A stretch of DNA of 64,000 nucleotides from Salinicola socius (GTDB taxonomy: Bacteria; Pseudomonadota; Gammaproteobacteria; Pseudomonadales; Halomonadaceae): assembly GCF_001937195.1 (NCBI RefSeq), contig NZ_MSDO01000001.1, positions 62,001 to 126,000 of the forward strand. Reading direction: 5' to 3'. Below the pieces are notes generated by a model. The model made no database searches, was not told where the DNA came from, and saw nothing but the letters and a program-made list of their open reading frames with translations. The position numbers and the translations under genes were made by a program. This document shows positions 1 through 64,000 of this stretch, in pieces; within the stretch, counting starts at the first letter, position 1, and the number at the start of each line of letters is the position of its first letter.

Positions 1-382
1 GGCTTTCGCCTACTACGTGGTGTTTCCGCTGTTGTTCAGCTTCTTCGTGCATACCGGGCCTCAGGACGTCACGGTGATGACGGACATCAACGCCTACCTC
101 AATTTCGTGTTGAAGATGTTCTTTGCTTTCGGCGTCGCCTTCGAGATCCCCATCGCCACGTTTCTGGTGATCTGGACCGGGATCACCGACGTGAAAAGTC
201 TGAGCCAGAAGCGCCCCTACGTGATTCTGATCTGCTTCATCGTCGGCATGCTGCTGACCCCGCCGGACATCATCTCGCAAAGCCTGCTGGCCGTGCCCAT
301 GTGGCTACTGTTCGAGGTAGGCATCATCTTCGGCCGTATCGTCCAGCGGCGACGCGCGGAAGAGCCGACCGAGGCTGGCTGA
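1..382 (+). CDS. tatC: TatC, Sec-independent (Tat) translocase subunit, 3' part
   Basis: This is the C-terminal half of the polytopic inner-membrane TatC protein, which recognises twin-arginine signal peptides together with TatB. The frame is already open at base 2, so the true start lies before the window. The visible 126 residues hold the end of one membrane segment, a segment around LNFVLKMFFAFGVAFEIP, and two closely spaced hydrophobic stretches around the family-typical motif LLTPPDIISQ followed by PMWLLFEVG. The end is a short charged tail and TGA. A likely client, the Tat-exported phosphatase at 3965-6094, is in this same window. The family assignment is secure. Confidence 0.95.
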   Translation, partial: AFAYYVVFPLLFSFFVHTGPQDVTVMTDINAYLNFVLKMFFAFGVAFEIPIATFLVIWTGITDVKSLSQKRPYVILICFIVGMLLTPPDIISQSLLAVPMWLLFEVGIIFGRIVQRRRAEEPTEAG

Positions 383-499
383 GCCGCTTGCTTGTCGAAC
401 TGCTGCGACAACCGCCCTCAACCTGGCGTTCGCCACGGTTGTTATACTGAGGCGTCGAACCCACTGTCATCGTTCTGTCACTCGCCGTCGGTAAGTTAG

Positions 500-1564
<1,065 letters not shown>

Positions 1565-1603
1565 GGACCGCGGGCGTGTCTACCCCGGTACCGGAGACTT
1601 CTC

Positions 1604-3820
1604 ATGACAGACTCAGGCACACCCGACACGCCCGACACCTCTACCGATACCGATATCCCGCTGGCGGTTATCGGTGACGAGATGAACACGGCACCCTTGC
1701 GCGTCAACCGCACGCGCAAGGGCATTCACGCCAAGCAAACGCCTTCCTCCCATGCGGATCTCGATGACCCGGCGCTCTATTTCAACCGGGAACTGTCACA
1801 TCTGCAGTTCAATATCCGCGTGCTCGAGCAGTCACTGGATGCCTCGCACCCGCTGCTCGATCGCCTGATGTTCCTGTTGATCGTCTCTTCCAATCTCGAT
1901 GAATTCTTCGAAATTCGGGTCGCCGGGCTCAAGCATCAGCTGGCCTCGTTCCACGAGGAGACCGGCGCCGACGGCATGCCGCCCATCCGCGTGTTGCAGG
2001 AAGTCTCACGCATCGCGCATGAGCAGGTGGAACGCCAGTACCGCATCCTCAACGATGTGCTGGTACCGGCTCTGGAAGAGCAGAAGATCCGTTTTCGACG
2101 TCGCGCTCAGTGGACACCCGAGCAGGCCGCCTGGGTCGCGGACTACTTCGAGGAGGAGATCGCACCGGTCATCAGCCCGATCGGACTCGACCCCTCGCAT
2201 CCGTTTCCTCGGCTGGTCAACAAGAGCCTCAACTTCATCGTCGAGCTCGATGGCACCGATGCCTTCGGCCGCGAGGGCGGCATGGCGATTCTGCCCGCCC
2301 CACGCTCGCTGCCGCGACTGATCCGGCTGCCGGCGGCGCTCTGCGAGGAGGGTTTCACCGACTACGTGTTTCTGTCGTCGATGATCCACGCCCATGCCCA
2401 TGAAGTCTTTCCCGGCATGGAGGTGGGGGGCTGCTACCAGTTCCGGCTGACCCGCAATGCCGACCTGTCGGTCGATCCCGAAGAAGTCTCGGACCTGGCC
2501 TCGGCACTGCGCGGTGAGTTGCTGGCACGACGCTATGGCAGCGGTGTCCGTCTGGAGGTCGCCGACAACTGTCCCGACAGCCTGATCGACTTTCTGCTCA
2601 AGCAGTTCGAGCTTGGTGAAGAGGACCTCTACCGGGTCAATGGACCGGTCAATCTGACCCGGATGATGGCCGTGCTCGGCGATGTACAGCGCCCCGATCT
2701 GCGCTACCGACCCTTCACTCCGGGCCTGCCCAAGCCATTGCGCGGCGAGGTCAACCTGTTCTCCGCCATCCTCCAGGGCGATATTCTGCTGCACCACCCC
2801 TTCCAGTCGTTCAATCCGGTAGAGGATCTGCTGCGCCAGGCGGCACGCGACCCCGACGTGATGGCGATCAAGCAGACGCTCTACCGCACCGGCGCCGACT
2901 CCTCGATCGTCGGCGCACTGGTGGAAGCCGCGCGCGGCGGCAAGGAAGTGACCGTGGTCATCGAGCTGCGCGCGCGCTTCGACGAGGCCGACAATCTGGT
3001 ACTGGCTTCCCGGCTGCAGGAGGCCGGCGCCATCGTTATCTACGGCGTCATGGCCTACAAGACTCACGCCAAGATGATGCATATCGTGCGCCGCGAGAAA
3101 GGCGCGCTACGTCACTATGCTCACCTGGGCACCGGCAATTACCACGCCAAGACCGCCAAGCTGTACACCGACTACAGCCTGATGACCACCAACGAGGCGC
3201 TGTGCGAGGACGTGCACAAGGTGTTTCAGCAGCTCTCCGGCATGGGCAAGCCGCGCAAGATTCACACGCTGTTGCATGCACCGTTCACGCTGCACAAGGC
3301 GCTGATCGAAATGATCGAACGCGAAGCCAAGCTGGCCGAAAGCGGCAAGAAGGCCCGGCTCGTCATCAAGTGCAATGCGCTGACCGAGCCCAGGCTGATT
3401 CGGGCACTCTACCGGGCCTCTCAGGCTGGCGTGATCTGCGACCTGATCATTCGCGGCATGTGCTGTCTGCGCCCCGGCATTCCGGGCATCTCCGACAATA
3501 TCCGGGTGCGCTCGATCATTGGCCGCTTCCTCGAGCACACCCGCGTCTACTACTTCCACAATGACGGCAAGCACGACGTGTGGTGTTCCAGCGCCGATGC
3601 CATGGAACGCAACATGTTCCATCGGGTTGAGACCTGCTTTCCGCTGCTGGACAAAAAAGTGGCGCAGCAGGTACGCAAGGATCTCGACACCTATCTACTG
3701 GACAACTGCCAGAGCTGGGAGCTCGACACCGAGGGGCAGTATCAGCTGCGCAACCCCGGCGATGCCGAGCCGATCAGCGCCCAGGAAACGCTGCTTTACG
3801 CCTACGCCAGCCAGGCCTGA
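1604..3820 (+). CDS. ppk1: Polyphosphate kinase 1
   Basis: PPK1 reversibly transfers the ATP gamma-phosphate onto polyphosphate. The 738-residue protein carries both conserved histidines of the active site, H488 in KTHAKM and H507 in AHLGTGNYH. Their 19-residue spacing is the same as in E. coli PPK1, where they are H435 and H454. The first 50 or so residues are a Thr/Asp/Pro-rich extension not needed by the family core; the PPK N domain starts near YFNRELSHLQFN. A GGAG at 1593-1596 supports the ATG. It follows hemB by 39 bp in the same direction and is probably cotranscribed with it. Confidence 0.97.
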   Translation: MTDSGTPDTPDTSTDTDIPLAVIGDEMNTAPLRVNRTRKGIHAKQTPSSHADLDDPALYFNRELSHLQFNIRVLEQSLDASHPLLDRLMFLLIVSSNLDEFFEIRVAGLKHQLASFHEETGADGMPPIRVLQEVSRIAHEQVERQYRILNDVLVPALEEQKIRFRRRAQWTPEQAAWVADYFEEEIAPVISPIGLDPSHPFPRLVNKSLNFIVELDGTDAFGREGGMAILPAPRSLPRLIRLPAALCEEGFTDYVFLSSMIHAHAHEVFPGMEVGGCYQFRLTRNADLSVDPEEVSDLASALRGELLARRYGSGVRLEVADNCPDSLIDFLLKQFELGEEDLYRVNGPVNLTRMMAVLGDVQRPDLRYRPFTPGLPKPLRGEVNLFSAILQGDILLHHPFQSFNPVEDLLRQAARDPDVMAIKQTLYRTGADSSIVGALVEAARGGKEVTVVIELRARFDEADNLVLASRLQEAGAIVIYGVMAYKTHAKMMHIVRREKGALRHYAHLGTGNYHAKTAKLYTDYSLMTTNEALCEDVHKVFQQLSGMGKPRKIHTLLHAPFTLHKALIEMIEREAKLAESGKKARLVIKCNALTEPRLIRALYRASQAGVICDLIIRGMCCLRPGIPGISDNIRVRSIIGRFLEHTRVYYFHNDGKHDVWCSSADAMERNMFHRVETCFPLLDKKVAQQVRKDLDTYLLDNCQSWELDTEGQYQLRNPGDAEPISAQETLLYAYASQA

Positions 3821-3840
3821 TCTGCACCCACGGGCTTTAC

Positions 3841-3872
3841 GCCGATCGAGCCTGTCGATCGGCGCCTTTCGT
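3841..3872 (+). terminator. Possible terminator of ppk1
   Basis: A perfect 9-bp inverted repeat (gccgatcga / tcgatcggc, 3841-3849 and 3855-3863) with a 5-base loop lies 20 bp after the ppk1 stop. It is followed by a short T-containing stretch (gcctttcgttg). The T run is weak, so termination efficiency is uncertain. Confidence 0.5.
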
Positions 3873-3905
3873 TGCCTCGCGGAAACCGCCACCCATTCCG
3901 ATCCC

Positions 3906-3940
3906 TTAAAGAAAACGGGCACTGCCACTGCAGCGCCCGT
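3906..3940 (-). terminator. Rho-independent terminator of the PhoX gene
   Basis: On the minus strand the arms acgggcgc and gtgcccgt (one wobble pair) enclose a second small stem. The hairpin is followed directly by TTTTCTTT. It sits 24 bp past the PhoX stop codon and fits a normal intrinsic terminator. It also separates this gene from the convergent ppk1. Confidence 0.75.
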
Positions 3941-3964
3941 CATTTGGCGAGAAGTGGGATCGAT

Positions 3965-6094
3965 CTAAAGGCCGACCTGACCGCCATCCGCTTTCCAGAT
4001 CGCCACCGTCGCGGCGCGGGGTCGAACCTTGCCGCTAGCCGCTTGCGTTGCGTCCTGGCTCAGCGCGTCACCATCCGCCGGCCAGTTGCCGGGGTGCTGG
4101 ATATTGATGAACAGCGCGGTTCGATCCGGCGTGGCGAAGATACCCGTCACCTCGCAGCCATTCGGGCCCACGGCGAAACGCTTGAGCTGGTCCTGATTGT
4201 CGGCATTGATGACCGACCCCGATCCACCGCCAGCACCCAGTGCTGCCGGGACGACTGCCAGCAACTGATCGTTGGTATACTCGGCCACCGCATTATCGCT
4301 GTTGTCGGTCTGGAACCACAGGATGCCCTGGCCGTCCCCACGGTCGTCATACCAGAGTCCATCGGGGCTGGCGAACTGATTGTCCCGGGTCAGGCCAGAG
4401 CGATTATCGGCGGCATCGACGTCGCTACCGAACACGAAGATCTCCCAGCTGAAGCGGTTGTCGTTCTCCTCACGCCATCGAATTATATGGCCATTCTCGT
4501 TGTTGGCCCGCGGGTTGGCAGCATTGGTCGGCGCCGTCGCGAAACCGACGCCAGCGGCGTCAACCGCGACGCCTCCGTTGGTGAAGGTGGCCTCGGTGCC
4601 GTCTTCGGTACGCTTGGAGTTGTTGGTCAGCGTGAAATAGACCTCGCCGGAAACGGGGTCGACACTCGACCACTCCGGTCGATCCATCGGCGTCGCGCCC
4701 ATCAGGTCGGCCGCGTCGCAGGTGTGGATGATGATCCCGGCGGCATCACCGGCCTCCAGGCCCAGCGCCGCGGCCAGCGTCTGGCCGGACGGCGTTCTGG
4801 CATCCGGCGTCAGTGCCAGCCATTCGCCTCGCCCCTCCTCGTCGAAACGCGCTGCGTAGAGCGTGCCTTCATCGAGATACTTGCTACCGATGGCCAGGCG
4901 ATCTGCCTCATTGCCCGGCTCGGGGGCATCGGCGGGGTCCCACCTGGCCGCGCTGACGAACTTGTAGATGTACTCGTTGCGCGAGTCGTGACCGGTATAG
5001 AACGTGAGCGGCTCACCAGCGCGAACCGGACCCGGCCAGCAACCCTCGTGACGAAACCGTCCAAGCGCCGTGCGCTTCATCGCCACCGCCTGGCTGTAGG
5101 GATCGATCTCGACCACGTAGCCGAAGGTCCGCGCCTCGTTGCGATAGTCTTCGCTGGCCTCGCCCTGGCCGGGCGTGACATCGAAACGCGCAAACTCGTC
5201 ATCATGCTCGTCGTCGCCCGCCGCCGTTTCCCAGCCGTAGCGTCCGCGATCGGTCGGCAACCCCAGGCGCGCGTCGTCGCTGAAACGTTCGCCGGTATTG
5301 ACGAACACTTCCGGCCAATTTTCCTCGCAGGTCAGGTAGGTACCCCAAGGCGTATAGCCGTTGGCGCAGTTGTTGTTGGTGCCCCGCGTTCGAGTCCCGT
5401 CGCTGGAGTAGCGCGTCTTGACATAGTCGCTACCCGCCACCGGCCCGGACAGCAGGACCGGCGTGGCGGTCGTGATGCGGCGATTGTAGGGAGAGTCGAC
5501 CACGTGCGCCCAGCCGCCATCGTCCTGGCGCTGGATCTCGACGATCGTGACGCCATGGGCGTTGATTTCGGTGCGTACCTCGTCGGCCGGCCGCACGCCA
5601 TCCGGTTGAGTCGGTCCGCCCTGAGGTGCCCATAGCGCATCCTGGTCGATGTATTCGTTGTTGAGGGCGAGCAGAAAGCGGCGCGAGCCGCTGTCTGCGT
5701 CAAGCGGGAAGGCGTGCATGCCGTCGTGATGCATGCCCACGCTGTTCGCCTGCTGCTCGGGAGTCATGGCGAGATTGTTCTGCCAGGCACTGGCCCTCGC
5801 ATTGAGCGGGGTTCCCCACGGAATCAGCACCTGCGCCCGGTACCCCTCGGGCACCACGACGGCATCGGTGTGCGATCCCCGGATCGCCTCGAAGGCCAGT
5901 GCCAACGGCGTCTTATCCTGGGCCCGGGCGCCAGCACTCCCGCCAAGTCCGAATCCGCCCATCATGGAGAGTGCGGCCAGCCCCAGGCCACCCTGCAGAA
6001 TCTGGCGACGCGATAGATGGCGTTCGACCACTTCGCCAAAAGGCATGTTGCGGCTGTTATTGTGACTACGATGATCTTCGACTTCCCGACTCAT
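3965..6094 (-). CDS. phoX: PhoX-family alkaline phosphatase (DUF839), Tat-exported
   Basis: This 709-residue protein belongs to the PhoX/DUF839 family of calcium- and iron-dependent periplasmic phosphatases that release phosphate from organic esters. The N-terminus has a twin-arginine signal: R29-R30 in HLSRRQILQGG, a hydrophobic core to about residue 50, and a probable cleavage site after ARA near residue 58. The family hallmark NNCANGYTPWGTYLTCEENW is present around residues 240-260. ATG 6094 is preceded by a GGGG-type ribosome site. The gene lies convergent to ppk1, which fits a phosphate-related role, but no Pho box was identified. Family membership is strong; the substrate is inferred. 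Confidence 0.9.
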   Translation of the reverse strand: MSREVEDHRSHNNSRNMPFGEVVERHLSRRQILQGGLGLAALSMMGGFGLGGSAGARAQDKTPLALAFEAIRGSHTDAVVVPEGYRAQVLIPWGTPLNARASAWQNNLAMTPEQQANSVGMHHDGMHAFPLDADSGSRRFLLALNNEYIDQDALWAPQGGPTQPDGVRPADEVRTEINAHGVTIVEIQRQDDGGWAHVVDSPYNRRITTATPVLLSGPVAGSDYVKTRYSSDGTRTRGTNNNCANGYTPWGTYLTCEENWPEVFVNTGERFSDDARLGLPTDRGRYGWETAAGDDEHDDEFARFDVTPGQGEASEDYRNEARTFGYVVEIDPYSQAVAMKRTALGRFRHEGCWPGPVRAGEPLTFYTGHDSRNEYIYKFVSAARWDPADAPEPGNEADRLAIGSKYLDEGTLYAARFDEEGRGEWLALTPDARTPSGQTLAAALGLEAGDAAGIIIHTCDAADLMGATPMDRPEWSSVDPVSGEVYFTLTNNSKRTEDGTEATFTNGGVAVDAAGVGFATAPTNAANPRANNENGHIIRWREENDNRFSWEIFVFGSDVDAADNRSGLTRDNQFASPDGLWYDDRGDGQGILWFQTDNSDNAVAEYTNDQLLAVVPAALGAGGGSGSVINADNQDQLKRFAVGPNGCEVTGIFATPDRTALFINIQHPGNWPADGDALSQDATQAASGKVRPRAATVAIWKADGGQVGL

Positions 6095-6198
6095 GTCATA
6101 TCCCCTGACTCATCACGGATTGCTCGTCTTGACGAGGCTAAGCCGGAGATATGACGAGATCATGTCGATCATACCCGAACGTCACGATGGCGGCCGGA

Positions 6199-7275
6199 TC
6201 AGACCTGGCGAAGTCGCTCCGCCACTCGCGTCAGCAGACTGCCGGTCGCGTCCCACCCCAGGCAGGCGTCGGTGATCGAGACGCCATAACGGAGCGCGAC
6301 GGGATTCAGCGCCTGCTTGCCTTCGAACAGATGGCTCTCGAGCATCACGCCGATCAGGCTGCGCTCGCCCGCTAGCCGCTGCTCCAGCACATCGTGGAGA
6401 ACCTCTGTCTGGCGCCGATGATCCTTGTGCGAGTTGGCATGGCTACAGTCGACCATGATCCTCGGCTCGAGCCCGGCCTGCGCCATTGCCCGGCGGCTGG
6501 CAGCCACGCTCCCGGCATCGTGGTTGGGCCCGCTGCGACCGCCGCGCAGCACCAGGTGCGTGGCGGAGTTTCCCGGCGTCTCGATCATCGCTGGCCCCCC
6601 TTGGGCAGTGACGCCGAAATGGCGATGCGAGTGGGCGGCCGACTGCATTGCCGCTATCGCGACATCGATGTTGCCCTGGGTGCCGTTCTTGAAACCTACC
6701 GCCGCCGCCAGACCGCTGGCCAGTTCACGATGGATCTGGGATTCGGTGGTACGCGCGCCGATCGCCACCCAGCTCAGCAGGTCGTCGAAGTAGGCGCTGG
6801 CCATCGGCTGCAGCAGCTCGGTGGCGATCGGGAGACCCATTTCGGCGATATCGCGCATCAGGTGTCTTGCCATGGCCAGACCTGCGGCCATGTCGTCGCT
6901 GCCATCCAGGTGGGGGTCGTAGGCCATGCCCTTCCAGCCGACGGTCGTGCGCGGTTTCTCGACGTAGACTCTCATCACCAGCAGCAACCGATCGCCGACT
7001 ACCGCATTGAGCGCCGCCAGACGCTCGGCGTACTCGAGGGCCGCGGCAGGATCATGTACCGAGCAGGGCCCGGTGACGACCAGCAGACGATCGTCCTCGC
7101 CGTCGAGAATGGCACGTATGGCCTGTTGGCTCGCGGCGATCTGGGTCTCCAGTGCCGTGCTCAACGGCACTGCCTGGCGCAGTTCGTGCGCCGTCGGCAA
7201 CGGCAGCGTTCTGATGGTAGACAGGGCAGCCCGTCTCGAAGGGGTCGGTTTCAGCTCGGCGGTAGCGGCGTTCAT
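6199..7275 (-). CDS. 3-deoxy-7-phosphoheptulonate (DAHP) synthase, class I
   Basis: It catalyses the first shikimate-pathway step, condensing phosphoenolpyruvate with erythrose 4-phosphate. The 358-residue protein matches the AroF/AroG/AroH type: GPCSVHD at 69-75, KPRTTVGWKG at 107-116, then KNGTQGN, LRGG and DCSHANS. Which amino acid inhibits this isozyme cannot be read from the sequence. The upstream leader peptide (7404-7529) and hairpin (7323-7355) indicate control by charged aromatic tRNA supply. The ATG at 7275 lies 47 bp past the attenuator hairpin. The gene is minus-strand, and the sigma-factor gene is divergent from its leader. Confidence 0.93.
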   Translation of the reverse strand: MNAATAELKPTPSRRAALSTIRTLPLPTAHELRQAVPLSTALETQIAASQQAIRAILDGEDDRLLVVTGPCSVHDPAAALEYAERLAALNAVVGDRLLLVMRVYVEKPRTTVGWKGMAYDPHLDGSDDMAAGLAMARHLMRDIAEMGLPIATELLQPMASAYFDDLLSWVAIGARTTESQIHRELASGLAAAVGFKNGTQGNIDVAIAAMQSAAHSHRHFGVTAQGGPAMIETPGNSATHLVLRGGRSGPNHDAGSVAASRRAMAQAGLEPRIMVDCSHANSHKDHRRQTEVLHDVLEQRLAGERSLIGVMLESHLFEGKQALNPVALRYGVSITDACLGWDATGSLLTRVAERLRQV

Positions 7276-7322
7276 AACGATCTCATTCCAGGTGAATTCA
7301 AGAATTGAGACCCGAAACGCGA

Positions 7323-7355
7323 GAACCCCCGGTTGGGGCTGCCATCCGGGGGTTC
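7323..7355 (-). terminator. Attenuator-like hairpin before the DAHP synthase gene
   Basis: A perfect 10-bp stem (gaacccccgg, 7346-7355 in transcript order, with ccgggggttc, 7323-7332) encloses a 13-base loop. It lies between the leader peptide and the DAHP synthase start. The downstream tract is only moderately T-rich (tctcgcgtttc), so it may terminate incompletely, as attenuators often do. Its loop can instead pair with upstream RNA (see 7336-7430). Confidence 0.7.
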
Positions 7356-7430
7356 TTGATGCGAGGAGGCAGCCCGGTTCCGGGCGTGCCTCGCGGGTTC
7401 AGGTCATATCGACCAACCGGCGGGCACGCC
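7336..7430 (-). promoter_or_regulatory. Alternative-pairing region of the aromatic attenuator
   Basis: Several mutually exclusive pairings are visible in the minus-strand transcript. (i) An 8-bp pairing joins 7423-7430, inside leader codons 34-36, with 7383-7390. (ii) A hairpin spans 7361-7394 (gcgagg/cctcgc with an inner gcccgg/ccgggc). (iii) An 8-bp pairing joins 7368-7375 with 7336-7343, inside the terminator loop. Such overlap is what ribosome-mediated attenuation needs. I could not decide by eye which fold is the antiterminator. Confidence 0.55.
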
Positions 7431-7529
7431 AGTCCTAAACCAGTAGCCATAACCAGAGAACGCCAACGCCATCACGCCGCCAGAAGCGCAGGCGGTGTCG
7501 ATGAAGCGTGTGTCGTGGCGTTCGGTCAT
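7404..7529 (-). CDS. Aromatic-rich leader peptide (41 aa) of the DAHP synthase transcript
   Basis: A short frame of ATG, 40 further codons and TGA lies between the promoter region and the attenuator hairpin. It encodes a peptide with the cluster YGYWF at residues 27-31 and a second Trp at residue 39; seven of 41 residues are aromatic. This matches a ribosome-mediated attenuation leader sensing Tyr/Trp/Phe supply. A weak AGAG-type ribosome site precedes the ATG at 7529. An internal ATG at codon 20 would give a 22-residue peptide with the same key codons. No function of the peptide itself is implied. Confidence 0.7.
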   Translation of the reverse strand: MTERHDTRFIDTACASGGVMALAFSGYGYWFRTGVPAGWSI

Positions 7530-7568
7530 GACAATCTCTCGCAGAGAGTCTTCGTAAGTCGTGGTTCT

Positions 7569-7596
7569 ATCCTAACGCCCCGATGAATTTTGACAA
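7569..7596 (-). promoter_or_regulatory. Candidate promoter for the leader / DAHP synthase transcript
   Basis: The minus strand carries TTGTCA (7591-7596) and TAGGAT (7569-7574) separated by 16 bases, about 40 bp upstream of the leader-peptide ATG. The spacing suits a housekeeping sigma factor and the hexamers match 5/6 and 4/6. A forward TTGACA overlaps at 7590-7595, but no good -10 follows it. Confidence 0.45.
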
Positions 7597-7699
7597 GTCT
7601 TTTGGCGTGAATGACAACCGATCGCCATCCACGCTTTACTTGTTGGGGCCCGTTGGCGAGACTGACGCACAAGAAAAAGAAAGCATTCTAAGGACTTCC

Positions 7700-8254
7700 A
7701 TGGCCTACCCGCCTCATGACGTGCTGATCGACAATCTCCACGCCAGCGCCCGTGGCGACGGTCTCGCATTCGAAAAGCTCTACCGCGCGACCAGTCCGCA
7801 TCTATATGCCCAGCTATTGCGTATCGTCAGACAAGAAGCCGCCGCACAGGACTGCCTGCAGCTGGTGTATCTGCGCGTGTGGCAGGTGGCCGGGCAGTAC
7901 GATGCCACCCGCGCCCGTCCGATGACCTGGCTGTCGACGCTCACGCGCAATATCGGTATCGACTGGCTGAGGCGTCAGCGCCCCCAGGAAGCCGACGGTA
8001 ATGCCATCATCGAGACCTTGCCCGGCGAGACCGATGTCGAGCGCGAGAGCGACCTCAATCAGCAGGCGGCGTCTCTACAGCAGTGCCTGACCGAATTGAC
8101 GACGCAGCAGCGCCAGGCGCTAGAACTCGCGTTTTTCGAAGGGCTGACCCACCACGACCTGGCATCACATCTGACCACGCCGCTGGGAACCGTCAAGAGC
8201 TGGGTCCGGAGAGGCCTCGAGAGGTTGAAGGCATGCATGACACGTTTAGCTTGA
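7700..8254 (+). CDS. ECF-type RNA polymerase sigma factor
   Basis: The 185-residue protein has a sigma-70 region 2 at about 25-95 (FEKLYRATSPHLYAQLLRIV, then the core-binding stretch around DCLQLVYLRVWQVAGQYD). Region 4 is a helix-turn-helix at about 150-182 (HDLASHLTTPLGTVKSWVRRGLERLK). ATG 7700 was chosen because AAGGA stands six bases before it; an in-frame ATG at 7583 would add 39 residues unrelated to the family. Its last 22 bases overlap the anti-sigma gene, the usual arrangement for an ECF sigma and its inhibitor. The regulon is unknown. Confidence 0.9.
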   Translation: MAYPPHDVLIDNLHASARGDGLAFEKLYRATSPHLYAQLLRIVRQEAAAQDCLQLVYLRVWQVAGQYDATRARPMTWLSTLTRNIGIDWLRRQRPQEADGNAIIETLPGETDVERESDLNQQAASLQQCLTELTTQQRQALELAFFEGLTHHDLASHLTTPLGTVKSWVRRGLERLKACMTRLA

Positions 8255-8940
8255 GCGATCCTGAAGCGCGAGACCTGGCGGCCGGCGAGTACGTCCTCGG
8301 CACGCTGGATCGCGACCAGTGCGCAGAATTCGAAGCGCTGCTGGCGGTCAGCTCGGATCTGCAACGCAGCGTCGATGCGTGGCGGGAACACCTGCAACTG
8401 CTCAACCAGCAGTTGGAAGCGGTCTCCCCTCCCAGCCGGTTGTGGGCGGATATCGCCTCCCGCCTGGGGCTGCGAACCGGTCTGATCCATCGACTCGGTT
8501 TCTGGCGTGCTTTCAGTGGTTTCGCCACCGCTGCGGCGCTGGCGCTGGCGACGATCGCGCTGGCACCACGCGAGCCGCCGATGATGCCGGGGGAATATGT
8601 CTTCGTGATCAATCAGCCCAGCGGTCAGCCGGGCTGGATCCTCAATGCCACGCTGGATGGCAAGATGATGGTTCAGGCCGTCGCGCCGGGCCCGATGCCG
8701 TCAGGAAAAGGTGGCGAACTGTGGATGATGGAGAACGGCACGCCGATCTCCCTGGGGATGCTGCCCATTCACGGGCAGGCCACCATGCAGCTGCCGGCCA
8801 AGATGCTGGGGCTGATGAAGACGGCAGATTTCGCCGTCAGCATGGAACCCAGCGCCGGTGCACCGGGAGGCAAACCGTCCGGGCCGGTGATCGACGAAGG
8901 CAAGCTGGTGCAGATCCGCAACAGTACCGTCTCGTTATGA
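8233..8940 (+). CDS. RskA-like transmembrane anti-sigma factor
   Basis: The 235-residue protein has a cytosolic N-terminal region with the motif AAGEYVLGTLD typical of RskA-type anti-sigma factors. One membrane segment follows at about 92-112, then a periplasmic RskA C-terminal domain (GEYVFVINQP, GGELWMME, FAVSMEP). It has no HxxxCxxC zinc motif. It presumably holds the overlapping sigma factor at the membrane until a signal triggers release. ATG 8233 is 22 bases inside the sigma gene, with GAGAGG at 8219-8224 as ribosome site. The stop codon lies in a short tandem duplication (8925-8957). Confidence 0.85.
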   Translation: MHDTFSLSDPEARDLAAGEYVLGTLDRDQCAEFEALLAVSSDLQRSVDAWREHLQLLNQQLEAVSPPSRLWADIASRLGLRTGLIHRLGFWRAFSGFATAAALALATIALAPREPPMMPGEYVFVINQPSGQPGWILNATLDGKMMVQAVAPGPMPSGKGGELWMMENGTPISLGMLPIHGQATMQLPAKMLGLMKTADFAVSMEPSAGAPGGKPSGPVIDEGKLVQIRNSTVSL

Positions 8941-8957
8941 TACCCGTCTCGTTATGA
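8925..8957 (+). repeat. 16/17-bp tandem duplication at the anti-sigma gene stop
   Basis: The stretch taccgtctcgttatga (8925-8940), which ends in the stop codon, is repeated at 8941-8957 with one extra C. The second copy lies outside the reading frame. It looks like a recent slippage duplication. Confidence 0.7.
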
Positions 8958-9002
8958 CACCGAGCTCGCCATGACACGCCGTGGCGGGCTCGTGGGTGGC
9001 CG

Positions 9003-9695
9003 TCAGGCGAGGTGCTGGCCACCGTCGACCGGTACGACGGTGCCGGTCACAAAATCGTTGTCCAGTAGATAGCGCAAGGTCTGATACACCACGCCGGGCC
9101 CGGGCACACGTCGCCCGGGTTCCCGGCTGCCATCATCGTCATCGTTGAGCATCACCAGACCCGGGGCGATGGCGTTGACCTGAATCCGCGGCGCGAACTG
9201 CGCCGCAAACGATCGGGTCAGACTCTCCAGCCCGGCCTTGGTCGCGGCATAGGCTGCCTGGCCGGCAGCGCCACGCTGCACCACGCTGTCGGTGATATGC
9301 ACGATGTCACACTGCGGTTCCTGACACGCCTCCAGCAGCGCCTTCGCATGCAGATTGATCAGATAGGGCGCCTGCATGTGGACGCGAAACAGGCGCTCGA
9401 AGGTTGCCCCTGCCGCCTCCGGCTCGGGATCCGATAGCCACTCGCCGGCGTTGTGAATGATGGCGCGTAGACTCGAGGTGCTATCGCGTAGCCGAGCGAT
9501 GAAGTCGAGAATCCCGGCTTCACTGGCAAAATCCGCGGCCAGGGTCACGGCACCGCGCGCCCGCAGCGCCGACAGCGCCTCGCGCTCGCGGCGATAGGTG
9601 AGGATGACCGGATGGCCGTCGTCGAGCAGCCGTTCGGCGCAGTGTCGACCCAGGCGCTGAGCACCACCGGTGATCAGAATCGGGGATTGGCTCAC
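9003..9695 (-). CDS. folM: FolM-like dihydromonapterin/dihydrofolate reductase (SDR family)
   Basis: This 230-residue short-chain dehydrogenase has the cofactor motif TGGAQRLG at 9-16, HNAG at 81-84 and the catalytic pair Y149/K153 in YAATK. The TGGxxRLG variant and the SVVQRG segment resemble FolM, which reduces dihydromonapterin and dihydrofolate with NADPH. The start is GTG at 9695, preceded by GAGAAG. Its first bases overlap the upstream TGA as GTGA, a translational-coupling arrangement. A longer open frame exists only because the frame runs into the upstream gene. SDR membership is certain; the FolM subfamily is likely. Confidence 0.8.
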   Translation of the reverse strand: MSQSPILITGGAQRLGRHCAERLLDDGHPVILTYRREREALSALRARGAVTLAADFASEAGILDFIARLRDSTSSLRAIIHNAGEWLSDPEPEAAGATFERLFRVHMQAPYLINLHAKALLEACQEPQCDIVHITDSVVQRGAAGQAAYAATKAGLESLTRSFAAQFAPRIQVNAIAPGLVMLNDDDDGSREPGRRVPGPGVVYQTLRYLLDNDFVTGTVVPVDGGQHLA

Positions 9696-10522
9696 GACTT
9701 CTTCTCCGATGACCACGCGCTCTCGCCCGGGGTCAGTGGCGCCCGTGCCGGGTCGCCTTCCGGCAGCGGCAGAAAGGGAATGCGCGGCGCGTAGCTGAAG
9801 ACGTCCGAATGGACCTGCTGTTCGACCAGCCCCATCGGTGCCAATGTGTCCACGCAGGCATAGACCATGCCCGGAGAGCCGGCGAGATAGATCTCGATCC
9901 CCGTCAGCGACTCGAGCTGCCGCCCCAGCACGTCGGCCAGTACCTGGTCGATACGCCCGCTGTGCCAGTGGATGTCCGACAGCGCCTCGAGCTCGGTCTC
10001 GGGTGACTCGACCACGGCGTGGAATTGCACGTTCGCGTAGGTTCGGGCCCACTCCCGCGCCAGGGTCTCGGCATAGAGATCGCGACGCTCGCGCACCGCC
10101 CACCAGATCGAAAGGTCTCTCTCGGGGTTCTCGGCCAAAGCCGCTTCGACGATCGCCTTGAGCTGGGCAAAGCCGGTGCCGGCGGCGATCAACAGCAGCG
10201 GCTCGGAGCGCTTCGGTGGCAGAACGCACTCACCGCTGGGGAGACGAACCGACAGTCGGTTGCGATGGGTCAACAGCTGTCGCAGACGTGCCGAGTGAGT
10301 GCGTTCCGGCCAATGCTGGATATGCAGTTCCAGCCGACCGTCGCCGGCCTCGGCGCAGGCGATAGAGAAAGGCACCCAGGTCTCCTCGTGCAACTCCAGT
10401 TCGAGATACTGGCCGGGTGCATGGGCAATCGCCTCGGCGCGCCCTTCTAGCACGACCCGAAATACGTCGGGCGTCAGATCCTCGACGGTTTCCACCTGGC
10501 AGGTCAACGTTCTGACCGTCAT
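9692..10522 (-). CDS. Fre/UbiB-like NAD(P)H flavin reductase (FNR superfamily)
   Basis: The 276-residue oxidoreductase has an N-terminal flavin-binding barrel (GQYLELEL, PFSIACAE) and an NAD(P)-binding domain (LLLIAAGTGFAQLKAIV, then YLAGSPGMVYACV). It aligns from MTVRTLTCQVETVEDL with E. coli Fre. It sits directly downstream of ubiD, as Fre does in many gammaproteobacteria, so supplying reduced FMN for prenyl-FMN is a reasonable guess. I prefer ATG 10522 because GAGGTGA precedes it closely and it fits the family length. An ATG at 10546 that overlaps the ubiD stop as ATGA would add eight residues. Confidence 0.82.
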   Translation of the reverse strand: MTVRTLTCQVETVEDLTPDVFRVVLEGRAEAIAHAPGQYLELELHEETWVPFSIACAEAGDGRLELHIQHWPERTHSARLRQLLTHRNRLSVRLPSGECVLPPKRSEPLLLIAAGTGFAQLKAIVEAALAENPERDLSIWWAVRERRDLYAETLAREWARTYANVQFHAVVESPETELEALSDIHWHSGRIDQVLADVLGRQLESLTGIEIYLAGSPGMVYACVDTLAPMGLVEQQVHSDVFSYAPRIPFLPLPEGDPARAPLTPGESAWSSEKKS

Positions 10523-10542
10523 GTTCACCTCATTGCTTGCCG

Positions 10543-12060
10543 TCATGCCGCCCCATCATTCGAGGATTTCCCGGTTCGCGCCGATGGTGGCGCGATATCG
10601 ATACCGTAGCTTTCCCAGCGTTCGTCGACGCGCGATCGGGTCGCTGAATCCATCACGATGGGCTCGCCCCACTCGCGCGTGGTTTCACCGGGCCACTTGT
10701 TGGTGGCATCGAGACCCATCTTCGATCCCAGTCCCGCCGTCGGAGAGGCAAAATCGAGATAGTCGATCGGCGTGTTTTCCACCATCACCGTATCCCGTGC
10801 CGGATCCATCCGTGTGGTGATCGCCCAGATCACGTCTTCCCAATTGCGCGCGTCAACATCGTCATCCAGCACGATCACGAACTTGGTGTACATGAACTGA
10901 CGCAGGAAACTCCACACGCCCATCATCACGCGCTTGGCATGGCCGGGATACTGCTTCTTCATGGTGACGATCGCCATCCGGTAGGAGCAGCCTTCCGGTG
11001 GCAGATAGAAATCGACGATCTCGGGAAACTGCTTGCACAGGATAGGCACGAACACTTCATTGAGCGCCAGGCCCAGCACCGCCGGCTCGTCCGGCGGGCG
11101 GCCGGTGTAGGTAGAGTGGTAGATCGGATCACGACGATGGGTGATTCGCTCGACGGTGAATACGGGAAAACTTTCGACTTCGTTATAGTAACCGGTATGG
11201 TCGCCATAGGGCCCTTCGGGCGCCATGTCATCCGGATGAATGTAGCCTTCCAGCACGATCTCGCTCGACGCTGGAACCTCCAGATCGGCATGGCCGCACT
11301 TGACCAGCTCGGTCCGCGAGCCGCGCAGCAGCCCCGCGAAGGCATACTCGGAAAGCGTGTCCGGCACCGGCGTCACTGCGCCCAGGATGGTCGCCGGATC
11401 GGCGCCCAGCGCTACCGCGACCGGGAAGGGCTCGCCGGGATGAGCCTGCTGCCACTCGCGGAAGTCCAGCGCCCCGCCCCGATGACTCAGCCAGCGCATG
11501 ATCAGACGATTCCTGCCGAGCTTCTGCTGGCGATAGATGCCCAGATTCTGGCGCGACTTGTGCGGGCCCTTGGTCACCACCAGCGCCCAGGTCACCAGCG
11601 GCGCGACGTCGCCCGGCCAGCAGTGCTGAATCGGCAGGCGGTCGAGATCGACATCCTCGCCTTCGAGCACGACCTGCTGACACGGTGCCGAACGCAGCGT
11701 TTTCGGCCCCATGCTCATGACCTGCTTGAAGATCGGCAGCTTCTCCCAGGCATCCTTGAGCCCCTTGGGCGGGTCCGGCTCCTTCAGAAAAGCCAGCAGC
11801 TTGCCGACCTCGCGCAGTGCCTCGACACTCTCCTGGCCCATACCGAACGCCACCCGCTCAGGCGTCCCGAACAGGTTTCCCAGGACCGGCATGTCGCTAC
11901 CCTTGACGTTCTCGAACAGCAGCGCGGGTCCGCCGGCACGCAGCGTGCGGTCACAGATCTCGGTGATCTCGAGGTATGGATCCACCTCCACCGTGACGCG
12001 CTTGAGCTCGCCGCGAGCTTCCAGCGCCGCGATGAAGTCCCGTAAATCATGATATTTCAT
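10543..12060 (-). CDS. ubiD: UbiD, 4-hydroxy-3-polyprenylbenzoate decarboxylase
   Basis: UbiD uses prenylated FMN and manganese to decarboxylate the polyprenylbenzoate intermediate of ubiquinone synthesis. The 505-residue length matches E. coli UbiD (497). Recognisable family segments are [14 protein letters not shown] at the start, the cofactor-site region with RQNLGIYR and NRLIMRW, and the conserved [12 protein letters not shown] stretch. It is followed by the Fre-like gene with a possible 4-base overlap. It is separated from rho by the rho terminator hairpin, so ubiD probably has its own promoter. Confidence 0.96.
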
Positions 12061-12092
12061 GGCGTTGCCCGTATCCCGCTATCCAAGAACGC

Positions 12093-12119
12093 AAAAAGGG
12101 CAGCATAACATGCTGCCCT
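12093..12119 (-). terminator. Terminator downstream of rho
   Basis: A perfect 10-bp stem (agggcagcat / atgctgccct) with a 3-base loop is followed on the minus strand by TTTTTGCG. It lies 160 bp past the rho stop, beyond palindromic repeat copy A, and just upstream of ubiD. Confidence 0.85.
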
Positions 12120-12187
12120 ATTGCATCTCTGCTCGATTTCCAAATCTCGATCCCATCAGACCCGAACATCGGATCGAGCGATGGCAG

Positions 12188-12275
12188 GACAAGGCGAACG
12201 ACGACGAGCCAGCCGAGTGTACTGTCGTACATGAGCATGGCGAGTCGGCGTTCAACGCCGTACTGCCGAGCGCAG
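12188..12275 (-). repeat. Intergenic imperfect palindrome, copy A (downstream of rho)
   Basis: This 88-bp element aligns without gaps to 17337-17424 and has the same core geometry as 48031-48118. A central stem (gtgtac / gtacat around tgtc) is extended by outer arms gaacgacgac and gtcggcgttc. It begins 7 bp after the rho stop codon, so it would lie in the 3' untranslated part of the rho mRNA. The function is unknown. Confidence 0.75.
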
Positions 12276-12282
12276 CCCGACG

Positions 12283-13542
12283 TTATCTACGCTTCATGGC
12301 TTCGAAGAATTCAAGATTGGTCTTGGTATCCTTGAGGCGATCGATCAGGAACTCGGTGGCGGCCACATCGTCCATCGGATTGAGCAGCTTGCGCAGAATC
12401 CACATGCGCTGCATCTCTTCCTCGGAAGCGATCAGATCCTCGCGACGGGTACCGGAGCGGCGGATGTTGAAGGCCGGATAGACCCGACGCTCGGCCAGCT
12501 TGCGATCGAGATGGGCTTCCATGTTGCCGGTACCCTTGAACTCCTCGAAGATCACTTCGTCCATCTTCGAGCCGGTATCGACCAGCGCCGTGGCAATGAT
12601 GGTCAGACTGCCACCCTCTTCGATGTTACGCGCGGCACCGAAAAAGCGCTTGGGCTTCTCGAGGGCGTGAGCATCGACACCACCCGTCAGTACCTTGCCC
12701 GATGACGGCACCACGGTGTTGTAGGCACGCGCCAGGCGAGTGATGGAGTCGAGCAGGATGACCACATCCTTCTTGTGCTCGACCAGACGCTTGGCCTTCT
12801 CGATGACCATCTCGGCCACCTGGACGTGGCGTGCCGGGGGTTCGTCGAAGGTCGATGCCACGACCTCGCCACGCACCGTACGCGACATTTCCGTCACCTC
12901 TTCCGGGCGCTCGTCGATCAGCAGCACGATCATGTGGCATTCAGGATTGTTGCGCGTGATCGAGGTGGCGATGTTCTGCAGCATCAAGGTCTTGCCGGCC
13001 TTGGGCGGCGACACGATCAAGCCACGCTGGCCCTTGCCGATCGGCGCGGTGAGATCGATCACCCGGGCCGTGATGTCCTCGGTAGAGCCATTGCCGATCT
13101 CCATCACCATCCGTTCCTGCGGGAACAGTGGCGTCAGGTTCTCGAACAGGATCTTGTGCTTGGCGTTTTCCGGCTTGTCGAAGTTGATTTCATTGACTTT
13201 CAACAACGCGAAATAGCGCTCGCCTTCCTTCGGCGGGCGAATCTTGCCGGAAATCGAGTCGCCCTTGCGCAAGTTGAAGCGGCGAATCTGGGACGGCGAG
13301 ACATAGATGTCATCGGGGCCAGCCAGATAGGAAGAGTCGGCACTACGCAGGAAACCGAATCCGTCCTGCAGAATCTCCAGGACGCCATCGCCGTAGATGT
13401 CCTCGCCGCTCTTCGCGTGCTTTTTCAGGATCGCGAAGATGATGTCCTGCTTGCGTGAGCGCGCCAGATTATCGATTCCCATTTCACGGGCGATATCCAG
13501 CAGTTCAGGAACGGATTTTTGCTTGAGTTCGGTTAGATTCAT
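12283..13542 (-). CDS. rho: Transcription termination factor Rho
   Basis: Rho is the hexameric RNA-dependent ATPase that ends transcription at rut sites. The protein is 419 residues, the same length as E. coli Rho. It has the N-terminal helical and cold-shock-like RNA-binding domain ([17 protein letters not shown] at 51-67) and the Walker A motif SPPKAGKT at 178-185. The Walker [10 protein letters not shown] region and the secondary RNA-binding Q/R loop follow. A roughly 420-bp gap to the upstream thioredoxin gene gives it a long leader, as expected for an autoregulated rho. Confidence 0.98.
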
Positions 13543-13962
13543 GAGTTCGGTCAGAGAGGGCTCGTGTCGCAGGCAATGACTTTTGCCGAGATAGAAAAGA
13601 AGGACAAGAGGCGGTCAGTTCAAACGCCGCGCGGCGCGTTCAGTCGTCCCAGGATGTCAGGCATTCGTATGGTCTATTGGTCCAACGCCGAAGCATGTCG
13701 AGAGCCGACTGCTGGGTGACGAAGGTGCCGGGAGAGCGTTTCGATTCGCCTGCAATCTCACGGAAGAGTCATCCGAGAGAGTTGTCACTGTCCAACGATC
13801 GGGGTTGCCGAAAATCGGTACTGGGATTGACTGACGACTTGGGGGACCGCGACGCGGTCGAGAAGCATTCGGAACAGGCGAACGTCCAGATGGTAGACAA
13901 GCTATCTGCCGAAAGCAAGTCACGATAGGGCGATAACCGATTGTATTGTCCAATGTCTCCGA
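13543..13962 (-). other. rho 5' leader / intergenic region, 420 bp
   Basis: Between rho and the thioredoxin gene I find no convincing coding sequence. A 98-codon minus frame at 13657-13953 has no family resemblance and low-complexity Pro/Ser/Arg content. The stretch most likely holds the rho promoter and its long untranslated leader, a known site of Rho autoregulation in other bacteria. I could not fix the promoter with confidence. Confidence 0.5.
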
Positions 13963-14295
13963 CTAATTACGCGCACACTCTTCGCCAATTTGCAGCAGTT
14001 GCTGTTCCGACAACGCGCCGACTCGCGTCAGCCGCGGTTCACCGTCGATGAACAGAATCAGCGTCGGCGTTCCCTTGACCCCGTAGCGTTCGGCCAGCAT
14101 CGGCTCGCGATCGACATCCACCACGGCTACCGGCAGACCGCGAATCGACTCCTGGGAGACCGAGGACAGCCGTGATAGCAGCGTTTCGCAGGGCTGGCAC
14201 CAGTCGGCAACGAAGACCGCCAACCACGGAGAGTCATGATCTTCACGCTGAAGCTCGAAAGCTTCACTGTCCAACTGGCGACGCTGTGACGACAT
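13963..14295 (-). CDS. Thioredoxin-like protein with WCQPC active site
   Basis: This 110-residue thioredoxin-fold protein has the redox pair C33/C36 in DWCQPCETLL and the cis-proline loop GTPTL at 75-79. The usual WCGPC is changed to WCQPC, which in other thioredoxins alters redox potential. It occupies the position between ppx and rho where trxA stands in Pseudomonas, so it may be a diverged trxA. No signal peptide is seen, so it is probably cytosolic. The ribosome site before ATG 14295 is weak. It is divergent from ppx. Confidence 0.85.
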   Translation of the reverse strand: MSSQRRQLDSEAFELQREDHDSPWLAVFVADWCQPCETLLSRLSSVSQESIRGLPVAVVDVDREPMLAERYGVKGTPTLILFIDGEPRLTRVGALSEQQLLQIGEECARN

Positions 14296-14483
14296 GTTCT
14301 CGGGTCTCGATCGGGGTAACTGCCTGTTGCCGACAGCATGCCTGCCGCCTCATCGATTGACAAGGCCACGCCCCCACCGCAATCTTGCGGTGCCCGAAGC
14401 GCCTGCCCTGCCGGCATTGGTCCGGCGTCGGGCATACCCGGCAGACCCGCCTTCCACTTGCCAGCTTTCGAGGACGCCACGCC

Positions 14484-15992
14484 ATGAGCGGGAAGTCGAC
14501 CGCCGAAGACGCGACGCGCCGTCTGGCCGCCATCGATCTCGGTTCCAACAGCTTTCATCTGTTGGTTGCCAACTATCAGGACGGCCAACTCCAGGTCGTC
14601 GCCAAGATGGGCGAGAAAGTCCAGCTCGCCGCCGGGCTCGACGACGATGAGAACTTTACCGACGCGGCGATGGACCGGGCACTCGGGTGCCTGGAACGCT
14701 TTGCCCCCTTTCTCGAGGGCGTGCCCTCCGCCGATCTGCGAATCGTCGGCACCAATGCCCTTCGCGCCGCCCATAACGCCCGAGCGTTGATCGAGCGTGC
14801 CGAAGCGCTGATCGGCCATCCGATCGAAATCATCGGTGGCCGTGAAGAGGCTCGCCTGATCTATCTCGGCGCCGCCCACGCGTTGGCCGAAGTCCACGGG
14901 CGACGCCTGATCGTCGATATCGGCGGTGGCTCCACCGAATTCATCATCGGCGAGGACTTCGAACCGCAGGCGCTGGAAAGCCTCCACATGGGCTGTGTCG
15001 CCTACACCGGCGCCTTTTTCGCCGATGGCGAACTCAGTGAAAAGCGCTTCCGGCGTGCCGAGATGGCCGCGCTGTCGGAGCTGGCCCATATTCAGCGCCA
15101 TTATCGTCAGTTGGGATGGCAGGATCCGATAGGCTCCAGTGGCACGATCAAGGCGGTGGCAGCCGTCATCGCCGCGCGAGGCGACGGAGACGCCACACTG
15201 ATCGAGCGCGATGCGCTGATGAAACTGCGCAGGAAACTGATCGCCTGCGGCCACCTGGACAAGGTCGCGATGGACGGGCTCAAGGAGGACCGAGCGCGAG
15301 TCTTCCCGGCTGGCGTTGCCATTCTCTGCGCCGTTTTCGAAGCCTTCGAGCTGGAACGCATGCGCTATTCGGACGGCGCGCTACGGGAGGGCGTGCTCTT
15401 CGACCTGATCGGCCGCAACACGCTGGAAGACCCCCGTCGTCACAGCGTCGAACTATTGATGCGACGCTACAGCGTCGAGACCAGCCATGCCGATCACGTC
15501 GCGGAAACCGCCATGGCTGCCTTCGATCAGGTCCAGGATCATTGGGAACTCGGTGAACAACAGCGACTGTTTCTCTATTGGGCAGCCCAGGTGCATGAAA
15601 TCGGCCTGGCGATCTCTCACAGCCAGTTTCATCGTCACGGCGCCTATCTGATCGAATACTCCGACCTGACAGGCTTCTCCCGTCCCGAACAGCAGGCGCT
15701 GGCGTTCCTGGTCCGCGCCCACCGGCGTAAATTTGCCCAGAAGGAGCTGGAATCGCTGCCTCGCGCCGTGCAGACCACCTATCAGCGCCTGGCCCGCCTG
15801 CTCAGGCTCGCAGTCATGCTCAATCATGCCCGGCCGGAGCAGGCGAGCACCGATTTTCGCCTCGCTTGCGACGGTGACGCGCTGCATCTTGCATTGCCAC
15901 AAGCCAGACACCAGGCCCTGCTGCTCAACGACCTGGAGCAGGAAGCGGAATTTCAGAAGGCCGCAGGGCTGTCGTTGACCTACGATGCCTGA
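14484..15992 (+). CDS. ppx: Exopolyphosphatase (Ppx/GppA family)
   Basis: The enzyme removes terminal phosphate from polyphosphate and may also hydrolyse pppGpp, as members of this family do. The protein has 502 residues. The ASKHA-type phosphate motif DLGSNSFH is at 18-25 and the second motif DIGGGSTEF at about 150-158. An HD-like helical C-terminal domain includes HEIGLAISHSQFHRHGAYLI. ATG 14484 was chosen as the family start, with GAGG 10 bases upstream; an upstream in-frame start would add unrelated residues. It ends 7 bp from the convergent tilS. Confidence 0.94.
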   Translation: MSGKSTAEDATRRLAAIDLGSNSFHLLVANYQDGQLQVVAKMGEKVQLAAGLDDDENFTDAAMDRALGCLERFAPFLEGVPSADLRIVGTNALRAAHNARALIERAEALIGHPIEIIGGREEARLIYLGAAHALAEVHGRRLIVDIGGGSTEFIIGEDFEPQALESLHMGCVAYTGAFFADGELSEKRFRRAEMAALSELAHIQRHYRQLGWQDPIGSSGTIKAVAAVIAARGDGDATLIERDALMKLRRKLIACGHLDKVAMDGLKEDRARVFPAGVAILCAVFEAFELERMRYSDGALREGVLFDLIGRNTLEDPRRHSVELLMRRYSVETSHADHVAETAMAAFDQVQDHWELGEQQRLFLYWAAQVHEIGLAISHSQFHRHGAYLIEYSDLTGFSRPEQQALAFLVRAHRRKFAQKELESLPRAVQTTYQRLARLLRLAVMLNHARPEQASTDFRLACDGDALHLALPQARHQALLLNDLEQEAEFQKAAGLSLTYDA

Positions 15993-15999
15993 CGTCGAT

Positions 16000-17265
16000 C
16001 TAGCGCGTCTGACACCAGCCTTCCGCCGACACCAGGCCAATGACAGCCACCAGCTCTTCGCCAAACCATACCAGTGGCAGGCGATCTCGCTGCCACGGCG
16101 GGACGCCGGCTTCCTGCAGCAGGCGCTTGAGATCGCGCCTGCCGCGACCGGCCAGACGCAGACTTTCTCCACCCCGACGCAGACCGACCCGTAAACGCGC
16201 CGTGGCGGCTTCCGGTGGCGGGCGCAACTCAAACGGATAGACGCCCCAAGGCGTCGCAAGCGGCGCGTGGCCCTCCCAGATCGTCTGCCAGGCCGGATCC
16301 ACCGCCGACAGTGGCGCCAGCAGATGGAGATGGTCCCGCCAGATCCGTGCCTCGGCGCCCGGCCAGAGAATGGCCGGCAGGCGATCCGCGCCCGCCTCGG
16401 CAAGCTGACGCTCGAGTTCGATCAAGCGCGCGGCCGGCGGCGAGGGAAGGCCCAGACGTTCCAGCGCATGACGAATCAGCAGCCGGCGCCGTGGCCCGCT
16501 CAACGCCATCAGCGTCGATAACGGCAGACGTCCGGGATCGCCACCCGCGGCCGCCAGATCGATCGCCGCCAGCTCTGTCATCAACCCATCGCTCTCCTGC
16601 AGCCAGACGGCACTACGCGCGAGCGATTCGACAGCCGTTGACCAACGGTCCCGCAACGGTGGCATCAGACGATGGCGCAGATAGTTGCGATCGAAGACCA
16701 AGTCCTCGTTGGTGGGATCTTCACACCAGGTGACACCGCGCCGAGCCGCTTCCTGCGTCAGCGTCGACCGGCTGATAATCAACCAGGGTCGCTCGATCTG
16801 GATGCCCCGCCACTCGCGCCGGGAAGGCATGCCCGCCAGCCCGCGCACGCCGCTCCCGCGCAGCGCGGCCAGCAGGAACGTCTCGGCCTGGTCATCGGCG
16901 TGCTGAGCCAGCCATAAGTGGTCCCCCGCCGAAAGATGTTCGGCGAAGGCCCGATAGCGGGCGTCTCGCGCCGCCGCTTCGAGCCCTTGCCCCTGCAACT
17001 CGACCTGCACCTGCGCCACGGTCAACGACACCGCCAGCGCATTGCACAGCTCACGGCAATGTGACTCGAAGTCGCGTGCCGCCGCCTGCAGGCCGTGATT
17101 GACGTGAATCGCCCGCAGCTCGATCCCGCGCCGGCGCGCCAGCGGCACCGTCACGTTCAACAGCAGGCAAGAGTCGAGCCCCCCGGAGAGCGCCACCAAA
17201 ACGACACGCCCCGACACATGACGTGCCAGGGCGTTATCGACGAGATCTTCTAGAGAATGCTGCAA
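16000..17265 (-). CDS. tilS: tRNA(Ile)-lysidine synthase
   Basis: TilS converts the CAU-anticodon cytidine of tRNA-Ile2 to lysidine using ATP and lysine. The PP-loop motif SGGLDS is at 27-32, followed by HVNHGLQ, HADDQAETFLL and the C-terminal substrate-binding domains. I place the start at TTG 17265 because a clear AGGAG (17273-17277) stands seven bases before it and the resulting 421 residues match the family. An ATG at 17301 has no spaced ribosome site, and a still longer frame would run into repeat copy B. It is the last gene of the long minus-strand run. Confidence 0.93.
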   Translation of the reverse strand: MQHSLEDLVDNALARHVSGRVVLVALSGGLDSCLLLNVTVPLARRRGIELRAIHVNHGLQAAARDFESHCRELCNALAVSLTVAQVQVELQGQGLEAAARDARYRAFAEHLSAGDHLWLAQHADDQAETFLLAALRGSGVRGLAGMPSRREWRGIQIERPWLIISRSTLTQEAARRGVTWCEDPTNEDLVFDRNYLRHRLMPPLRDRWSTAVESLARSAVWLQESDGLMTELAAIDLAAAGGDPGRLPLSTLMALSGPRRRLLIRHALERLGLPSPPAARLIELERQLAEAGADRLPAILWPGAEARIWRDHLHLLAPLSAVDPAWQTIWEGHAPLATPWGVYPFELRPPPEAATARLRVGLRRGGESLRLAGRGRRDLKRLLQEAGVPPWQRDRLPLVWFGEELVAVIGLVSAEGWCQTR

Positions 17266-17336
17266 CGCGGGGCTCCTGAACGCTCGACCTTTGGACAACA
17301 TCCCATGTCGCCGAGTGACCGTGCGAGCGATACTCA

Positions 17337-17424
17337 GACAAGGCGAGCGCGGTCGAGGGCGCGCAGTGTAGTTCACTACATGAGCGGACCGAGTGAGCGC
17401 TCAACGCCGTGTGAGTGAGCGCAG
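17337..17424 (-). repeat. Intergenic imperfect palindrome, copy B (between accA and tilS)
   Basis: This 88-bp element aligns gap-free with copy A at 12188-12275. Its core is gtgtag / ctacat around ttca, and its outer arms are gagcgc / gcgctc. Paired bases differ from copy A in a compensating way: the loop-closing pair is C-G in A and G-C in B, and one outer pair is A-T in A and G-C in B. It starts 13 bp after the accA stop codon on the same strand. Confidence 0.75.
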
Positions 17425-17437
17425 CCGGTCATCTTCA

Positions 17438-18388
17438 CTAAGGGGCGCCATAGCTCATCAGGCGATCATACCTTCGCTCCAACAGCGCCTCGGTATCCAT
17501 CGCCCGCAGCCGATCGAGACTGCCCGTCAGCGCGTCCTTGACTCGATCGGCCGTCTTGCGCGGATTCCGGTGTGCGCCACCCAACGGCTCGTCGATCAGT
17601 GAATCCACGAACCCGAGTTCTTTCAGACGCGACGCGGTGATGCCCATCGCATGGGCGGCTTCGGAGGCCTTGTCGGCGCTCTTCCACAAAATCGAGGCAC
17701 AACCCTCCGGCGAGATCACCGAATAGGTGGAGTACTGCAGCATCTGCAGCTCGTCGCAGACACCGATGGCAAGCGCCCCGCCGGAGCCGCCCTCGCCGAT
17801 GACCGTGGCGATGATCGGCGTCTTCAGCCGCGACATGACGGCGAGGTTGTAGGCGATCGCCTCTGACTGGCCCCGCTCCTCGGCATCGATACCGGGATAG
17901 GCACCCGGCGTATCGATGAAGGTCAGCACCGGCATCCTGAAGCGCTCGGCCATCTCCATCAGACGACACGCCTTGCGATACCCTTCCGGACGCGGCATGC
18001 CGAAGTTGCGGCGAACCTTCTCCTTGACGTCACGACCCTTCTGATGGCCGATGACCATCACCGGCTTGTCGTCGAGCCGCGCCACACCGCCGACCAGGGC
18101 GGCATCGTCGGCGAAATGACGATCGCCGTGCATCTCGTCGAAGTCGGTAAAGATGCTGTCAAGGTAATCGAGCGTGTAGGGGCGCTGGGGATGGCGCGAC
18201 AGCTGCGTCACCTGCCAGGCGGTCAGGTCACGGAAGATCTGCTCGGTGAGCTTGCGGCTTTTCTCTTCGAGCTTGCCGATCTCGTCACTCAGGCTGATAC
18301 GGCTATCGTTGCCGACCAGTCGCAGCTCTTCGATCTTGGCCTGAAGTTCGGCAATCGGTTGTTCAAAGTCTAGATAGTTGGGATTCAT
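17438..18388 (-). CDS. accA: Acetyl-CoA carboxylase carboxyltransferase, alpha subunit
   Basis: AccA with AccD transfers carboxyl from carboxybiotin to acetyl-CoA, the first step of fatty acid synthesis. The protein has 316 residues (E. coli 319). It starts [19 protein letters not shown] and contains the characteristic [35 protein letters not shown] and [12 protein letters not shown] segments. ATG 18388 matches the family start and has AGAAG upstream; nine extra in-frame residues upstream are ignored. It lies between dnaE and tilS, the usual gammaproteobacterial order. Confidence 0.97.
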
Positions 18389-18512
18389 AGAGCTTCTACT
18401 TTGTGATCCTGGCAAGCTTCGATTTCTGAAATACGGGCGACTGGCGTGCCGCGAAACGGATCATTATCGCACCTTCACAAGTGTTGGCAAGGAGGCGTCC
18501 GGCGAGCACGGG

Positions 18513-21500
18513 TCAGCCACCCCGATAGCGAAGGGCGACTTTTTCATAACCTTCTACGTCACGAAGCGCGCTCATCAGCTCATCGCTGGGCGATACCTTC
18601 CACGCCGCCGCCAGCTCGAAGCAGCCGCTGGCCTGGGCATTGCGATAGCGCACGCGAACCGGAAGACCGGATTCGCTCAACCACGGCGAGAGGCTGTCGT
18701 GCAGCGAGCTGGAGAATCGCCCGTTGAGCTGACTGCCATCCACCGAGAGCTCCACCGCCTCGCCGAAACGCGCGCGGGCGTCCGCCATCAGGGTGACGTC
18801 CTTGGTACGCAACCGCAAACCGCCGGAATAATCGTCGCTCGAGACCTCGCCTTCGATGATCAATACCTGATCGGCGGTGAGCTTGCCGCGGACCTGATCG
18901 AACAACTCGCCGAACAGCGAGGCCTCGATGCGGCCGGTACGGTCATCGAGGGTCACGAACGCCATGGTGTCGCCACGCTTCGATTTCATGGTCCGCATCG
19001 CCACGACCAGCCCGGCAACGCGCTGGGGCTCGCGGGACGGCTTGAGGTCGACGATGCGGGTCGCCACGAAACGTTTGAGCTCGTGTTCGTACTCGTCGAT
19101 CGGGTGACCGGTAAGGTAGAGCCCCAGCGTCTCCTTCTCGCCCGCCAGACGCTCCTTGTCGCTCCAGTCGCGGGCGTGGCGATAGTCGGCGTAGATGTCC
19201 TCGCTGCCGTCGACTTCGGCAAATGCCTCGCCGAACATGTCCATCATGCCCCGGCTCTGGTTGGCCTGATTCTGTGAAGCCGCCTTGATCGCGGCATCGA
19301 CCGAGGCCGCCAGCACCGCGCGGGATGGCCCCAGCGTGTCCAGCGCACCGGAGCGGATCAATGCTTCGAGGGTGCGCTTGTTCATGCGCTTGCCATCGAT
19401 ACGTCGGCAGAAATCGAACAGATCGGTGAACTCGCCGTCCGCCTCGCGCGCCTCGACGATGGCACCGATCGGACCTTCACCGACGCCGCGGATCGCCCCG
19501 AGCCCGTAGACGACCTGACCACTCTCGTCGACGGTGAACTTGTAGGCGCCCACGTTGACATTGGGCGGCGTCACCGTCAGCCCAATATGACGACACTCCT
19601 CGATCAGCGGCACGACCTTGTCGAGATTGTCCATCTCGGTCGAGAGCACGGCCGCCATGAACGGCCCGGGATAGTGTGCCTTGAGCCAGGCGGTCTGATA
19701 CGAGACCAGCCCGTAGGCGGCCGAGTGCGACTTGTTGAAGCCGTAGCCGGCGAACTTTTCCACCAGGTCGAACAGGTTGCCGGCCAGATCCTTGTCGATC
19801 CCGTGGGCGGCGCACCCTTCCATGAAGCCGGCGCGCTGCTTGGCCATCTCCTCGGGCTTCTTCTTGCCCATGGCTCGACGCAGCATGTCTGCCTGGCCCA
19901 GGGTGTAGCCGGCCAGCACCTGGGCGATCTGCATCACCTGCTCCTGATACAGGATGATGCCGTAGGTCGGCTCCAGCACCGGCTTGAGCAGCTCATGCTG
20001 GTAATCCGCACTCGGGTAGGCGATCGCCGCGCGCCCATGCTTGCGGTTGATGAAATCATCGACCATCCCGGACTGCAGAGGCCCCGGCCGGAACAGCGCC
20101 ACCAGCGCGATCATGTCCTCGAGCGAATCCGGCTGCAGCCGCTTGATCAGTTCCTTCATGCCGCGGGATTCGAGCTGGAACACCGCCGTCGTCTCGGCCT
20201 TCTTGAGCATGTCGAAGGTCGGCTTGTCGTCCAGCGGAATGGTGCTGATATCGAGCGGACCGACATTATCGCGGGCCCGCACCACGTCGACCATTTCCAG
20301 CGCCCAGTCGATGATCGTCAGCGTGCGCAGGCCGAGAAAGTCGAACTTGACCAGGCCGGCATCCTCGACGTCGTTCTTGTCGAACTGGACCATCAGCCCC
20401 GAGCCGTTGGCCTCGCACAGCAGCGGCGAGAAATCGGTCAGCTTGGTCGGCGCGATGACCACGCCGCCGGCGTGCTTGCCGGTACCGCGGGTGATGCCTT
20501 CGAGCTTGAGCGCCATCTCCCAGATTTCGGCCGCTTCCTCGTCGTACTCGAGATACTCCTTGAGCTGCGGCTCCTGCTCGATCGCCTTGCCCAGCGTCAT
20601 GCCGACCTCGAACGGAATCAGCTTGGAGAGCTTGTCGCCCATCGAGTAAGGCTTGCCCTGGGCACGCGCCACGTCACGCACCACGGCCTTGGCCGCCATG
20701 GTGCCGAAGGTGACGATCTGGGAGACCGCATCGCGGCCGTAGCGATTGGCCACGTAGTCGATGACCCGGTCACGCTTCTCCATGCAGAAATCGACATCGA
20801 AGTCGGGCATCGAGACACGTTCCGGATTCAGGAAACGTTCGAACAGCAGATCGTATTCGAGCGGATCGAGATCGGTGATCTTGAGCACATAGGCGACCAG
20901 CGAGCCCGCGCCCGACCCACGCCCCGGCCCGACCGGGATGTCGTTGTCCTTGGCCCACTGGATGAAGTCCATCACGATCAGGAAGTAGCCCGGGAATCCC
21001 ATCTTGAGGATGATGTCGAGCTCGAAGTCGAGCCGCTGCCGGTAGGCCGGCTCGTGCTCGGCCAGCGACCGTCCCGGGTAGATCGGCGTGTCGCCACCGA
21101 ACAGCAGATTCAGACGGTCGGTGAGACCATCATGGGAAATCTTGCGGAAGAATTCGTCCTGCGTCAGCCCTTCGGGAATCGGGTACTCCGGCAGGAATAT
21201 CTCACCCAGGCGCACGCTGGCAGTGCAGCGCGCCGCGATCATGACACTGTTCTCGAGCGCCTCGGGGACGTCGGAAAAAAGCTCGGCCATCTCCTGGGGC
21301 GTCTTGAGATACTGCTCTTCGCTGTAGCGACGCTCGCGGCGGGGATCCTCTAGCGCCTTGCCCTCGCCGATCGAAACCCGGGTCTCGTGCGCCCAGAAGT
21401 CCTCGCGTTCGAGAAAGCGCACGTCATTGGTCGCCACCACCGGCACGCCGGTTTCGCTCGCCAGCCGCACGGAGTGGTGGACACACTCTTCATCGTATTG

Positions 21501-22022
21501 GCGACCGGTGCGCTGCAGCTCCAGATAGAAACGCCCGGGAAAATGCTGCTGCCATTCCGACAGCAGCTGACGCGCGGTATCGACATGCTCGGCGATCAGA
21601 AACCGGCCGATCTCCCCTTCCCGGGCACCGGATAGCGCAATCAGCCCCTCGCTCTGCTCGAATACCCAGGCCTTGTCGAGAATCGCCAGATTCTGACGCT
21701 GACCTTCGGTCCAGGCTCGCGAGATCAGCTCGGTCAGATTGCGGTAGCCGATATCGTTCATCGCCAACAGCGTCAGACGATAGGGGTGGCTCTCATCATG
21801 GGCGTTATGCAGCCACAGATCGGCGCCGATGATCGGTTTCAGGCCGGCGCCCTGGGCCGCCTTGTAGATCTTGACCAGCCCGAACAGGTTGGTGTCGTCG
21901 GTCACGGCCACGGCTGGCATGCCTGTCTCGGCCGTGGCCTTGACCAACGGCTTGAGCCGGACCAGACCATCGACGAGAGAGTATTCGCTGTGGACACGAA
22001 GGTGAACGAAGGGTGTTGTCAT
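18513..22022 (-). CDS. dnaE: DNA polymerase III alpha subunit
   Basis: This is the replicative polymerase of the chromosomal replisome, 1169 residues (E. coli 1160). The N-terminal PHP domain starts FVHLRVHSEYSLVDG. The catalytic palm shows PDFDVDFCMEKRDRVIDYV, and the fingers region has GRGSGAGSLVAYVL. Helix-hairpin-helix and OB-fold domains follow (VAGLVVAMRTMKSKRGDTMAF). It lies between rnhB and accA. The ribosome site before ATG 22022 is weak. No truncation is seen. Confidence 0.98.
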   Translation of the reverse strand: MTTPFVHLRVHSEYSLVDGLVRLKPLVKATAETGMPAVAVTDDTNLFGLVKIYKAAQGAGLKPIIGADLWLHNAHDESHPYRLTLLAMNDIGYRNLTELISRAWTEGQRQNLAILDKAWVFEQSEGLIALSGAREGEIGRFLIAEHVDTARQLLSEWQQHFPGRFYLELQRTGRQYDEECVHHSVRLASETGVPVVATNDVRFLEREDFWAHETRVSIGEGKALEDPRRERRYSEEQYLKTPQEMAELFSDVPEALENSVMIAARCTASVRLGEIFLPEYPIPEGLTQDEFFRKISHDGLTDRLNLLFGGDTPIYPGRSLAEHEPAYRQRLDFELDIILKMGFPGYFLIVMDFIQWAKDNDIPVGPGRGSGAGSLVAYVLKITDLDPLEYDLLFERFLNPERVSMPDFDVDFCMEKRDRVIDYVANRYGRDAVSQIVTFGTMAAKAVVRDVARAQGKPYSMGDKLSKLIPFEVGMTLGKAIEQEPQLKEYLEYDEEAAEIWEMALKLEGITRGTGKHAGGVVIAPTKLTDFSPLLCEANGSGLMVQFDKNDVEDAGLVKFDFLGLRTLTIIDWALEMVDVVRARDNVGPLDISTIPLDDKPTFDMLKKAETTAVFQLESRGMKELIKRLQPDSLEDMIALVALFRPGPLQSGMVDDFINRKHGRAAIAYPSADYQHELLKPVLEPTYGIILYQEQVMQIAQVLAGYTLGQADMLRRAMGKKKPEEMAKQRAGFMEGCAAHGIDKDLAGNLFDLVEKFAGYGFNKSHSAAYGLVSYQTAWLKAHYPGPFMAAVLSTEMDNLDKVVPLIEECRHIGLTVTPPNVNVGAYKFTVDESGQVVYGLGAIRGVGEGPIGAIVEAREADGEFTDLFDFCRRIDGKRMNKRTLEALIRSGALDTLGPSRAVLAASVDAAIKAASQNQANQSRGMMDMFGEAFAEVDGSEDIYADYRHARDWSDKERLAGEKETLGLYLTGHPIDEYEHELKRFVATRIVDLKPSREPQRVAGLVVAMRTMKSKRGDTMAFVTLDDRTGRIEASLFGELFDQVRGKLTADQVLIIEGEVSSDDYSGGLRLRTKDVTLMADARARFGEAVELSVDGSQLNGRFSSSLHDSLSPWLSESGLPVRVRYRNAQASGCFELAAAWKVSPSDELMSALRDVEGYEKVALRYRGG

Positions 22023-22220
22023 GACGAACTCGAGTCAGGCGGCGAATGAATTCAGACACTGGCTATACGATCGATAAGGCCCGGTCATGCGCCTGGCAAC
22101 GCGATAGCGGCATGCCATGGCCAGCGCATTGAGAAGATCAGCATGCCTAAAGGCGGCACGAGCCACAATGGGCCGATGGATAAAGACCGGGGGCCGGCGC
22201 GATCCATCACGGTCGATCGT

Positions 22221-22844
22221 TCATGCCCAGGCGAGCCGGGCGCGGACGGGCGCGAAAGAGCTGCGGTGCTCCGCCAGCGGGCCAAGACGAACCAGCGCAT
22301 CGAGATGTTCCGGCGTCGGGTAGCCCTTGTGACGGCAGAAACCGTAGTCCGGATACAGCAGATCGAGCGCGGCCATCTGCGCGTCCCGGGCCACCTTGGC
22401 CAGAATCGACGCCGCGCTGATCGCGGAATGGCGCAGGTCGCCTTTGACCACGGCCTGCCCCGGGCAGGCGTGCCCCGGCAACCGGTTGCCGTCGACCAGC
22501 AGATACTCGGCCGGGGTCGGCAGCGCGTCGATGGCACGTCGCATTGCCAGGTGCGTAGCGTGATAGATATTGAGCGAATCGATCTCCTGGGGCGAGGCTT
22601 CACCGACGGCGAAGGCGAGCGCGCGGTCGCGAATCTGTACGTCGAGCGCCTCGCGCCGTGCCGCGCTCAGACACTTGGAGTCGGTCAGACCCTCGATCGG
22701 GCGGTCGGGGTCGAGAATCACGGCGGCAGCCACCACCGAACCGACCAGCGGGCCCCGCCCGACCTCATCGACGCCGGCGAGCAGATGCCCCTCGTATTCG
22801 ATGATGATTTCCGGCCAGGCGGATGGCGAAGATTTCAATGGCAT
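22221..22844 (-). CDS. rnhB: Ribonuclease HII
   Basis: RNase HII cuts RNA in RNA/DNA hybrids and removes misincorporated ribonucleotides. The 207-residue protein has the catalytic acidic pair D26-E27 in [12 protein letters not shown], a further DSK motif, and the conserved [12 protein letters not shown] stretch. ATG 22844 was chosen because it is preceded by GAGAGAAG and fits family length; an upstream in-frame ATG at 22877 would lie in the repeat region at 22848-22888. A 198-bp gap separates its stop from dnaE. Confidence 0.95.
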
Positions 22845-22845
22845 G

Positions 22846-22888
22846 ACTTCTCTCGTCAAACACTTCTCGTCAAACACTTCTCGTCAGA
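22846..22888 (-). repeat. Short tandem repeat carrying ribosome-site-like sequence before rnhB
   Basis: The 14-bp unit cttctcgtcaaaca occurs about three times between lpxB and rnhB (the first copy has two extra bases). On the minus strand each copy presents GAGAAG, so the region offers several Shine-Dalgarno-like sites in a row. Copy number changes could alter the lpxB-rnhB spacing. Confidence 0.6.
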
Positions 22889-24050
22889 GACTTCCGGATG
22901 CTGGCTCCAGCGTCCCGTACTCGGCCAGCGAAAGGATGGCCGTGGCGGCCCGCTCGCTGGCATCACGCTGCAACTCGGCGTGCAGTGCCGCGAAACGCCG
23001 TTCGAGCGCAGCACGAGACTGGTCATCCTCGAACCACGGCAGCAGTGTCTCGACCAGCGATTCGGGTGTCACCGCCTCCTGAATCAGCTCCGGCACCAGC
23101 GTTTCCTGGGCAATCAGATTGGGCAGCGAGATCCAGCGCGTCTTGACCATCCGCTTGGCCAGCCAGTATGTCGCTGGCGCCATGCGATAGGCGACCACCA
23201 TGGGCCGATGACAAAGCATGGCTTCCAGCGCCGCCGTGCCGGACGTCAACAGCACCGCCTCGGCGGCCGTCATCACCTCTCGCGAACGTCCCTCGACAAT
23301 GACCGTATTGGCGGCGAGATCCGGAAACCGCCCGAGCAGCGACTCGAGCTCCTGGCGCCGCTCCGGCGAGGCCGCAGGTATTGCCACCTGCAGGGCGCCG
23401 AGATGCGCGCGCAGCGCGGACGCCGCTCGCAGGAACATTTCGCCCTGGAACCGAACCTCATTGCTGCGCGAGCCCGGCAGCATGGCCAGCGTCGGCACGT
23501 CGAGAACCAGCCCGAGCGCTCGCCGGGCTTCAGCACGGTCGTTGACCAGCGGCATCTCGTCGGCCAGCGGATGCCCGACATAGGCGACCGGCACGTGGTG
23601 GTCCGCGTAAAAATCCGCTTCGAACGGCAGAAAGGTCAACATTCCGTCGACCGCCTTGGCGATCGTCTTGACGCGCCCCTGACGCCAGGCCCAGACCGAG
23701 GGACTGACGTAATGCGCGGTCCGGATACCCTCGTCATGGAGCTGCCGCTCGAGGCCGATATTGAAGTCCGGGGCATCGATACCCACCATGATGTCAGGTC
23801 GCCAGTCCAGCGCATCTCGCTTGAGATGACGGCGCACCTTGATCAGGCCCGGGAGATGCTTGAGCACCTCGACCAGACCCATCACCGAGAGGGTTTCCAG
23901 CGGATAGAGCGACTCGAGCCCGTGTGCCTGCATTCGCGGGCCACCGATGCCGCGAAACTCGATTTGGGGATGGCGACACCTGAGCGCCTGCATCAGTCCG
24001 GCACCGAGAATGTCGCCTGACAGTTCGCCCGCCACGAGATAGACGCGCAT
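22884..24050 (-). CDS. lpxB: Lipid-A-disaccharide synthase
   Basis: This GT19 glycosyltransferase joins UDP-2,3-diacylglucosamine and lipid X into the lipid A disaccharide at the inner face of the cytoplasmic membrane. The protein has 388 residues. Family segments are AGELSGDILGAGLM near the N-terminus, SPSVWAWRQGRVK, LPGSRSNEVRF and the donor-site LTSGTAALEAMLCHRPMVV. Its start lies 10 bp after the lpxA stop on the same strand, which suggests close coupling. Confidence 0.97.
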   Translation of the reverse strand: MRVYLVAGELSGDILGAGLMQALRCRHPQIEFRGIGGPRMQAHGLESLYPLETLSVMGLVEVLKHLPGLIKVRRHLKRDALDWRPDIMVGIDAPDFNIGLERQLHDEGIRTAHYVSPSVWAWRQGRVKTIAKAVDGMLTFLPFEADFYADHHVPVAYVGHPLADEMPLVNDRAEARRALGLVLDVPTLAMLPGSRSNEVRFQGEMFLRAASALRAHLGALQVAIPAASPERRQELESLLGRFPDLAANTVIVEGRSREVMTAAEAVLLTSGTAALEAMLCHRPMVVAYRMAPATYWLAKRMVKTRWISLPNLIAQETLVPELIQEAVTPESLVETLLPWFEDDQSRAALERRFAALHAELQRDASERAATAILSLAEYGTLEPASGSL

Positions 24051-24060
24051 CAGGCTGTTC

Positions 24061-24828
24061 CTAGCGGATGATGCCGCGTTGAGACACTTTCAGAGAATCG
24101 ATGAAGCGTTGCGTTTCGTCGAGCGAGAAACGGCTTTCGATTTCGCTGACAGCCTGCTCCAGCGTCAGACCTTTGCGATAGACCAGGCGATACGCCTCGC
24201 CCAGCGCCTTGATCGCCTCGGCGGAGAAACCCCGGCGCTTGAGCCCGATCGAGTTCAGCCCGTGGGGTGCCGCCGGATTGCCGCTGACCATGATGAACGC
24301 CGGAATGTCCTTGGTGATAGCCGAGCAGCCACCGACCATGGCATGTTCGCCCATGTGGGCAAACTGATGGATCGCGGAGAGCCCACCAATGATGGCGAAG
24401 TCGCCAAGCGTCACGTGACCGGCCAGCGTCGCCTGGTTGGCGAGAATGCAGTCGTTGCCGATCAGGCAGTCGTGGCCCACATGGGAATAGGCCATGAACA
24501 AGTTGCGGTTGCCGATGGTGGTAACGCCACGGTCCTGGATGGTTCCGCGATGGATCGTCACGCTCTCGCGCACGACGTTGTCGTCCCCCATTTCGAGCCG
24601 CGTCGGCTCGCCGGCGTACTTCTTGTCCTGACAGTCCTCCCCGACCGAGGCGAACTGGAAGACCCGATTACGCTTGCCGAGTCGAGTCGGCCCCTTGAGC
24701 ACGACGTGCGGCCCGATCACGCTACCGGCATCGATCTCGACGTCGGCTCCGATCACGCTGAATGGACCGACTTCGACGTCGTCGGCCAGTCGGGCGGAGG
24801 GATCGACGATGGCGGAGGGATGAATCAA
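24061..24828 (-). CDS. lpxA: UDP-N-acetylglucosamine acyltransferase
   Basis: LpxA transfers 3-hydroxyacyl from ACP to UDP-GlcNAc, the first lipid A step. The 255-residue left-handed beta-helix protein shows hexapeptide repeats and the catalytic histidine H119 in SHVGHDC (equivalent to E. coli H125). The position matching the E. coli chain-length ruler G173 is also glycine (in MVGGCS). That suggests a longer acyl chain than the C10 type of Pseudomonas, which has methionine there. Its start overlaps the fabZ stop by four bases (ATGA). Confidence 0.97.
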
Positions 24829-25268
24829 GCGACTTTCCTCTCGGCACAGATGATTTCTGCTTCGCAGGCCAGCTCGTCACCGACCGTTGCCCGGCAGGCG
24901 AACTTCCAGATACCGCGCTTGCCCTTGATCACGTTGGCCTCGAGCCGCAGCTGGTCACCCGGCATGACCGGGCGCTTGAAGCGTACGTTATCGCTACCGA
25001 CGAGGTAGTAGACGTAGCCATCGGCCGGCAGCTTGTTGACGGTCTTGAAACCGAGGATGCCACAGGCCTGGGCCATCGCTTCGATGATCAGCACGCCGGG
25101 CATGATCGGGTGATGAGGAAAATGGCCGTTGAAGAAAGGTTCGTTGATGCTGACGTTCTTGTACGCCACGATCGACTCGCCAATCGTGATTTCCATCACG
25201 CGATCTACCAGTAAAAATGGATAACGATGCGGTAGATATTCGCGAATCTGGTTGATGTCCATGATCAT
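24825..25268 (-). CDS. fabZ: 3-hydroxyacyl-ACP dehydratase FabZ
   Basis: FabZ dehydrates 3-hydroxyacyl-ACP in fatty acid elongation and competes with LpxA for its substrate. The 147-residue hot-dog protein has [12 protein letters not shown] near the N-terminus. The catalytic His/Glu region is [21 protein letters not shown], whose stretch HFPHHP and EAMAQ are diagnostic. Three starts (TTG 25271, ATG 25268, ATG 25262) are possible; ATG 25268 has AGAGG at the best spacing. The stop overlaps the lpxA start. Confidence 0.96.
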
Positions 25269-25436
25269 CAATACAACCTCTGAAATAACGAAATGCCTGC
25301 CCCTACACTTTGGCTAAGGGCAGGCAAAGGGCGGCAAAACGGCGTTCACCCATGTGGGCGGGCATTATACAGGCGCACCTGACGACTGCCAGCCTCGGGA
25401 GGCGACCGGTGACGGCCCCGAGGGTGTCACGGATCC

Positions 25437-26477
25437 TCAAGCGTCGCGGATATCGCGCTCGAGCCGCGTCAAGCGCTTGGCGATCTCGTCGAGCTGTTTG
25501 AAGCGTACCGCGTTCTTCCGCCACTGACTATTCGACATCGAACCCGTGCCGGAAGAGTAGACGCCGGGCTCCAGAATCGAGTTCGTGACCAGACTCATCC
25601 CGGTCACCTGGACACCGTCGGTGAGCGTGAGATGGCCGGAGAGCCCGACGCCGCCGCCCAGCAGACAGTGGCGGCCGACCTTGGTGGAACCCGCGATGCC
25701 GACGCAGCCTGCCAGCGCACTGTGATCGCCGACCTGAACGTTGTGGGCGATCTGCACCTGGGAGTCTATCTTGACCCCGTTGCCGATCAGCGTGTCGCCC
25801 AGGGCTCCGCGATCGATGCTCGAACAGCTACCCACTTCGACATCGTCACCCAGACTGACGCCACCCAGCTGAGCGATCTTCTCCCAGCCTTTGCCATCAT
25901 GGGCGAACCCGAAGCCGTCGCCACCGATGACGCATCCGCTATGGAGAATCGCCCGCTCACCGATGATCACCCCGTGATACAGCGTGACATTGGCGTGCAG
26001 GCGAGAGCCTCTACCGATCGCGGTGTCGGCGCCGATGAAACACCCGGCACCGATGACACAATCATCAGCAATGTGCACACCGGCTTCGATGACGCAGTGA
26101 GCGCCGATCTCGACGCGCTCGCCAAGGGTCGCCTCGGGGGATACGACTGCCGTCGGATGCACACCTTGCGAAGCCTGGTTGGCCAGCGGATCGAACAGGC
26201 GCGACAGCTTGGCGTAGCCCAGGTACGGGTTTTCCAGCTCCAGCCGCGGGCAAGGGCAGTTTTCACCATGCGCCGGGTGCACCAGAACGGCACCGGCCTG
26301 CGTCGTCGCCAGATACTTCAGATAAGCCCGGTTGGCGAGAAACGCCAGATCCGTCGATACCGCGTCGGTCAGCGTCGAAAGACCACTGACACGCACTGTG
26401 TCATCACCCACCACGCGGGCGTCGATCCGCTCGGCGAGCTCGCCAAGCGTGTAAGAGGTGGAAGCATCTCTCTTCAT
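25437..26477 (-). CDS. lpxD: UDP-3-O-(3-hydroxyacyl)glucosamine N-acyltransferase
   Basis: LpxD adds the second 3-hydroxyacyl chain to the lipid A precursor. The 346-residue protein has an N-terminal uridine-binding domain (YTLGELAERIDARVVGD, FLANRAYLKYL). A long left-handed beta-helix of hexapeptide repeats follows, with the catalytic histidine in QIAHNVQVG, and a C-terminal helical segment (FKQLDEIAKRLTRLERDI). It lies between skp and fabZ in the conserved order, with 168 bp to fabZ containing nothing else that I recognise. Confidence 0.97.
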   Translation of the reverse strand: MKRDASTSYTLGELAERIDARVVGDDTVRVSGLSTLTDAVSTDLAFLANRAYLKYLATTQAGAVLVHPAHGENCPCPRLELENPYLGYAKLSRLFDPLANQASQGVHPTAVVSPEATLGERVEIGAHCVIEAGVHIADDCVIGAGCFIGADTAIGRGSRLHANVTLYHGVIIGERAILHSGCVIGGDGFGFAHDGKGWEKIAQLGGVSLGDDVEVGSCSSIDRGALGDTLIGNGVKIDSQVQIAHNVQVGDHSALAGCVGIAGSTKVGRHCLLGGGVGLSGHLTLTDGVQVTGMSLVTNSILEPGVYSSGTGSMSNSQWRKNAVRFKQLDEIAKRLTRLERDIRDA

Positions 26478-26499
26478 GAACGGGCGCCGGTTTGAATCA

Positions 26500-27003
26500 T
26501 CAGTTGAGCGAATTGAAGATCTGCGTCACTTCGGAAGTAATGTCGAGGCTATCGCCGGAATAGACGACGGCATCACGGTCGACGACCATATCCAGATCAT
26601 GCTTGTCGACGACTCGCTGAATGGCCTGATCGAGCTTGGGCTTGGCCCCTTTCAGATACTGCTGCTCGGCCTGCTGCTGCGCCTGGGAGATCTGACCGCG
26701 CAACTGCTGGAACTGACCACCCTTCTGTCGCAGCTGCTGGGTCACCGAGTTGCGCTCGGATTCCGACATCACGTCGCCATCCTTCTGCAGCCGCTGCTGC
26801 AGCTGCTGCAGCTCCTGGCTCAACGACTGCGCCTGCTGCTGTTGGGAACTGATACGGTTCTTCAGCTGATTCATCGATGCTTGGGCGGAACTGGAAGACA
26901 TCAGCGCTTCGCGCCAGTCGAGCACGCCCACTTCGGTGGCCATGGCCGGCACCGAGACCATGGTCAACAAACCGAGCCCGAGAACTCCTGCTATCTTGCG
27001 CAT
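26500..27003 (-). CDS. skp: OmpH/Skp-family periplasmic chaperone
   Basis: Skp binds unfolded outer-membrane proteins on their way to the BAM complex. The protein has 167 residues with a clear signal peptide (hydrophobic core GVLGLGLLTMVSVP, probable cleavage after AMA at about residue 22). A long Gln-rich coiled-coil region from about 35 to 110 matches the tentacle helices of the trimer. It follows bamA by 97 bp and precedes lpxD by 22 bp. Confidence 0.93.
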   Translation of the reverse strand: MRKIAGVLGLGLLTMVSVPAMATEVGVLDWREALMSSSSAQASMNQLKNRISSQQQQAQSLSQELQQLQQRLQKDGDVMSESERNSVTQQLRQKGGQFQQLRGQISQAQQQAEQQYLKGAKPKLDQAIQRVVDKHDLDMVVDRDAVVYSGDSLDITSEVTQIFNSLN

Positions 27004-27099
27004 GCGGCAACTCCTTGAAAGCCTGACTTGGAATCTGGAATTTTTCTGACTCCGGATTCACGGCCCTGTGAATCGTGCCGTGAATCCGGTGCGATGGCG

Positions 27100-29439
27100 C
27101 TAGAACGTCTGACCCAGCGAGAACTGGAACACCTGCGGGTCGTCACCATCCTTCTCGTTCAGCGGCTTGGCAACGCTGAACGTCAGCGGGCCGACCGGTG
27201 TCAGCCAGGAGAGCCCCAGGCCCACGCTGTAGCGCAGGTCGTCGAGGCTGACACCGCTGTTACAGCTGGACGGACCATCGCCGGGCACCACTTCGTAGCA
27301 GTCGGAGAGGAAGGTATTACCCCCGTCGAGGAAAATACTGGTCTGCAGCGACCGGCGATCCTCGATCCAGGGGAACGGATAGATCAGCTCCGCAGAGCCC
27401 TCGACCAGAATGTTGCCACCCAGGGTATCGTCATCCCCATCGCCGCGCTGCGTGGTCTTCTGCCCCAGCGTGTTACCGGTGTAGCCACGTACCGAGCCCA
27501 GACCGCCCGAGTAGAAGTTCTCGTAAAACGGATAAGGATCGTTGGAACCCAGCGTATCGGCATAGCCGAGATTGCTGCCGAACTTGAGCGACCAGTCCGG
27601 GTTGAGCTCGAACAGCTTCTGGCCGCGGTAACGCACCTTGTAGTACTCGGCGTCCGATCCCGGCAGTGCGGCTTCCAGCGAGACGCGCTGATAGCTACCG
27701 GCCGTCGGCATGATCCCGCGGTTCAGGTTGTTGCGGGTCCAGCTCGCCGTCAGCTTGTAATTGAAGAAGTCTTCACCCTCATCGTCGGTGTACTTGACGA
27801 TTTCGGAAGGCGTGTCGTCGTAGGTATCGATCGACAGATTCTCGAGCCCGACACCGAAGTTCAGCCGCGACAGATCATTGATCGGATAACCGAAATTGAT
27901 GTTGCCGCCGTAGGAATCGGTCGAGTAGGTCGAGATATCGGAGTCTTCGTAATCGGTTTCGCGGTAGAAGACGTTGTAGCCGCGCGAGATCCCGTCGAGC
28001 GTCCAGTAAGGGTCGGTGAAGCCGAAGTTGATGTTGGTGAACGTGTCACTGCGCTGCGCGCCGATATTGACGCGATTGCCCGTCCCCAGGAAGTTGCTCT
28101 GGGACAGCGCAGCGCCATAAATGACGCCTGCGGTCTGGGAAAACCCGACGCTGGCCGAAATGGAGCCCGAGGGCTGTTCCTGAACGTTGTAGGTAACGTC
28201 CAGCTGATCCGGCTCGCCGGCTACCGGTCGGGTGTCCACATCGACCTGCTTGAAGAACCCGAGCCGCTCGAGACGCTGACGCGACTGCGATATCTGGTCG
28301 GTCGAGGCCGGCGCGCCCTCCATCTGTACCATTTCGCGGCGCAGGACTTCGTCCTGCGTCGTGGTATTACCTTCGAAGTTGATCCGCCGCACGTAGGCAC
28401 GACGACCCGGATCGACGCGGAAAGTGATGTCCACGGTATCGCCCGCTTCATCGACCGTAGGCACCGCCTGAATATCGGCAAAGGCGAAGCCTTCGGCGCC
28501 GAGCTTCTGGCGCAGCGCTTCCGAAGATTCGGTCAACTTGCTCTGGGAAAAATACTCTCCCGACTTGGCAGTCACCAGCGAGCGCGCCATCGATTCGTCG
28601 ATCTTCAGATCGCCGTCGAACTTGATCTGGTCGAGCTTGTAACGTTTGCCTTCGTCAACGTTGATGGTCACGAAGATCCGCGACTTGTCCGGGCTGATCG
28701 AGACCTGCGTCGAGGTGATGGCGAAGTTGACGTAGCCACGATCGAGATACCAGGAACGCAGCGTTTCCAGATCACCGGAAAGCGCCTCCCGGGAATACTC
28801 GTCGTCGGAGAACCAGCCGAAGAACCAGCCCGGCTTGTCCTCGAGCTGAAACAGGTCACTCAGAGTGCCGTCGTCGTAGGCCTCGTTGCCCACGACGTTG
28901 ATCTGGCGAATCTTCGCCACTTCCCCTTCGTTGATGTCGATGTTGACGCGAACCCGATTACGTTCGAGCTGCTCGACCGAGGTCTTGATGCTGGAGCTGT
29001 AGCGGCCCTGGGACTGATAGAGACGCTCAAGCTCGCGCTGCATCTCTTCCAGCGTCGAGCGCTGCAGCACCTGACCCTCGGCCAGGCCAGCGTCGGTCAG
29101 GCCCTTGCGCAGGTCGTCGTCGGAGATCTGGGAGTTGCCTTCGATGTTGATCTCGGCGATCGACGGCCGCTCGACCACATTGACGATCAGCACGTCGTTG
29201 TCGCGGGATAGCCGAATGTCGTCGAACAGCCCGGTGTCGAACAGTTGCTGGGCGGCCTCGCCCAGTTGCTGGTCGTCTACCGTCTGGTCGGCACTGACGG
29301 GGAAAGCGTTGAAAACGGATGCAGCCGAGACGCGCTGCAGCCCCTCTACACGAATATCCGAAATCTCAAAAGGTGCCGCCAGCGCAACGGGAGAGCTGGC
29401 CAGCAGTAGTCCTGCCAATCCGATGGTCTTGAGTTTCAT
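27100..29439 (-). CDS. bamA: BamA, outer-membrane protein assembly factor
   Basis: BamA is the central Omp85 barrel that inserts beta-barrel proteins into the outer membrane. The 779-residue protein has a signal peptide (cleavage after ALA near residue 21), then five POTRA domains starting FEISDIRVEGLQRVS. A C-terminal 16-strand barrel has the Omp85 motif GGLGSVRGY and ends in the terminal Phe signature (FSLGQTF). ATG 29439 was chosen because the signal peptide starts there; 39 upstream in-frame residues are unrelated. It sits between rseP and skp. Confidence 0.97.
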   Translation of the reverse strand: MKLKTIGLAGLLLASSPVALAAPFEISDIRVEGLQRVSAASVFNAFPVSADQTVDDQQLGEAAQQLFDTGLFDDIRLSRDNDVLIVNVVERPSIAEINIEGNSQISDDDLRKGLTDAGLAEGQVLQRSTLEEMQRELERLYQSQGRYSSSIKTSVEQLERNRVRVNIDINEGEVAKIRQINVVGNEAYDDGTLSDLFQLEDKPGWFFGWFSDDEYSREALSGDLETLRSWYLDRGYVNFAITSTQVSISPDKSRIFVTINVDEGKRYKLDQIKFDGDLKIDESMARSLVTAKSGEYFSQSKLTESSEALRQKLGAEGFAFADIQAVPTVDEAGDTVDITFRVDPGRRAYVRRINFEGNTTTQDEVLRREMVQMEGAPASTDQISQSRQRLERLGFFKQVDVDTRPVAGEPDQLDVTYNVQEQPSGSISASVGFSQTAGVIYGAALSQSNFLGTGNRVNIGAQRSDTFTNINFGFTDPYWTLDGISRGYNVFYRETDYEDSDISTYSTDSYGGNINFGYPINDLSRLNFGVGLENLSIDTYDDTPSEIVKYTDDEGEDFFNYKLTASWTRNNLNRGIMPTAGSYQRVSLEAALPGSDAEYYKVRYRGQKLFELNPDWSLKFGSNLGYADTLGSNDPYPFYENFYSGGLGSVRGYTGNTLGQKTTQRGDGDDDTLGGNILVEGSAELIYPFPWIEDRRSLQTSIFLDGGNTFLSDCYEVVPGDGPSSCNSGVSLDDLRYSVGLGLSWLTPVGPLTFSVAKPLNEKDGDDPQVFQFSLGQTF

Positions 29440-29600
29440 GCAATCAATCGCTTCTGTGGGGTCCGCCCGCGTATCGAACAGGCACCTTATACATTTCTCC
29501 CTACGACTGACAAGCTCATCGCTCGCCACGCCTGGGGTCTTTCCGTTCGCCGCCACTGCGGCGCCGACCGCTGACCGTTCGCATCGCCAGCGTCGCCTCT

Positions 29601-29663
29601 CGTTCCTGTCGTTCCTGTCGTTCCTGTCGCTACAGTCGCTACAGTCGCTACAGTCGCTACAGT
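29601..29663 (-). repeat. 9-bp tandem repeats at the 3' end of rseP
   Basis: Three copies of cgttcctgt (29601-29627) abut four copies of cgctacagt (29628-29663). Read on the minus strand in the rseP frame, the second unit is CGA CTG TAG. The rseP stop lies in the first repeat reached and is followed by three more in-frame TAG codons; the other unit then reads CGA CAG GAA. The array fills part of the 217-bp rseP-bamA gap. Confidence 0.85.
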
Positions 29664-31012
29664 CGCATCAAGTCAAAGTAGAGCGCCATCATCATCAAAC
29701 ATCCGACCAACGCCACGCCGACACGCAGACCCATCGCCTGGGCGGCCTCCGACACCGGCTTGCCGCGAAGCAGCTCGATCAGGTAATAAGCCAGATGACC
29801 ACCATCGAGCACCGGGATCGGCAGCAGGTTCAAGACCCCCAGACTGATCGACAGATAAGCCAGAAAGCCGACGAACGTCTCGACGCCGCTGCGGGCCGAG
29901 TCGCCGGCAATGCGAGCGATGGTGATCGGCCCCGACAGATTCGAGGGGGATATCCAGCCGACGATCATCTTGCGAATCGAATCCGCGGTCAGCCAGGTCA
30001 TCTCGCCGGTCTTGCTCACAGCCTGCCCGATCGCGGCGATCGGACCATATCGAATTTCACGCCGATAGGACTCAGGCCATTCGACTGTCTGGGATGCGGC
30101 ACCGACATATCCGATGTTCTCGCCATCCTCGGCCTGCTTCGACTCGGGCGTCAGCGACACGCGGCGCTTGCCGCCATCGCGCTCGACTTCCAGCGCCAGC
30201 TCGACGCCAGGATGACGGCGCACGGTCTCGACGAAGGCGACCCAGTCGTCGACCGGCTTGCCGTCCACGCTGACGATGCGATCATCCGCCTTCAATCCCG
30301 CACGGCTGGCCGGGCTGTTGTCGAGCACGCGGCCAAGAACCGCGGGCACCTGCGGGCGCCAGGGCGTGATGCCAAGCGACGACATCGGCTGCGGCGGGTC
30401 CTGCCGCACCAGCCACTGCCGCACCGGTACGTCGTGGGTTCTTGTCGCGCCGCCTGCGGGATCGCGCGTCGTGAACTGCAGCTCGCCATCGGCGCCGATG
30501 GCCGCGATCAGCTGCAGATTGACCTCATTCCAGGAGGGTGTCTCGCGTCCCTCGATGCTGACGATTTCCTGGCCGCTGCGTAGCCCCCCCTGAGCCGCGG
30601 GCGAATCCGGCATCACGTCGCCGACCACAGGCGCGACGGTGGTGGCGCCGTAGACGAACAGCGCCCAGTAGGCGACCAGTGCCAGCAGGAAGTTGGCGAT
30701 GGGGCCGGCTGCCACGATCGCGATCCGCGCCCAGACGCTCTTGCGGTTGAACGCCCGGTCGAGCTCTTCCGGTGCCACCGGACCTTCCCGCTCGTCGAGC
30801 ATCTTGACGTACCCGCCCAGCGGGATGGCAGCGATGGCGTACTCCGTCCCCTGACGATCGAAACGCGACCACAACGGTTTGCCAAAGCCTACCGAAAACC
30901 TCAGCACCTTGACGCCGCAGCGCCTGGCGACCCAGAAGTGCCCGAACTCGTGAAACGTGATCAGCAGGCCGAGTACGACGATGACCGCCAGTACGTTCTG
31001 GATCGTATCCAT
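29657..31012 (-). CDS. rseP: RseP site-2 intramembrane zinc metalloprotease
   Basis: RseP cleaves the anti-sigma factor RseA within the membrane during the envelope stress response and clears remnant signal peptides. The 451-residue protein shows the zinc motif HEFGH in the first membrane segment and two PDZ domains in the middle (around DSPAAQGGLRSGQEIV and NSPASRAGLKADDRIV). The second metal motif is PIPVLDGG near the C-terminus. ATG 31012 was chosen because it overlaps the dxr stop (TGATG) with AGAGGGGG upstream. The stop codon lies in a tandem repeat. Confidence 0.96.
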   Translation of the reverse strand: MDTIQNVLAVIVVLGLLITFHEFGHFWVARRCGVKVLRFSVGFGKPLWSRFDRQGTEYAIAAIPLGGYVKMLDEREGPVAPEELDRAFNRKSVWARIAIVAAGPIANFLLALVAYWALFVYGATTVAPVVGDVMPDSPAAQGGLRSGQEIVSIEGRETPSWNEVNLQLIAAIGADGELQFTTRDPAGGATRTHDVPVRQWLVRQDPPQPMSSLGITPWRPQVPAVLGRVLDNSPASRAGLKADDRIVSVDGKPVDDWVAFVETVRRHPGVELALEVERDGGKRRVSLTPESKQAEDGENIGYVGAASQTVEWPESYRREIRYGPIAAIGQAVSKTGEMTWLTADSIRKMIVGWISPSNLSGPITIARIAGDSARSGVETFVGFLAYLSISLGVLNLLPIPVLDGGHLAYYLIELLRGKPVSEAAQAMGLRVGVALVGCLMMMALYFDLMRL

Positions 31013-32226
31013 CACGCCCGCCCCCTCTGGAAAGACCGTTGGTGCAACAAACGCTCGGCCAGCTGCCGCGCTCGTGCATCCTCGCACAGTATCACGTCGA
31101 GCGAGTCCGCCGCGCGTACCTCGGTCGCTTCGAGCGTCGCTTTCACCAATTGTGCGATACCGAGAAACGGTAGTTTTCCATCAAGAAACGCCTGCACAGC
31201 GATCTCATTGGCAGCATTGAGGCTCGCCGGGGCGGTGCCGCCTGCAGCCATTGCCTCTCTCGCCAGGCGCAAACAGGGAAACCGTGCTTCATCCGGAGCT
31301 TCGAAATCGAGCCGGGAAACCGCGAACAGATCGAGCGGCTCGACGCCGGCATCGATCCTGGCGGGCCACGCCAGACCATAGGCGATCGGTATGCGCATGT
31401 CGGGATTACCCATCTGGGCCAATATCGAGCCGTCGGCATAACCCACCATCGAATGGATGACGCTTTGCGGATGCACGACCACTTCGATCTGCTCAGGTTT
31501 CGCATCGAACAGCCAGCACGCTTCGATCAGTTCCAATCCCTTGTTCATCAGAGTGGCACTGTCGGTCGAAATCTTGCGCCCCATCGACCAGTTGGGGTGC
31601 GCACAAGCCTGATCCGGCGTCACCCTCTCCAGCGCTGACAGCGACCACTCGCGAAACGGTCCACCCGATGCGGTCAACAACAGCCGCGACACGCCGTGAG
31701 CCGATAACCCGCCCCGGTGCTGCATAGGCAGACACTGGTAGATGGCATTATGTTCCGAGTCGATAGGCAAAAGCGTTGCGCCATGGCGGGATACGGCGTC
31801 CATGAAGAGCCCCCCGGACATGACCAGCGCTTCCTTGTTGGCCAGCAGCACCCGCTTGCCTGCCTCCACGGCCGCCAGCGTCGGCAACAATCCTGCCGCC
31901 CCCACGATCGCCGACATCACCGCGTCCACCTCCGGTGCCCGTGAGACCTCGAGCAGCGCCGCTTCGCCATGACTGACATCGATGTGCGTCAGACGGGCCT
32001 CTCGCAGCTGGGCACGCAGCCAGTTGGCATCTTCCTGCGTGCCGATGACGGCTCGCGCCGGCTCGAATCGTCGACAGATCTCGAAAAGCGCCTCGCGGGA
32101 GCGCTGAGCGGTCACCGCGTGGAGCTCATAGGCATCGGGATGCTGGCCGATCACGTCCAGCGTGCTGCGACCGATGGAGCCGGTCGCACCCAATAGCGTG
32201 ACTTTTCGGGGAGAAGATGTGGACAT
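31012..32226 (-). CDS. dxr: 1-deoxy-D-xylulose-5-phosphate reductoisomerase
   Basis: Dxr makes 2-C-methyl-D-erythritol 4-phosphate, the committed step of the MEP isoprenoid pathway; this feeds the undecaprenyl synthase UppS in the same run. The 404-residue protein has the NADPH motif [15 protein letters not shown] at 11-25. The catalytic loop contains SGGPFREW, and the metal-site region is [21 protein letters not shown]. It starts 7 bp after cdsA and overlaps rseP by one base. Confidence 0.97.
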
Positions 32227-32233
32227 CGGATTG

Positions 32234-33034
32234 CTATCCCAGCCAGGGGCTAATCAAGGCGAAGAGCGGAACGGCAGCGGTCAGGCTATCGATACGATCG
32301 AGGATGCCACCGTGCCCCGGCAGCAGATGGCTGGAATCCTTCAGGCCCCGGAAGCGCTTGAGCATGCTTTCGAACAGATCCCCGATGACGGAGATGAAGG
32401 CAACGCCCCATGCCACGACCATCAGCGCCAGCGTCTGCGCGACATCGAAGGAGAGCCAGACGGCATAGATGAGCACCAGCACGGCCACGGCCACCCAGCC
32501 GCCGTAGACGCCTTCCCAGGACTTGCCCGGACTGACGTGCGGGGCCAGCTTGCGGCGCCCGAAGCGACGTCCGGCGAAGTAAGCCCCGATATCGGCGACC
32601 CACACCAGCAGCAGCACGAACAGCAGCCATTCGCTCCCTTCCTGGCGCAGCTGATAGAGCCCGACCCAGCAGGGCACCAGCACCCACGCGCCCATGCCGA
32701 GGCGCAGCGCCGGAGGCTGCCACTGGCCGGTGGCTCGAGGGTAGCGCGACACCCACCAGGCATTGGCCAGCCAGCCGATGGCGCCGATCCACAGTGGCCA
32801 GCGATCCAGCAGCCATCCCGCCCACCAGGCGACCAGCAGCAGGAGTGCCAGCCCGGCGGTGTAGAGCAGCCGCGGCTGAGCGTCGTCGAACCCGGCCAGG
32901 CGCGCCCACTCCCAGGCCCCGAGCAGCAGAACCAGTGCGGTAAATGCTGCGAAGGCACCACCCGATAGCCCGAACAGGCCACCGAGCGCCAGAGGCGCCA
33001 ATATCAATGCCGTCAATATACGCTGTCTAAGCAC
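32234..33034 (-). CDS. cdsA: Phosphatidate cytidylyltransferase (CDP-diglyceride synthase)
   Basis: CdsA makes CDP-diacylglycerol from phosphatidic acid and CTP in the inner membrane, the branch point of phospholipid synthesis. The 266-residue protein has about eight hydrophobic segments. Near the C-terminus is the family signature [13 protein letters not shown] followed by [20 protein letters not shown]. The start is GTG 33034, with GAGG six bases upstream, and it overlaps uppS by 8 bp. Confidence 0.95.
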
Positions 33035-33788
33035 CCTGAACCTCGACCTGCTGCTGGCTCAGGCCGAAACGGCGCTGACGCTGCTGAAAAGCCTCGAGCG
33101 CCGCATCGAATGTCGTACCATCGAAGTCGGGCCACAGCTCCGGCGCAAACACGAACTCCGCGTAGGCAAGCTGCCACAACAGAAAATTAGAGATTCGCTG
33201 CTCCCCACTGGTGCGGATACATAGATCGATTGGCGGCTCCTGACTCAGGCACATCTCGCGGTCCAGCGCTTCCTCGTCGATCGACTCGGGTGTCATCAGG
33301 CCATCGGCAACCTTGCGTGCCAGACGCTGGGCGGCGCACGCGATATCCCAGCGACCGCCGTAATTGGCTGCGACCACGAGATGCATGCCCGAGTTGTCGC
33401 GAGTCAGAGCTTCGGCACGGCTCATGTGCTTCTGCAAAGACGAGGAGAAACGACGGCGATCGCCGATGATGCTGAGTCGAATACCATTCTCGTGGAGTTT
33501 TTTCACCTCGCGCTTGAGCACCAGCATGAAAAGCTCCATCAAGGCACTGACCTCGGCCGAAGGCCGACGCCAGTTCTCGCTCGAGAAGGCGAAAAGCGTG
33601 AGGGTCTCGATGCGCCGCTCGGCCGCGCGCCGGATGACCGCACGCAGCGATTCGACGCCAGCACGATGCCCTTGTGCGCTGGAGAGCCCCCTGGCGCGCG
33701 CCCAGCGATTGTTGCCGTCCATGATGATCGCCACGTGGCGAGGCATCGACGACACCGCTTGAGCGTCGCGCAACTGCATGTCAGTCAT
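33027..33788 (-). CDS. uppS: Undecaprenyl diphosphate synthase
   Basis: UppS elongates farnesyl diphosphate to the C55 carrier lipid used for peptidoglycan and O-antigen synthesis. The 253-residue cis-prenyltransferase has the start motif HVAIIMDGNNRWA with the catalytic Asp, then FAFSSENWRRP and the C-terminal RTSGEQRISNFLLWQ. ATG 33788 was chosen for its spacing from a GCGAG ribosome site; a TTG at 33800 and an ATG at 33779 are alternatives. It overlaps cdsA. Confidence 0.96.
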   Translation of the reverse strand: MTDMQLRDAQAVSSMPRHVAIIMDGNNRWARARGLSSAQGHRAGVESLRAVIRRAAERRIETLTLFAFSSENWRRPSAEVSALMELFMLVLKREVKKLHENGIRLSIIGDRRRFSSSLQKHMSRAEALTRDNSGMHLVVAANYGGRWDIACAAQRLARKVADGLMTPESIDEEALDREMCLSQEPPIDLCIRTSGEQRISNFLLWQLAYAEFVFAPELWPDFDGTTFDAALEAFQQRQRRFGLSQQQVEVQGA

Positions 33789-33814
33789 GATAGCTCGCAA
33801 GACAGGTAGGTAGC

Positions 33815-33844
33815 GGCGCCCGCGGCAGGTAGAAAACGGGCGCC
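33815..33844 (-). other. Hairpin in the frr-uppS gap
   Basis: An 8-bp perfect inverted repeat (ggcgcccg / cgggcgcc) with a 14-base loop lies in the 64-bp gap between frr and uppS. No T run follows it on either strand, so it is more likely a processing or stabilising structure than a terminator. Confidence 0.45.
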
Positions 33845-33852
33845 TGCGTTCC

Positions 33853-34410
33853 TTAGACCTGCATCAGGTCGTGTTCCTTGGTTTCCAGAAGCCGGTCGAT
33901 TTCACTGACGTGCTTATCGGTCAACTTCTGGATTTCCTCTTCGCCGCGGCGCTCTTCGTCTTCGTTGATCTCTTTGTCCTTGAGCAACGCCTTGAGATCG
34001 CCATTGGCATCACGACGTATGCTGCGGATCGCAACACGCGCGTTCTCGGCCTCGGCTCGCGCCTGCTTGATGTAGTTGCGACGCGTCTCCTCGGTCAACG
34101 GCGGCATCGGCACACGGATCACGGTACCGGCCGTGGCAGGATTCAATCCCAGGTCGGCCGTCATGATCGCTTTTTCGACCTTGGCCACCATCGGACGTTC
34201 CCACGGCGTCACCGCCAGGGTGCGGGCATCTTCGACCGTGATGTTGGCGACCTGGTTGATCGGCATGTTGCTGCCGTAGTAGTCCACCATCACCGCATCG
34301 AGAATGCTCGGATGGGCTCGACCCGTGCGAATCTTGTGGAAGTTGCTCTGAAGCGCTTCCAGGCTTTTCTGCATGCGCGCACTGGCGTCTTTCTTGATAT
34401 CGTCGTTCAT
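33853..34410 (-). CDS. frr: Ribosome recycling factor
   Basis: RRF splits the post-termination ribosome together with EF-G. The 185-residue protein is the standard length, starts with the helical segment [27 protein letters not shown], contains the linker-region [34 protein letters not shown] stretch in part, and ends KEHDLMQV. It starts 10 bp after pyrH, which implies translational coupling in the rpsB-tsf-pyrH-frr order. Confidence 0.97.
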
Positions 34411-34420
34411 GTCCTATACC

Positions 34421-35194
34421 TCAATCAATCAGCGTGCCTTCTCGCCCACCAACCACCAGATTCAGCAGTGCGCCAGGCTTGGTCATATCGAAGACGCGTA
34501 CCGGCATATCATGGTCCCGTACCAGGCAGATAGCGGTCAAATCCATCACGCCGAGCTTCTGATCCAGCACCTCATCGTAGCTCAAACTCTCGTACTTGAT
34601 GGCGTCAGGATACTTGACCGGATCCTTGTCGTAGACGCCGTCGACCTTGGTCGCCTTGACCACCACATTGGCATCGATCTCGATGCCACGCAGGCAGGCC
34701 GCGGAATCCGTGGTGAAGAACGGGTTGCCCGTACCGGCTGAAAAGATGACCACGTCACCGGACGTCAAGTAGCGAATCGCGGAGCGGCGATCATAGTGCT
34801 CGACGACGCCGCTCATGGGAATCGCCGACATCACCCGCGAACGGATGTTGGATCGCTCGAGCGCGTCCCGCATCGCCAGCGCGTTCATCACCGTCGCCAG
34901 CATGCCCATGTGATCGCCGGTAACCCGGTCCATGCCCGCCGCGTGCAGTGCAGCGCCACGGAACAGATTGCCACCACCGACCACGATACCGACCTGGACG
35001 CCGATACCCACCAGCTGCCCGATTTCCAGCGCCATGCGATCGAGCACCTTGGGGTCGATACCGAACTCCTGCTCACCGGTCAGCGCCTCACCCGAGAGTT
35101 TCAGCAATATGCGCTTGTACTTTGATTTATCACCACGCTCCGATTTATCACCGCGCTCACTGGGCTTGCTGGTTCGATCGATGACTTCAGGCAT
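34421..35194 (-). CDS. pyrH: UMP kinase
   Basis: PyrH phosphorylates UMP to UDP and is regulated by GTP and UTP. The protein has 257 residues, about 16 longer than E. coli PyrH. The core begins [13 protein letters not shown] and shows [10 protein letters not shown] and [13 protein letters not shown]. The extra N-terminus contains a duplicated hexapeptide (SERGDK twice, residues 12-23) encoded by an 18-bp tandem repeat. ATG 35194 has a strong AGGAGAGAG upstream, so the extension is probably translated. Confidence 0.96.
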
Positions 35195-35237
35195 GACGCT
35201 CTCTCCTGGTTTGACGAGTCGGGTCGGCAGGTCATGA

Positions 35238-35293
35238 CAGATGATCTTCTCATCTGCCGGATACGCAATGGCGTGCGCTTTCGCGCACGCCAT
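35238..35293 (-). other. Two hairpins in the tsf-pyrH gap
   Basis: In the 174-bp gap the transcript can form a 10-bp perfect stem (atggcgtgcg / cgcacgccat, 35268-35293) followed by a 7-bp stem (cagatga / tcatctg, 35238-35256). Neither is followed by a T run. They may slow or process the transcript between tsf and pyrH. Confidence 0.5.
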
Positions 35294-35368
35294 CGATGAG
35301 GCCGGGTTCAGTCAATGTTACCTGACACCTCAGCCTTGGGCACTGGATGAAACTCGGCCCTGCAAAAC

Positions 35369-36238
35369 TTAACTACGGCGAGCCTGTTCCATCACTTCCT
35401 TGGCGAAGTCGACTTCTTCTTTCTCGATACCTTCACCGACCTCGAAGCGCGTGAATCCGACGACTTCACCGCCAGCCGCCTTGGCATATTCAGCGACAGA
35501 CTGGTTCGGATCCTTGACGAACGGCTGCTCGGTCAAGCTGTTTTCCGCCAGGTACTTCTTGAGACGGCCCTGAACCATCTTCTCGGCGATTTCCGCCGGC
35601 TTGCCGGCCATGTCCGGCTGCGCCAGGATGATCGCCTTCTCGCTGTCGAGCTGCGCCTGCGGCATGTCCTGCGGACGTGCCACGACCGGATTGATCGCCG
35701 CTGCGTGCATGGAAATGTCCTTGGCCACTTCCTGGCTACCGCCAGTAAGCACGGTCAGCACGCCGATGCGATCGCCGTGGACGTAGGCACCAACCACGCC
35801 GCCTTCCGGCGCGTCGACGACGACTGCACGACGTACGGAGATGTTTTCGCCGATCTTCTGCACCAGCTGGTTACGAGCATCTTCCAGCTCGCCATCCATG
35901 ATGGTGGCAATGTCTTCGGACTTGGTCTCGAACACCTTGGCCAGCACCTTGGAAGCAAAGCCCTTGAAGTTGTCATCGCGAGAGACGAAATCGGTCTCCG
36001 AATTGACTTCGAGCATCGCGGCGCAGCTGCCGTCTTCGGCAACCTGAGTCAGGATCGCGCCTTCGGCGGCGATACGACCCGCCTTCTTGGCGGCCTTCAG
36101 GCCGGAATTCTTGCGCAGATCTTCGATCGCACGCTCGATATCGCCGTCGGCTTCGGTCAGTGCTTTCTTGCACTCCATCATGCCGAGACCGGTACGCTCG
36201 CGCAGTTCCTTGACTAGAGAAGCGCTGATAGCTGCCAT
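35369..36238 (-). CDS. tsf: Elongation factor Ts
   Basis: EF-Ts is the nucleotide exchange factor for EF-Tu. The 289-residue protein starts with the UBA-like domain [22 protein letters not shown]. It contains the exchange-critical segment around [16 protein letters not shown] and a C-terminal module ending [14 protein letters not shown]. It lies 172 bp after rpsB, with a terminator-like hairpin between them. Confidence 0.98.
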
Positions 36239-36303
36239 GTTCTACCCCTGAGGATCGCTGTTTCGTCTGACGAGCGGTGCCGCGCGGGCACCGCTCCGGG
36301 TGT

Positions 36304-36329
36304 AAAAAGGGGGCTATAGAGCCCCCTTT
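36304..36329 (-). terminator. Intergenic terminator/attenuator between rpsB and tsf
   Basis: On the minus strand a 9-bp stem (aaagggggc / gcccccttt) with a 6-base loop is followed by TTTTT. A partial terminator at this place would set a different level for S2 and EF-Ts. It lies 66 bp upstream of the tsf start. Confidence 0.75.
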
Positions 36330-36410
36330 CTGTCTGCGCCGATATCGGCACATCGACTGCCTTCTGCAGGAGCAGGTTCAGCGCAGACTCGATGCCGTGG
36401 CCATCTTGCG

Positions 36411-37151
36411 TTACTGGGCGGCGTCGCTGGTTTCACTCGTCTCGTTCACCTCGACGAAATCGTCGGGGCGGCCTTCCTTCGCCTTGCCGCAGGCATCGGC
36501 GATGGCCTGGACGTAGATCTGGATGGCGCGAATGGAGTCATCGTTACCCGGGATGACGTAATCGACGCCATCCGGGTTGGAGTTGGTGTCGACGACACCG
36601 ATGACCGGAATGCCCAGCTTGTTGGCTTCATTGATCGCAATACGCTCGTGATCGACGTCGATCACGAACAGCGCATCCGGCAGACCCGCCATTTCCTTGA
36701 TACCACCGATGGAACGCTCGAGCTTGTCCTGCTCGCGAGTCGCCATCAGGACTTCTTTCTTGGTCAGCTTCTCGAACGTACCGTCTTCGCGCATGGCTTC
36801 GAGTTCGCGCAGACGCTTGATCGACTGACGAATGGTCTTGTAGTTGGTCAACATGCCGCCGAGCCAGCGGTGATTGACGAACGGCTGACCTACGCGATTG
36901 GCTTCTTCCTTGATGATCTTGCTGGCGGAACGCTTGGTGCCGACGAACAGGATCTTGTTGTTGGAAGAGGCCATCTTCTCGACGACACTGGTCGCTTCCA
37001 GCAGGGCCGGCAGCGTGTGCTCGAGATTGATGATGTGGATCTTGTTACGCGAACCGAAGATGTACTGCCCCATCTTCGGGTTCCAGTAACGGGTCTGGTG
37101 ACCGAAGTGAGCGCCTGCCTTGAGCAGGTCACGCATATTGACTTGTGCCAT
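36411..37151 (-). CDS. rpsB: 30S ribosomal protein S2
   Basis: S2 is a late-assembling small-subunit protein that helps bind S1. The 246-residue protein has the standard start [24 protein letters not shown] (in part), the motif [11 protein letters not shown], and the nucleotide-like [16 protein letters not shown] segment. It is the first gene of the 21 kb minus-strand run and is divergent from map. A leader of about 240 nt separates it from its likely promoter. Confidence 0.98.
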
Positions 37152-37394
37152 GATGACTCCTGGAGAATCGGGTTAGGCTTCCACACACCCCATGGATCCG
37201 ACCGTACGGCTAGGCCGTCACGGCACCCGGGACCATGTGCCGGTGCATGTGTGTTTTTTGATGACGCGGCAATCACGCGGAGAACCATCGTCGCTACTGA
37301 CTCGGCTGCGCTGGCGCCTCGACATGAATGCCGACGGCAGGCCAGCTCGGCCACCACTTCGCAGAACGCAGGGATGGGCAATTGCAGTCGAGCG
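37152..37394 (-). promoter_or_regulatory. rpsB leader region
   Basis: Roughly 240 bases lie between the likely transcription start and the rpsB ATG, with no coding frame of note. Inverted repeats are visible, for example ccgt...acgg around 37199-37224. Leaders of this kind bind S2 in other gammaproteobacteria for feedback control. That this one does so is an inference. Confidence 0.4.
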
Positions 37395-37400
37395 CGCGGA

Positions 37401-37409
37401 TTTATACCA
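37401..37409 (-). promoter_or_regulatory. Extended -10 promoter element for rpsB
   Basis: The minus strand reads TGGTATAAA, an extended -10 (TGn before TATAAA), 250 bp upstream of the rpsB start. The -35 position (TTCATC) is poor, which is common for extended -10 promoters. The divergent map gene starts 110 bp away. Confidence 0.5.
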
Positions 37410-37517
37410 TAGAAGACGCACAAGATGAAGTCGCCGGACGTCCAAGACCGCTCCCGGGCGAGCCATTCATCGCCATCCGGAACGACTCATTCTCCTATTG
37501 CCCCATTGCGAGAGCGC

Positions 37518-38309
37518 ATGAACATTCCACGCAAGACCCCCGAAGAAGTCGAGAAAATGCGCGAAGCCGGCCGCCAGGCCGCCGCCGTGTTCGAGATGAT
37601 CACACCGTACGTTACCGCAGGCGTCTCCACCGGCGAACTCGACCGCCTCTGCCACGACTTCATCGTCAAGGAGCTGGGGTCGACGCCGGCACCACTCGAT
37701 TACCATGGTTTCCCCAAGGCGATCTGCACCTCGATCAACCACGTCGTCTGTCACGGCATTCCCGACTTCGACAAGAAGCTCAAGAATGGCGACATCATGA
37801 ATATCGACATCACCGTGAAGACGACCGACGGTTATCATGGCGACAGCAGCATGATGTTCGTGATCGGCGATACCATCCAGGGCGAACGTCTCTGCCGTGT
37901 GACTCGGGAGAGCCTGTATAAAGGTATCGCCGAAGTCCGTCCGGGCGTCAAGCTGTCGACCATTGCCAAGGTCATCCAGGCTCACGCGGAAAACGCCGGC
38001 TACTCGGTCGTGAGAGATTTCTGCGGTCACGGTATCGGCGCCGGCTTCCACGAGGAGCCTCAGGTGCTGCATTACGACGGGTATGCATCAGAGGCCGACG
38101 CCGAACTCGCCGAAGGCATGTGCCTGACCATCGAACCGATGCTCAACGCCGGTGGCTACCGGACCAAGGTGCTGAAGGATGGCTGGACCGCCGTGACCAA
38201 GGACAAGAGCCTGTCGGCGCAGTGGGAGCACACCCTGCTGGTCACCGCCTCCGGCGTGGAAGTTCTGACAGCGCGTTCCGACGAAGACTTCAGCTTCCTG
38301 ACGGCCTGA
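37518..38309 (+). CDS. map: Methionine aminopeptidase, type I
   Basis: MAP removes the initiator methionine from nascent proteins. The 263-residue protein equals the E. coli length. The metal ligands are visible in NIDITVKTTDGYHGDSS (two Asp), CGHGIGAGFHEEPQVLHY (His) and EGMCLTIEPML / SAQWEHTLLV (two Glu). ATG 37518 is the family start; 31 upstream in-frame residues are unrelated. It is divergent from rpsB and followed by glnD 39 bp later, the conserved order. Confidence 0.97.
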   Translation: MNIPRKTPEEVEKMREAGRQAAAVFEMITPYVTAGVSTGELDRLCHDFIVKELGSTPAPLDYHGFPKAICTSINHVVCHGIPDFDKKLKNGDIMNIDITVKTTDGYHGDSSMMFVIGDTIQGERLCRVTRESLYKGIAEVRPGVKLSTIAKVIQAHAENAGYSVVRDFCGHGIGAGFHEEPQVLHYDGYASEADAELAEGMCLTIEPMLNAGGYRTKVLKDGWTAVTKDKSLSAQWEHTLLVTASGVEVLTARSDEDFSFLTA

Positions 38310-38348
38310 TCGCCGCGCCATTGCCTCGCCATCGGAGACGCACGTCGC

Positions 38349-41024
38349 ATGCTGCTGCATCACTATCGCTTTCATCCGGACCCGACGCTCTTCGATGCAA
38401 CGGCGTTTCGCGAGGCACTGGCGCGAGATCGCCAGCCGATCCCGCTGTTCAAGCAGGCGCTCAGGACGATCCGCGAGCGCCTCGACGAACGCTTCCGTGC
38501 CGGTGCCGATGTGCGCGACTTGGTCTACGGTCGCGCCTGGTGCCTGGATCGGCTGCTGGAAATTGCCTGGGCGCGTTTCGACTGGCCCGACGACAATGTC
38601 GCGCTGCTCGCCGTCGGAGGCTACGGCCGCGGCGAACTGCACCCCCATTCCGACATCGATCTGCTGCTGCTGCTCGGCACCAACGATGACACCCCCTATC
38701 GCGAGTCGCTGACAGGCTTCATTACCCTGCTCTGGGACATCGGCCTCGAGATCGGCCAGAGCGTGCGCTCGCTCGACGATTGCGAGCGCGAGGCCCGGGC
38801 CGACATCACCGTGATCACCAACCTGCTGGAAACTCGCACCCTGGCGGGCCCGGAAAGCCTGCGCAGCGCCATGCGAGAGCGGCTGTCGACACAGCACATG
38901 TGGTCATCGGCGGCGTTTTTCGAGGGCAAATGGCAGGAACAGATCACCCGCCACTACAAGCACAACAACTCCGAGTACCATCTCGAGCCCAACCTCAAGA
39001 GCGCGCCGGGCGGACTGCGCGACATCCAGATGATCGGCTGGGTGGCCAAGCGTCATTTCGGACCGCTGCGCTATGAAGATGTGGTCGCCCAGGGCTTCAT
39101 GAACGATGCCGAACTGCGGATTCTGAGCCAGGGCCAGGCCTTTCTGTGGCAGGTTCGCTATGCACTGCACATGATTGCCGCGCGGGCCGAGGATCGCCTG
39201 CTGTTCGATCATCAGCGCGCGCTGGCAACGCTATTCGGCTACGCCGACACCCCGCAGCGCCTCGCGGTCGAGCAGTTCATGAAAGCCTACTATCGTCATG
39301 TCACCGCGCTGGCCGGGCTCAACGACATGCTGCTGCAGCATTTCGACGAAGTGATTCTGCATGCTGGCGAATCGCTGGAGATCAAACCGATCAATGCGCG
39401 CTTCGAGATTCGAGGTGGCTACATTCAGCATCGTCATCCCAACGTCTTTCTTTATCGCCCCGGCGCGCTGCTCGAACTCTTTCTACTGATGGCCCAGCAT
39501 CCGGAAATCGAAGGCGTTCGCGCCGATACCATTCGTCAGATCCGGGATCACCGCCACCTGATCGACGATGCCTTCCGCGACGATCTGCGCCATCAAAGCC
39601 TGTTCATGGAGCTGCTGCGCAGCGGTGGCGACGTGCCGACCCAGTTGACCCGCATGAACCGTTACGGGGTGCTGGGCAAGTATCTCCCCGAGTTCGGCGA
39701 AGCCGTCGGACTGATGCAGCACGACCTGTTCCACATCTATACCGTCGACGCGCATACCCTGCGGCTACTGAGCTTCCTTCAACGGTTTCGCGAAGAACGG
39801 GAGACCGATGAATACACCGTCGCCCTCGAGGTGATCCAGAAGCTGCCCAAGCTCGAACTGCTGTGGATCGCCGGGCTCTATCACGATATCGGCAAGGGCC
39901 GTGGCGGTGACCACTCCGTGCTCGGCGCTGTCGATGCCGCCGACTTCTGCCGCCGGCACGCGCTGTCACACTGGGATACGCGCCTGGTCGCGTGGCTGGT
40001 CGAGCACCATCTATTGATGTCGAAGACAGCCCAGAAACGGGACATCTCCGACCCGGACGTGATTCACGCCTTCGCCCGCACCGTGCGCGACGAAACCCAT
40101 CTCGACTATCTCTATGTGCTGACCGTCGCCGATATCAGCGCCACCAACCCGACGCTATGGAACGGCTGGCGCGCCTCGCTGATGCGTCAGCTCTATACCG
40201 AGACCCGCCGGGTGCTGCGGCGCGGTCTCGACAATACGGTCGACCGTCAGGGCTGGGTCAGCGAGACCCGCGAAGAAGCCTCTGGATTGCTGCGGGCCAT
40301 CGGCGCCGACATCGCCCGGGTCACCGCCCTCTGGCAGACCTTCGGCGAGGACTACTTCCTGCAGTACACGCCCAGCGAGATCGTCTGGCAGACCCAGGGG
40401 ATTCTCGCCCATCACGACGACCACTTGCCGCTGATCCTGGTCAGCGCCCCCAGCGAAGACATGACCGAGGGCGGCACCAAGCTGTTCATCCATACGCGCT
40501 CGGCCGACGACCTGTTCGCCGCGACGGCAGCGGCCATCGAACAACTGGGCCTGTCGATCCACGACGCGCGCATCGCCACCTCCAGCGACGACTGGACGCT
40601 CAACACCTTCATCCTGCTGGATGACGACGATGACGCCATCCGCGACCCCGCTCGGCTGGAAACGATCCGTCGTCATCTGGTCGAGGAACTCGACGATCCC
40701 GATGACTATCCGCAGATCGTCAGCCGTCATACGCCTCGCCAGCTGAAGCACTTCCGGGTACCGGTCGAGGTCATCATCGAACAGGACCCGGCCAATGCCC
40801 GCACCTCGCTGGAATTGATCGCCCCCGACCGTCCGGGGCTGCTGGCTCGCGTCGGCCGCATCTTCATGGAGCAGGATATCGCGCTGTCGACGGCCAAGAT
40901 CGCCACGCTCGGCGAGCGGGTCGAAGACGTGTTCTTCATCACCGACAAGCGCGGCCGGCCGCTGACCGATCCCGAAGCCCAGGCACGCCTGCGCGCGCGC
41001 CTGTATGAAGTGCTGGATGTATAG
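38349..41024 (+). CDS. glnD: Bifunctional PII uridylyltransferase / uridylyl-removing enzyme
   Basis: GlnD senses glutamine and modifies PII proteins to control nitrogen metabolism. The 891-residue protein (E. coli 890) has the nucleotidyltransferase motif GGYGRGELHPHSDID with D102 and D104. A central domain is followed by an HD phosphohydrolase domain (LYHDIGKGRGGDHS near residue 512). Two C-terminal ACT domains bind glutamine (the last starts TSLELIAPDRPGLLARVG). GGAGA lies 11 bases before ATG 38349. Confidence 0.97.
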   Translation: MLLHHYRFHPDPTLFDATAFREALARDRQPIPLFKQALRTIRERLDERFRAGADVRDLVYGRAWCLDRLLEIAWARFDWPDDNVALLAVGGYGRGELHPHSDIDLLLLLGTNDDTPYRESLTGFITLLWDIGLEIGQSVRSLDDCEREARADITVITNLLETRTLAGPESLRSAMRERLSTQHMWSSAAFFEGKWQEQITRHYKHNNSEYHLEPNLKSAPGGLRDIQMIGWVAKRHFGPLRYEDVVAQGFMNDAELRILSQGQAFLWQVRYALHMIAARAEDRLLFDHQRALATLFGYADTPQRLAVEQFMKAYYRHVTALAGLNDMLLQHFDEVILHAGESLEIKPINARFEIRGGYIQHRHPNVFLYRPGALLELFLLMAQHPEIEGVRADTIRQIRDHRHLIDDAFRDDLRHQSLFMELLRSGGDVPTQLTRMNRYGVLGKYLPEFGEAVGLMQHDLFHIYTVDAHTLRLLSFLQRFREERETDEYTVALEVIQKLPKLELLWIAGLYHDIGKGRGGDHSVLGAVDAADFCRRHALSHWDTRLVAWLVEHHLLMSKTAQKRDISDPDVIHAFARTVRDETHLDYLYVLTVADISATNPTLWNGWRASLMRQLYTETRRVLRRGLDNTVDRQGWVSETREEASGLLRAIGADIARVTALWQTFGEDYFLQYTPSEIVWQTQGILAHHDDHLPLILVSAPSEDMTEGGTKLFIHTRSADDLFAATAAAIEQLGLSIHDARIATSSDDWTLNTFILLDDDDDAIRDPARLETIRRHLVEELDDPDDYPQIVSRHTPRQLKHFRVPVEVIIEQDPANARTSLELIAPDRPGLLARVGRIFMEQDIALSTAKIATLGERVEDVFFITDKRGRPLTDPEAQARLRARLYEVLDV

Positions 41025-41052
41025 CGCTCAGGTCGGCCAGCCCTAAATATTC

Positions 41053-41451
41053 TCAATCGACCGGCGCAGGGTTGGCTTTCAGCCACGCCTGCATCTGCGC
41101 TATCTCAGCCTGCTGAGCCTCAATGATGTTTTGAGCCAACGCCCGCATTTCCGGGTCCTTGCCGTAGGCGAGCTCGACCTTGGCCATCGCAACCGCTCCC
41201 ATGTGATGAGCCAGCATGCCGGTAGCAAAGTCGACATCCGGATCACCGCTATTCGCCAGCTCCATGTCGTGCTGCATGGTCTTCGCTGCCTCACGGTAGG
41301 CATCGACGGCCTCACTGGATTGGACGTCCGATTCAGAATGAACCTGATGCTCATCATGACCATCGCGCTCTGACTGAGCCAGACTACTGATGGCAAAAGC
41401 CAGCGAACCAACGGCCACGATACCGGCCAACCAGCGCTTTGAAGTCATCAT
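41053..41451 (-). CDS. DUF305 (CopM-like) exported protein
   Basis: The 132-residue protein starts with a signal peptide (RWLAGIVAVGSLAFAISSLA, cleavage near residue 25). A His/Asp/Glu-rich stretch (RDGHDEHQVHSES) follows, then the DUF305 core with DVDFATGMLAHHMGAVAMAKVEL and ALAQNIIEAQQAEIAQM. Some DUF305 proteins bind copper or silver in the periplasm; whether this one does is unknown. It is convergent with glnD (28-bp gap). A second ATG at 41448 is an equally possible start. Confidence 0.85.
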   Translation of the reverse strand: MMTSKRWLAGIVAVGSLAFAISSLAQSERDGHDEHQVHSESDVQSSEAVDAYREAAKTMQHDMELANSGDPDVDFATGMLAHHMGAVAMAKVELAYGKDPEMRALAQNIIEAQQAEIAQMQAWLKANPAPVD

Positions 41452-41661
41452 TCGTTATCTCCCAGGAAAAATCCGACGCTAGCACCATGGTGTCACCCCT
41501 AGGTCAAGCGCAACCAAAACCCTATATCATCGTTCCATCGACACCCATCAGACCGAGCCTTGACCAACACCAGGCTGGCGTCGAACCGGCGCGGTTTGAG
41601 CCGGCGTCCGTGGGCGCCTATAATCCCCCGCTTCTCCGCAAGCGCTCGACGGACCCGTGAC

Positions 41662-42024
41662 ATGACCATTACCGTTTACGGCATCAAGACCTGCGACACC
41701 TGCCGCAAGGCGCGCCGTCAGCTCGATGCAGATAACGTCGCGTATCGCTATCACGATCTACGCGAAGACGGTCTCGATCCACAACATCTGGATCAATTCC
41801 TGCGCCACGTCGATTGGCAGACACTGCTCAACACTCGCAGCACGAGCTGGCGCCAGCTCGATGCGGCAGACAAGAAGCCGCTCGATGCCGAACGGGCGCG
41901 GGAACTCATGCTCGCCAACCCGACGCTGATCAAGCGCCCGGTGTTGCAACGCTCAAAGCCGGGTACCGACGACACGCTGATCGTCGGTTTCGACCCTGCC
42001 CGCTACGCGGCGCTCGCCTCATGA
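41662..42024 (+). CDS. Spx/ArsC-family protein (YffB-like)
   Basis: The 120-residue thioredoxin-fold protein belongs to the arsenate reductase-like Spx/MgsR group. It starts MTITVYGIKTCDTC with C11 and C14 forming CxxC, and later has WRQLDAADKK, NPTLIKRPVL and a C-terminal VGFDPARY typical of YffB. In E. coli yffB stands directly before dapE; here it stands before dapD-dapE, so the link is conserved though unexplained. It is probably not an arsenate reductase. ATG 41662 is the family start. Confidence 0.87.
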   Translation: MTITVYGIKTCDTCRKARRQLDADNVAYRYHDLREDGLDPQHLDQFLRHVDWQTLLNTRSTSWRQLDAADKKPLDAERARELMLANPTLIKRPVLQRSKPGTDDTLIVGFDPARYAALAS

Positions 42025-42146
42025 GCGGGCTCGACCCGCTGGATCGATGGCCGCCTCGCCGGTGTCTGTCAGCGAGCGAGCATGGCTTTCAGCGAACGAC
42101 TTTCACTGAACGACCCTCAACAACCGACTAACCAGAGGAACCTTCG

Positions 42147-43172
42147 ATGCTGAGCTTCGCGCTAGGAATCGGCACCCAGAACAGCCAAGGCGATTGGCTC
42201 GAAGTCTACTATCCGGCGCCCTTGCTTCAGCCAGCCGATGACCTCGTCGTGGCGGCACGTCAGGCACTGGGTGCCGACGAGGTCGAAGAAGTCGTCAGCT
42301 TTCTGCCGGAGCATGCCGTCAAGCTCGCCGCAGCGCTGCGCGAAGCCGGCGCCGCCGATCAGGCCGACGTTGCCGAGGCATTGGCGGACGCCCAGCGCCC
42401 GCTGGTCGCAGTCTTTCTGAGCGAGGATCATGCCCCGACCAGCGTGCCGGAGGTCTATCTCAAGCTGCACCTACTGTCCCATCGCCTGGTCAAACCCCAC
42501 GGCACGCAGCTCGATGGCATGTTTGGCTTGCTCAAGAACATCGCCTGGACCAACGAAGGCGCCATCGATGTCGAAGAGCTGCCGGCGCGCCGCCTCAAGG
42601 CCCGACTGGCCGGGCGCCCGCTCTCCGTCGACTGCGTCGACAAGTTCCCCAAGATGACCGATTACGTCGTGCCCAAGGGGATCCGGATCGGCGATACCGC
42701 TCGCGTGCGTCTCGGCGCGCATCTGGGCGAAGGCACCACGGTCATGCATGAAGGTTTCTGCAACTTCAACGCTGGCACCGAAGGCCCGGGCATGGTGGAA
42801 GGACGTATCTCTGCCGGCGTCTTCGTCGGCAAGGGCTCGGATCTGGGCGCGGGTTGCTCGACCATGGGCACGCTCTCGGGTGGCGGCAACGTGGTGATCA
42901 AGATCGGCGAAAACTGCCTGATCGGCGCCAATGCCGGTCTCGGCATTCCGCTCGGCGATCGCTGCACCGTCGAAGCGGGCCTCTACGTCACCGCCGGTTC
43001 CAAGGTGACCGTGCTCGACGATCAGGGCGAGGCCGTGCAGACCGTGGCCGCACGCGAGCTCGCCGGCCAGGACGATCTGCTGTTCATTCGTCATTCGGTG
43101 ACCGGGCGCCTGGAGTGCCGCACCAACAAGAGCGCCGTTGCGCTGAACGAATCCCTGCACGCTCACAATTGA
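42147..43172 (+). CDS. dapD: Tetrahydrodipicolinate N-succinyltransferase, long form
   Basis: DapD succinylates tetrahydrodipicolinate in the lysine/meso-diaminopimelate pathway. The 341-residue protein is the longer Pseudomonas-type form, not the 274-residue E. coli type. An N-terminal alpha/beta part ([20 protein letters not shown]) is followed by a left-handed beta-helix with hexapeptide repeats from about residue 170 ([40 protein letters not shown] in part). dapE follows 35 bp downstream, past a small hairpin. Confidence 0.96.
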
Positions 43173-43173
43173 T

Positions 43174-43190
43174 CCGGCCTAAGCGGCCGG
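43174..43190. other. Small hairpin between dapD and dapE
   Basis: A perfect 6-bp inverted repeat (ccggcc / ggccgg) with a 5-base loop begins one base after the dapD stop. No T run follows, so it is not a clear terminator. The dapE ribosome site GGAGA (43198-43202) lies just after it. Confidence 0.4.
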
Positions 43191-43207
43191 CTGTTCTGGA
43201 GAACCGC

Positions 43208-44389
43208 ATGACCCAAGCGCCACAGCCGAATGCGCTTTCCCCCACGCAGGCATTGGCTCTCGAGTTACTGCGGCGACCGTCGGTGACCCCGGACGATCAT
43301 GGCTGCCAGACGCTGATGATCGACCGGCTGGAACGGATCGGCTTTCAGGTCGAGCGAATGGCGATCGGCGGCATCGACAATTTCTGGGCCGTTCGCGGTC
43401 AGCACGGCCCGATGCTGGCCTTTGCCGGCCACACCGATGTGGTACCCAGCGGTCCGGAAAACGAGTGGGACCATCCCCCCTTCGAGCCACTCATCGATGA
43501 GGCAGGCTTTCTTTGCGGTCGCGGGGCCGCCGACATGAAAGGCAGCCTGGCGTCGATGGTCACAGCGGTCGAGCGCTTCGTCGCTGCCTATCCGGATCAT
43601 CATGGCAGGATCGCCTTTCTGATCACCGCCGATGAGGAAGGCCCGGCGATCAATGGCACCCGGGCCGTGGTCGAACGGCTGCGCGAACGTCACGAGCCGC
43701 TGGACTACTGCATCGTCGGGGAACCCTCCTCCACCAGTCACCTCGGCGACGTGATCAAGAACGGACGTCGCGGATCGCTGGGCGGCGTGCTTCGCGTACG
43801 AGGCATTCAGGGTCACGTGGCCTATCCGCATCTGGTACGCAATCCGATTCATCAGACGCTCCCCGTGCTGTCCGAGCTGGTCAACGAGCCCTGGGACGCC
43901 GGAAACGACTTCTTTCCGGCAACCACCTTCCAGATCTCCAATCTTCATGCGGGAACCGGCGCCACCAATGTCGTTCCCGGCGAGCTGGAAGTGACGTTCA
44001 ATTTCCGCTACTCGAGCGAAGTCACGCAGACCCAGCTGCGTGAACGCGTCGAACAGAAGCTAGCCGCTCACGGCCTCGATTATCATGTCGACTGGACGCT
44101 CAACGGCGAGCCCTTTCTCACCGCGACGGGGGATCTGCTCGAGGCGACCCGCGATGCCTGCGAGGCGATCACCGGTCATCGCCCGACGCTGTCGACCTCC
44201 GGCGGCACATCGGACGGCCGCTTCATTGCTACACTGGGCACACAGGTGATCGAGTTGGGTCCCGTCAATGCCACTATCCACCAGGTCAACGAACGCATCC
44301 GTGCCGAAGACCTCGATACCCTGAGCCGCATCTACGAGGCGACACTCGAGCGGCTGTTCGCCAGAGGAACCCATGGAGCGTTTTCCTGA
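43208..44389 (+). CDS. dapE: Succinyl-diaminopimelate desuccinylase
   Basis: DapE is the di-zinc M20 peptidase-fold enzyme that releases LL-diaminopimelate. The 393-residue protein shows the first zinc motif [11 protein letters not shown], the bridging Asp in [13 protein letters not shown], the catalytic Glu pair in [12 protein letters not shown], and later [11 protein letters not shown] and [14 protein letters not shown] 43208 has GGAGA five bases upstream; a longer frame to 42854 is only read-through into dapD DNA. The last 17 bases overlap the next gene. Confidence 0.97.
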
Positions 44390-44765
44390 TATCGAAATCT
44401 ATCTCGCCGTGGCCGACGTCGAAGCCATCACCCGGTGGCTGCGCGAGGCACTGGTCGATAACGACATGACGCTCGGTCGCGCCGGAAAGGGAATCTGGCG
44501 CGGCAGGGCAGCCTGTGACGGACGCAGTATCGGCATCATGCTCGTCGAACGGGCCGCCGACGGCTATGCCAGCCTGTGGTTCGACTGCGACGCCACGCCG
44601 TGGCCCAGAGATACCGACTGCGCGCGCGATGCCTCGCGGGCGCTGGGCTGCGAGGCGCGCTGTTCGCTCGGCGGCTGGCAACCCGGCGACGAACCCGATC
44701 GTTTCTGGCAGGTCCTGCCGGACGGTCATGAAAACACCATCGAGTGGCCAGACTCAGGCCGCTGA
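44373..44765 (+). CDS. Uncharacterised 130-aa protein overlapping dapE
   Basis: I do not recognise the family. The protein starts [19 protein letters not shown] and carries a central [21 protein letters not shown] stretch. It has four cysteines (residues 48, 71, 82 and 92), no signal peptide and no membrane segment. The start overlaps the last 17 bases of dapE and has GAGGA five bases upstream. The overlap argues for a real, co-translated gene. The sequence pattern (short beta-rich segments, Asp/Trp-rich) suggests a small globular cytosolic protein; a role in lysine synthesis is not implied. Confidence 0.7.
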
Positions 44766-44814
44766 TCACGCCATCGCCGCCGGGATGCGGCCAATCTGAC
44801 AGGGAGTCGTTCAC

Positions 44815-45753
44815 ATGGCGGAATCCAAGCCAGTCATCTATGCCGCCATGGGCGGCAATTTGCTCATCGCGATCACGAAATTCGTCGCGGCAGCCATCAC
44901 CGGCAGCTCGGCGATGCTCTCCGAGGGCATCCACTCGGTGGTGGATACCGGCAATCAGATTCTGCTGCTGCTGGGCATGAAGCGCGCCAAGCGCCCACCA
45001 AGCCCTCAGTTCCCTTTCGGTCACGGCAAGGAAGTCTATTTCTGGAGCTTCGTGGTTGCGCTGCTGATCTTTGCGATCGGTTCCGGCGTCTCTCTCTACG
45101 AAGGGGTGATACACATTCTGCACCCCGAGCCGATCACATCACCGATGGTCAACTACATCGTGCTGGGTCTGGGCATTCTGTTCGAGGGCGCATCATGGGC
45201 CTTCGCTCTCAACGAGTTTCGCAAGACCAAGGGCAAGTGGGGCTACGTGGAGGCTGTACACCGCGGCAAGGACCCCTCCATGTTCGTGGTGATTTTCGAG
45301 GACTCCGCCGCGCTGCTCGGTCTGATGGTCGCGCTCGCCGGTGTGGCACTGTCGCAATGGACTGGCATCCTGCTGTTCGACGGCATCGCTTCGGTGATCA
45401 TCGGCCTGATCCTCGGGGGCACGGCGATCTGGCTGGCCAAGGAGACCAAGAGTTTGCTGATCGGCGAAAGCGCCAACCAGCACGTGGTCGACAGCATTCG
45501 CGAGCTCGCGGGGGAAGCCGATGGGGTGGAGGGCGTCAACGAGGTGCTGACCATGCACATGGGGCCCAACTTCATCCTGGTCAATCTCAGCGTCCGCTTC
45601 ACCCGCGATGCTACTGCAGAGCGTATCGAACGCGCGATCGCCAAGCTCGATCGGGAGATCAAGCAGGCTAACGACAGCGTCAAGCGGGTGTTCGTCGAAG
45701 CCGAAGCTCGCGCCGGAGTCGACGATACACCGGTACCGCTCGGCGCCAGCTGA
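44815..45753 (+). CDS. Cation diffusion facilitator (ZnT9-like) transporter
   Basis: The 312-residue inner-membrane protein has about six membrane segments and a C-terminal cytosolic domain (MHMGPNFILVNLSVRFTRD). The second segment has the metal-site pattern SEGIHSVVDTGNQ. The fifth has EDSAALLGLMVAL, where the usual His is replaced by an acidic residue, as in the ZnT9-like branch. Typical substrates of CDF proteins are zinc, iron or manganese exported against protons; the metal here cannot be told. The gap to the previous gene is 49 bp. Confidence 0.88.
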   Translation: MAESKPVIYAAMGGNLLIAITKFVAAAITGSSAMLSEGIHSVVDTGNQILLLLGMKRAKRPPSPQFPFGHGKEVYFWSFVVALLIFAIGSGVSLYEGVIHILHPEPITSPMVNYIVLGLGILFEGASWAFALNEFRKTKGKWGYVEAVHRGKDPSMFVVIFEDSAALLGLMVALAGVALSQWTGILLFDGIASVIIGLILGGTAIWLAKETKSLLIGESANQHVVDSIRELAGEADGVEGVNEVLTMHMGPNFILVNLSVRFTRDATAERIERAIAKLDREIKQANDSVKRVFVEAEARAGVDDTPVPLGAS

Positions 45754-45772
45754 AACCAGCCCGCCATGGCGC

Positions 45773-45809
45773 AAAAAAATACCCCTCGAAGGCGAGCCTT
45801 CGAGGGGTA
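45773..45809 (-). terminator. Terminator of the cold-shock-domain gene
   Basis: A perfect 13-bp stem (tacccctcgaagg / ccttcgaggggta) with a 4-base loop is followed on the minus strand by seven Ts. It lies 21 bp past the stop of the minus-strand gene and 20 bp past the convergent CDF gene. The plus strand has no T run. Confidence 0.88.
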
Positions 45810-45830
45810 GCGAGCGTATGGCGATCGGTC

Positions 45831-46313
45831 TCAGGTGATGACGGTCACGTCATCCGCCTGCAAGCCACGCTCGTTTTCGATCACGTGATAACGCACTTTC
45901 TGCCCCTCGGCGAGGGTGCGATGACCCTTGCCGCGAAGCGCGCGGAAATGCACGAACACGTCTTCGCCATCGGCGCGGGTGATGAAACCGTAGCCTTTGT
46001 TGACGTTGAACCATTTGACCTCGCCCAGCTCGCGATCGTCATTCTCCACGTCGGCGAGCATGGCGGCGGTAACCGCCCTGGGCGAAGCGGGAGATAGCAA
46101 CGCCATGGCCAGCGTGCCCAACCACAGCACGATGAAGACGGCGATCACCGTCGCGCCATACATGGCGGAAACGCCCTCCACGTTCAGAAACCAGGTCAGG
46201 TCGGTGGCTAACATGCTGCTGATCAGCGTGATCAAAAGACCAATCAGCAATGGCGAGGGTATCGAGAGGAGTAGACTGATCAGCGTACAACGCAGAATTA
46301 CCTTGCTATTCAT
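45831..46313 (-). CDS. Membrane-anchored cold-shock-domain protein
   Basis: The 160-residue protein has two N-terminal membrane segments (about 9-36 and 52-73). A 20-residue linker leads to a complete C-terminal cold-shock domain (about 96-160) with both RNA-binding motifs, KGYGFI and DVFVHF, after GEVKWFNVN. Ordinary CspA proteins are about 70 residues and soluble; this one would hold a single-strand nucleic-acid-binding domain at the inner membrane. It has its own strong terminator and no close neighbour on its strand. Its function is unknown. Confidence 0.85.
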   Translation of the reverse strand: MNSKVILRCTLISLLLSIPSPLLIGLLITLISSMLATDLTWFLNVEGVSAMYGATVIAVFIVLWLGTLAMALLSPASPRAVTAAMLADVENDDRELGEVKWFNVNKGYGFITRADGEDVFVHFRALRGKGHRTLAEGQKVRYHVIENERGLQADDVTVIT

Positions 46314-46470
46314 GGATTCTCATATCTCTAGACGTCGGAACAAGGAAAACGCCTCACCATCGATTCCCGGGCGAGAGCGGTTTTCATACCTAATATCACT
46401 AACTTATCTCTACTATTCGACTTTCAACAACGATTACGTTCACTAATGCGTTCACTAAAAGGTGCCGTGA

Positions 46471-46749
46471 ATGAAAGATGACACACACCCTCGGAAGTCT
46501 AACACGGTAGCGCCCCCCTCGCGCATGGACCTGGAGGCGCGTCTCGACGCACTCGAGAGCCGTGTGGCGTTCCAGGACGACTGGCTGGAAACCCTCGATC
46601 GGTTGATCACAGAACAGGCCGGCGAGCTCGAGCGGCTGACGCGCGTCAATACACTGATGCGAGAACGGCTCAGCGAGCAGCGCCAGGCGATCGACGAACT
46701 GGGCGGGGAGATGCCACGACCGGAAGACGAGCTGCCACCCCATTACTGA
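46471..46749 (+). CDS. slyX: SlyX family protein
   Basis: The 92-residue protein has the SlyX pattern: a coiled coil (LEARLDALESRVAFQDDWLETLDRLI in part) followed by REQ-type heptads and the Pro-rich end PEDELPPHY. SlyX is widespread in gammaproteobacteria and its function is unresolved. The first 18 residues are a polar extension. It is divergent from the cold-shock-domain gene, and the 157-bp gap between them is AT-richer than the surroundings. Confidence 0.85.
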   Translation: MKDDTHPRKSNTVAPPSRMDLEARLDALESRVAFQDDWLETLDRLITEQAGELERLTRVNTLMRERLSEQRQAIDELGGEMPRPEDELPPHY

Positions 46750-46811
46750 TTTTCGAGGACAATCCCCTGGCGAGGGTTTTGGTGACGATTCTGAAGCTTG
46801 TCCGGAACAAT

Positions 46812-46835
46812 GAAGCCCAGCGGCTGCCGGGCTTC
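46812..46835. other. Hairpin between slyX and trxB
   Basis: A 7-bp stem (gaagccc / gggcttc) with a 10-base loop lies in the gap between the convergent slyX and trxB. Tracts on both sides are only weakly T-rich, so it may serve as a poor terminator for either gene. Confidence 0.4.
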
Positions 46836-46876
46836 GTGAAGGTTCGGAATGGCTCGCTACCGCCAGCCGACGACTG

Positions 46877-47842
<966 letters not shown>

Positions 47843-47955
47843 TCAGATCAACGATTCGGTTGGTATGTATCGTTACTCAACGTCCTGTGGCATATCCCGA
47901 ATCCGAGTCATGCCACAGGGCACTGCGATCGGCAGGCATGATACCAGAAACGGCA

Positions 47956-47978
47956 GAGGCGGCCCGATGGGCCGCCTC
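47956..47978 (-). terminator. Strong hairpin downstream of the peroxiredoxin gene
   Basis: A perfect 10-bp inverted repeat (gaggcggccc / gggccgcctc) with a 3-base loop lies between the peroxiredoxin stop and trxB. The minus-strand downstream tract (tgccgtttctgg) is only mildly T-rich. It is a probable terminator for the peroxiredoxin transcript, upstream of the trxB start. Confidence 0.55.
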
Positions 47979-48030
47979 CAACATCATGCCGCTCAGGAAA
48001 TATCGAATAAATTGACGAGCAGGTTGCAGC

Positions 48031-48118
48031 GCAAGACGCATGGAGCGCGGGAACCGGAGCCTAGGGGTATAGGTGAGGATTCGACCGGGCTGGCGCTCCA
48101 GCGCCACGCAACGCAGCG
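48031..48118 (-). repeat. Intergenic imperfect palindrome, copy C (downstream of the peroxiredoxin gene)
   Basis: The element has the same spacing as copies A and B: 27 bases, then a 21-base core (agcctag, gggt, ataggtgagg). Its core pairs are C-G where copy A has T-A and G-C, so pairing is kept with different bases. Outer arms are tggagcgc / gcgctcca. It starts 34 bp after the peroxiredoxin stop on the same strand. Confidence 0.65.
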
Positions 48119-48152
48119 ATTCGCCTGCACAGACATTTATGCAGTGTTTCCC

Positions 48153-48755
48153 TTACAGGTTGCCGGCGTAGGTGCCCAGGTACTTGGCAACGCCTTCGGC
48201 GGTGTCCTTCATACCTTCCTGGCCTTCTTCCCAGCCTGCCGGGCAGACTTCGCCGTGAGTCTGGTGATACTTGAGCGCCTTGACCATGCGCAGCATCTCG
48301 TCGACGTTACGACCCAGCGGCAGGTTGTTGACGGTCTGATGCTGAACGATACCGTCTTCGTCGATCAGGAAAGAGGCGCGCAGCGCAACGCCGGCTTCCG
48401 GGTGCTCGATGCCGTACGCCTGGCAGATCTCGTGCTTGACGTCGGCAACGACCGGGAACCCGACTTCACCGATACCACCGGCGTCCGGAGAGGTCTTGCG
48501 CCAGGCGTGATGGGTGTACTGGGAATCGATGGAAGCACCGATCACCTCGACCCCGAGTTCCTTGAACTGCGCCAGACGGTTGTCGTGCGCGATGATCTCG
48601 GACGGGCAGACGAAGGTGAAATCCAGCGGCCAGAAGAACAACACCCGCAGCTTGCCGTTGCTGTCCGAAAAACGGTAGTTGTCGTTGATGGAACCGTCGG
48701 GCATCACGGCGGCTGTTTCGAAATCCGGGGCCTGGCGGCCTACGAGTACACTCAT
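48153..48755 (-). CDS. Typical 2-Cys peroxiredoxin (AhpC/TSA, Prx1 type)
   Basis: The enzyme reduces peroxides using thioredoxin. The 200-residue protein has the peroxidatic C50 in FTFVCPSE, the resolving C171 in GEVCPAG, and the GGIG loop (93-96) associated with sensitive Prx1 enzymes. ATG 48755 was chosen because AGGAG sits six bases upstream; an in-frame ATG at 48761 directly abuts that ribosome site. An OxyR-like site lies about 100 bp upstream. trxB is the next gene on this strand, giving a peroxiredoxin-thioredoxin reductase pair. Confidence 0.95.
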   Translation of the reverse strand: MSVLVGRQAPDFETAAVMPDGSINDNYRFSDSNGKLRVLFFWPLDFTFVCPSEIIAHDNRLAQFKELGVEVIGASIDSQYTHHAWRKTSPDAGGIGEVGFPVVADVKHEICQAYGIEHPEAGVALRASFLIDEDGIVQHQTVNNLPLGRNVDEMLRMVKALKYHQTHGEVCPAGWEEGQEGMKDTAEGVAKYLGTYAGNL

Positions 48756-48786
48756 GAGCATCTCCTGTATGGATTATGGTGAGGTG

Positions 48787-48822
48787 AAAAATTTAGAGCG
48801 GTTAGACTAATGGCTAACCGCT
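48787..48822 (-). terminator. Palindrome with T run before the peroxiredoxin gene
   Basis: A 9-bp perfect stem (agcggttag / ctaaccgct, 48797-48822) with an 8-base loop is followed on the minus strand by ctaaatttttc. It could end the transcript of the small Cys-rich gene upstream, or form the 5' end structure or an operator of the peroxiredoxin mRNA. Confidence 0.5.
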
Positions 48823-48854
48823 CGGACGCCAATTTGATTGCCGCAATAAACCAT

Positions 48855-48891
48855 ATAGTCATTGGCTATCGAGACTTTGCGGTATCCCTAT
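48855..48891 (-). promoter_or_regulatory. OxyR-like binding site upstream of the peroxiredoxin gene
   Basis: The stretch reads ATAG-N7-CTAT-N7-TTGC-N7-CTAT. OxyR recognises four ATAG/CTAT quarter sites at exactly this spacing in E. coli; three of the four match here. It lies in the intergenic gap 100 bp upstream of a peroxiredoxin start, a typical OxyR target. The inner t and a positions of the consensus are not kept, so this is a candidate. Confidence 0.5.
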
Positions 48892-48897
48892 TGCACG

Positions 48898-49110
48898 TCA
48901 TACGACGTCGTCGTCGCTGGCGAGGGTTACCGCCGCCAGCTCCCCCGCTGGCGTAGCTTCGACCACGACATGAATCGGCTGGCAACAGACGGCGCAGTCT
49001 TCCCAGGTGTCATAGCCGCCGGCGCTCAGATCGAGCAGCATTGAAAATGGGGCATCGCAGTAGGGGCAGTGAACCGGCCACTCGATGATCGCTTCCTGAG
49101 ACAAGGGCAA
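48898..49110 (-). CDS. CPXCG-like cysteine-rich small protein
   Basis: The 70-residue protein has two CxxC pairs, C15/C18 in CPYC and C39/C42 in CAVC, so it is probably a zinc ribbon. It resembles the small CPXCG-motif family of gammaproteobacteria, but the residue after CPYC is Asp where the motif has Gly. A cysteine at 43 is extra. The end is acidic (SDDDVV). It lies upstream of the peroxiredoxin gene on the same strand, separated by the OxyR-like site. No function is known. Confidence 0.75.
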   Translation of the reverse strand: MPLSQEAIIEWPVHCPYCDAPFSMLLDLSAGGYDTWEDCAVCCQPIHVVVEATPAGELAAVTLASDDDVV

Positions 49111-49573
49111 CCTCCAGAGATGCAGGTGGCGTCTGCGGCGCGTTATGCGGGCCGCTCTGCAGAGTATGTCGCCAAGGGCTATGCTTCACACGAACCACGC
49201 TCGACGCTCGACGCGACTACCGAATTACGTGGGAACTGGTGGCGAAGACAGGCGCTTTCAAGGTCGCACCGGACGATAGTCGAGAAGCATCCGATTGAAA
49301 ATGCGTGTTATTGTGCCCATGATTATTGTCGACAACCTGATCCGTCCGACAGACACGCGCAGCGATGCCTGCTGGATCGTCGGATGGCACCGAACGATTT
49401 CGCACCAAGAGGCGAAGCGGAGCAGCAGGACCCAGACAACAGAGCGGTGCACCGACACCCCATCGACAGGCGATTGACAGCTATCTGCGCTGCGGAATCG
49501 CCGCAAAGGAACCTGACAGGCTTGCTGGCGCCATCTCTCGAGGCCAGCCGCCGCCATGAGGAGGATCACCCTG
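49111..49573. other. 463-bp intergenic region upstream of acnA
   Basis: Open frames here (for example a plus frame from 49069 that runs into acnA out of phase) have no family resemblance. The region must hold promoters for acnA and for the divergent Cys-rich gene. The only clear signal is the 10-bp palindrome at 49326-49335. An AGGAGGA ribosome site for acnA lies at the right end. Confidence 0.45.
49326..49335. promoter_or_regulatory. TTGTCGACAA palindrome, GntR-type operator candidate
   Basis: A perfect 10-bp palindrome, ttgtcgacaa, lies 239 bp before acnA. FCD-type GntR regulators bind palindromes of this form. No regulator gene is adjacent here, so the assignment rests on motif shape and position only. 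Confidence 0.35.
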
Positions 49574-52336
<2,763 letters not shown>

Positions 52337-52371
52337 GCGCAATCGCGTCGCTTGAATGGCAGTCAACGAAG

Positions 52372-52395
52372 CCCCACCGATCGGTGGGGTTTTTT
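52372..52395 (+). terminator. Terminator of acnA
   Basis: A perfect 9-bp stem (ccccaccga / tcggtgggg) without extra loop bases between the arms, effectively a 7-bp stem with a 4-base loop, is followed by TTTTTT. It begins 36 bp past the acnA stop. Confidence 0.92.
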
Positions 52396-52707
52396 GTGGG
52401 TCCCCGCCAACCGGACGAGGCAACTCATTTCATGTCCTCGTACTTGCCACTGATCTGGCATCAACCTACCTTCTGCTCATGGTCGTGTGGGGCAAGCCCC
52501 TCACACTCCCCTTTTTGACGCCGCACAATAGCGAAACCCTGAACGCAGTCACGCTGAATTCGGATCCGCGCAAAAGGGCATCCTGCCCAACGCGCCTTTC
52601 GCGACATCCATGTCGCAAACCCCGATTCATCGCTCCCACGTTCAGCGCTATTGCAAAGGCGTCGAAGGCTGCCACTTTTCGCGTGCGGGGAAAAACCCCC
52701 ATCAACG
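52396..52707. other. 312-bp region without a recognisable gene
   Basis: The stretch between the acnA and malic-enzyme terminators has a lower GC content than its neighbours. A 122-codon plus frame starts inside the acnA terminator, and a 79-codon minus frame (52466-52705) contains the string GVKKGSVRGLPHTTM. Neither has a ribosome site or a family I can name. It may be a decayed gene or a dispersed repeat. Confidence 0.35.
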
Positions 52708-52737
52708 AACAAGCCCCGCTCTAGGGCGGGGCTTGTT
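52708..52737 (-). terminator. Terminator of the malic enzyme gene
   Basis: A 12-bp perfect inverted repeat (aacaagccccgc / gcggggcttgtt) with a 6-base loop lies 28 bp past the minus-strand stop. The arm itself ends in ttgtt, followed by cgttg, so the T tract is modest. Confidence 0.75.
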
Positions 52738-52765
52738 CGAAACTCGTAGCACGTAACTCGCGCGA

Positions 52766-54448
52766 TCAGATCGAGCGTCGACGATACTGGCGATAACGCG
52801 GATACCAGAAGTGGCCGTGGATCGCATCCCACAGCACCTCGTCGCTGGAGGAGAGCGCGACACCATCCTGTTGGGCCTGCTTGCCGACAGCGAAGGCGAT
52901 CGCCTGGCTGATCTCGCGGATGTCGCCCAGCGCCGGTAGCAATGCGCCTTCGCCGGTCTTGACGATCGGGGCGCTGTCGGCAAGCGCGTTGGACGCCGCC
53001 ATCAGCATGTTGTCGGTGACACGCGTCGCGTTGGCGGCAATCACGCCGAGACCGATGCCCGGGAAGATATAGGAGTTGTTGCACTGCGCGATGGGGATCT
53101 TGCGACCGTTGATCTCCACCGGCGGGAACGGGCTGCCGGTGGCGACCATCGCCTGACCATTGGTCCATTCCAGCACGTCCTGCGGCACCGCCTCGACCTT
53201 GGACGTCGGGTTGGAGAGCGGCATCACCAGCGGGTTCTCGCAGTTGGCGTTGAGCGTCTTGATCACCTCTTCGGTGAACAGCCCTCGCTGACCGGAAACA
53301 CCGATCAGAATCGTCGGCTTGGCGTTACGGATCACATCGATCAGCAGGCGAACGTCGCTGTCGAAATCCAGCGCTGCGGGATTATGGGCGAGGCGCTGCT
53401 GGAAGCTGTGAAGCCCGTCCATGTCGGTGGTCAGCAGGCCGTCCTTGTCGACCATGAAGACCCGCTGGCGCGCTTCGGCTTCCGACAGCCCCTCGCGGGT
53501 CATCGCGATCACGATCTGCTCGGCGATACCGCAACCGGCGGAACCGGCCCCCGCGAAGGTGATCGTCTGCTCGCTGAGCTTGACGTTCTTGGCCTTGCAC
53601 GAGGCTAGCAGTGTGGCGACTACCACCGAGGCCGTGCCCTGGATATCGTCGTTGAAGCAGCACAGCTCATCGCGATAGCGCTCCAGCAGCGGCATGGCGT
53701 TGGTCAGCGCGAAGTCCTCGAACTGCAACAGCACATTCGGCCAGCGAGCCTTCAGCGCTTCCATGAACAGGGTGATGAACTCGGCGTACTCGTCCGGCGA
53801 GACGCGCTTGTGCCGCCAGCCCATGTACATCGGATCATCGAGCAGCTTCTGATTGTTGGTACCCACGTCCAGCGTGATCGGCAGTGTGTACGCCGGGCTG
53901 ATACCGCCGCAGGCGGTATAGAGCGAAAGCTTGCCGATCGGAATGCCCATGCCACCGATACCCTGATCGCCCAGGCCGAGGATACGCTCGCCGTCGGTCA
54001 CCACGATCACCCGGACCTTGTCCTTGGTGGCGCTGCGCAGGATATCTTCCATGTGATGGCGGTCGGGATAGGAGATGAAAAGACCGCGATGATTGCGATA
54101 GATATTGGAGAACTCTTCGCACGCCTCACCCACCGTCGGGGTATAGATGATCGGCAGCATCTCTTCGAGATGTTCTTCCAACAGGCGGAAGAACAGCGTC
54201 TCGTTGTCGTCCTGAATCGCCCGCAGGTAGATGTGCTTGTCGAGGTTGTTCTGACACAGGGTGTACTGGTGATAGGCGCGTTCGAGCTGCTCTTCGATGC
54301 TCTCGACGTTCTGCGGCAGCAGGCCCACCAGGTTGAACTCGACCCGTTCCTCGCTGGTGAAGGCGCTGCCCTTGTTGAGCAACGGCGTCTCCAGCAACGA
54401 AGGTCCAGCGTAGGGGATATAAAGCGGGCGCTTGGCGTGATCGGACAT
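52766..54448 (-). CDS. maeA: NAD-dependent malic enzyme
   Basis: It decarboxylates malate to pyruvate with NAD. The 560-residue protein matches E. coli MaeA (565) and the short-acid start [15 protein letters not shown] (here [19 protein letters not shown]). It contains [47 protein letters not shown] in part, the NAD motif [15 protein letters not shown], and [21 protein letters not shown] in part. It begins with ATG 54448 and has its own terminator. The neighbouring acnA and the gene order suggest no shared operon. Confidence 0.95.
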
Positions 54449-54712
54449 GAATCGACTCTCGCGGTAACCAACGAATGAAACGCGCCTGTCGCACGGGCGA
54501 ACTCACCGATCGTTGGTGCAGGCCCGATGGCGCATTGTCGTTATCGCCCGTACGGCTGCCACGCAACCGAACGAACGCCCCTACCGCCAGTGGCTGGCCG
54601 AGGGCCGACCAGTATGCCATCTGCCGCGGACAATGGCATGTCCGCCAGAAAAACCCGGACCGGAGCGGTACCGGCCAGAAGACCGCGAGTCCGAAAACTA
54701 TCGACCCACGAA

Positions 54713-54736
54713 ATAGCCCCGCCTTGGCGGGGCTAT
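54713..54736 (-). terminator. Terminator of the YeeE/YedE gene
   Basis: An 11-bp perfect stem (atagccccgcc / ggcggggctat) with a 2-base spacer is followed on the minus strand by tttcgtggg. It starts 20 bp past the stop codon at 54757. The rest of the 308-bp gap to the malic enzyme holds that gene's promoter region; no other gene is visible there. Confidence 0.75.
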
Positions 54737-54756
54737 CGTGATCGCCATCGAGACGT

Positions 54757-55971
54757 TCAGCAGCTGGCGGCAACCGGTCTGGCCGGCCCGGGGAAGAACA
54801 GCGGCCGCAGCTTGACGCCGAACATGTTACCGGCGAAGGCCGCCACCAACCACAGCCAGCCATGCAGACTGCCGGAGGCGATGCCGCTGAAGTAGGCGCC
54901 GATATTGCAGCCGAACGCCAGGCGGGCGCCGTAGCCGAGGAACAGTCCGCCGATCACCGCTGCTGACACCGAACGCCACGGAATACGAAAGCTCGGGGCG
55001 AACCGACCGGCCAGCGACGCCGCCAGGCCGGCGCCCAGAATGATCCCGACATTCATGACGGTCGTGATGTCGCTGAAGACGTTGGCCGTCAGCGCCCGGG
55101 CATTGCCCGGCGTCTGCCAGTAACCCCAGCCGGTAACGTCACCGCCCAGCGCCTGGAAGGTCTTGGCGCCCCACAGCGCGAACGCCGACGTGATTCCCCA
55201 TGGGCGCCCGGCCAGCGATAGTGTCAGGAAGTTGAGCAGCGCCAGGCCGATCGCTCCGGCCAGGATCGGCCACGGTCCGGTCAGCCAGCGGCCCGGCCCC
55301 GGAGAAACCGATGAAGTCTGTTCCAACTGGCCGTGACGCCGCTTCTCCATGGCAACGGTCAGCCCAGCGATCGCCGCGAACAGCACCAGACTGGCGACGA
55401 TGCCGCCGCCGGTGCCGAAGAGATCGATCATCGAGGTCGGCTGGAAGGCCGGCAGACTCTGCCACCAGGTGAAATGTGCCGTACCGATCACCGAACCGAC
55501 GATGAAGAACAAAAGCGTGATCAGCATGCGGGCATTACCGCCACCCACGGTGAACAGCGTTCCCGAAGCACAGCCACCGCCCAGTTGCATACCCACTCCA
55601 AACAGGAAAGCGCCGACGATCACGGAAACGCCGATGGGCGATACGAAACCCTGCACCGGATGGCCGAACAGCGTCCCGGCCCCGAGCGCCGGAAAGAACA
55701 GCACCACGGCAAGTGCCAGCATCACCATCTGCGCGCGCAGGCCGCGACCGCGACGCTCGGTGATGAAGACTCGCCACGCCGACGTGAAACCGAAGGATGC
55801 ATGATAGAGCACGATGCCCAGCGCGCCGCCGACCAGCATCAGCCAGCCCTGATTGCCGCCGAACGCCACACCCACAGCCAACGAACCCAGCACCAGCAGG
55901 GCCGCCGCGATCCATGCTTTCGGCGAAAGCCGGCCAATCCCTGGTGGCGACGTGCGTGCCAGAGTCGTCAT
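54757..55971 (-). CDS. YeeE/YedE-family sulfur transporter (TsuA-like)
   Basis: The 404-residue polytopic membrane protein has about nine to ten hydrophobic segments. It shows the conserved cysteine motifs GMQLGGGCASGTLFTVGGG (in part) and FGCNIGAYFSGIASGSLHGW of the YeeE/YedE family. Characterised members import thiosulfate through these cysteines. The C-terminus ends ARPVAASC. An 8-bp inverted repeat (55988-56019) close upstream suggests dedicated control. The substrate here is inferred from the family. Confidence 0.87.
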   Translation of the reverse strand: MTTLARTSPPGIGRLSPKAWIAAALLVLGSLAVGVAFGGNQGWLMLVGGALGIVLYHASFGFTSAWRVFITERRGRGLRAQMVMLALAVVLFFPALGAGTLFGHPVQGFVSPIGVSVIVGAFLFGVGMQLGGGCASGTLFTVGGGNARMLITLLFFIVGSVIGTAHFTWWQSLPAFQPTSMIDLFGTGGGIVASLVLFAAIAGLTVAMEKRRHGQLEQTSSVSPGPGRWLTGPWPILAGAIGLALLNFLTLSLAGRPWGITSAFALWGAKTFQALGGDVTGWGYWQTPGNARALTANVFSDITTVMNVGIILGAGLAASLAGRFAPSFRIPWRSVSAAVIGGLFLGYGARLAFGCNIGAYFSGIASGSLHGWLWLVAAFAGNMFGVKLRPLFFPGPARPVAASC

Positions 55972-55987
55972 AAGCGGAGCCCCTTTT

Positions 55988-56019
55988 AGACTAAAATCGA
56001 ATGGCCGATACTTTAGTCT
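55988..56019 (-). promoter_or_regulatory. Inverted repeat AGACTAAA-N16-TTTAGTCT upstream of the YeeE/YedE gene
   Basis: An 8-bp perfect inverted repeat with a 16-base spacer, itself partly symmetric (tcgaatggccga), lies 17 bp before the transporter start in an AT-rich region. Its position overlaps where a promoter would be, as expected for a repressor or activator operator. No cognate regulator is adjacent. Confidence 0.5.
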
Positions 56020-56086
56020 TTTACTCAGGAATACGAAAACGACAAAAAATGCTGTTAATAGAACGGAATATTATATGAAGGTGCAC

Positions 56087-56112
56087 AAAAAAACCGGCCC
56101 AGGGGCCGGCCT
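56087..56112 (-). terminator. Terminator of trpS
   Basis: On the minus strand a stem formed by ggccggcc and gggccgg around cct is followed by seven Ts. It lies 18 bp past the trpS stop. The plus strand has a shorter TTTT after the stem. Confidence 0.88.
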
Positions 56113-56129
56113 TTTACGGGAGCGTACGC

Positions 56130-57143
56130 TTACTGGAAGCGTCCCAACCCGACCGCGACACGCAACTTCTCCATCAGCGTGTTGGCCTCGGCGCGCGCGC
56201 GCTCGGCACCCTTGACCAGCACCTGCTCGATATAGGCGGGGTCGCTCATCAGTGCCTCATAGCGTTCCCGCGGCTCGCGTAGATGGGCATTCAAGTATTC
56301 GAACACCTCGTTCTTGGCATCCCCCCAACCGATCCCTTGCTGATAGCGCTGGCGCATGTCCGCGCTCTCCTCCACCGTCGCGAAGGCGGAATAGATCTGG
56401 AACAGCGTGCAGGTGTCCGGATCCTTGGGCTCGCCGGGCTCCAGCGAATTGGTCTTGATCTTGCGTACCAGCTTGAGCAGTTTCTTCTCGCTGACGAATA
56501 GCGGAATCGTGTTGTCGTAGCTCTTCGACATCTTGCGACCATCCAACCCGCGCAACACTTCGACCTTCTCGTCGACAATGGCCTCGGGCAGCGTGAAGTA
56601 GTCACCCTTGTAGATATGATTGAACCGCCCCGCCATATCGCGCGCCATCTCGATATGCTGGATCTGGTCGCGACCCACCGGCACCTTGTGCGCGTTGAAC
56701 ATCAGAATATCGGCCGCCATCAGCACCGGATAGCCGAACAGGCCCATGGTGATACCGCGATCGGCATCGCTCTGACCATCGGCCTCGTTATCGGCAACCG
56801 CCGCCTTGTAGGCATGGGAGCGATTCATCAACCCCTTGGCGCAGACGCAGGAGAGCAACCACGCGAGTTCCGGAATCTCGTGGATGTCCGACTGGCGATA
56901 GAAGATGGCGTTGTCGGTATCCAGCCCCAGCGCGAGCCAGGTGGCGGCGATCTCGAGACGCGACTGCTGCACCCGTTGCGGATCCTGCGCCTTGATCAGC
57001 GCATGCAGATCAGCGAGAAAGTAGTAGGACTGAACGTCGGGATTCTGGCTCTCGGCGATGGCCGGCTTGATCGCGCCGACATAGTTGCCCAGATGCGGCG
57101 TACCCGTGGTGGTAATGCCGGTAAGAACGCGTCGCTTGCTCAT
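56130..57143 (-). CDS. trpS: Tryptophanyl-tRNA synthetase
   Basis: TrpS charges tRNA-Trp. The 337-residue class I synthetase has the HIGH-like motif GTPHLGNYVGA near residues 14-24 and KMSKS in LDGRKMSKSYDNTI. The start RRVLTGITTTGTPHLGN resembles the Pseudomonas type more than the E. coli enzyme. ATG 57143 is the family start, and the gene carries its own strong terminator. Trp-tRNA made here would be the signal read by the leader peptide at 7404-7529. Confidence 0.97.
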   Translation of the reverse strand: MSKRRVLTGITTTGTPHLGNYVGAIKPAIAESQNPDVQSYYFLADLHALIKAQDPQRVQQSRLEIAATWLALGLDTDNAIFYRQSDIHEIPELAWLLSCVCAKGLMNRSHAYKAAVADNEADGQSDADRGITMGLFGYPVLMAADILMFNAHKVPVGRDQIQHIEMARDMAGRFNHIYKGDYFTLPEAIVDEKVEVLRGLDGRKMSKSYDNTIPLFVSEKKLLKLVRKIKTNSLEPGEPKDPDTCTLFQIYSAFATVEESADMRQRYQQGIGWGDAKNEVFEYLNAHLREPRERYEALMSDPAYIEQVLVKGAERARAEANTLMEKLRVAVGLGRFQ

Positions 57144-57228
57144 GAACTCTTCGAATCGATAGGGGAAAGTGACAGTGCGGGCAGTTTACCCTGCCACTCT
57201 CCCCGTGGCGAACACTCGCAATGAGTGC

Positions 57229-58635
57229 CTACAGGCCATAGCCGATCAGTAGATAGACAATCAAAGATACGGCCGCAACCGCAAGAGCAAAGGGTATCTG
57301 CGTGCGCACATGATCCATGTGATCACAAGCGGAGCCGGTGGAAGCCAGCACCGTGGTATCGGACAGTGGCGAGCAGTGATCACCAAAAACGCCACCGCCT
57401 GCGACGGCCGCGATCGTCGCATAGACAAGAGGCGTCAGCGTATCGCCAGTGAGCACGAATGCCACCGGCACCGAAATCGGCATCATGATTGCGAAGGTGC
57501 CCCAAGATGATCCGGTTGCGAAGGCGATCAATGCAGCGAATAAAAAGGTTATGGCAGGAAGCAGCGTCGGTGACAGCCAGTCGCGGCTCAAATGCACGAT
57601 ATAGTCCGCCGTTCCCATGTCCTTCGAGAGCTGATTCAGCGAATAGGCCAGTGCCAGAATGAGAATTGCCGGCATCACCCCTTTCATGCCCGCCGTGGCG
57701 GTCTTCATGATGTCATTGAGCGGAATTCCCTGAAATCGCATGATCACGCCCAGCACGATCGCCGCGGCCAGAAAGGCTTCCATGGTCTTCGCCGACCCCA
57801 TGAATGCGAAGGTGCCCACGGCGACACTGATCACGATCAATACCGGCAGCACGAAATTAAGGAAGAGACTGGTCTTGATGTCTTCGAATGGCTGAAGGTC
57901 GGTCAACTCCTCGCCCAATAATGGATCCGCGCCGTCTCGGAAGACCTTGCCTTCCTGCTGCGCCCGAGCCTCGGCGCGCTTCATGGGACCGAAAAGCGGC
58001 ACGATCCCCACGATCACCAACCCAACCATCAATACCGACATCCAGGCATAGACGTTGAACGGCACCGCGTAAATGAAGGCCTGCATGGCATCGCCTGCCG
58101 TCTCGATGGGCCCCATGCCGATGAGCAGTCCGGAAATGAACACCGCCCATCCGGTAATCGGTACCAGAACGCTAACCGGCGCCGAGGTGGAATCAGCGAT
58201 ATAAGCCAGCTTCTCCCGCGAGACGCGATAACGATCAGTCAGCCCGCGAAGCGTGGAACCGACGAACAGCGGACTGAAGTAGTCGCTAAAGAAAACGAAC
58301 ATGCCCATGAACCAACCCACCAGCTGTACACGGACGCGTGACAGCGCTTTGGCTTCGACCCAAAGGGTAAAATTGCGAATCGCCCCGGTTCGCTGAAAGA
58401 AAGCGATAACGGTACCGATGAAGAGTTCGAGCAGAAGGATCCAAGAAAAATCCGTGGTGCCAAGCGAGGTCTTCAACAGGTTGGGGAAACCAAACAGCCC
58501 CTTCCCCATGATCGATACGCCCACGACACAGGCGACAGCTAGCGAGAAAATCGTGTTGCGCGTAGAGAAAGCCAAGACAATGGCGAGACAGGCAGGCAGT
58601 AACGACAGTATTCCATAGTGCGTCTGCGGGTCCAT
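57229..58635 (-). CDS. NhaC-family Na+/H+ antiporter-like transporter
   Basis: The 468-residue membrane protein has about twelve hydrophobic segments and the NhaC-family patterns FSDYFSPLFVGSTLRGLTDRY (in part), GSSWGTFAIMMPISVP and GGVFGDHCSPLSDTTVLAS. Members exchange Na+ for H+, and some exchange organic acids or amino acids. It follows the FAD oxidase gene by 82 bp on the same strand, next to iclR and ald. Import or export of the substrate of that module is therefore possible. The exact substrate is unknown. Confidence 0.87.
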   Translation of the reverse strand: MDPQTHYGILSLLPACLAIVLAFSTRNTIFSLAVACVVGVSIMGKGLFGFPNLLKTSLGTTDFSWILLLELFIGTVIAFFQRTGAIRNFTLWVEAKALSRVRVQLVGWFMGMFVFFSDYFSPLFVGSTLRGLTDRYRVSREKLAYIADSTSAPVSVLVPITGWAVFISGLLIGMGPIETAGDAMQAFIYAVPFNVYAWMSVLMVGLVIVGIVPLFGPMKRAEARAQQEGKVFRDGADPLLGEELTDLQPFEDIKTSLFLNFVLPVLIVISVAVGTFAFMGSAKTMEAFLAAAIVLGVIMRFQGIPLNDIMKTATAGMKGVMPAILILALAYSLNQLSKDMGTADYIVHLSRDWLSPTLLPAITFLFAALIAFATGSSWGTFAIMMPISVPVAFVLTGDTLTPLVYATIAAVAGGGVFGDHCSPLSDTTVLASTGSACDHMDHVRTQIPFALAVAAVSLIVYLLIGYGL

Positions 58636-58717
58636 GGTGACTCCTTGAATTGTTGTTTATGGGTCTCGATGACTCGTTGGTGGTACTAAGGCCTAGGCCA
58701 GGGGCGGGACGAACGTA

Positions 58718-60007
58718 TCAGGCCTCATCTCGCCCCTTGTGCTGTTCGATGTTGCGAATGGTATTGAAGGCGAGCTTGCGGATGGGCTCGGGCGGCATCC
58801 AGCTTGGCTTACCGAAAAGGCCGGGAACATCGACTGTCGGCAGTTTCAGAGCCAGGCGCGCCAAGGCATCGCCCAACAAGGTGCCCTTGACGATGCCCCC
58901 GCCGTTGCAGCCCGCAGAGACGAATATGCCATCCTCCAGCTCCCCCCAAAGCGGGGCACCGTTATAAGTCAGACCGGTGGTTCCACCCCAGACCCGCTCG
59001 AACTCGATATCAGCCAGCTCCGGATAGCGCGCCACCAGGCTTGCCTTGAGATCGGCGGCCACGGTCGCGTTGTCCCGCTCTCGCTCGTAGCTGTACTGGG
59101 CACGGATCATCAGCCGGCCATCCCGGGTGGTGCGTAACGTGCAGCCCAGACGATGTGTTGGCAACAGCCCCCAAGGTGCGGCTCCGATCGCAGCCGTCAA
59201 AGCGGGATCGAGGCGCGCGGTCAGCGCGGCGTAGGTATAGATAGCGGCGAGACGCGACCGGTCAGCGCCCAGGGAACGCGAGAACGCGTTATTGGCCAAC
59301 ACCACTTGGCGCGTACGAATCGAGCCATTCGGCGTCGTGATTCTCCATGCGTCGGCGTCTCGCTGAATCGCCAACGCCGGACTCTGCTCCCGACAGTCGA
59401 TCGCTTCTGGTAACGCGTCGACCAGCCCCCTGATCAGCGCGGCCGGCTGAACGAGATAGCAATCGGGAGAGTAGAGCCCTTCGGCGTAGTAGCGGGTCCC
59501 TAACGCAGTGGCGAGCTGCTCGCGCTCCAGTCGCTCGTAAGACAGTCCCGCCGCATCCAGAAAATCTCGATATTGGGCCAGCGCACGGCGCCCCTCCCCC
59601 CCCCGGGCGGCTCGATAAGTGCCGGTGCGCTGCAGCTGACATTCGATAGCGTGATCGTCGACCTGCGCCTTGAGCTTCGCCATCGCCCGACGGCTCAGCG
59701 CATTGAGCGTCGACATTCGCGCCAGTTGACCCGAAGAGGCATCATTGGCTAGGGCGATCTCCAGCATGAAACCGGAGTTACGCCCAGGGCTACCCTCACC
59801 GACTCTTTCGGCCTCAAGCATCACGATGCGGCGATCCGGCGCCAGAGCGTGATAGGTCTGCGCCACGGCGACGCCGGTGTAGCCCGCACCCACGATCGCC
59901 AGGTCGGCGACCTGCTCACCCTGGAGCTCAGCCCGCGGCGTTGCGGGAGGCAACAGCGCCTGCCATCCACATGGGCGAAGATGAGATGGTTGAACCGTTT
60001 TCGACAT
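58718..60007 (-). CDS. FAD-dependent amine / amino-acid oxidoreductase (DAO family)
   Basis: The 429-residue protein has the N-terminal FAD-binding motif DLAIVGAGYTGVAVAQTY and the second dinucleotide segment EAERVGEGSPGRNSGF. The C-terminal DAO-type end is FVSAGCNGGGIVKGTLLGD. It resembles PuuB-like gamma-glutamylputrescine or glycine/D-amino-acid oxidases. ATG 60007 is preferred over ATGs at 60013 and 60016 because AGGCGGA then has normal spacing. It follows iclR directly, and the iclR stop codon lies inside the start cluster. The substrate is unknown. Confidence 0.85.
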   Translation of the reverse strand: MSKTVQPSHLRPCGWQALLPPATPRAELQGEQVADLAIVGAGYTGVAVAQTYHALAPDRRIVMLEAERVGEGSPGRNSGFMLEIALANDASSGQLARMSTLNALSRRAMAKLKAQVDDHAIECQLQRTGTYRAARGGEGRRALAQYRDFLDAAGLSYERLEREQLATALGTRYYAEGLYSPDCYLVQPAALIRGLVDALPEAIDCREQSPALAIQRDADAWRITTPNGSIRTRQVVLANNAFSRSLGADRSRLAAIYTYAALTARLDPALTAAIGAAPWGLLPTHRLGCTLRTTRDGRLMIRAQYSYERERDNATVAADLKASLVARYPELADIEFERVWGGTTGLTYNGAPLWGELEDGIFVSAGCNGGGIVKGTLLGDALARLALKLPTVDVPGLFGKPSWMPPEPIRKLAFNTIRNIEQHKGRDEA

Positions 60008-60012
60008 AGTCA

Positions 60013-60810
60013 TCATTCCGCCTGCAACAGACCGTGGGCTTCCGACATCAGGCTATCGGCCTGTTCCGCCATCATCGCCAGCACGTCCCGTCGATGGTCC
60101 ACCGTCATCCGTGACTTGAGCATCGAGCAGCTAAAGGCGCCGAGGCAGCGCCCGCTATGGTCGAGAATGGGGATCGCCAGGCCCGTAAACTCCGGCAGGC
60201 TCGAACCCTCGACACCCCGGGCGTAACCCTCTCGATGGAAACGCGAGATTTCCTCCTCGACGGCTTCGACGCTGATCTCGTAGCGATCTTGTAGCAGATC
60301 GCGATTGGCGGTCAGGATCCATTCGCGCTCACGTGATTCGAGCGAGGCCAGTAGCGCGACCGATGCCTGCCCCACACCCAGCAGTACGCGGCCGCCGATC
60401 GAGGCGACGAAACTGCCGACCGGGTAGGCACCGTTCTGAACTTCGAGGCAGACCGCGTAGCGGCCATCGTGCGCAAACAGATAGAAGCTGTCGCCGAGAC
60501 GCTGCGCCATCGTTAGTAGTCGGGGACGGGACAGATCGCGCAGACTGCCGCCGTTGCCTGCCTCGGCACCGAGTACCAGCAGCTCGTAGCCCAGCAGGTA
60601 GCGATGACGCAACGGAGAGGGCCGCAAAAACCCTTCTTCTCGCAGCCCCTTGAGCAGCCGATAGATAGTCGGCCGGCTCAACTCAGTGGCATCAAGATAA
60701 TCGTCTATACCGGCGCCTCGGGCGCCGCACGCTGCGGTCACCCGCAGCAGTGCCATCACATGGCGCAGGGTGGAGGGAGTCTGGGAGGATTCACGTGAAG
60801 CTGACGACAT
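60013..60810 (-). CDS. IclR-family transcriptional regulator
   Basis: The 265-residue protein has an N-terminal winged helix-turn-helix (ALLRVTAACG, then ATELSRPTIYRLLKGLREEGFL). A C-terminal IclR effector domain follows (GDSFYLFAHDGRYAVCLEV, GGRVLLGVGQASVALLA, EGSSLPEFTGLAIPILDHSG in part). It probably binds a small acid or amino acid and controls the adjacent oxidase-antiporter genes. ATG 60810 was chosen as the family start; its ribosome site is weak. A terminator separates it from ald. Confidence 0.9.
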   Translation of the reverse strand: MSSASRESSQTPSTLRHVMALLRVTAACGARGAGIDDYLDATELSRPTIYRLLKGLREEGFLRPSPLRHRYLLGYELLVLGAEAGNGGSLRDLSRPRLLTMAQRLGDSFYLFAHDGRYAVCLEVQNGAYPVGSFVASIGGRVLLGVGQASVALLASLESREREWILTANRDLLQDRYEISVEAVEEEISRFHREGYARGVEGSSLPEFTGLAIPILDHSGRCLGAFSCSMLKSRMTVDHRRDVLAMMAEQADSLMSEAHGLLQAE

Positions 60811-60935
60811 GTTGACGGCTCGAGACAGGGTCTTTCCCGAGCATACCGAGACGCCTGACCAAGTTCGTCTCACATAGCGAGATTCTTACCAACTGCATTT
60901 CATGCAAGGCTGCACAAACACAGTCTGAAACCGAA

Positions 60936-60962
60936 AGCGGCACCGACAGTGTCGGCGCCGCT
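60936..60962 (-). terminator. Terminator downstream of ald
   Basis: Nested stems (agcggc / gccgct outside, ccgaca / tcgg inside) are followed on the minus strand by tttcggtttc. It lies 48 bp past the ald stop, so ald and iclR are probably separate transcripts. Confidence 0.7.
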
Positions 60963-61010
60963 GACTTATCGATTTCGTCTATTGGCACCCGCCTCGGGAG
61001 GTGTTCGATC

Positions 61011-62129
61011 TCAGCCCTTCAGAATCTGCTCGGTTGAAACCACTTCCATACCGAACGCTTCGCCGACGGCGGCGTAGGTCACCTGGCCGGCGTGGACGTT
61101 GAGACCGCCGCGAAAATGAACATCGTCGGCCAGCGCCTGCTTCCAGCCCTTGTCGGCGAGGGCGATCACGAACGGTAGCGTCGCGTTGGTCAGCGCCTGG
61201 GTCGAGGTCCGGGCAACGGCACCGGGCATGTTGGCAACGCAGTAATGCACGATACCATCGACGATATAGCTGGGTTCGGCGTGGGTGGTCGGCTTGCTGG
61301 TCTCGAAGCAGCCGCCCTGGTCGATCGCCACGTCGACCAGCACGCTGCCCGGCTTCATCTCGGCGAGCATCGCGCGGCTGATCAGCTTGGGCGCGGCGGC
61401 GCCGGGCACCAGTATTGCCCCGATGATCATGTCCGACTCGCGCACGGCCGTTTCCAGCATCTCGGTGGTCGAATAGACCGTGCGGATCTGGCCCTGGTAG
61501 CGATGATCGAGCACCTCAAGGCGCTGCAATGACTTGTCGAGAATGGTCACCTCGGCACCCAGCCCCAGCGCCATACGTGCAGCGTTCTCGCCGACCACGC
61601 CGCCGCCGATCACCGTGACCTTGGCCGGTGCCACGCCCGGTACGCCCGGCAGCAGAATGCCGGCACCGCCCTGAGCCTTTTCCAGACTGTGCGCGCCGGC
61701 CTGTACCGCCATGCGACCCGCGACGCGACTCATGGGTGCCAGCAGCGGCAAACCGCCCTGCGCATCGGTAATGGTTTCGTAGGCGATGCAGGTCGCTCCG
61801 CTATCGACCAGCCCCCGCGTGAGACGCTCTTCGGCGGCCAGATGCAGGTAGGTGAACAGCGTCTGCTGCGGGCGCAGACGAGCGACTTCTTCTGCCTGCG
61901 GCTCCTTGACCTTGAGGATCAGGTCAGTGGTGGCCCACAGCGCATCGACATCGCTCAGTACCTCGGCGCCGGCCTCGCGATAAGCCTCGTCCGGATAGCC
62001 GCAACCGACGCCTGCCTCCGCCTGGATCGAGACGCGGTGGCCTCGTCCCACCAGTTCACGCACGCCGCCCGGTGTCAGGGCGACGCGATACTCATGGTTC
62101 TTGATTTCCTTGGGGACGCCGATATGCAT
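61011..62129 (-). CDS. ald: Alanine dehydrogenase
   Basis: Ald oxidatively deaminates L-alanine to pyruvate with NAD, or runs in reverse. The 372-residue protein has the start [20 protein letters not shown], the active-site region TLFTYLHLA with the Lys in KVKEP, and the NAD motif [22 protein letters not shown] (in part). The catalytic HY region is [18 protein letters not shown] (in part). GAGGA lies seven bases upstream of ATG 62129. The 200-bp upstream gap is AT-rich and probably holds the promoter and regulator sites. Confidence 0.96.
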
Positions 62130-62332
62130 GGTGGTTTCCTCGATCGCTGGTTGTCATTGAAGGATCGAGCGAATTACAGCACACCAGCAATAAAGGCGGG
62201 ACAATGTCCGAGAAAACACGAACAAGACCTGAATTTTAGGATTTACGTGAAGAAAAATTCTGATTTAACGTGATATACAGGATTATTTTCCAGGCAAGTG
62301 CGACAGCACTCCCCGCTTAGGGCTACGACACG

Positions 62333-62767
62333 CTAGCGGGATGCCACCGCATTACCGTAAACCTCGACGAACCGAGGCGGCATGCGTTTTGGCCGCCCGC
62401 TGGAGAGCTCGATGCAGGCGAAACGTGTCTGCGCCCGAAGCAGCGTGCGCGAGGTTTCGACATTGCACAGCTGGAACCGACGCTCCAGCGTCAGGCGGCC
62501 GTCGCAGACGACGATCCAGGTGGCAAGCTGAAGCGGCTCGCCTTCGAAGGCGGGCGCCAGATAATCGAGCTCGTGGCGATGGACGACCATGCCACGATCG
62601 AGCGCGCGGTAGTCCTCCAGACTCAAACCGAGATGCCGGGAATGCGTCCAGCTGGCGCGCTCGACCCAGCGCAGGTATTCGGCGTTGTTGACGTGCCCGT
62701 AGTGATCGATGCTCGAAGCTTCGACCTGAATGTCGATCACGAAAGGGCTGGGCAGATCCCACGTCAT
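62333..62767 (-). CDS. Acyl-CoA thioesterase (YbgC/4-hydroxybenzoyl-CoA thioesterase type)
   Basis: The 144-residue hot-dog protein has the active-site region SIDHYGHVNNAEYLRWVERA with the catalytic Asp, and a typical middle section with HELDYLAPAFEGEPL. ATG 62767 was chosen because AGGAGG lies five bases upstream; a longer frame upstream overlaps the neighbouring gene out of phase. Members hydrolyse short acyl-CoA thioesters. The gap to the DUF2007 gene is 37 bp, so cotranscription is likely. Confidence 0.85.
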   Translation of the reverse strand: MTWDLPSPFVIDIQVEASSIDHYGHVNNAEYLRWVERASWTHSRHLGLSLEDYRALDRGMVVHRHELDYLAPAFEGEPLQLATWIVVCDGRLTLERRFQLCNVETSRTLLRAQTRFACIELSSGRPKRMPPRFVEVYGNAVASR

Positions 62768-62804
62768 ATCGGCCTCCTGAGCAGCGTCGTTCAACAACGT
62801 AAAG

Positions 62805-63143
62805 TCAGATCGATGCGAATTCTGCCGGACGCTCACGACCACACTGCCAGCAGCGATCGAAAACGCCCTCGAGTTGCTCCGCGCAGCCCGGGCAGCGCCA
62901 GCCGGGCGCGACCACGGCGGGCCCATCGAGCGCTTCCCGAACCAGCTCGCTGGCCGGCGCTTCGATCTCGGCATCGACCCAGACTTCCGCCTCGCATTGA
63001 TCCGGGGGCAGCTCCCCCGCCCCGCCGGCCAGGGTCAGATTACGCAACGTGACCGACAAGCCAGCGTTCTCGATCACGTTACGAACATGACTGACCAACA
63101 AGACATTGGGATGACGAAAAACGCAAACCTGAACGGCGGCCAT
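62805..63143 (-). CDS. DUF2007 domain protein with C-terminal zinc ribbon
   Basis: The 112-residue protein starts VCVFRHPNVLLVSHVRNVIENAG, the DUF2007 pattern of a putative prokaryotic signal transducing protein. It ends with a zinc ribbon of two CxxC pairs, CPGC and CWQC, spaced 14 residues. The linker is acidic. No catalytic site is visible. It lies 27 bp downstream of rlmI on the same strand, so the two may be one transcript. Confidence 0.82.
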   Translation of the reverse strand: MAAVQVCVFRHPNVLLVSHVRNVIENAGLSVTLRNLTLAGGAGELPPDQCEAEVWVDAEIEAPASELVREALDGPAVVAPGWRCPGCAEQLEGVFDRCWQCGRERPAEFASI

Positions 63144-63170
63144 GTCAGCGGTACCGCTCCATCGTGCCGA

Positions 63171-64000
63171 TCAATTGTGGAAGACCCGCACGCCGAGCGC
63201 TTTCAGATAGGCCGTTTCCGGAATGGCCGGATGGATCGGGTGATCGCCGGATTGGCCGCCTCGATAGAGAATCTGGCCATGGCGATCCTGGTGACGAACC
63301 GCACCGCGCACGCACTCGACCAGCCGCTCTTCATAGAGATGCATGGAACAGGAGGCCGACATCAACAGGCCATCGCGGCTCAGCAGGCGCATCGCCTCGC
63401 GGTTGAGACGCGCGTAGGCGCGTTCGCCATTGGCAAGATCCTTGCGCTTCTTGATGAACGCCGGCGGATCGAGTATCACCACATCGAAACGCTCACCCTC
63501 GGCACGCAGCGCCGTCATGGCTTCGAAGACGTCGCCATGGCCGACAGCGACCTGCTCGTGAACGCCGTTGAGTGCGGCATTCTCGGCCACCCGATCGAGT
63601 GCCACCTCGGAGGCATCGACGCACAGTACTTCACTGGCGCCGTGTGCCGCCGCCTGTACGCCCCAACCACCCACGTAGCTGAACAGATCCAGTACGCGTT
63701 TGCCGGCGACCAGACCATTGAGCCAGGCGCGATTGGCGCGGTGGTCGTAGAACCAGCCCGTCTTCTGACCATCCAGCACCGGGGCCACGAATCGCACGCC
63801 GTTCTCTTCCAGCAGCACCTCGTCCGGCAGCTCACCGTGAACCACTGCGACTTCGGACTCGAGTTTTTCCAGACGACGGCCGCTGGAATCGTTCTTGAAC
63901 ACGATCGCCCGGGGCGACAGCACCTTGTCCAATGCCGAGATCACCTCGTCGCGCACCATCTCCATGCCGAGCGTATTGAGCTGAACCACGAGCACGTCAT
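63171..64000 (-). CDS. rlmI: RlmI-type 23S rRNA cytosine-C5 methyltransferase, 5' truncated by the window
   Basis: RlmI methylates C1962 of 23S rRNA using S-adenosylmethionine. The visible 276 residues contain the end of the PUA/EEHEE region (VLVVQLNTLGMEMVRDE), the YDHRANR segment and the SAM motif VLDLFSYVGGWGVQAA. They also contain the acidic loop VDASEVALDRV and the catalytic motif VVILDPPAFIKKRKDL, then SCSMHL. The frame stays open to the window edge, and about 120 N-terminal residues including the PUA domain are missing. No frameshift is seen. Confidence 0.92.
   Translation of the reverse strand, partial: DVLVVQLNTLGMEMVRDEVISALDKVLSPRAIVFKNDSSGRRLEKLESEVAVVHGELPDEVLLEENGVRFVAPVLDGQKTGWFYDHRANRAWLNGLVAGKRVLDLFSYVGGWGVQAAAHGASEVLCVDASEVALDRVAENAALNGVHEQVAVGHGDVFEAMTALRAEGERFDVVILDPPAFIKKRKDLANGERAYARLNREAMRLLSRDGLLMSASCSMHLYEERLVECVRGAVRHQDRHGQILYRGGQSGDHPIHPAIPETAYLKALGVRVFHN

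Follow-up and report, generated by a model that had tools for sequence, protein, structure and literature searches.

An aromatic leader peptide and a candidate transcription attenuator upstream of a DAHP synthase gene in Salinicola and its relatives

Organization of the DAHP synthase locus

The window analysed here is a stretch of 64,000 nucleotides from the genome of Salinicola socius (contig NZ_MSDO01000001.1, positions 62,001 to 126,000), and all the features of the element described below lie on its minus strand. The gene at 6199..7275 encodes a DAHP synthase of the AroFGH type (TIGR00034, aroFGH, 445.9 bits against a cut-off of 173.2), so that the leader does precede a gene for entry into the shikimate pathway, as the first-pass annotation had claimed, and this is the gene that we propose to be regulated. 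The solved chains that match the protein include Tyr- and Phe-regulated DAHP synthases. The second DAHP synthase of the same genome (51% identical) has no such leader by eye in the 600 nt upstream.

By sequence scan, a promoter-like site of the sigma-70 type, TTGTCA-16-TAGGAT, is located at 7569..7596, and TTGYCA-16-TANGAT occurs at the equivalent position in 16 of the 18 Salinicola genomes. The leader peptide frame, taken from the list of open reading frames, extends over 7404..7529 and runs from ATG to TGA through 41 codons (MTERHDTRFIDTACASGGVMALAFSGYGYWFRTGVPAGWSI). Read from the sequence, it is a short leader frame with a start codon and a putative ribosome-binding site: the purine-rich GAGAGA lies just 5' of the ATG, and GGAG-type sites are seen by eye in many relatives. 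The 41-codon frame is exactly as first described, with Y27, G28, Y29, W30, F31, and W39 all in place, and the aromatic block YGYWF occupies 7451-7437.

Within and behind this frame lie short segments that are able to pair with one another. Segment A (GGUUUAGG, codons 30-32, 7434..7441) can pair with segment B' (CCUGAACC, 7396..7403), which is directly 3' of the stop codon; both were placed from the sequence and an alignment to the covariance model of the Rfam family P15, below its cut-off. Segment L (GGCGUGCC, codons 34-36, 7423..7430), delimited by swap test, covariation, and folding, is the partner of segment C in what we call the read-through form. Segment C itself (GAGGCACGCCCG, 7381..7392) can take L or D as its partner, and segment D (CCGGGCUGCCUC, 7366..7377) can take C or E, as judged by swap test and covariation. 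Segment E (GGCAGCCC, 7343-7336) belongs to the 5' side and loop of a terminator-like hairpin at 7322..7356.

This hairpin is perfect, as had been claimed, and its helix measures 11 bp rather than the 10 bp first given: GC-rich arms AGAACCCCCGG (7356-7346) and CCGGGGGUUCU (7332-7322) enclose a loop of 13 nt. Because the tail 3' of it (CGCGUUUCGGGU) has no canonical U-tract, the structure in the window differs from a canonical intrinsic terminator (a GC-rich hairpin with a U-tract), and a consensus terminator scan of 6000-8600 found none. The hairpin of the other Salinicola is likewise without a canonical U-tract. It is kept in the 18 Salinicola genomes, a strong hairpin follows the leader stop at a distance of 41-62 nt in all 80 sequences examined, those of 79 loci and of the window, and U-rich tails, such as UUGUUUUUU, follow it in Pseudomonas relatives. 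Termination in Salinicola may be weaker or factor-assisted. In the window, the leader stop is 128 nt, and the hairpin 46 nt, from the start of the DAHP synthase gene.

At the gathering score, an Rfam scan of the whole window gave no riboswitch or T-box family, and its sole match was the t44 RNA (RF00127, 67 bits, 37172-37271, minus strand). Divergent genes for an ECF sigma factor and an anti-sigma factor occupy 7583-8940 on the plus strand; since the longest frame of the sigma factor runs into the leader promoter, the ATG at 7700 is probably where this protein really begins. On the 3' side of the DAHP synthase gene, 3965-6094 (minus) encodes a large protein with a twin-arginine-like start and without an NCBIfam match, which may be similar to PhoX-type phosphatases.

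Conservation of the element and its relation to Rfam P15

A search of genome contigs gave 587 relatives of the DAHP synthase, and the best 80 of these form our locus set, the window (L001) and the paralogue (L002) being excluded. These loci come from Salinicola, other Halomonadaceae, Pseudomonadaceae, two unclassified gammaproteobacterial bins, and one Gilliamella. That the frame and its aromatic codons might prove unconserved had been set beforehand as the refuting outcome; the leader is kept in 18 of 18 Salinicola genomes and, with ..YWF.. or the variant ..YFM.., in 79 of the 80 loci (the best 80 of 587), the exception being the Gilliamella locus L081, which is counted in this figure and omitted from the alignments. 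Of these best 80 of 587, 79 have an in-frame stretch with at least four aromatic residues in six among the 600 nt that precede the match; the same test gave 3 of 79 for sequence farther upstream, 7 of 77 for sequence downstream, 4 of 80 for the reverse strand, and 9 of 80 for shuffled sequence. The leaders vary in detail (for example, FFWWFGYGFYFSQ in one family) and keep the aromatic block; the word YWF is retained, with few variants, in at least 77 of the 79 leaders from the best 80 of 587 relatives, and each of the 80 sequences examined (the window and 79 loci) has F, W, and Y at its leader end. The residues 5' of the block vary widely among genera, and also inside Salinicola.

At the leader end, 340 of the 388 Phe and Tyr codons are TTT or TAT; the corresponding figure for the DAHP synthase genes of these loci is 107 of 765. 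These rarer codons would sharpen the sensitivity of the ribosome to tRNA supply, and it is also possible that the excess arises from the weak pairing of U-ending codons. For codons 2-26, a codon-position test on eight Salinicola sequences gave 0.35 synonymous against 0.24 expected, a weak sign of translation that suggests little amino-acid constraint there.

To follow the spread of the element, a custom covariance model was made from 41 non-redundant sequences, with the structure proposed by RNAalifold; it includes the leader-end sequence and is therefore biased toward the aromatic word. It has one match in the S. socius genome and finds the element in 18 of 18 Salinicola genomes, in all of them with the leader frame and before the DAHP synthase gene. 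At the level of the order (E up to 0.001), 29 of 194 genomes matched, 27 of the 29 before a DAHP synthase gene; 26 of these 27 have an aromatic block within 700 nt, and the other one, L131, has none within that distance. A sample of the class (E up to 0.01) gave matches in 14 of 369 genomes, and in 6 of the 14 a DAHP synthase gene follows. For one further family of the class, 14 of 17 genomes matched, with 14 of 15 matches before the gene. Across the genus, order, class, and further-family searches, every match with E up to 3.3e-4 stands before a DAHP synthase gene. The weak matches with no DAHP synthase in the stretch examined were set aside as chance; the class contributed eight of these (E 0.002-0.009), the order two, and the further family one. 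These observations establish the aromatic leader and hairpin element as real and conserved.

The element has a counterpart in Rfam, P15 (RF00627), to which the window element scores 26 bits (E 0.0016), below the gathering score of 70. When 20 loci of relatives were searched, RF00627 exceeded its cut-off in nine (L012:1050-1167 and eight others), at 71.6-125.6 bits and covering the leader end through to the terminator. These nine are all of the searched loci outside the Halomonadaceae; the 11 loci from that family stay below the cut-off of 70. The Chromohalobacter locus L007 scores 49.8 bits. Among 46 genomes of the class, two matched, none over the cut-off: one match lies over a DAHP synthase gene (69.8 bits), and the other is weak and has no such gene. 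RF00627 had no match in 14 control genomes. P15 resembles the window element in its place before the DAHP synthase gene and in the order of its helices. The differences are that its Rfam entry is typed as a small RNA gene and that the P15 model includes no peptide and no D:E pairing. Although the score is below the cut-off, the shared position, the order of the parts, and the custom-model match argue that the window element is a homologue, and not a formal member, of P15. P15 would then be the terminated product of this attenuator, and the re-typing of RF00627 as a cis-regulatory leader is probably warranted.

Competing helices and folding around a stalled ribosome

The 8-bp alternative pairings described at the outset are exact in the sequence. 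In the window, L:C joins GGCGUGCC at 7430-7423 (codons 34-36) with GGCACGCC at 7390-7383, and D:E joins GGGCUGCC at 7375-7368 with GGCAGCCC at 7343-7336, in the terminator arm and loop. The compatible sets are L:C with D:E (the read-through form) and C:D with the terminator (the termination form), and the two sets are mutually exclusive. An antiterminator and a terminator that exclude each other are thus present, and the computed switch between them is clear in the window, which is one of 10 sequences among 41 to show it clearly. The folding of the RNA 7457-7313 is 4.3 sd better than that of dinucleotide shuffles, none of 200 equalling it.

Whether the partners have changed together was examined in an alignment of 41 of the 78 distinct sequences, with mutual identity below 86%; in one row (L041), segment C is almost entirely gap, which spoils that row. 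When partners were swapped among the 41 sequences, the native pairings were more stable than the swapped ones for L:C (-13.6 vs -11.3 kcal/mol), D:E (-16.1 vs -14.4), C:D (-14.2 vs -13.1), and the terminator helix T5:T3 (-18.8 vs -16.7), and in each case 0 of 2000 permutations were as low. The native partner equalled or surpassed the median swap in 32 of 41 sequences for L:C, 35 for C:D, 36 for D:E, and 37 for the terminator. The controls L:D and C:E gave no signal (1794 and 1985 of 2000 permutations as low). It should be mentioned that L:E, which the model does not use, also gave a signal (1 of 2000), so the swap test is incompletely specific and shared descent alone is able to yield a signal. 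For the 18 Halomonadaceae-type rows alone, 0 of 2000 permutations were as low for L:C, 0 for D:E, and 12 for C:D; for the 22 other rows, mostly Pseudomonas, the test is weak (13, 75, and 342 of 2000, respectively).

The covariation score of both conformers exceeds that of all 500 shuffles, with two-sided changes in 29 and 31 cells. In the read-through form, 83.3% of cells are paired; shuffles give 79.1%, and sliding by 1-3 columns gives 29-49%. The termination form is paired in 89.8% of cells, against 84.6% and 35-58%, respectively, although both conformers were read from the window and are thereby favoured over their slid versions. The terminator helix is paired in 99.7% of cells. Compensation can be followed in L:C, where GGCGUGCC with GGCACGCC corresponds to GGUGUGCC with GGCACACC, and in D:E, where GGGUUGCC with GGCAACCC corresponds to GGGCUGCC with GGCAGCCC. 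In the read-through form, pairs that have changed on both sides are no more numerous than in shuffles (293 of 500), and two inner D:E pairs are broken in 17 and 25 of the 41 sequences. The RNAalifold consensus pairs L with D, together with the terminator, and has neither L:C nor C:D, its covariation term being only -0.65 kcal/mol; the L:D pairing that it prefers was tested and is without covariation (1794 of 2000). By swap test and covariation, compensating changes preserve the alternative pairings, and the signal is clearest in the Halomonadaceae.

The effect of a ribosome was modelled by masking the RNA as far as 13 nt beyond the first base of the A-site codon, in a transcript that ends before the 3' arm of the terminator. 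In the window, the expected number of D:E pairs is 10.9 with the ribosome stalled at Trp30 and 0.9 with it at the stop codon, whereas C:D goes from 0.0 to 9.8 pairs. D:E is higher in the stalled state than at the stop in 38 of the 41 sequences (means of 9.1 and 6.9 pairs), and in 37 C:D gains pairs at the stop, though mostly few (means of 0.4 stalled and 2.4 at the stop). A drop of D:E below half is seen in 10 of 41 (the window, L006-L008, L018, L031, L049, L057, L078, and L079), and in L064 and L074 the change is reversed. The folding with and without a stalled ribosome that had been suggested as a check therefore gives a clean switch in the window, but in only 10 of the 41 sequences. A ribosome that waits at the stop covers segment C as well in many of the sequences, and in those the model requires the departure of the ribosome or the earlier formation of C:D. 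The ribosome-free fold of the window is L:C with D:E, the read-through form, and an untranslated leader would therefore not terminate in this model; the trp attenuator behaves otherwise when its leader is untranslated. In the modelled RNA, an A:B' pairing (GGUUUAGG with CCUGAACC) may alter the ribosome-free outcome during transcription.

Attenuation, rival explanations, and known systems

The best explanation of these observations is a ribosome-mediated transcription attenuator that responds to charged aromatic tRNAs, to which we give a probability of about 0.84; the interpretation as an attenuator made in the first-pass annotation is thus supported. The analysis shows the frame and its conservation, the competing helices with their covariation, the adjoining DAHP synthase gene, and the computed switch in the window itself; we infer that ribosomes stall, that transcription terminates in vivo, which way regulation runs, and that all three amino acids are sensed. 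Transcription would start a few bases past the promoter-like site, the leader peptide would be translated as the RNA is made, and the position of the ribosome would select the RNA fold. When charged tRNA-Tyr, -Trp, or -Phe is scarce, the ribosome would stall within codons 27-31 and leave the leader end free from codon 34, so that L:C would form; D would then be free to capture the 5' side and loop of the terminator (D:E), and the RNA polymerase would continue into the DAHP synthase gene. When the aromatic amino acids are plentiful, the ribosome would run on to the stop codon, within the L:C hairpin, and open L:C; C:D and the terminator hairpin would then form, and transcription would end before the gene.

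Among the other explanations, the idea that the aromatic frame is a chance open frame starts from the fact that short frames are common (93 of at least 25 amino acids overlap 4500-11000), and is refuted by conservation, since the aromatic stretch is found in 79 of 80 loci (the best 80 of 587) against 3-9 of about 80 in control regions; we give it practically no weight. The element could also be a free-standing, trans-acting small RNA whose 3' end is the hairpin, which is how P15 is filed: RF00627 is typed as a gene and named a Pseudomonas sRNA, and a passage of PMC2375449 includes P15 among the sRNAs detected by Livny et al. However, the P15 model starts inside a translatable frame and spans its stop codon, the aromatic codons are conserved, the custom-model matches with E up to 3.3e-4 all stand before a DAHP synthase gene, and a terminating attenuator would itself yield a short RNA, all of which makes a free-standing small RNA very improbable.

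Nearly as improbable is a nascent peptide that, like TnaC, arrests the ribosome on a free aromatic amino acid rather than on uncharged tRNA. The constancy of YWF (at least 77 of 79 leaders from the best 80 of 587 relatives, with few variants) would suit it, but the conserved leader end also encodes segment L, and the residues before the aromatic block differ widely among genera and within Salinicola. Arrest peptides generally retain tunnel contacts. A somewhat more serious rival, which we still consider unlikely, holds that Rho or translation coupling is the main route and that the hairpin is inefficient as a terminator in Salinicola. The absence of a U-tract is in its favour, whereas the hairpin is kept in 18 Salinicola genomes, its arm is paired in 99.7% of cells across 41 sequences, and U-rich tails follow it in Pseudomonas.

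Beside the attenuator proposed above, most of the relatives have a second leader. Between the terminator and the gene, 74 of the 80 loci (the best 80 of 587) contain another frame with the motif WRFS or WRFT (L007, L012, L048, L052, and 70 others), with the peptide ..YYRYDWRFS.. and a nearly invariant 12-base word, TGGCGATTTAGC. The WRFS/T codons are TGGCGATTTAGC in 54 loci, TGGCGATTTACC in 17, TGGCGATTTAGT in two, and TGGCGCTTTAGC in one. In many loci, a purine-rich site precedes the ATG of this frame, and no hairpin with a U-tract was seen behind it by eye. In four Halomonadaceae loci (L023, L051, L053, and L054), its stop overlaps the apparent DAHP synthase start, which suggests translational coupling. 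Behind the WRFS word lie the segments CGGUCGG, GCCACCUCCGACCG, and GGUGGC (a, b, and c; L007:1355-1417 and similar places in 25 other loci), able to pair as a:b or b:c within the frame; none were seen by eye in the stutzeri-like loci. In a swap test on 26 of the 74 sequences, which were picked by eye for having the segments, the signals were modest (a:b 8 and b:c 48 of 2000 permutations as low), against 1222 of 2000 for the control a:c.

The motif of the second leader was not found in the window or in the 18 Salinicola genomes, apart from one unrelated match on the opposite strand in L090. In a tree of 81 DAHP synthases, one change explains its absence in six Salinicola rows, the window included, with modest support (65/95 for the branch; one change in 60% of bootstrap trees), and because the second leader is present in other Halomonadaceae and in Pseudomonas, loss in Salinicola is the simpler reading. 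We give even odds to the proposal that Pseudomonas and most of the Halomonadaceae examined use tandem leaders, the first for termination and the second as a later checkpoint (translation coupling or Rho), so that entry into the pathway is gated twice by the same amino acids, and that Salinicola lost stage two and is a natural single-stage version.

The proposed attenuator suggests that one leader could tune the first enzyme of the shikimate pathway to three end products, and it gives a concrete identity to P15, a catalogued Pseudomonas "small RNA". With tandem leaders present in relatives and absent in Salinicola, the question of why a single gene should need two of them can be tested directly. 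Because some Pseudomonas and Halomonas serve as production hosts, a removable brake on aromatic synthesis is potentially useful in practice.

The mechanism of attenuation is itself of a known kind. As far as our searches show, the novelty lies in how widely the element occurs, in one block for three aromatic amino acids at the entry to the pathway, in what P15 is, and in the tandem leaders of relatives: we found no published account of the gammaproteobacterial leader in open-licence PMC texts, although Vitreschak et al. (2004) and Panina et al. (2001) may predict it. The supplementary tables of PMC8297930, which concern more than 200 P. aeruginosa genes with early 3' ends, may include this leader.

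In comparison with known systems, the layout of the element is of a familiar type. The trp and pheA attenuators of E. coli and the his attenuator of Salmonella and E. coli each have a leader peptide, competing helices, and a terminator, and each responds to one amino acid. The chain A:B', L:C, C:D, D:E, and terminator resembles the layout of the his attenuator. Unlike these three systems, the element described here combines codons for Tyr, Trp, and Phe in a single block at the entry to the pathway, and a second leader follows in most of the relatives examined. A further parallel is the aroR leader of aroF in Corynebacterium glutamicum, reportedly described by Neshat et al. in 2014. According to passages of PMC11802643 and PMC4046766, this leader of a DAHP synthase gene contains Phe-Tyr-Phe and acts by ribosome-mediated attenuation; in the former, a review, limitation of Phe is effective and Tyr is without effect. 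As described in those passages, the aroR leader, like ours, encodes a peptide that contains aromatic codons and precedes a DAHP synthase gene; it differs in its Phe-Tyr-Phe codons and in its actinobacterial host.
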